Positions 1 to 6,554 of a stretch of DNA of 6,554 bases are shown here, in pieces; the first letter of the stretch is position 1; the number at the start of each line of letters is the position of its first letter. The notes under the pieces were generated by a model that was not told the origin of the DNA, did not search any database, and worked only from the letters and a program-made list of their open reading frames with translations. The translations under genes were made by a program, and so were the position numbers. The DNA lies in NCBI GenBank assembly GCA_030620925.1, contig JAUXIQ010000118.1:1-6554 (forward strand), given 5' to 3'. The stretch is from JAUXIQ01 sp030620925 [NCBI: Nitrospinota bacterium]. Its GTDB lineage: Bacteria > JAUXIQ01.

Positions 1-660
1 ATATGTCCCCGCAGACGAGATCGAAAACAGTGTCTTAATTCAATTGATACAGACCTTTGGAGATCAGGAACGACTGCAGAAGGCAGTGGAAAAAGCTACC
101 CCTGATAAGGGAAAGAGGGAGAAGATAGAGGAAGGGTTAGACATTCTGAAGAAAGACATAGAGAAGGTTAATAGACAGATAAATAAAATTGTGGAGAAGA
201 TTTCCGAGGGCAAATTATCCGATGAGGAAGCTGAGGAAAAGGAAAGCTAATCTCAAAGATCAAATATGTGGAGAAGAGGAACAACTCAAAGACCTCTCTG
301 ACCCCCCCGATCCTGCAAAGGTGAAGCGCCTCTCCAAACTGGGGCTGGCCATTCTAAAGAACGCGACTGCAAACCAGCCGGAGGCCATCTTTGAGAAATC
401 CTATGCGTAGAAACGCAACCTCCTTGAGCATGCATTCGCTGGAGAAACTGTTAACAAAGCTCGTTTGGGCGAGTATGTATGTGAGACGGGTGTTCCGGCT
501 CAGCCGTGGAACTTTGAAATCCAGGGTCTTTTGGAAAGCACTATCTTGGGTTTGCCTTTGGATGATATTTATCTGGAGGAGGCATTCAAGCTCGACCCAG
601 AATTTCAGGACATCCAGGCGGAGCTGAAGGAGATACGGGATAAAGTAGGAAGTTTTGCTC
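1..660. mobile_element. Right end of a decayed integrated element carrying a serine recombinase
   Basis: This is the terminal segment of an element whose other end lies left of the window. Two things show it. The only gene content is the 3' part of a large serine recombinase, and such genes usually lie beside the attachment site. Immediately after it, at about 660/661, the sequence becomes a yjbQ gene interrupted in mid-frame. The recombinase is broken twice, so the element is probably immobile, or the sequence carries errors. No terminal inverted repeat is visible, which suits serine recombinase integration. The element's size and cargo cannot be judged from here. Confidence 0.55.
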
Positions 661-689
661 AGCGTTTACCAGGCACAACCCTTCATTGA
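2..689 (+). pseudogene. Large serine recombinase, C-terminal part, frameshifted and with an amber stop
   Basis: The 5' end is outside the window, so the catalytic resolvase domain and most of the zinc-ribbon recombinase domain are missing. The frame is open from base 2 (YVPADEIENSVL...), the stretch that normally follows the zinc ribbon. It then enters a charged coiled coil (KKDIEKVNRQINKIVEKI, then EGKLSDEEAEE), as in large serine recombinases. The frame ends at TAA 248-250, but recombinase-like sequence (LKDQICGEEEQL) continues in the next frame. Removing one A from the AAA at 243-245 restores Glu-Ala-Asn-Leu-Lys. A second lesion, TAG at 408-410 between KSYA and KRNLLEHAF, fits a GAG-to-TAG change, since Glu-Lys-Arg is typical there. 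The restored frame runs on through [10 protein letters not shown] to TGA 687-689. Its last nine codons lie in the target gene. It is either a true pseudogene or a product of two sequencing errors. Family assignment is firm at the superfamily level only. Confidence 0.75.
655..669. other. Putative attachment-site junction (element / yjbQ)
   Basis: Read on the - strand, a YjbQ-like protein is clear up to Leu-Val-Asn-Ala (codon GCT at 663-661) and then turns into unrelated sequence (EQNFLLYPV). In this family Asn-Ala is normally followed by Met-His-Ile-Thr. On the + strand, the recombinase frame ends just across the same point. The switch therefore lies at about 660/661, within a few bases, and is read as one attachment half-site of the element. 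The exact core cannot be fixed without the other end or an uninterrupted relative. Confidence 0.55.
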
Positions 690-789
690 CGCCGCTCTCT
701 CTGACCGCCCGGTCGACTTCGGGGGTGATGTTGATGAATTCCCTGCGTTGTGACGTATCAAACCAGAGTTCCTTCCTGTAGGTTTTCAT
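661..789 (-). pseudogene. YjbQ-family (UPF0047) protein, N-terminal 43 codons only, cut by insertion
   Basis: The start ATG (789-787) opens [10 protein letters not shown], then [11 protein letters not shown] and [13 protein letters not shown], which matches the conserved N-terminus of the YjbQ/UPF0047 family. Members are usually about 130-140 residues and have been linked to thiamine phosphate synthase activity. Only 43 codons remain. After GCT at 663-661 the frame reads into the adjoining element and stops at 586-588 with no family similarity. The missing part would include the conserved histidines. A GTG at 798 is an alternative start; the only Shine-Dalgarno-like sequence, GGAGG, lies just two bases before the ATG, so the start is uncertain. 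The gene lies 51 nt downstream of the 348-residue gene in the same direction and may once have ended that operon. The remainder is predicted at the far end of the element, left of the window. Confidence 0.7.
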
Positions 790-840
790 ATCCTCCACCC
801 GGCGTTCTTAATTTCAAAACCCGGTCCCGCATCTTCTGCC

Positions 841-1887
841 TCAGGCATCTATTAGGGGAACAGTGACGGCGCGGGTATCGGCCCCGAATGTAGGGATAAA
901 TACAGAGTGGGGTCCGGCCCCGCCGGCGACGACGATCATGATATCCTCCGGCCTGTCCGCAATAGGAATCAAATCCTCTCCCTTAAGGGGTAACCCCTGG
1001 GCCTCCCGCCTGCTTACCACTCCCTCCAGCGCTTCTGGTGAAAAATAGGAAACGTGGGCTTTCGATTTTTCGAAGAGGAAACGTTTAACCTCTTCTTTAT
1101 CGAACCCTCCCTTATGAACGATTGCCGCGTGCTCGGGGCAGAGCAGCACCAGGGGCTCGCCGCCCATGAGGATGTTGTTGGTGCCCACTGCGTTCATGGA
1201 ACCGGCGATGGTGGTGAGCACTCCTTCGGCGGTCTTGCTGTACATATCTATGGCGTTGGTGGTCCCCGCCGCTCCCACCGAAGTAACCGTGCTCTGCTCC
1301 GGAGCGAACCCCCGCTCCACGTGGAGCGGCTGCCAGGGATTCCTCTCTTCGTTCTCAGCCAGGCAAAAGCTGTATTTCCCCGGCTGACCGGCGGTGGCCC
1401 TGTCCAGCTTACCCGGAATCCCGCCACCCAGGTTCATCATGACCAGCCTCACCGCCCGGCCGATGGTGGCGTTGGCCCGGTTCCCCTGACCCAGACAGTT
1501 GTATCCCCAGTTCATTTCCAGTTTCCGGGTTACAGGCCCGTTCACTATGATGAGCGGGGATACGGGATTGGTGGTAGCCTGGAGACCGTATAGATTGAAA
1601 GGTCTTTCCGCTATGGCTCTCACCGCCGCAACTACCACCGGGAAATAATCGGGCAGGCAGCCGGCCATCACCGCGTTTACGGCTACCTTTTCCACCGTGG
1701 CTTCGGCCCATCTGGGGGGTATCACACCGATAACGTCTTGGGCGGGCAGGCTCACCGATTCGAGCATCCGCCCCACCCTCTCCTCGGTGGGTGGAACTAT
1801 TGGTAGCCCGTCCGTCTGCCCCAGGGAATAGTAGTGGTCGTTCACCACCTCCAGAAAATCGAGTTCCTCGGAAGTATCACCGCCCAT
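841..1887 (-). CDS. Uncharacterised conserved protein (348 aa), neighbour of the UGSC selenoprotein
   Basis: A complete 348-residue frame, probably cytoplasmic: no signal peptide or obvious membrane helix. I do not know a function. Visible landmarks are TDGLPIVPPTEERV (25-38), IPPRWAEATVEKVAVNAVMAGC (56-77, with Cys77), the glycine-rich NLGGGIPGK (152-160), CLAENEE (175-181), a Gly/Ala/Thr-rich segment with GTNN (235-238), MGGEPLVLLCPEHA (241-254) and AGGAGPHS (321-328) near the end. From memory, this TDGLP...PPTEE opening belongs to uncharacterised proteins often encoded beside UGSC-type selenoproteins; I cannot verify that here. The ATG at 1887 is preceded by AGAGGT nine bases upstream, a fair ribosome site. 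It lies 36 nt after the selenoprotein stop, with an intrinsic-terminator-like hairpin in the gap, so its expression may be lower than that of the upstream genes. A role as partner subunit or as enzyme of the same pathway is inferred from position only. Confidence 0.85.
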   Translation of the reverse strand: MGGDTSEELDFLEVVNDHYYSLGQTDGLPIVPPTEERVGRMLESVSLPAQDVIGVIPPRWAEATVEKVAVNAVMAGCLPDYFPVVVAAVRAIAERPFNLYGLQATTNPVSPLIIVNGPVTRKLEMNWGYNCLGQGNRANATIGRAVRLVMMNLGGGIPGKLDRATAGQPGKYSFCLAENEERNPWQPLHVERGFAPEQSTVTSVGAAGTTNAIDMYSKTAEGVLTTIAGSMNAVGTNNILMGGEPLVLLCPEHAAIVHKGGFDKEEVKRFLFEKSKAHVSYFSPEALEGVVSRREAQGLPLKGEDLIPIADRPEDIMIVVAGGAGPHSVFIPTFGADTRAVTVPLIDA

Positions 1888-1917
1888 GATTTAATTACCT
1901 CTTGCGTTTAGTGGGCG

Positions 1918-1939
1918 AAAAAATCACCCTTTCGGGTGA
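1918..1939 (-). terminator. Intrinsic-terminator-like hairpin overlapping the selenoprotein stop codon
   Basis: On the - strand a perfect 6-bp stem, TCACCC / GGGTGA, closes a GAAA tetraloop (GNRA type) and is followed directly by six Ts. The final TGA of the stem is the stop codon of the UGSC gene. Stem, loop and T-tract fit a compact rho-independent terminator. Because the 348-residue gene starts 31 nt further on in the same direction, it would act as a partial terminator or attenuator, or as a 3'-end stabiliser, inside the operon. The stem is short, so it may well be leaky. Confidence 0.6.
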
Positions 1940-2475
1940 GACGTGAGGGCCTCTATTATCTCCTCCACCACCTTCCCCGCCTCATCCCTCACCGACCCCT
2001 CATCGAGGCTCCCGAAGGGGTGCGGCACCATTACTATGGGAAGGGAAGGTGTGCCCAGCGACTCGGATTCCGCCCTGCCCAGATGATAAAACTCCTGTGA
2101 ACAAACGGTTACCGTGGGTATACCGGCTTTCTCGAACTCGACCGCGTCATGGACACTCCATGACGTGCAGGAACCTCAATCCCCCAGGCCGGTGATGACC
2201 GAATCGCACCCAAGCAACTCGGCCCTAATTTCTTCAGGGGCGGGTGCCGCAACGGTGGGTTTCCTTCGCCTGGTCACGGAAGTAGAGGGGTATCGGTCCA
2301 GCAACAACTCCTCCAGGGTGGACAGCAGTATATCGAAGTTCGGTTTACCGTTATCCAACATGCCTATGTTTTTACCCTCCACGCCGCTCAGCCTGGCCGA
2401 AATATCAGTGCCGGGCATGCTGGAGGGGGCGGTGGGATCCAGCAGTTTCAGCTCCCGCGGTAATTTGTCATTCAT
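1924..2475 (-). CDS. UGSC-family selenoprotein, TGA at codon 100 read as selenocysteine
   Basis: A 183-residue protein if the in-frame TGA at 2178-2176 is read as selenocysteine; the real stop is TGA at 1926-1924. The N-terminal half has LDPTAP (12-17) and KNIGMLDNGKPNFDIL (35-50), then GCDSVITGLGD leads to Sec100-Gly-Ser-Cys103, the U-x-x-C redox motif that names the family. The C-terminal half continues as well-formed protein: VHDAVEFEKAGIPTVTVC (108-125), QEFYHLGR and IVMVPHPFGS. The region resembles the Sec site of GrdB-type glycine/betaine reductase subunits, where a U-x-x-C motif precedes an E-x-A-GIP segment; this is from memory and suggests a selenol-dependent reductase-like role. The ATG at 2475 has GGAGGT five bases upstream. 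A SECIS-like stem follows the TGA. It lies 51 nt after the CoA-transferase gene in the same direction. Standard gene calling would report only 99 residues. Substrate unknown. Confidence 0.88.
2145..2165 (-). promoter_or_regulatory. Bacterial SECIS element for the Sec100 codon
   Basis: Read on the - strand, 10 nt after the TGA there is a perfect 9-bp inverted repeat, CGTCATGGA and TCCATGACG, around a GTG loop. Bacterial SECIS elements lie inside the coding region just after the UGA and have a short apical loop with a G in its first two positions, roughly 16-37 nt downstream of the UGA. Here the first loop base is G and it is the 20th base after the TGA. The stem codes for part of Thr-Ser-Trp-Ser-Val-His-Asp. 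It would bind SelB; the organism must then have selA, selB, selC and selD elsewhere. Confidence 0.85.
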
Positions 2476-2526
2476 CCCGCACCTCCATAATAAGTGTGAA
2501 AAAGTATAAGGCTGCCTTCCTCGTCG

Positions 2527-3747
2527 CTACACTACTCCTTCTTCCCGCAGCTTTTCCACCTCCTCAGGACTGTAGCCCAACTCTCCGAATACCTCTTCGT
2601 TATTCTGGCCGAGCTGAGGGGCGGGGTTCCTGGGGCCGCAAGGGGTCTTTGAAAGCTTCACCGGACAACCCATGATCTTGATCTTTCCCGCCACCGGGTG
2701 ATCCTGCTCCACTAACATGTCGCCCGCCAGCACGTGCGGGTCGTTCACCAGGTCCTTGTAGGTGTAGACCGGGCAGACCAGGATGTCTTCCTTCTCCAGT
2801 ATCTCTATCCATTCGTCGGTGGTTTTGGTAAGGAACATCTTCTCTACATATTCATGAAGCTGTTCCTGGTTCTCCTGCCTCTTTGCCACTGTTTCGTATA
2901 GGGGGTCGTTCTCCAGGTGTTCCAGGTCCATTACCCGGCAGACGGCCGGCCAGCGACTATCGGTGAAGGAATCGGCGACCAGGTAAGAATCCCTGGTCTT
3001 ATAGACTCCGCATATCTCGCGCCGGTATACACCGGTATGGGAAAGGTAGTGTCCCTTGCGGCGCTTGATCTTGTCCATATCCAGGTTAGCGGTCGGCAGC
3101 ATCTCCCAGGATTGGAGGGCCATCTGGCTGTCCAGCAGAGAGACCGCGACCCTCTGACCCTCGCCGGTGCGCTCCCTGTGAAAAAGGGCAACGACTATGC
3201 CGTAAGCGCTGTTCATGCCCCCCACCTGATCGGCGATGGCAGCACCCACTGGCGTGGGCGGCGAATCGGGCCCGCCGGTAACGCTCATTATCCCGCCCAT
3301 GGCCTGGGCCATGGTATCCATTCCCGGCTTGTGAGCGTAGGGGCCTTCCTGCCCGTAACAGGAAGCCGAGCAGTAGATGATGCGGGGGTTAATCCCTGAA
3401 AGCTTTTCATAGCTGAATCCCAGCGCCCCGGCCACGCCCGGCCGGTAATTTTCCAGGAAGACGTCGCAGACCTTTGCCAGCCGGTAAATAATTTCTTTTC
3501 CCTTATCCTGCTTTATATCGACCGTGATGCTCCCCTTGTTGCGGTTCAGGGTCAGGAAGCAGAGGTTCTCTCCATTAACCAGGTAATCCTTCTCGAACCG
3601 CTCCGGGCGGCGCGTCAACTCGCCTCTGTCCGGCGGCTCAACCTTTATCACCTCGGCACCCATGTCGGCAAGCAACATGGAGCATACGGGTCCCACCTGG
3701 AATCTGGAGAGGTCCAACACCCTGATTCCCTCAAGCGGCAGTTTCAT
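2527..3747 (-). CDS. CaiB/BaiF family (type III) CoA-transferase
   Basis: This enzyme class moves CoA between carboxylic acids through an aspartyl-CoA mixed anhydride, as in formyl-CoA, carnitine and benzylsuccinate CoA-transferases. From the ATG at 3747 the protein has 406 residues and opens MKLPLEGIRVLDLSRFQVGP, the usual family start, followed by ADMGAEVIKVEPP, LNRNKGSITVD, ENYRPG and CSASCYGQEGPYAHKPGMD. The Asp in GMDTMAQAMGG (residue 144 from this start) matches the catalytic aspartate. A G-rich Shine-Dalgarno-like run lies just before ATG 3747. An in-frame ATG at 3789 would add 14 untypical residues and overlap the amidase stop by 7 nt, with only a weak site in front; I prefer 3747 but coupling from 3789 is possible. 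It lies between the amidase and selenoprotein genes on the same strand. CoA donor and acceptor cannot be predicted; the family name is firm. Confidence 0.93.
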   Translation of the reverse strand: MKLPLEGIRVLDLSRFQVGPVCSMLLADMGAEVIKVEPPDRGELTRRPERFEKDYLVNGENLCFLTLNRNKGSITVDIKQDKGKEIIYRLAKVCDVFLENYRPGVAGALGFSYEKLSGINPRIIYCSASCYGQEGPYAHKPGMDTMAQAMGGIMSVTGGPDSPPTPVGAAIADQVGGMNSAYGIVVALFHRERTGEGQRVAVSLLDSQMALQSWEMLPTANLDMDKIKRRKGHYLSHTGVYRREICGVYKTRDSYLVADSFTDSRWPAVCRVMDLEHLENDPLYETVAKRQENQEQLHEYVEKMFLTKTTDEWIEILEKEDILVCPVYTYKDLVNDPHVLAGDMLVEQDHPVAGKIKIMGCPVKLSKTPCGPRNPAPQLGQNNEEVFGELGYSPEEVEKLREEGVV

Positions 3748-3782
3748 TTCCTCCCCCCTCTTGAAAGGTAAAATATCTTTAT

Positions 3783-5210
3783 CTACCATATCTCTTTGTA
3801 TTTGTGCGCCCAGGGCAGCGCCTCTTCGAAGGCGGCCGAAGCCTTGAGCACGGTCGCCTCATCGTAGCGCCGCCCCACTATCTGTAGTCCCACGGGGAGG
3901 CCGTCTTCCGTCCACCCGCAGGGTAGGCTGGCTGCTGGCTGACCGGTGAGGTTAAAAGGAAAGGTCAGGGCAACCCAGCTCAGTGGGCCCAATTTCCTGC
4001 CTTCGATTTCATCAACCCTGGATAGCTCTGCGGAAAACGGAGGAACGGCGGTTGACGGACACAACAGCAGATCGTAGCGTTCGAAGAAGGAGTTCACCTG
4101 TCCCCAGAAAGCCTCCCGCTGGTGGCCTGCTTTGACGTAGTCGTTGGCGGTAACGTTGTCCGATGCCTGGAGCATCTCCACCAGGGTGGGGTCCATCTTC
4201 CCGCCCCACTCCTCCAGCTTACCGCCCCAGGCGCCGTAAACATCTGCCTGGGCTATGGTCATAAAAACAGCTTCCGGATCATCGAAGCCTGGGTCTTCTT
4301 CCACAAACTCGCAGCCCAGCCCCGCAAAAACCCGCGCCGCTTCCCCGGCGATGGCGCGCACCTGGGGGTCCACAGCAGCGTAGCCGAAGTCGGGCGTCCA
4401 GGCCACGCGCAGGCCCCTCACGCCGCCCTCGCACGAGTCCAGGTATGATATTCCCTGGTCGGGTAGTGAGGCGCGGTCCCGGTCATCAGGTCCGGCGATT
4501 GAGTCCATCATGAGGGCCGCGTCGCGCACGGTGCGGGTCATGGGGCCGGTGTGCGAAAAAGAACCCATCCCCGGGAAGCCTGCTCCTTTGGCCACCCTTC
4601 CGTACTGGGGCTTCAATCCGTAGACACCGCAGAAACTGGCGGGTATGCGGATGGAACCGCCGCCGTCCGTGCCCACGGCCAGGGGCCCCATACCGGTGGC
4701 CACCGCCACCCCCGCCCCGCCGCTGGAGCCGCCTGATGTGCGGTCCGTCACCCAGGGGTTATAGGTGGTGCCTAAGAGGGGGCTGTTGGTCACGCCTTTG
4801 TGTCCGAATTCGGGGGTGTTGGTCTTGCCCAGGATGATGGCGCCCGCCCCTTTCAGTTTATCCACCACCACGGCGTCCTCATCGGGAACGAAGTCCTCGA
4901 AAATTTTGGAGCCCAAGGTGGTCCTCACTCCTTTGGTGAAAACCAGGTCCTTGATGGAGACCGGAACTCCATGCAGCGGGCCCAGCTCTTCGCCGCGCCC
5001 CACGGCCTCTTCCGCCGATTTAGCGGCATCCCGCGCCGCGCCGTCGGTTAGCGTGCAAAAAGCGTTCAACTTCGGGTTCAGCTCTTCTATCCTTTCCAGG
5101 GCGGCGTCCACCGCCTCCACCGGCGAGAGCTTCTTGTCTCTTATGGCGGCAGCCATTTCCGTGGCGGGCATAAGACAGAGTTCTTTATCGGCCATGAGTC
5201 CATCCCCCAT
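3783..5210 (-). CDS. Amidase-signature family hydrolase (GatA/AtzF-like)
   Basis: A 475-residue serine hydrolase of the amidase-signature family, which cleaves amide bonds through a Ser-cisSer-Lys triad. The triad is intact: Lys87 in PVSIKDL, cis-Ser162 in TSGGSSGG, and nucleophile Ser186 in GTDGGGSIRIP. The spacings (75 and 24 residues) equal those of fatty acid amide hydrolase. Other landmarks are LGKTNTPEFGHKG (128-140) and, near the C-terminus, NLTGQPAASLPCG and GLPVGLQIVG. Length is normal, with no signal peptide. It is the first gene of the - strand cluster. No gatB or gatC lies in this window, and the link to a CoA-transferase favours a catabolic amidase over the tRNA-dependent amidotransferase subunit, although annotation pipelines may call it gatA. 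Start ATG 5210 was chosen; ATG 5195 (MADKEL...), preceded by a G-rich run, is an equal alternative. Substrate unknown. Confidence 0.93.
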   Translation of the reverse strand: MGDGLMADKELCLMPATEMAAAIRDKKLSPVEAVDAALERIEELNPKLNAFCTLTDGAARDAAKSAEEAVGRGEELGPLHGVPVSIKDLVFTKGVRTTLGSKIFEDFVPDEDAVVVDKLKGAGAIILGKTNTPEFGHKGVTNSPLLGTTYNPWVTDRTSGGSSGGAGVAVATGMGPLAVGTDGGGSIRIPASFCGVYGLKPQYGRVAKGAGFPGMGSFSHTGPMTRTVRDAALMMDSIAGPDDRDRASLPDQGISYLDSCEGGVRGLRVAWTPDFGYAAVDPQVRAIAGEAARVFAGLGCEFVEEDPGFDDPEAVFMTIAQADVYGAWGGKLEEWGGKMDPTLVEMLQASDNVTANDYVKAGHQREAFWGQVNSFFERYDLLLCPSTAVPPFSAELSRVDEIEGRKLGPLSWVALTFPFNLTGQPAASLPCGWTEDGLPVGLQIVGRRYDEATVLKASAAFEEALPWAHKYKEIW

Positions 5211-5417
5211 TCTTCATTTCAGGTGTTTTCAGATCGATCGACAATGACAACGATACAAGTTTAATCGAACTCCACTATTTTGCAATTAAAAAGGTCCATG
5301 TATCAACCCGATTTATTGATTGATATTAAAATATCGTTCCGCTAAAGTTATATAAAATAACGACCAAGTATCTCCACGAGAGAGCATTTCAACAATTTCC
5401 GAAGAGAGCCGACGCAA
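5211..5417. promoter_or_regulatory. Divergent intergenic region between the amidase cluster and the cyclase gene
   Basis: An AT-rich gap between two divergently oriented genes, so promoters in both directions are expected. On the + strand TTGATA (5320-5325) lies 17 nt from TAAAGT (5343-5348), a weak sigma70-like pair; TATAAAAT (5351-5358) is close by. On the - strand a TTGCAA ... TAAACT pair with a 16-nt spacer can be drawn at about 5256-5283. None is strong, and these are guesses by consensus only. No long ORF, tRNA or riboswitch-like structure was seen. GATCGATC (5232-5239) is a plain palindrome. Confidence 0.4.
5322..5335. promoter_or_regulatory. Palindrome GATATT-AA-AATATC, possible operator
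   Basis: Perfect 6-bp arms with a 2-nt centre, in the middle of the divergent spacer and next to the candidate + strand promoter. A second, weaker palindrome (GTTAT-ATAAA-ATAAC, 5347-5361) lies 11 nt further on. Such symmetry is common for dimeric repressor sites, but AT-rich DNA produces short palindromes by chance. No regulator gene in the window can be assigned to it. Confidence 0.3.
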
Positions 5418-6554
5418 ATGAATTGCCCCCAATGCCAAACCGAAAACCCGGAAACGAGAAAGTTTTGCCGGGAGTGCGGGTCGAAACTTTCGCTGGCCTG
5501 TGCTCAATGCGGCTATGAGAACCTGCCCGGAGACAAGTTCTGCGGCGAATGCGGGCATGAGCTGGCGGCTCCTGCCGAACAGCAGCCCCCCAAAGAGCTA
5601 TCCTTCGAAGAGAAGCTGGACAAAATCCAGCGCTACCTCCCCGGCGGAGTCACCGAAAAGATACTGGCCCAGCGGGGCAAGATCGAGGGGGAGCGGAAAC
5701 AGGTAACCGTCATGTTCTGCGACATGGAGGGATATACCTCACTTGCCGAGAGGGTTGGGCCGGAAGAAATCTACTCCATAATGGACGAAGTCTACGAGCT
5801 GCTCATCCATAACGTCCACGACTACGGCGGTACAGTCAACGAGCTGACCGGCGATGGCGTAATGGCCCTGTTCGGCGCGCCGATAGCACAGGAGGACGCC
5901 CCACAGCGCGCCATTCGCTCAGCACTGGCCGTCCACCGGGAGATGGTCAGATTCAGCGATAGTCGTAGGGGCGGCGCTCGCTCCGCCCAAAATGTCCCCG
6001 CCCTTAAAATGCGCGTGGGCATCCATACCGGCCCCGTGGTGGTGGGAACCGTAGGGAATGATTTAAGAGTGGAGTTCAAGGCGGTGGGGGACACGGTGAA
6101 CCTGTCCTCACGTATGCAGGAGATAGCCGAGCCGGGCACCACCTACGTAACCGATGATACATTTAAGCTCACCGAGGGCCTGTTCCGTTTCGAGGCCATG
6201 GGTGAGCGTGAAATAAAGGGCAAGGAAGAGCCTGTCAGCACCTACCGGGTCATCGCACCCAGCGCCAGGCGGACGCGCTTCGACGTAAACGCCGAACGCG
6301 GCTTGACCCCCTTCATAGGGCGAGAAAAAGAGCTGGAGCTTCTGCTGGACGGCTACCAGCGGGCCAGGGAAGGGAGGGGCCAGGCGTTCTCGATAGTGGC
6401 CGAGGCGGGCGTGGGTAAGTCCAGGCTCCTGTACGAGTTCAGGAAAGCAGTGACCAACGAGGACGCCACCTTTTTAGAAGGCAGATGCCTCTCCTACAGC
6501 GGCGGCACGGCCTACCATCCGATTATAGACCTCCTGAAATCCAACTTCGATATC
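5418..6554 (+). CDS. Double zinc ribbon - class III nucleotide cyclase - P-loop ATPase protein, 3' end cut by window
   Basis: The first 379 codons are present. Two zinc ribbons open the protein (Cys3/6/17/20 and Cys28/31/42/45). A linker helix follows, then a class III adenylate/guanylate cyclase domain at about residues 93-265: metal aspartates Asp102 (MFCDMEGYTSL) and Asp146 (TGDGVMALFG), GIHTGPVVVG, and GDTVNLSSR with Asn228 and Arg232. The purine-specifying Lys of adenylate cyclases appears to be Glu142, so nucleotide choice and activity are uncertain. From about residue 285 (TPFIGREKELELL) a STAND/AAA-type ATPase begins, with P-loop AEAGVGKSRL and Lys334. Such fusions usually run past 1000 residues with C-terminal TPR repeats, expected beyond the window. 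The start ATG 5418 puts the first zinc Cys at residue 3; a weak AAGAGAG-like ribosome site precedes it. Probably a cytoplasmic sensor-regulator, transcribed away from the amidase cluster. Ligand and target are unknown. Confidence 0.9.
   Translation, partial: MNCPQCQTENPETRKFCRECGSKLSLACAQCGYENLPGDKFCGECGHELAAPAEQQPPKELSFEEKLDKIQRYLPGGVTEKILAQRGKIEGERKQVTVMFCDMEGYTSLAERVGPEEIYSIMDEVYELLIHNVHDYGGTVNELTGDGVMALFGAPIAQEDAPQRAIRSALAVHREMVRFSDSRRGGARSAQNVPALKMRVGIHTGPVVVGTVGNDLRVEFKAVGDTVNLSSRMQEIAEPGTTYVTDDTFKLTEGLFRFEAMGEREIKGKEEPVSTYRVIAPSARRTRFDVNAERGLTPFIGREKELELLLDGYQRAREGRGQAFSIVAEAGVGKSRLLYEFRKAVTNEDATFLEGRCLSYSGGTAYHPIIDLLKSNFDI
5963..5990. repeat. GC-rich palindromic insert within the cyclase gene
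   Basis: GGGCGG (5969-5974) and CCGCCC (5983-5988) form a 6-bp stem with an 8-nt loop, preceded by GTAG. It looks like the short GTAGGGGCGG...CCGCCC palindromes scattered in many genomes. It codes for SRRGGARSAQ (182-191), a low-complexity Arg/Gly stretch in a variable loop just before the conserved KMRVGIHTG motif. It keeps the frame. Only one copy is seen in this window, so its repetitive nature is a guess. Confidence 0.35.

Follow-up and report, generated by a model that had tools for sequence, protein, structure and literature searches.

Glycine, betaine, sarcosine and D-proline reductases have selenoprotein B subunits, GrdB and PrdB, each of which is paired with a pyruvoyl subunit, GrdE or PrdA. 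Another selenocysteine (Sec) family, UGSC, was among the most numerous selenoprotein families in the Global Ocean Sampling data, with 255 sequences (PMC2398784). The same 2008 paper supposed a thioredoxin-like (Trx-like) fold for UGSC and described a UGSC/Unknown_1 fusion, in which UGSC is joined to a conserved domain of unknown function; the portion of the paper available to us says nothing on gene neighbourhood or co-occurrence for this pair (PMC2398784). In an initial annotation of the DNA studied here, UGSC was taken to be a known class whose biochemical role is undefined, and this agrees with the available portions of three papers (PMC2398784, PMC9312934, PMC13188914). We found no biochemical function for UGSC in the literature searched, which lay mostly outside subscription journals and was available in part. 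Beyond the known family, what is new here is a near-constant partner gene, a kinship to GrdB and PrdB, and a structural model that is not evidently Trx-like.

A UGSC gene with an in-frame TGA

The stretch that we analysed, called the window below, is 6,554 nucleotides long and is the whole of contig C223 of a Nitrospinota draft genome (2.5 Mb, 445 contigs, 89.47% complete, 3.55% contaminated). The features discussed here are the following.

841..1887, minus strand: partner gene, 348 aa, which co-occurs with UGSC; no Pfam or NCBIfam family
1924..2475, minus strand: UGSC-family selenoprotein gene, 183 aa plus stop, from readthrough translation and family profiles
2146..2164, minus strand: SECIS-like hairpin with an 8-bp stem and loop GUG, from folding and comparison across loci
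2167..2169, minus strand: codon of Cys103, which completes the U-x-x-C pair and does not vary across a 70-row alignment
2176..2178, minus strand: in-frame TGA, read as Sec at residue 100 from the paralogues, the relatives' column and the hairpin
2482..2486, minus strand: Shine-Dalgarno-like GGAGG of the UGSC gene, from the sequence
2527..3789, minus strand: CoA-transferase family III gene; the start is more likely at 3747, behind GGGGGGAGG
3783..5210, minus strand: amidase gene, first of a probable operon, from the ORF list and family profiles

The UGSC gene starts with ATG at 2475-2473 on the minus strand and ends with TGA at 1926-1924. Translation of 2475-1924 showed the frame, coordinates and residue numbers of the initial annotation to be exact, and its statement that standard calling would yield a 99-residue fragment holds as well, the ORF list giving only a 99-residue ORF without recoding. 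The product has Gly-Ser-Cys after the internal TGA, followed by an EKAGIPTV segment. It matched NCBIfam NF041046 (UGSC_fam) at 153.8 bits against a cut-off of 125 (residues 33-178) and Pfam PF24696 (UGSC) at 178 bits against a cut-off of 25 (residues 11-178); because both matches cross the TGA, the two halves are one protein.

A recoded TGA also implied Sec machinery in the same genome, and selA, selB, two selD genes and tRNA-Sec (anticodon TCA) are all there, with selA and selB together on contig C407. The selD copies, on G000:C134 and G000:C51 (L013, L014), both score above the family cut-off. Each has one in-frame TGA, so SelD is probably itself a selenoprotein, present in two copies. Two other UGSC paralogues in this genome, 40% and 37% identical to the window protein, likewise carry an in-frame TGA. 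Directly after the second paralogue lies a gene for a 122-residue protein that by eye resembles AhpD/carboxymuconolactone decarboxylase (L025:1674-2042).

A survey of 386 genomes, nearly all distant kin, found UGSC at 62 places in 21 genomes, and 59 of the 62 had one in-frame TGA; the Sec column was checked for the places behind L111-L118. Homologues with Cys in place of Sec, for which a search had been suggested, do exist: among the named loci, which are the best 80 of 274 relatives, the Sec column is TGA in 38 and a Cys codon in 42, a count tilted towards Cys by one of the two search patterns, which specified GDCGSC. In the 70-row UGSC alignment (A2), from which 11 named loci were dropped (9 as near-duplicates, L097 for its unread bases and L101 for an over-long ORF), Cys103 is invariant, as expected of the Sec100-Cys103 U-x-x-C pair that had been proposed. 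An unrooted tree of 70 UGSC members has at least 4 Sec/Cys changes, with Sec spread over most deep branches. It is unlikely, from these comparisons, that the window TGA is a sequencing accident, given the two TGA paralogues, the 59 of 62 places with TGA and the presence of TGA or Cys in all of the best 80 of 274 relatives.

The initial annotation regarded relatives with neither TGA nor Cys at this position as evidence against recoding. None occurred among the named relatives (the best 80 of 274), but a profile search of plasmid regions gave 16 UGSC-like domains with 2 TGA, 12 Cys and 2 Met at the Sec column. The Met-type sequences are fused distant relatives in Sporomusa termitida and Vibrio europaeus, in which the second Cys is also missing. 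Both adjoin aconitase X, and against the Pfam UGSC cut-off of 25 they score 28.3 and 24.9 bits, one above and one below. They are the edge of the family and bear more on its function than on the coding of the window gene. The UGSC-partner fusions with Met, at L211:6326-8050 and L215:6323-8008, lie close to DUF126 as well as to aconitase X and are possibly a separate non-redox clade.

Two further observations concern how relatives are labelled. On plasmid pFER4 of Paracoccus ferrooxidans (L213) a TGA-type UGSC gene is annotated as two hypothetical proteins, and selB lies about 4.4 kb downstream of it on the same plasmid. Three MAG contigs titled Bifidobacterium breve (L089, L093, L107) carry UGSC that by eye is like that of the Actinomycetota MAGs L069 and L080, and their labels look wrong.

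A SECIS-like hairpin in TGA-type genes

A hairpin downstream of a Sec TGA is termed a bacterial SECIS. Counted from the T of the TGA, the stem here joins bases 15-22 to bases 26-33, with 8 of 8 pairs in the window. Across 45 distinct TGA-type sequences, 342 of 360 stem cells were paired and the loop was GUN in all 45, whereas in 42 distinct Cys-type sequences 183 of 336 stem cells were paired, no sequence reached 7 of the 8 pairs and none had a loop starting with GU; relatedness among the sequences inflates these pair counts. The mean folding z was -1.53 for TGA (n=46) and 0.00 for Cys (n=42; p 1.2e-7). When the window gene was recoded synonymously with its own codon usage (n=2000), a fraction of 0.0065 matched its 8 pairs, and 28 of 46 loci reached 0.05 in this test. 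The window hairpin alone is modest, with 14 of 200 shuffles folding equally well, and that of the paralogue L026 showed no excess (113 of 200 shuffles folded as well). No Rfam family was found in the window at gathering score, and a permissive scan of 1900-2500 gave sub-threshold, unrelated families only.

The TGA at 2178-2176 could instead be a real stop, leaving a 99-residue fragment or a decayed gene. Standard ORF calling does end there, and for two TGA-type plasmid relatives the annotation gives nothing beyond hypothetical proteins that are short or split. We consider this reading extremely improbable: the family profile crosses the TGA, Cys stands at the column in 42 of the 80 named relatives (best 80 of 274), three TGA paralogues share one genome with the Sec machinery, and the hairpin is present in TGA genes and absent from Cys genes. 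The same observations, with the matches in both family libraries, bear out the UGSC-family selenoprotein that had been proposed. As judged from sequence comparison, it is almost certain that the apparent stop encodes Sec and that the gene makes a Sec protein.

A near-constant partner gene

The next gene downstream of UGSC in the window is the one that we call the partner. Scanned against Pfam and NCBIfam, 63 rows of partner relatives gave no convincing family match; one member of the 63 weakly matched the NCBIfam model of a nickel-dependent hexonate epimerase (E 0.0064). Conserved residues of the partner include Cys77, Cys175, Glu178 and His253. The partner alignment (A3) omits 18 of the 80 named loci, where the partner ORF is lacking, partial, near-duplicate or disturbed. 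As a relative of GrdE/PrdA the partner gave an hhalign probability of 0.1 (8 GrdE rows), and hhalign also rejected it as a relative of GrdB/PrdB. PDB sequence searches gave no credible match with either the partner or UGSC.

The three UGSC genes of the window's genome are matched by three partner copies on the same three contigs. In the 386 genomes, UGSC occurred in 21, the partner in 21 and both in 20 (Fisher p 3e-31). One exception is a short UGSC-like fragment (E 1.5e-8) in G072, a genome with GrdB and no partner; the other is a partner fragment of about 50 residues in G365, which has no UGSC. Among the best 80 of 274 relatives, a partner homologue was present at 76 loci, within 350 bp of UGSC on the same strand at 71 and 0.9 to 3.7 kb away at five; it lies downstream of UGSC in 55 and upstream in 21, and at four loci (L031, L032, L050, L087) UGSC and partner form one fused ORF. 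No partner was found at the other four of these 80, namely L055 and L056, with less than 0.8 kb of upstream sequence, and the Microbacterium loci L088 and L090, with about 8 kb on both sides.

Plasmids gave a similar picture. All 13 UGSC records of a plasmid collection fall within its 24 partner records, and when 17 of the 24 regions were compared, a profile search found a UGSC-like domain in 16; in the remaining one, the Haladaptatus region L218, no UGSC was found within 4 kb of the partner. These records annotate the partner as a hypothetical protein or not at all. On four of the 17 plasmid regions, all haloarchaeal (L209, L217, L220, L223), two partner homologues flank one UGSC gene, and this order perhaps reflects two kinds of partner subunit.

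Given the co-occurrence, the adjacency and the natural fusions, UGSC and the partner product very probably form one two-subunit enzyme. The Unknown_1 domain is probably the partner described here, as far as the available portion of its description allows a comparison (PMC2398784).

Varied neighbours and occasional thioredoxin genes

In the window, the amidase, CoA-transferase III, UGSC and partner genes run in the same direction with short gaps, so they probably form one operon. A divergent plus-strand gene at 5418-6554, cut by the contig end, encodes zinc ribbons, an adenylate/guanylate cyclase domain and an AAA ATPase. Elsewhere the neighbours vary and include CoA-transferases, CoA lyases, tripartite-tricarboxylate and TRAP transporters, 6-phosphogluconate-type and zinc alcohol dehydrogenases, IlvD-type dehydratases and aconitase X. 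In Halalkalicoccus an amidase, a CoA-transferase (on the opposite strand), UGSC and the partner cluster in about 7 kb, and CoA-transferase genes like that of the window occurred at 12 of 97 loci, amidases like that of the window at 3 of 97.

We saw no recurrent pathway around UGSC: the commonest Pfam family occurred 5 times among 146 neighbour ORFs at 22 of 25 chosen loci. These 25 were 24 TGA-type loci and the Cys-type L036; L091, L094 and L109 gave no ORFs and L087 was partial. Among 105 neighbours at 16 Cys-type loci, the commonest were Zn-alcohol dehydrogenase (12) and IclR (6). Neighbour genes were called by a codon-position heuristic, longest-ORF calling having given many antisense frames, and the Pfam scan took in ORFs of up to 900 residues.

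In 3 of 10 plasmid regions an annotated trxB gene lies within about 2 kb of UGSC and its partner (Roseovarius, Arthrobacter, there with trxA, and Variovorax), and two of the 80 named loci (best 80 of 274 relatives) have TrxB-like genes within 5 kb, namely L038 and L043, where trxA is present as well in L043. No clear TrxB-like gene was found within 5 kb in 88 of 93 regions (80 named, 10 plasmid and 3 contigs of the window's genome), the window included. Weaker thioredoxin-type matches, left uncounted, were TrxB-like genes more than 5 kb away at L037 and L031, a 31-residue edge fragment at L104 and a trxA-like gene alone at L036. The presence of TrxB near UGSC in 5 of 93 regions favours thiol-linked turnover, though not as a general arrangement. 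Phosphosulfolactate synthase annotations occur near UGSC in a haloarchaeon (L208:4494-4961) and in Arthrobacter (L214:3666-4454), a possible hint of a sulfonate or organic-acid substrate.

Kinship to GrdB and PrdB

We compared 70 UGSC members with NCBIfam at E<=0.1. All 70 matched UGSC, 36 matched TIGR01917, 26 GrdF, 25 PrdB, 21 TIGR01918 and 12 GrdH, with a best TIGR01917 (GrdB) match of E 1.5e-7; the next model, an unrelated geranylgeranyl reductase, was matched by 11 of the 70 with a best E of 0.0008. In hhalign, UGSC aligned with 11 GrdB/PrdB sequences at a probability of 94.4 (E 8.8e-8, 64 columns, Sec on Sec), and the negative control, UGSC against GrdE, gave 1.3. By these profile comparisons the UGSC domain and the Sec domain of GrdB/PrdB are distantly related. 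The window protein is not itself a GrdB: it scored 20.8 bits against TIGR01917 (cut-off 602.2) and 17.6 bits against TIGR01918 (cut-off 65.45).

GrdE (PF09338) had no match in the window's draft genome; it was found in 5 of the 21 UGSC genomes and not found in the other 16. Since the partner is unlike GrdE/PrdA and PF09338 was mostly not found, glycine-reductase chemistry cannot simply carry over. A separate GrdB/PrdB-like gene with an in-frame TGA (G000:C300:2121-2765, L119) has an E of 1.7e-7 to TIGR01917; it lies in the window's genome, although no PF09338 was found there.

Predicted fold and invariant residues

The predicted structure of the window protein (pLDDT 94.7, pTM 0.87) repeats a strand and a helix five times, and Sec100 falls between strand 92-98 and helix 101-116. 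In a structure search this model aligned with a designed protein (Z 10.7, rmsd 3.5, 128 aligned), the receiver domain 1s8n (Z 10.4, rmsd 2.7, 117 aligned) and lumazine synthase (Z 9.1, rmsd 3.6, 124 aligned), so that its best structural matches are of the common doubly wound kind. The natural fusion L031 was also modelled (pLDDT 92.0), and its structure-search matches were all taken by the UGSC domain.

If UGSC were a general thiol-disulfide oxidoreductase with a Trx-like fold, its U-x-x-C would act on protein disulfides. That motif is present, and a sentence in a 2026 review that names UGSC ends with Trx-like proteins, although the available wording is ambiguous (PMC13188914). With its five beta-alpha units, however, the model does not look evidently Trx-like: it is confident (pLDDT 94.7), these units come in order, and the best-aligned structures are doubly wound, 1s8n for example. 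No thioredoxin appeared among the 50 structure-search matches listed, an absence that excludes nothing. The distant profile matches go to GrdB/PrdB, moreover, and a near-constant partner with catabolic neighbours better fits a dedicated enzyme. We therefore regard a general oxidoreductase as improbable.

Alignment and model together place invariant Asn42, Lys44 and Asn46 after strand 1, Lys72 after strand 2, Asp99-Sec100 and Cys103 after strand 3, and His152-Pro153 after strand 5. In the model these residues probably line one edge of the sheet, and the basic ones would suit a carboxylate. An Arthrobacter UGSC protein (L214:6995-7810) has a C-terminal NifU-like domain (27.2 bits, cut-off 27). 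Small proteins similar by eye to this domain are encoded at L043:12231-12527 and six more loci, making 7 of the 80 named (best 80 of 274 relatives); the one that was scanned matched no Pfam family.

A possible organic-acid reductase

Our explanation of the locus as a whole, which we hold to be slightly more probable than not, is that the UGSC selenoprotein and its partner would form a two-subunit reductase that acts on small organic acids and is regenerated by thiols. The partner subunit would bind the organic acid. The selenolate of Sec100, placed where the helix after strand 3 begins and probably close to the invariant Lys44, Lys72 and His152, would attack this substrate and reductively cleave a bond; Cys103 would then resolve the oxidised selenium, and a thioredoxin-type reductant would regenerate the pair. 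For the narrower statement that the UGSC-partner enzyme is a thiol-dependent reductase of an organic acid, we see roughly even chances.

The Met-type fused relatives, which lack the x-x-C, show that a UGSC scaffold need not carry the redox pair. Their function may have shifted, or the reaction may not depend on that pair. A rival reading is that UGSC and partner are a non-redox enzyme (a lyase, isomerase or hydrolase), with Sec or Cys acting as its nucleophile or base or having a structural role only. In its favour are those two fusions next to aconitase X, where Met stands at the Sec column and the second Cys is lost, and a neighbourhood that includes CoA-transferases, CoA lyases, aconitase X and transporters of organic acids. 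This reading seems rather unlikely to us all the same: the column has Sec or Cys at every named locus (the best 80 of 274 relatives, found with a partly biased search pattern) and in 14 of the 16 UGSC-like domains from plasmids, Cys103 is invariant in 70 aligned members, and trxA/trxB adjoin some UGSC copies. To our knowledge, Sec is also seldom retained where selenol chemistry is not needed.

Comparison with known systems

The near-constant partner and the GrdB/PrdB kinship make the function of the UGSC family testable, and the Cys-containing relatives in named Actinomycetota strains and haloarchaea, together with the recurrent CoA-transferase neighbours, also help here. For annotation, the lesson is that calling TGA as a stop shortens or splits UGSC genes and so hides the active site.

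With the UGSC family (NF041046/PF24696) the window protein shares the GD-U-GSC motif and Cys homologues at the same column. The window copy has no distinguishing feature and is, by its sequence, an ordinary new member of this known selenoprotein family.

The likeness to GrdB/PrdB (TIGR01917, TIGR01918, TIGR04483) lies in the U-x-x-C, E-x-x-G-I-P and H-P-x-G segments common to both, in the second subunit, and in the thioredoxin genes beside some UGSC copies. UGSC differs, however, in scoring far under the family cut-offs and in having a partner unlike the pyruvoyl GrdE/PrdA, and it also occurs in Actinomycetota and haloarchaea, with CoA-transferase, transporter and dehydrogenase neighbours. It is tempting to speculate, and we do so tentatively, with somewhat less than even confidence, that UGSC and its partner are a widespread third branch of the GrdB/PrdB superfamily. 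This would be a two-subunit selenol/thiol reductase of bacteria and archaea (Actinomycetota and haloarchaea among them), with a substrate-binding subunit unrelated to the pyruvoyl proteins, that reductively cleaves small organic acids in CoA-linked catabolic clusters.
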